DNA of 7,260 nucleotides from assembly GCA_012519465.1 (NCBI GenBank), contig JAAYQD010000179.1:1-7260 (forward strand). The letters run 5' to 3'. The stretch comes from Candidatus Cloacimonadota bacterium (GTDB taxonomy: Bacteria; Cloacimonadota; Cloacimonadia; Cloacimonadales; Cloacimonadaceae). The position numbers and the translations under genes are program-made. Under the pieces are notes generated by a model. It saw only the letters and a list, made by a program, of their open reading frames with translations. It was not told the DNA's origin and searched no databases. Shown piece by piece: positions 1 to 7,260 of this stretch (position 1 is its first letter; each line of letters begins with the position of its first letter).

Positions 1-2643
1 AATCAAGCGCGGCTAATGGCGCAAAAGCTTACCAGCAACGGCCTCACGCTGTGGGGTGAAGAGGGCGTGCATGTAAATACAGATAGTGAATACATCGATG
101 AATTGCAATTGGTGGCAAACCAGACCGGGGGAGCGTTTGTGATCCATTATAACTGGTATCGCAATGTACTCTTTGCTCAACAATTGGATATGTGGGGCAA
201 CAAGCTTTGGGATATGGATGGCATCTCGCTCGCCAGTGGCAATATCATCTCTCTGAAAAACTCCTTTAAGGATGGTGCAGGTGGATTTGTGGTACAATAT
301 ACCCATCATACCTCGGTTGATAATATACCCAGCTATTTCTTGCGTATTTCGGCATCCGGAGAGGTGGTGGGCAATAATCCCCTGCTGGGTGCAGGGCAGT
401 TCCCGCGGAGTAACGTCACCTCATTTCCCACCTCGGATGGCAATTTTATCCTCTGCCACTATAACGATACCAGCGCCAACTCTTTGGTCTTGGGCAAATT
501 CGACACTTCCGGCAATAGCCTCCTGCCATCCCTTGTAAGCTATCCACTGCCCAGCGTGGGTTATATGGAAGCCATTAGATTTGCGGAATATGCCGATGGT
601 GGGGTGGCGATTGCAACCAAGCAGGGCACAGGTGAGAATATAACCAGGCACATCCAACGCTTTGGGGCAGACTTGGATGTGATATGGAGCCCGGAGGGTG
701 TGCAGCTATCAAATATTGGCCATGAAGGAAAAGAGCTGAGCCTTGCCGTGAGTGCAAACGATATGGCATGGATATGCTGGAATAGCGGTGGGCTGGTTGA
801 CGTACCGCAACAGATCATAGCCCAGGTAGTGGATGGAGATGGCAACAGGCTGTGGGGAGAGGATGGCAAGCAGTTGTGTTCCAATCTTGGCGTCCATGGC
901 ATCTTTGCCTATCCGGAACACGCCTTTTTTGTGTGGAATTCCACATCCTTGGGATATAAATACTTGAAACGCCAAGTTTATAACCACCATGGCAATGCAT
1001 TTGTATACCCTACAAATGAGACTATATCCCAAACCTTGGCAGGCTCCACCAGCGGCACCTTGGTGCTGTCTGTTGGTGATAAATTCTTTACTTTCTGGAA
1101 AGACAGCCGCTATGGCAAAGCACAAACCTATTATCAGATCTCGGATGCGGCAGGCAATAACATCTTGCCCTCCAATGGATTTGCCCTGGTGCCCAGCATT
1201 GTGTATGATGATTATCTGATCAAGGCGACGCAGATGGATGACACAAACATTGCCTTGTTATACTCCGTACGCGGAGAGGAGGGCACCACCGTTCACTATC
1301 TGCAAGTGGTGGATACCAGTGGCTATCGCCGCTATCCCGGTTTTGGATTGCCCATCATGACGGGTGGACACTCCATTAGGGATATGGAAGTGCATGAATC
1401 CGGCATTTATCTGATTTGGAAGCAACATGACGGAACGGTGCATAATATATGGGGGCAGCGCATCGTGGATGGAGAAATGATGTGGGGATCTGAGGGGCGG
1501 CATATTGCAAACGTAACTGCCGGCACCTTCCCCGGCCATTGCTATGTAAAGGGGAGATACTTTTTGTGGACTCATACTCATCAAACTCACGATTGGATCC
1601 GCACCAATGTGCTATTGGTGGATGAAAACGGCAATCCGGCAGAAGGGTGGCTTGCCAGCGGAATCGGCGTCTTTTTGGGACAGGGCAGTGATTTGGTGTT
1701 TGTGCGTGACTTGGGTTTGGATGGTGAGGATTTGCTGGTATTTGGTGATCTTCAGATTACCTCCAGTATAGAACGGGGATTGGTGCAACGCATCAATAGC
1801 GATCAAACACGCCCTTGGGGCAACCATGGCAAAGCCATCCGCCCTCTGCAGCCTTTTCAAAATCAACGCGTATCCCACGTGAAGTTTGCCGATGATGGGA
1901 TGTATTGTGTGGTAAAGGATTATGATAATCTGCGTCTTTACTGTGATTACACTGTGCAAAAGATGGATTATGATGGCAACAGGCTGTGGGGAGATATGGG
2001 CTGCACCGTGTTGTATAATAGAATTCCCAACTATACTGAGCAGTTGGCAGTCTTTGCAGATGGTGCGGTGTTGTATTTGTATATGGATAGCTTAAACAAT
2101 GGCGTGGATCATAGCTTGTTTTACCACAGCATATCTCCATCTGGAGTGGCGGATGATGCAGGACCACAACTGCTTTTGGACAATCAATACAGCCAAGCCA
2201 ACGCGCGGGTGGCCACATGGCAGAATACCGCATTTGTGGCATGGAATTATGACCAGGATAGCGGTGGCTATTTCCCCGGAGAATCTGATCATACCAGCGT
2301 GTGGGCAATGCTTTACAATCATCAGCCCACCTCCAGTGATGCTCCTGTGTTGCAACCACATGCCGCCCTCTCTTTAACCGGCAATTACCCCAATCCCTTC
2401 AACCCCTCCACCACCATCAGTATGGATTTGGGAACTGCCCAAAGCGTGAGCCTGGAAATCTATAACATCAAGGGGCAGCTGGTGCGCAAGCTGGTGCAAA
2501 ACGATGCCTTCCCTGCCGGAACACACAAGATCGTGTGGGATGGCTGTGACGATGGAGGCAGGCAGGCTGCCAGCGGCTTGTATTTCTGCCGTGCCTCTTC
2601 CCAACAGGGCACTTCAACCCTGAAGATGATAATGTGTAAGTAA
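1..2643 (+). CDS. Secreted repeat protein with type IX secretion C-terminal sorting domain (5' partial)
   Basis: The frame is open to the left edge (five codons, N-Q-A-R-L, precede the ATG at position 16), so that ATG is probably internal and the real start and signal peptide lie outside the window. Numbered from that methionine, 875 residues are visible, ending at TAA 2641-2643. Residues ~5-765 consist of about fourteen degenerate repeats of ~54 residues, each carrying a hallmark like DGNRLWGEDG (residues 10-17, 62-70, 222-229, 277-284, 487-495, 599-605 and 655-663 are clearest). This resembles beta-propeller-like repeats of secreted FCB proteins. Residues ~786-875 form the sorting domain: GNYPNPFNPSTTI at 789-801, then the FlgD-like Ig fold (LEIYNIKGQLVRKL, W841DG, ASGLYF). 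In the known family this domain directs export across the outer membrane by the type IX system and is usually cleaved or anchors the cargo. The biological role is unknown: adhesion, polymer binding or surface-layer function are all possible. No catalytic motif is visible. Confidence 0.88.
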   Translation, partial: NQARLMAQKLTSNGLTLWGEEGVHVNTDSEYIDELQLVANQTGGAFVIHYNWYRNVLFAQQLDMWGNKLWDMDGISLASGNIISLKNSFKDGAGGFVVQYTHHTSVDNIPSYFLRISASGEVVGNNPLLGAGQFPRSNVTSFPTSDGNFILCHYNDTSANSLVLGKFDTSGNSLLPSLVSYPLPSVGYMEAIRFAEYADGGVAIATKQGTGENITRHIQRFGADLDVIWSPEGVQLSNIGHEGKELSLAVSANDMAWICWNSGGLVDVPQQIIAQVVDGDGNRLWGEDGKQLCSNLGVHGIFAYPEHAFFVWNSTSLGYKYLKRQVYNHHGNAFVYPTNETISQTLAGSTSGTLVLSVGDKFFTFWKDSRYGKAQTYYQISDAAGNNILPSNGFALVPSIVYDDYLIKATQMDDTNIALLYSVRGEEGTTVHYLQVVDTSGYRRYPGFGLPIMTGGHSIRDMEVHESGIYLIWKQHDGTVHNIWGQRIVDGEMMWGSEGRHIANVTAGTFPGHCYVKGRYFLWTHTHQTHDWIRTNVLLVDENGNPAEGWLASGIGVFLGQGSDLVFVRDLGLDGEDLLVFGDLQITSSIERGLVQRINSDQTRPWGNHGKAIRPLQPFQNQRVSHVKFADDGMYCVVKDYDNLRLYCDYTVQKMDYDGNRLWGDMGCTVLYNRIPNYTEQLAVFADGAVLYLYMDSLNNGVDHSLFYHSISPSGVADDAGPQLLLDNQYSQANARVATWQNTAFVAWNYDQDSGGYFPGESDHTSVWAMLYNHQPTSSDAPVLQPHAALSLTGNYPNPFNPSTTISMDLGTAQSVSLEIYNIKGQLVRKLVQNDAFPAGTHKIVWDGCDDGGRQAASGLYFCRASSQQGTSTLKMIMCK
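28..2310 (+). repeat. About fourteen degenerate ~54-residue protein repeats within the secreted protein
   Basis: The hallmark segments (hydrophobic-x-x-x-x-G-N-x-L-W-G-x-x-G) begin near residues 5, 57, 111, 162, 215, 271, 321, 375, 431, 482, 534, 592, 649 and 705, giving spacings of 50-58 residues. About half keep the W-x-x-x-G core; the others keep only the turn and the following hydrophobic strand. At DNA level two units share an identical 23-bp stretch (838-860 and 1972-1994), exactly 1134 bp (378 codons, seven units) apart. The fold is not proven; blades of one or two beta-propellers are the likeliest reading. Confidence 0.65.
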
Positions 2644-2654
2644 GATTATCTTAT

Positions 2655-2699
2655 AAAAAAGGAAAGCACCGGTACAAGTGAATGTCGCCGGTGCTTTTT
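2655..2699. terminator. Likely bidirectional Rho-independent terminator between convergent genes
   Basis: A perfect 10-bp stem (AAAGCACCGG at 2663-2672 pairing with CCGGTGCTTT at 2688-2697) encloses a 15-nt loop. On the plus strand the stem runs into a T tract (2695-2699), 20 bp after the stop codon of the secreted-protein gene. On the minus strand it is followed by CC and six T (complement of the A tract at 2655-2660), 48 bp after the phosphatase stop codon. It is thus placed to terminate both transcripts. Confidence 0.88.
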
Positions 2700-2744
2700 G
2701 GATTTGAGGGGATGAAGACTACCGCATTTACAGTTTTATGATGG

Positions 2745-3917
2745 TTAGATAAAGAGCATCTTGGTGGTTTTCAGGTATTGTTTTTCCAATACCTTGCTAA
2801 ATTGTTTCATGAGGTTGCGGCGTATCTCCAGGTCTTTGGGCAGGGCTGGGTCTTGGTGGGCTTCGTTGATTTTGGTTCCCACCACAAATTCTATGATATC
2901 GCTATCCATCAGCAGGCGCATGAGGCGTTTCACGGCGTTATCCGGCATATCGTCTATGGAGGCGTTCTCTTCCAGTGCACGCAGGGTGCGGGAGAGGGTG
3001 ATGGTGCCTTCGCTCACCAGATCAAAGCCTTCCATATTGGCTGTGGGAGGGATGTCTCCGCTATTGCGCACTTCTTTGAGGTTCACCTTGATGGGTATGC
3101 CCATTTCGCGGGAGATGATGGCGGCAGTGGTGCCCCCACATATTATCTTGCGGCCGGTGAATTGAGAGGCGATATCTGCAAATACAGAGTCATGCTCCTT
3201 TTTGTATGGAGGACCTGTGAGCAGGAGGGTGCGGCGAGGGTTTCTGAGATATAGCGCTGCGCAGGTGCTATCATCGGCGGGGAGGTTGTTATCATATTCC
3301 CGTGCTTTGCGCACCACTCTTTTGGAGAGTTCACGGGCAGACATATAGTTGTTTTGGCGCAAGAGGCTCAGGATAAACTCTTCCACGCCCTTTTCTTGCC
3401 AGCCCAAGGGCAGGTGGGGCACGCCAATGCCCGCCTGGGTGATGCCATCAGAATAGTAAATAAGGCGGTCTTCGGGCTGCAATTGAATCTCTGAATAGTA
3501 GAGGTGGCTTTTGCGGAAGGTTTTGATGGGGATTTCCTGTTTCTCCACCTCCACCACCTGCTGGTTGCGGATGAGCACGTAAGGGGGATTGTCGTGTTCG
3601 ATGATGCGCACAAAGCCGTCGTGACGGGCATCGATGATGGTGAATGTGCTGTATCCTATATGGCGGTAGGAACATACGGGCAGGGTCTCCAAGATGATTT
3701 CCGCCACCCGCTTGATATCCATTTTGGCAGTGATAAATCCTGCTGCCATCGTGGTGGTGAGGGTTGCCAATACGCTGGCTTTGATGCCGCTGCCCAAGCC
3801 GTCTGCCAAGATGCAAATGATGCCATCCTCGTTTTTGACGCTGTAATAGCTATCTCCACAGGATTGGTAACCGTATTTGCAGTGTTGATAGTAATCGGCT
3901 TCCAAAAAGTATTGCAT
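2745..3917 (-). CDS. SpoIIE-family PP2C-type serine/threonine phosphatase with C-terminal extension, hydrogenase-cluster type
   Basis: This 390-residue protein has an N-terminal PP2C/SpoIIE catalytic domain (residues ~5-225) with the metal-binding signatures intact: G21-D22, A38-D-G-L-G-S-G44, S156-D-G-I159 and D215-D-S-T218. Enzymes of this family remove phosphate from serine/threonine, classically on anti-sigma-factor antagonists, using two divalent metal ions. No membrane segment is visible, so it should be cytoplasmic. Residues ~229-390 form a separate domain starting LLLTGPP with a conserved-looking C260GGTTA265 segment and FDLVSEGTITL (298-308); I know no function for it, although similar tails occur on phosphatases in clostridial hydrogenase loci as I recall. 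It is the last gene of the operon, 5 bp after the HydS-like gene, and its ribosome site lies inside that gene's end. The context suggests it is the output of a hydrogen/redox signalling pair. The substrate is not encoded in the window. Confidence 0.85.
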   Translation of the reverse strand: MQYFLEADYYQHCKYGYQSCGDSYYSVKNEDGIICILADGLGSGIKASVLATLTTTMAAGFITAKMDIKRVAEIILETLPVCSYRHIGYSTFTIIDARHDGFVRIIEHDNPPYVLIRNQQVVEVEKQEIPIKTFRKSHLYYSEIQLQPEDRLIYYSDGITQAGIGVPHLPLGWQEKGVEEFILSLLRQNNYMSARELSKRVVRKAREYDNNLPADDSTCAALYLRNPRRTLLLTGPPYKKEHDSVFADIASQFTGRKIICGGTTAAIISREMGIPIKVNLKEVRNSGDIPPTANMEGFDLVSEGTITLSRTLRALEENASIDDMPDNAVKRLMRLLMDSDIIEFVVGTKINEAHQDPALPKDLEIRRNLMKQFSKVLEKQYLKTTKMLFI

Positions 3918-3922
3918 GAGGG

Positions 3923-5608
3923 CTAATCCTTTTTGCCAAAGCTCTTTACGATTGAGGAGAGCAATACCTCGCTATCGGCGGCGTTTTCGCCCAAGAGGAA
4001 GGCAATCTGTTGCACGGTGGAGAGGTTTTTGCGCATCACCTCGTTTGCCTTTTCGATAATCTGTTCCTGTTGGATCACCGGCTCTGTGATATCCTGGAGG
4101 ATACCGCCCAAGATGTGATTCTTTTGGATGGAGAAAAGGGTGAGGCGGATGATCTTGCCGCGCTGGCGGATATCCTGTATCTGCACCTCTGTTCCTTCTT
4201 CCAGGGCTTTGGAAAAGAGATCGTGAAAATCTATGATGCGATCCAAATATGCACCTTCCAGATCCGGATTGGCTTCCGAAACGATGCAGGCATCAGCTCC
4301 GGCAAGCTCTGCAAAGCGATGGTTGGATTCGATGATGCGCAGGTTTTCATCCACGATTACCACTCCGGAGGGCATCGCCTTGATGAGGGCGGATGCTTTG
4401 TTTTGAGCCAGCTTGCGCAGCCAGGATACACACATGGCGGGCTCTGCCTTTTCCTCGATGAGGGCGGCGGCAAATTCCTGGCATTTATCATAGCCACAAC
4501 CGCCACAATTCAGCTCGTCTTCGCCTCTCTTTTTGCCAATCTTGAGCAGGGCGGCGGCTATTTCCGCCTTGCTGTGAGTAGTCTGTTTGATCTGGCGGGA
4601 ATGGAATTGTTTGCTAAAGTCCAAAGTCTTTTCATCCCTTTCCTTTGGTGCAGGCGGGGTGAGGGTTTGGATCTTATAACGCTTTTGCGCTGTGGAACCG
4701 CGATTGCTGACGCCGGGGCCATTCACACGGCCACCGGGGCAGGCGAGGGTCTCGATAAATACGGGATGATCAAAATTGCCCGTATCTATCTCGTCCAGAG
4801 CTTCCACCACGTCTTTCACGCCGGAAAAAGCCATAAAGAGGGTGTTTTCCGGAGGGTTATAAAACTTGATGCCATCTATCATGCCCCCGTCTATCGGGTA
4901 AAGTCCGCCTTCCTCGGCAGCACCCAAGATAAACTCTTCTTCACTGGATAATCCAGCCCAATCTATGTTGCTGAGATTGAACCAGCGCCTCAGATCGGTG
5001 AAGGTGAGGGCAATATCAAAGCTATCTTCAAATTCGTTCTTCTTTGCCACACAGGGTCCGATGAAGACGATGCCGATATCTTCCGAGATGGCTGCTCTCA
5101 ACATCTTGGCATGAGCCTGCATGGGGGAATCCACCGGGGTGATGTGGGGAACCAGATTGGGATAGTATTGCTCTATGAGGTGCACGATGCTGGGGCAGGC
5201 GGAGGAGATGAGAAGCGGATTATCGCCTTCAGAAAGCATCTGCGCACAGGCAGCCGAAACTTCCTGTGCGCCCAATGCGGTTTCCGATACACCGGCAAAA
5301 CCGAGGCTTTTGATGGCCGCAATCAGCTTTCCGCTATCCAAACCGGCAAATTCGGTTCTGAAGGTGGGTGCCAAAGACACATATACCTGGTCTTTTTCTG
5401 TGAGCAGTGCCATGGCATCGCCCAGGTCATCCCGTATCTTTTTGGCGCCCACAGGGCATACTTGGGTACAGGTTCCACACAGGATGCAGGCTTCCGGCAT
5501 CACTTGGGCACTGCCATCAATCACCATAATGGCTTTTACGGGGCATTCTCGCACACATTTGTAGCAATCCTGACATTCGGTCTTTTCGGTGTAAATCGGT
5601 TTATTCAT
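3923..5608 (-). CDS. hydS: Putative sensory [FeFe] hydrogenase (HydS-like, group C) with ferredoxin, H-cluster, Fe-S and PAS domains
   Basis: The 561-residue protein contains, in order: two [4Fe-4S] ferredoxin motifs (Cys12/15/18/22 and Cys41/44/47/51); an H-cluster domain (~70-315); a four-cysteine Fe-S domain (Cys368, 371, 376, 393; CGGCGYDKC); a PAS domain (~403-510, AMPSGVVIVDENLRIIESN); and a helical tail (~511-557). The three H-cluster loops are all altered from catalytic enzymes. L1 reads S-S-A-C-P (135-139), with alanine replacing the proton-relay cysteine. L2 reads G-P-C (184-186), with glycine replacing methionine. L3 reads L-A-C-P-G-G-R-V-N-G-P-G, so Cys290 is kept but Arg294 sits where the bridging cysteine is expected. 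The first two changes match my knowledge of sensory hydrogenases such as Thermotoga HydS, which turn over slowly and are thought to sense H2; the third is unexpected. There is no kinase domain, so signalling presumably goes through the adjacent phosphatase. The ATG overlaps the previous stop by 4 bp (ATGA) and has only a weak purine-rich ribosome site, pointing to translational coupling. Confidence 0.88.
   Translation of the reverse strand: MNKPIYTEKTECQDCYKCVRECPVKAIMVIDGSAQVMPEACILCGTCTQVCPVGAKKIRDDLGDAMALLTEKDQVYVSLAPTFRTEFAGLDSGKLIAAIKSLGFAGVSETALGAQEVSAACAQMLSEGDNPLLISSACPSIVHLIEQYYPNLVPHITPVDSPMQAHAKMLRAAISEDIGIVFIGPCVAKKNEFEDSFDIALTFTDLRRWFNLSNIDWAGLSSEEEFILGAAEEGGLYPIDGGMIDGIKFYNPPENTLFMAFSGVKDVVEALDEIDTGNFDHPVFIETLACPGGRVNGPGVSNRGSTAQKRYKIQTLTPPAPKERDEKTLDFSKQFHSRQIKQTTHSKAEIAAALLKIGKKRGEDELNCGGCGYDKCQEFAAALIEEKAEPAMCVSWLRKLAQNKASALIKAMPSGVVIVDENLRIIESNHRFAELAGADACIVSEANPDLEGAYLDRIIDFHDLFSKALEEGTEVQIQDIRQRGKIIRLTLFSIQKNHILGGILQDITEPVIQQEQIIEKANEVMRKNLSTVQQIAFLLGENAADSEVLLSSIVKSFGKKD
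3927..3931 (-). promoter_or_regulatory. Shine-Dalgarno (AAGGA) for the phosphatase gene
   Basis: Read on the minus strand, AAGGA sits 9 nt before the ATG at 3915-3917 and overlaps the last lysine and aspartate codons of the upstream hydrogenase gene. It is the clearest ribosome site in the operon, supports this start, and fits translational coupling of phosphatase to sensor. Confidence 0.65.
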
Positions 5609-5847
5609 ATTTCTATCAGTTCTTTCTTTAGTATCTCCGGCAGGATATCGCTGCTAACTTCATGATATTCGTTGCCGTTGATGGTGATATTGGGGCCTTG
5701 TGCACAGTTTCCCATGCACAAGGACCCTTCTATGCGAACGCTATCGCTAAGTCCTTGATTTCGCAGGAACTCTTCGATTATTTGCAGGTTTTCACGATTA
5801 TCCCGTGCGAAACAAGAGCTTCCCATGCAAATCAGGATCTTTTTCAT
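5605..5847 (-). CDS. Small thioredoxin-like [2Fe-2S] ferredoxin (NuoE/HydC C-terminal type)
   Basis: This 80-residue protein consists of a single thioredoxin-like ferredoxin domain. Its four cluster ligands are visible as Cys7 and Cys12 (CMGSSC) and Cys44 and Cys48 (CMGNC), followed by the typical GPN turn at 51-53. Proteins of this fold bind one [2Fe-2S] cluster and carry electrons in hydrogenase and NADH-dehydrogenase complexes; full NuoE/HydC subunits are about twice as long because of an N-terminal helical domain missing here. It aligns without gaps to the C-terminal domain of HydA encoded just upstream (same cysteine spacing, 16 identities over 60 positions). It overlaps HydA's stop by 4 bp and the HydS-like start by 4 bp, so all three are probably coupled. 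It could be an extra electron-transfer subunit of the HydA complex or the electron partner of the sensory hydrogenase; sequence alone does not decide. The start is set by the overlap and by K-K-I-L at the first strand. Confidence 0.87.
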   Translation of the reverse strand: MKKILICMGSSCFARDNRENLQIIEEFLRNQGLSDSVRIEGSLCMGNCAQGPNITINGNEYHEVSSDILPEILKKELIEI

Positions 5848-7260
5848 TGCATTCTTCTTTCTGCTTCTTCTGTGATCAAGTCTTTGATTTGATCCAATTG
5901 CGCCTTGTGGATCACATTGTCACCCACGGAGACGTTGGGGCCTTTGTCACACTTTTCACTGCAGAAGGTGGCGGCAATATCAAAGTAATTGCCCCAGGCG
6001 TTTTCTTCCACCATTTGCAGGGTCTTTGCCAGGATATCCTGAGAGCCTCTGAGGTAGCAGGAGGTGCCCACACACACGCGAATCTTGCAGCGGTCTGCGG
6101 CATCGCCCACGCTGAGGCTCAGCTCGTCATCATCGATGCGTTTGCGGTGTTTGTAAGCGGTGTGTAACAGCTCATGGGATACTTCGCTATTGGGCTCTTT
6201 CAAAAGGGTCTTGTAGAGGTCTTGGATAAAGGGGTTATCCTGGGCGCGGTGGAGCGTCATCACCTTGTCTGCATGATACAGCTGTTCGGTGCGTTTCTGA
6301 CGCTGCTTTCTGCTGTGAACGATGGGCTGACCGGCTCCGCCTGTGCATCCACCGGGGCAAGCCATCACTTCCACGATGTCATATTCTGCTTCACCGGAGA
6401 TGATCTTGTCACACAATTCCTGAGCGTTTCTCAGTCCATGCACCACTGCCATCTTCAGGTTGCCATCTGCCAATATGGCTTCACGCATACCGGAGGCACC
6501 GCGCACTTCCTGGAGCACTATGCTCTCGGGAACGGGGATGTTGAACTTATCGGCTGCATAACGTAAGACGGCTTCGGATACGCCACCGCTATTGCCAAAG
6601 ATCACTCCGGCGCCGGTGGCAAAGCCCAGAGGCAGGTCCATTGATTCTGGTTCCAGGGATTCAAAATCGATGCCAGCTTCCTTGATCATGCGTCCGATTT
6701 CCTGGGTGGTTATCGCCCAATCCACATCGGCAATACCGTCATGGATAAATTCCGGGCGTTTGCACTCATACTTTTTGGCTGTGCAGGGCATGATGGAGAC
6801 CACCACGAGGTCTTCTTTCTTTACGTTCAGCTTTTCGGGCAACACTTCCTTGGCGATGGAGCCAAACATCTGTTGCGGGGATTGGCAGCTGGAGAGGTTA
6901 TCCAAGAGCGAGGGATAGTTATGCTCGGCATATTTTACCCAGGCAGGACAGCAGGAGGTAAAGATGGGCAGCTTGCCGCCATTGGATTTGCGGTTGATAA
7001 ATTCAGTGGCTTCTTCCACCACGGTGAGGTCTGCGGAGAAGGCGGTGTCATACACCTGATCAAAGCCGATTACGCGCAGGGCTGCCACCAGCCTGCCCAT
7101 ATTCAATTCGCTGGGAGGAAGGTTGAACATCTCGCCAAGTGCCACGCGCACGGCGGGGGCAATCTGGGCTACCACAGTCTTTTGAGGATCGTGGATGGCT
7201 TCCCACACCTGTTCGATGTGAGGTTTCACCACGATGGCTCCGGTGGGGCACACGGCGGCA
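5844..7260 (-). CDS. hydA: [FeFe] hydrogenase catalytic subunit HydA, bifurcating/NAD(P)-linked type (5' partial)
   Basis: The gene runs off the right edge. A GTG at 7251-7253 encodes the valine of a ferredoxin V-C-P-T-G-A motif and is not a real start, since alanine codons continue upstream in frame. Numbering from that valine gives 469 residues. All three H-cluster loops are canonical: T99-S-C-C-P-A-W105 (proton-relay Cys101 and ligand Cys102), M155-P-C-T-A-K160 (Cys157) and M297-A-C-P-G-G-C303 (ligands Cys299 and Cys303). A C-terminal thioredoxin-like [2Fe-2S] domain (~389-460) has Cys394, 399, 431 and 435. This arrangement matches HydA of trimeric HydABC hydrogenases and HndD of NADP-reducing ones, which are around 580-650 residues long, so roughly 110-180 residues (N-terminal Fe-S domains) are probably missing here. 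The enzyme reversibly reduces protons to H2 in the cytoplasm, taking electrons from NAD(P)H and, in bifurcating forms, reduced ferredoxin through HydB/HydC partners expected beyond the window edge. Fully active by motif. Confidence 0.93.
   Translation of the reverse strand, partial: AAVCPTGAIVVKPHIEQVWEAIHDPQKTVVAQIAPAVRVALGEMFNLPPSELNMGRLVAALRVIGFDQVYDTAFSADLTVVEEATEFINRKSNGGKLPIFTSCCPAWVKYAEHNYPSLLDNLSSCQSPQQMFGSIAKEVLPEKLNVKKEDLVVVSIMPCTAKKYECKRPEFIHDGIADVDWAITTQEIGRMIKEAGIDFESLEPESMDLPLGFATGAGVIFGNSGGVSEAVLRYAADKFNIPVPESIVLQEVRGASGMREAILADGNLKMAVVHGLRNAQELCDKIISGEAEYDIVEVMACPGGCTGGAGQPIVHSRKQRQKRTEQLYHADKVMTLHRAQDNPFIQDLYKTLLKEPNSEVSHELLHTAYKHRKRIDDDELSLSVGDAADRCKIRVCVGTSCYLRGSQDILAKTLQMVEENAWGNYFDIAATFCSEKCDKGPNVSVGDNVIHKAQLDQIKDLITEEAERRMQ

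Follow-up and report, generated by a model that had tools for sequence, protein, structure and literature searches.

Arginine at the bridging cysteine position of a phosphatase-linked, HydS-like [FeFe] hydrogenase from a Cloacimonadota genome: a probable private change

The stretch of DNA that was analysed (the window, 7,260 bases) is an entire contig of a Candidatus Cloacimonadota bacterium genome (G000), which consists of 406 contigs and is 89% complete. The genes on the minus strand are arranged in the order hydA - [2Fe-2S] protein - hydS - spoIIE phosphatase. The hydA gene (5844..7259, minus strand) encodes a group A [FeFe] hydrogenase with a C-terminal [2Fe-2S] domain; it is truncated by the contig end and matched TIGR02512 (418.9 bits, cut-off 405.95), PF02906, PF02256 and PF01257. 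It is followed by a gene encoding a thioredoxin-like [2Fe-2S] (NuoE-like) protein of 80 amino acids (5605..5847, minus strand; PF01257, 33.5 bits) and by the hydS-like gene (3923..5608, minus strand), which encodes a protein of 561 amino acids that matched PF12838, PF00037, PF02906, PF04060 and PF00989. The nearest named relatives of this protein are from Candidatus Cloacimonetes genomes. Directly 3' of hydS, after a gap of 5 bases from stop to start, lies the gene for a SpoIIE/PP2C-type serine phosphatase of 390 amino acids (2745..3917, minus strand; PF07228, 68 bits). In 77 of the 80 named loci, a homologue of this phosphatase begins at most 150 bases past hydS; in the remaining three the distance is 225, 235 and 3,479 bases. 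The plus strand carries an open reading frame of 880 codons (1-2643), which is open at the contig end and points towards the phosphatase gene. The C-terminus of this frame has a NYPNPFNPSTTI-type sorting-like stretch of a kind typical of secreted proteins.

HydS is composed of two N-terminal [4Fe-4S] motifs, an [FeFe] hydrogenase H-domain, a C-terminal [4Fe-4S] motif and a PAS domain, in that order. The cysteines of the N-terminal clusters (C12-C22 and C41-C51; 5456..5575, minus strand) were located by Pfam and homologue alignment. The H-domain, which scored 149 bits with PF02906 (cut-off 22.1), contains the motifs L1, L2 and L3. L1 reads SSACP (residues 135-139; 5192..5206, minus strand) and L2 reads GPCVAKKNE (residues 184-192; 5033..5059, minus strand); their ligands, C138 and C186, respectively, are kept, and each is present in all of the best 120 homologues and in all 80 named loci. 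L3, as placed by alignments, reads ETLACPGGRVNGP (residues 286-298; 4715..4753, minus strand) and retains its first cysteine, C290. The C-terminal cluster motif (C368, C371, C376 and C393; 4430..4507, minus strand; PF04060) has the spacing Cx2Cx4Cx16C described in PMC8163306, and its four cysteines occur in each of the best 120 homologues. The PAS domain (residues 406-490; 4139..4393, minus strand) scored 28.8 bits with PF00989 (cut-off 22.6). An AlphaFold2 model of HydS (mean pLDDT 74.4) matched [FeFe] hydrogenases of the PDB.

By domain order and neighbouring genes, the window HydS fits, as a putative member, HydDB group C3, which is described as the phosphatase-linked putative sensory [FeFe] hydrogenases (PMC5037454). 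It shares with that group, as described there, the H-domain, the PAS domain and the position of a SpoIIE/PP2C phosphatase gene immediately behind its own, and differs from it in that the window HydS alone has Arg for the bridging cysteine. Group C sensory hydrogenases are described as having the same domain make-up (PMC13104023, PMC8163306). The position of the proton-transfer cysteine of catalytic enzymes is occupied by Ala137 in HydS and by Ala in 75 of the 80 named loci, and Ala is reported to be the most frequent residue at this position in sensory hydrogenases (PMC10055695). The HydS of Thermotoga maritima (TmHydS; group C, M2f) shares this Ala, the H-domain, the C-terminal [4Fe-4S] motif and the PAS domain with the window protein, whereas TmHydS is described as retaining the H-cluster cysteines and taking up the diiron site (PMC10055695, PMC13104023). 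The hfsABCD genes of Thermoanaerobacterium (HfsB, HfsC) are similar in that a PAS-type [FeFe] hydrogenase is encoded beside a serine phosphatase and a catalytic hydrogenase (PMC11837493).

Residue 294 of HydS is Arg, encoded by CGT (4727..4729, minus strand; the plus strand reads ACG), at the position of the H-cluster bridging cysteine. The bridging cysteine provides the thiolate that is common to the cubane ([4Fe-4S]) and the diiron site of the H-cluster. Column 294 was identified as this cysteine because phmmer aligned ACPGGR of the window with ACPGGC of the solved hydrogenases 8a6t and 7q4v; alignment with HydA (by eye) and with HydS relatives likewise places Arg294 at the second L3 cysteine. 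The motif is IETLACPGGRVNGPG in the HydS-like protein and VEVMACPGGCTGGAGQP in the upstream HydA open reading frame. The equivalent residue of CpI is C503. In CrHydA1 the equivalent bridging cysteine is C421, without which, it is suggested, [2Fe]H cannot be anchored (PMC11966682). The codon at residue 294 is TGT in the sister genome (G004), a 98%-identical relative, so that the window and the sister differ there by one transition. The study underlying the statement on C421 of CrHydA1 is reportedly that of Kertess et al. from 2017.

The hydS open reading frame has no in-frame stop and aligns without gaps to the sister gene. The three non-bridging cubane ligands (C138, C186 and C290) are all present in the window HydS, and the bridging L3 cysteine, which a complete H-cluster requires, is replaced by Arg294. 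Judged by its sequence, the window HydS is a member of the family by descent, a designation that carries no claim of a working hydrogenase. The preliminary description of this DNA is borne out in its account of the residue, motif, codon and operon: L3 reads ACPGGR at the bridging cysteine, the codon CGT is one transition from TGT, HydA of the same operon retains both L3 cysteines, and the rest of hydS is intact.

The residue at column 294 was read in the best 120 of 7,911 homologues found among 8,000 scored candidates; 119 have Cys, and the one with Arg is the window sequence itself. Cys was also found in 14 of 15 aligned relatives from whole genomes, three of 29-36% identity included, and the fifteenth is the window. 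A degenerate L3 DNA pattern, the count of which covers only those HydS genes whose L3 fits the pattern, gave 26 matches in 124 Cloacimonadota genomes (25 with Cys and one, the window, with Arg), and the reversed control pattern gave 2 matches in the same genomes. All 80 named genome loci, from Cloacimonadota and other phyla, have Cys; one of the two patterns that seeded this set included the Cys, and 8 of the 80 loci, without the Cys-containing pattern, entered via the other. Arg variants were also sought with a score restricted to residues 277-316, a choice in their favour; nine proteins were obtained, and Arg occurred only in that of the window. Four proteins that are 98% identical to the window HydS and come from contigs of other lengths all have Cys. 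The database lists the Arg protein with a single contig of 7,260 bases, a length equal to that of the window, and counts two member sequences for it. A search for a second hydS allele in the same genome gave one full-length hydS match only, and no relatives were found in a scan of viral contigs.

The L3 pattern was further applied to three genome sets, in which the Cys sequences are counted as pattern matches. Nine genomes behind named loci gave 10 matches, all with Cys; 392 genomes of the phylum of a spirochaete locus gave 56 matches, 54 of them with Cys; and 396 genomes of the phylum of a Geothrix locus gave 4 matches, one of them with Cys. The exceptions in the spirochaete phylum, Arg in genome G294 and Asp in genome G229, were dropped as chance matches, consisting of a non-hydrogenase frame and an open reading frame that by eye resembles a solute-binding protein. 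The other three matches in the Geothrix phylum lie in open reading frames of 34-95 codons and were dropped as well.

Arg294 is a singleton in every set examined and genuinely departs from a column that is invariant elsewhere, the bridging cysteine being present in each other homologue of the HydS family whose column was read. The alignment of orthologues at this column, which the preliminary description had proposed as a check, shows that Arg does not recur (Cys in 119 of the 120 best-listed homologues, 25 of 26 pattern matches and 80 of 80 loci). Since Arg has no recurrence in a lineage, the earlier suggestion that the diiron cofactor is held differently, or that the protein is a sensor without H2 chemistry, is not favoured; the data favour its fallback, namely that the gene was recently inactivated by mutation or that the assembly is in error. 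It had also been held that Cys in all close orthologues would mark this sequence as a singleton error. The singleton part of this statement stands, and error is one of its two candidate causes, beside a true strain mutation.

The best explanation of Arg294, and a highly probable one given the distribution of Cys and Arg among the sequences compared, is a private T-to-C change (either a mutation that arose recently in the strain or an error of one base in the consensus) in a normal phosphatase-linked sensory [FeFe] hydrogenase. Arg294 likely does not represent a new kind of enzyme, and the protein is likely an otherwise ordinary sensor. A leave-one-out count of the best 120 homologues identified 15 in which at least one column, invariant in all the others, carries a private change, and isolated departures, true or false, are therefore common in this homologue set. 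Two of the four nearest relatives have such private changes, namely N367K (P0004) and P238T (P0005). The window sequence is the sole one of the 15 in which the private change affects a cluster cysteine. One residue in one assembled contig is not to be taken as new cofactor chemistry.

Comparison with the sister genome G004 revealed 45 synonymous and 11 non-synonymous codon differences in hydS (dN/dS 0.078 for the whole gene). The H-domain (residues 61-300) accounts for 17 synonymous and 2 non-synonymous differences (dN/dS 0.034), and N129D and C294R are the sole amino-acid differences in it; apart from C294R, purifying selection on the H-domain is strong. The ratio in the H-domain implies that hydS is no old pseudogene; selection has maintained the gene ever since the two genomes separated, so that a real Arg step would have to be recent. 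The phosphatase gene shows 37 synonymous differences and 1 non-synonymous difference (dN/dS 0.007). The genes hydS, hydA and the phosphatase gene align to the sister genome without gaps, which speaks against error, and the whole contig has 3 gap columns in a global alignment or 22 gaps in blastn.

The 10 further amino-acid differences between the two HydS proteins are mostly at variable columns and thus resemble true divergence, which counts against error. When the differences were polarised by more distant relatives, C294R and T375K were clearly changes on the side of the window, N367K was the sister's own change, the window had the commoner residue at positions 2, 336 and 340, and the others were hard to polarise. 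T375K adjoins a cysteine of the C-terminal cluster, and Lys occurs at this position in 1 of 115 more distant homologues. K375 needs two base changes and is therefore not a single-base error; it hints mildly at relaxed constraint. Non-synonymous and synonymous differences stand at 11:45 in hydS versus 7:98 in three stop-free control genes (p 0.018), and the difference from all seven loci first compared, four of which had internal-stop frames, is not significant (p 0.14). The controls retained were HydG, Era-like and MnmE-like genes, and those dropped for internal-stop frames were EngA-like and HydE-like genes and the hydrogenase genes on contigs C39 and C196; the '-like' labels are guesses from cross-matches of HydF and HydG models, not annotations. 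The variable linker holds 6 of the 13.5 non-synonymous changes in hydS. The raised amino-acid change in hydS together with T375K would fit mild relaxed constraint in the lineage of the window.

The linker and C-terminal [4Fe-4S] region of hydS (window positions 4401-4700) has 25 substitutions in 300 bases versus 36 in 1,386 in the rest of the gene, a roughly threefold density. Several codons in this region, including that of T375K, have multi-base changes.

If Arg294 is a private change, the working HydS of the species would retain Cys, bind a complete H-cluster and sense H2 or the redox state. The signal would pass via the C-terminal [4Fe-4S] motif and the PAS domain to the SpoIIE phosphatase, the output of which may tune hydrogenase or fermentation genes. 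This proposed chain is drawn from the domain order, the neighbouring genes and the literature on TmHydS and hfsB (PMC10055695, PMC11837493). A result that stands against part of it is that the oxidation state of the C-terminal cluster in the group D enzyme TamHydS is described as unresponsive to H2 (PMC13104023). HydG is encoded in the same genome (491 bits, over the cut-off), whereas HydF is below the cut-off in G000 and over the cut-off in the sister genome; the assembly of G000 is 89% complete, and HydF probably falls in a part that it lacks. The L3 Cys is retained in HydA of the window and also in the hydrogenase encoded on contig C196.

The Arg form, if translated, would retain three of the four cysteines of the cubane and would likely not anchor the diiron site, so that it is predicted to be H2-blind, that is, unable to react to H2. 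It would then be a null allele or a form locked in one signalling state, in either case a loss of function. When hfsB of Thermoanaerobacterium is deleted or carries point mutations, the fermentation profile is reported to change and the growth rate to stay the same, which shows that the loss of such a sensor is tolerable (PMC11837493). The hfsB mutations are documented, whereas the window represents a presumed natural single-residue loss of unproven reality in another organism.

A genuine and fixed loss of the diiron site, after which HydS would serve either as an H2-blind scaffold or as a [4Fe-4S]-based redox sensor still signalling via PAS and phosphatase, is unlikely. Such a loss is consistent with the intact remainder of hydS, which is under selection, with its amino-acid change somewhat above that of the three control genes (p 0.018) and with the location of T375K within the C-terminal cluster motif. 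However, no second Arg sequence was found in the sets examined, the four 98%-identical proteins have Cys, and the H-domain dN/dS of 0.034 means that any loss of the diiron site must be very recent. A more specific version, in which one Cys-to-Arg step would have cost HydS its diiron site and left a [4Fe-4S] redox sensor that no longer depends on H2, whose fourth iron is open or capped by arginine and which still drives the SpoIIE phosphatase, is very unlikely. The use of an H-domain homologue without a [2Fe]H site is known from Nar1, which has no hydrogenase activity; Nar1 is described as retaining the equivalent Cys416, whereas the window HydS loses that very cysteine (PMC12621388). No natural [FeFe] hydrogenase without the bridging cysteine is described in the titles and abstract openings of the top-ranked literature matches, a scope that excludes most subscription journals. 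If Arg294 were real and fixed, it would mean that a phosphatase-linked HydS can be of use without a diiron site, and the protein would provide a natural test of whether HydS sensors read H2 at all.

It is highly improbable that the contig is a chimera or strain mosaic in which the Arg codon arrived with a divergent tract. DNA identity to the sister is uneven, at 82.6% for hydA as against 96.4% for hydS, 96.8% for spoIIE, 93.7% for the plus-strand gene and 92.5-98.5% for seven other loci, and substitutions climb from about 5,850-6,100 onward. Substitutions are also raised at 4,401-4,700 in hydS, and codon 294 lies just 27 bases beyond. In 100-base bins, however, codon 294 (4727-4729) falls outside both raised stretches, and no Arg donor was found by the L3-scored search or by the pattern in 124 Cloacimonadota genomes. 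A recombinant origin of codon 294 was judged unlikely from the distribution of substitutions along the contig.

In biotin synthase an arginine can serve as a ligand of a [2Fe-2S] cluster, and the other three H-cluster cysteines are kept in the window HydS. That Arg294 is an alternative ligand or anchor, whose guanidinium holds the cubane or the diiron site with H2 chemistry kept, is nevertheless scarcely credible, given that Arg did not recur in the sets examined, that L1 and L2 show no coordinated change relative to the sister (N129D being the sole other H-domain difference) and that anchoring of the diiron site in CrHydA1 is suggested to require the bridging cysteine (PMC11966682).

Another genome of the same genus (G001, 82% complete) has no full-length hydS; its best match (E 2.2e-19) covers query residues 10-189 only, and either hydS is absent from this genome or the assembly is incomplete. 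The divergence of hydA in the window (82.6% DNA identity, 5844-7259) suggests a recombination tract or a replacement of the gene.
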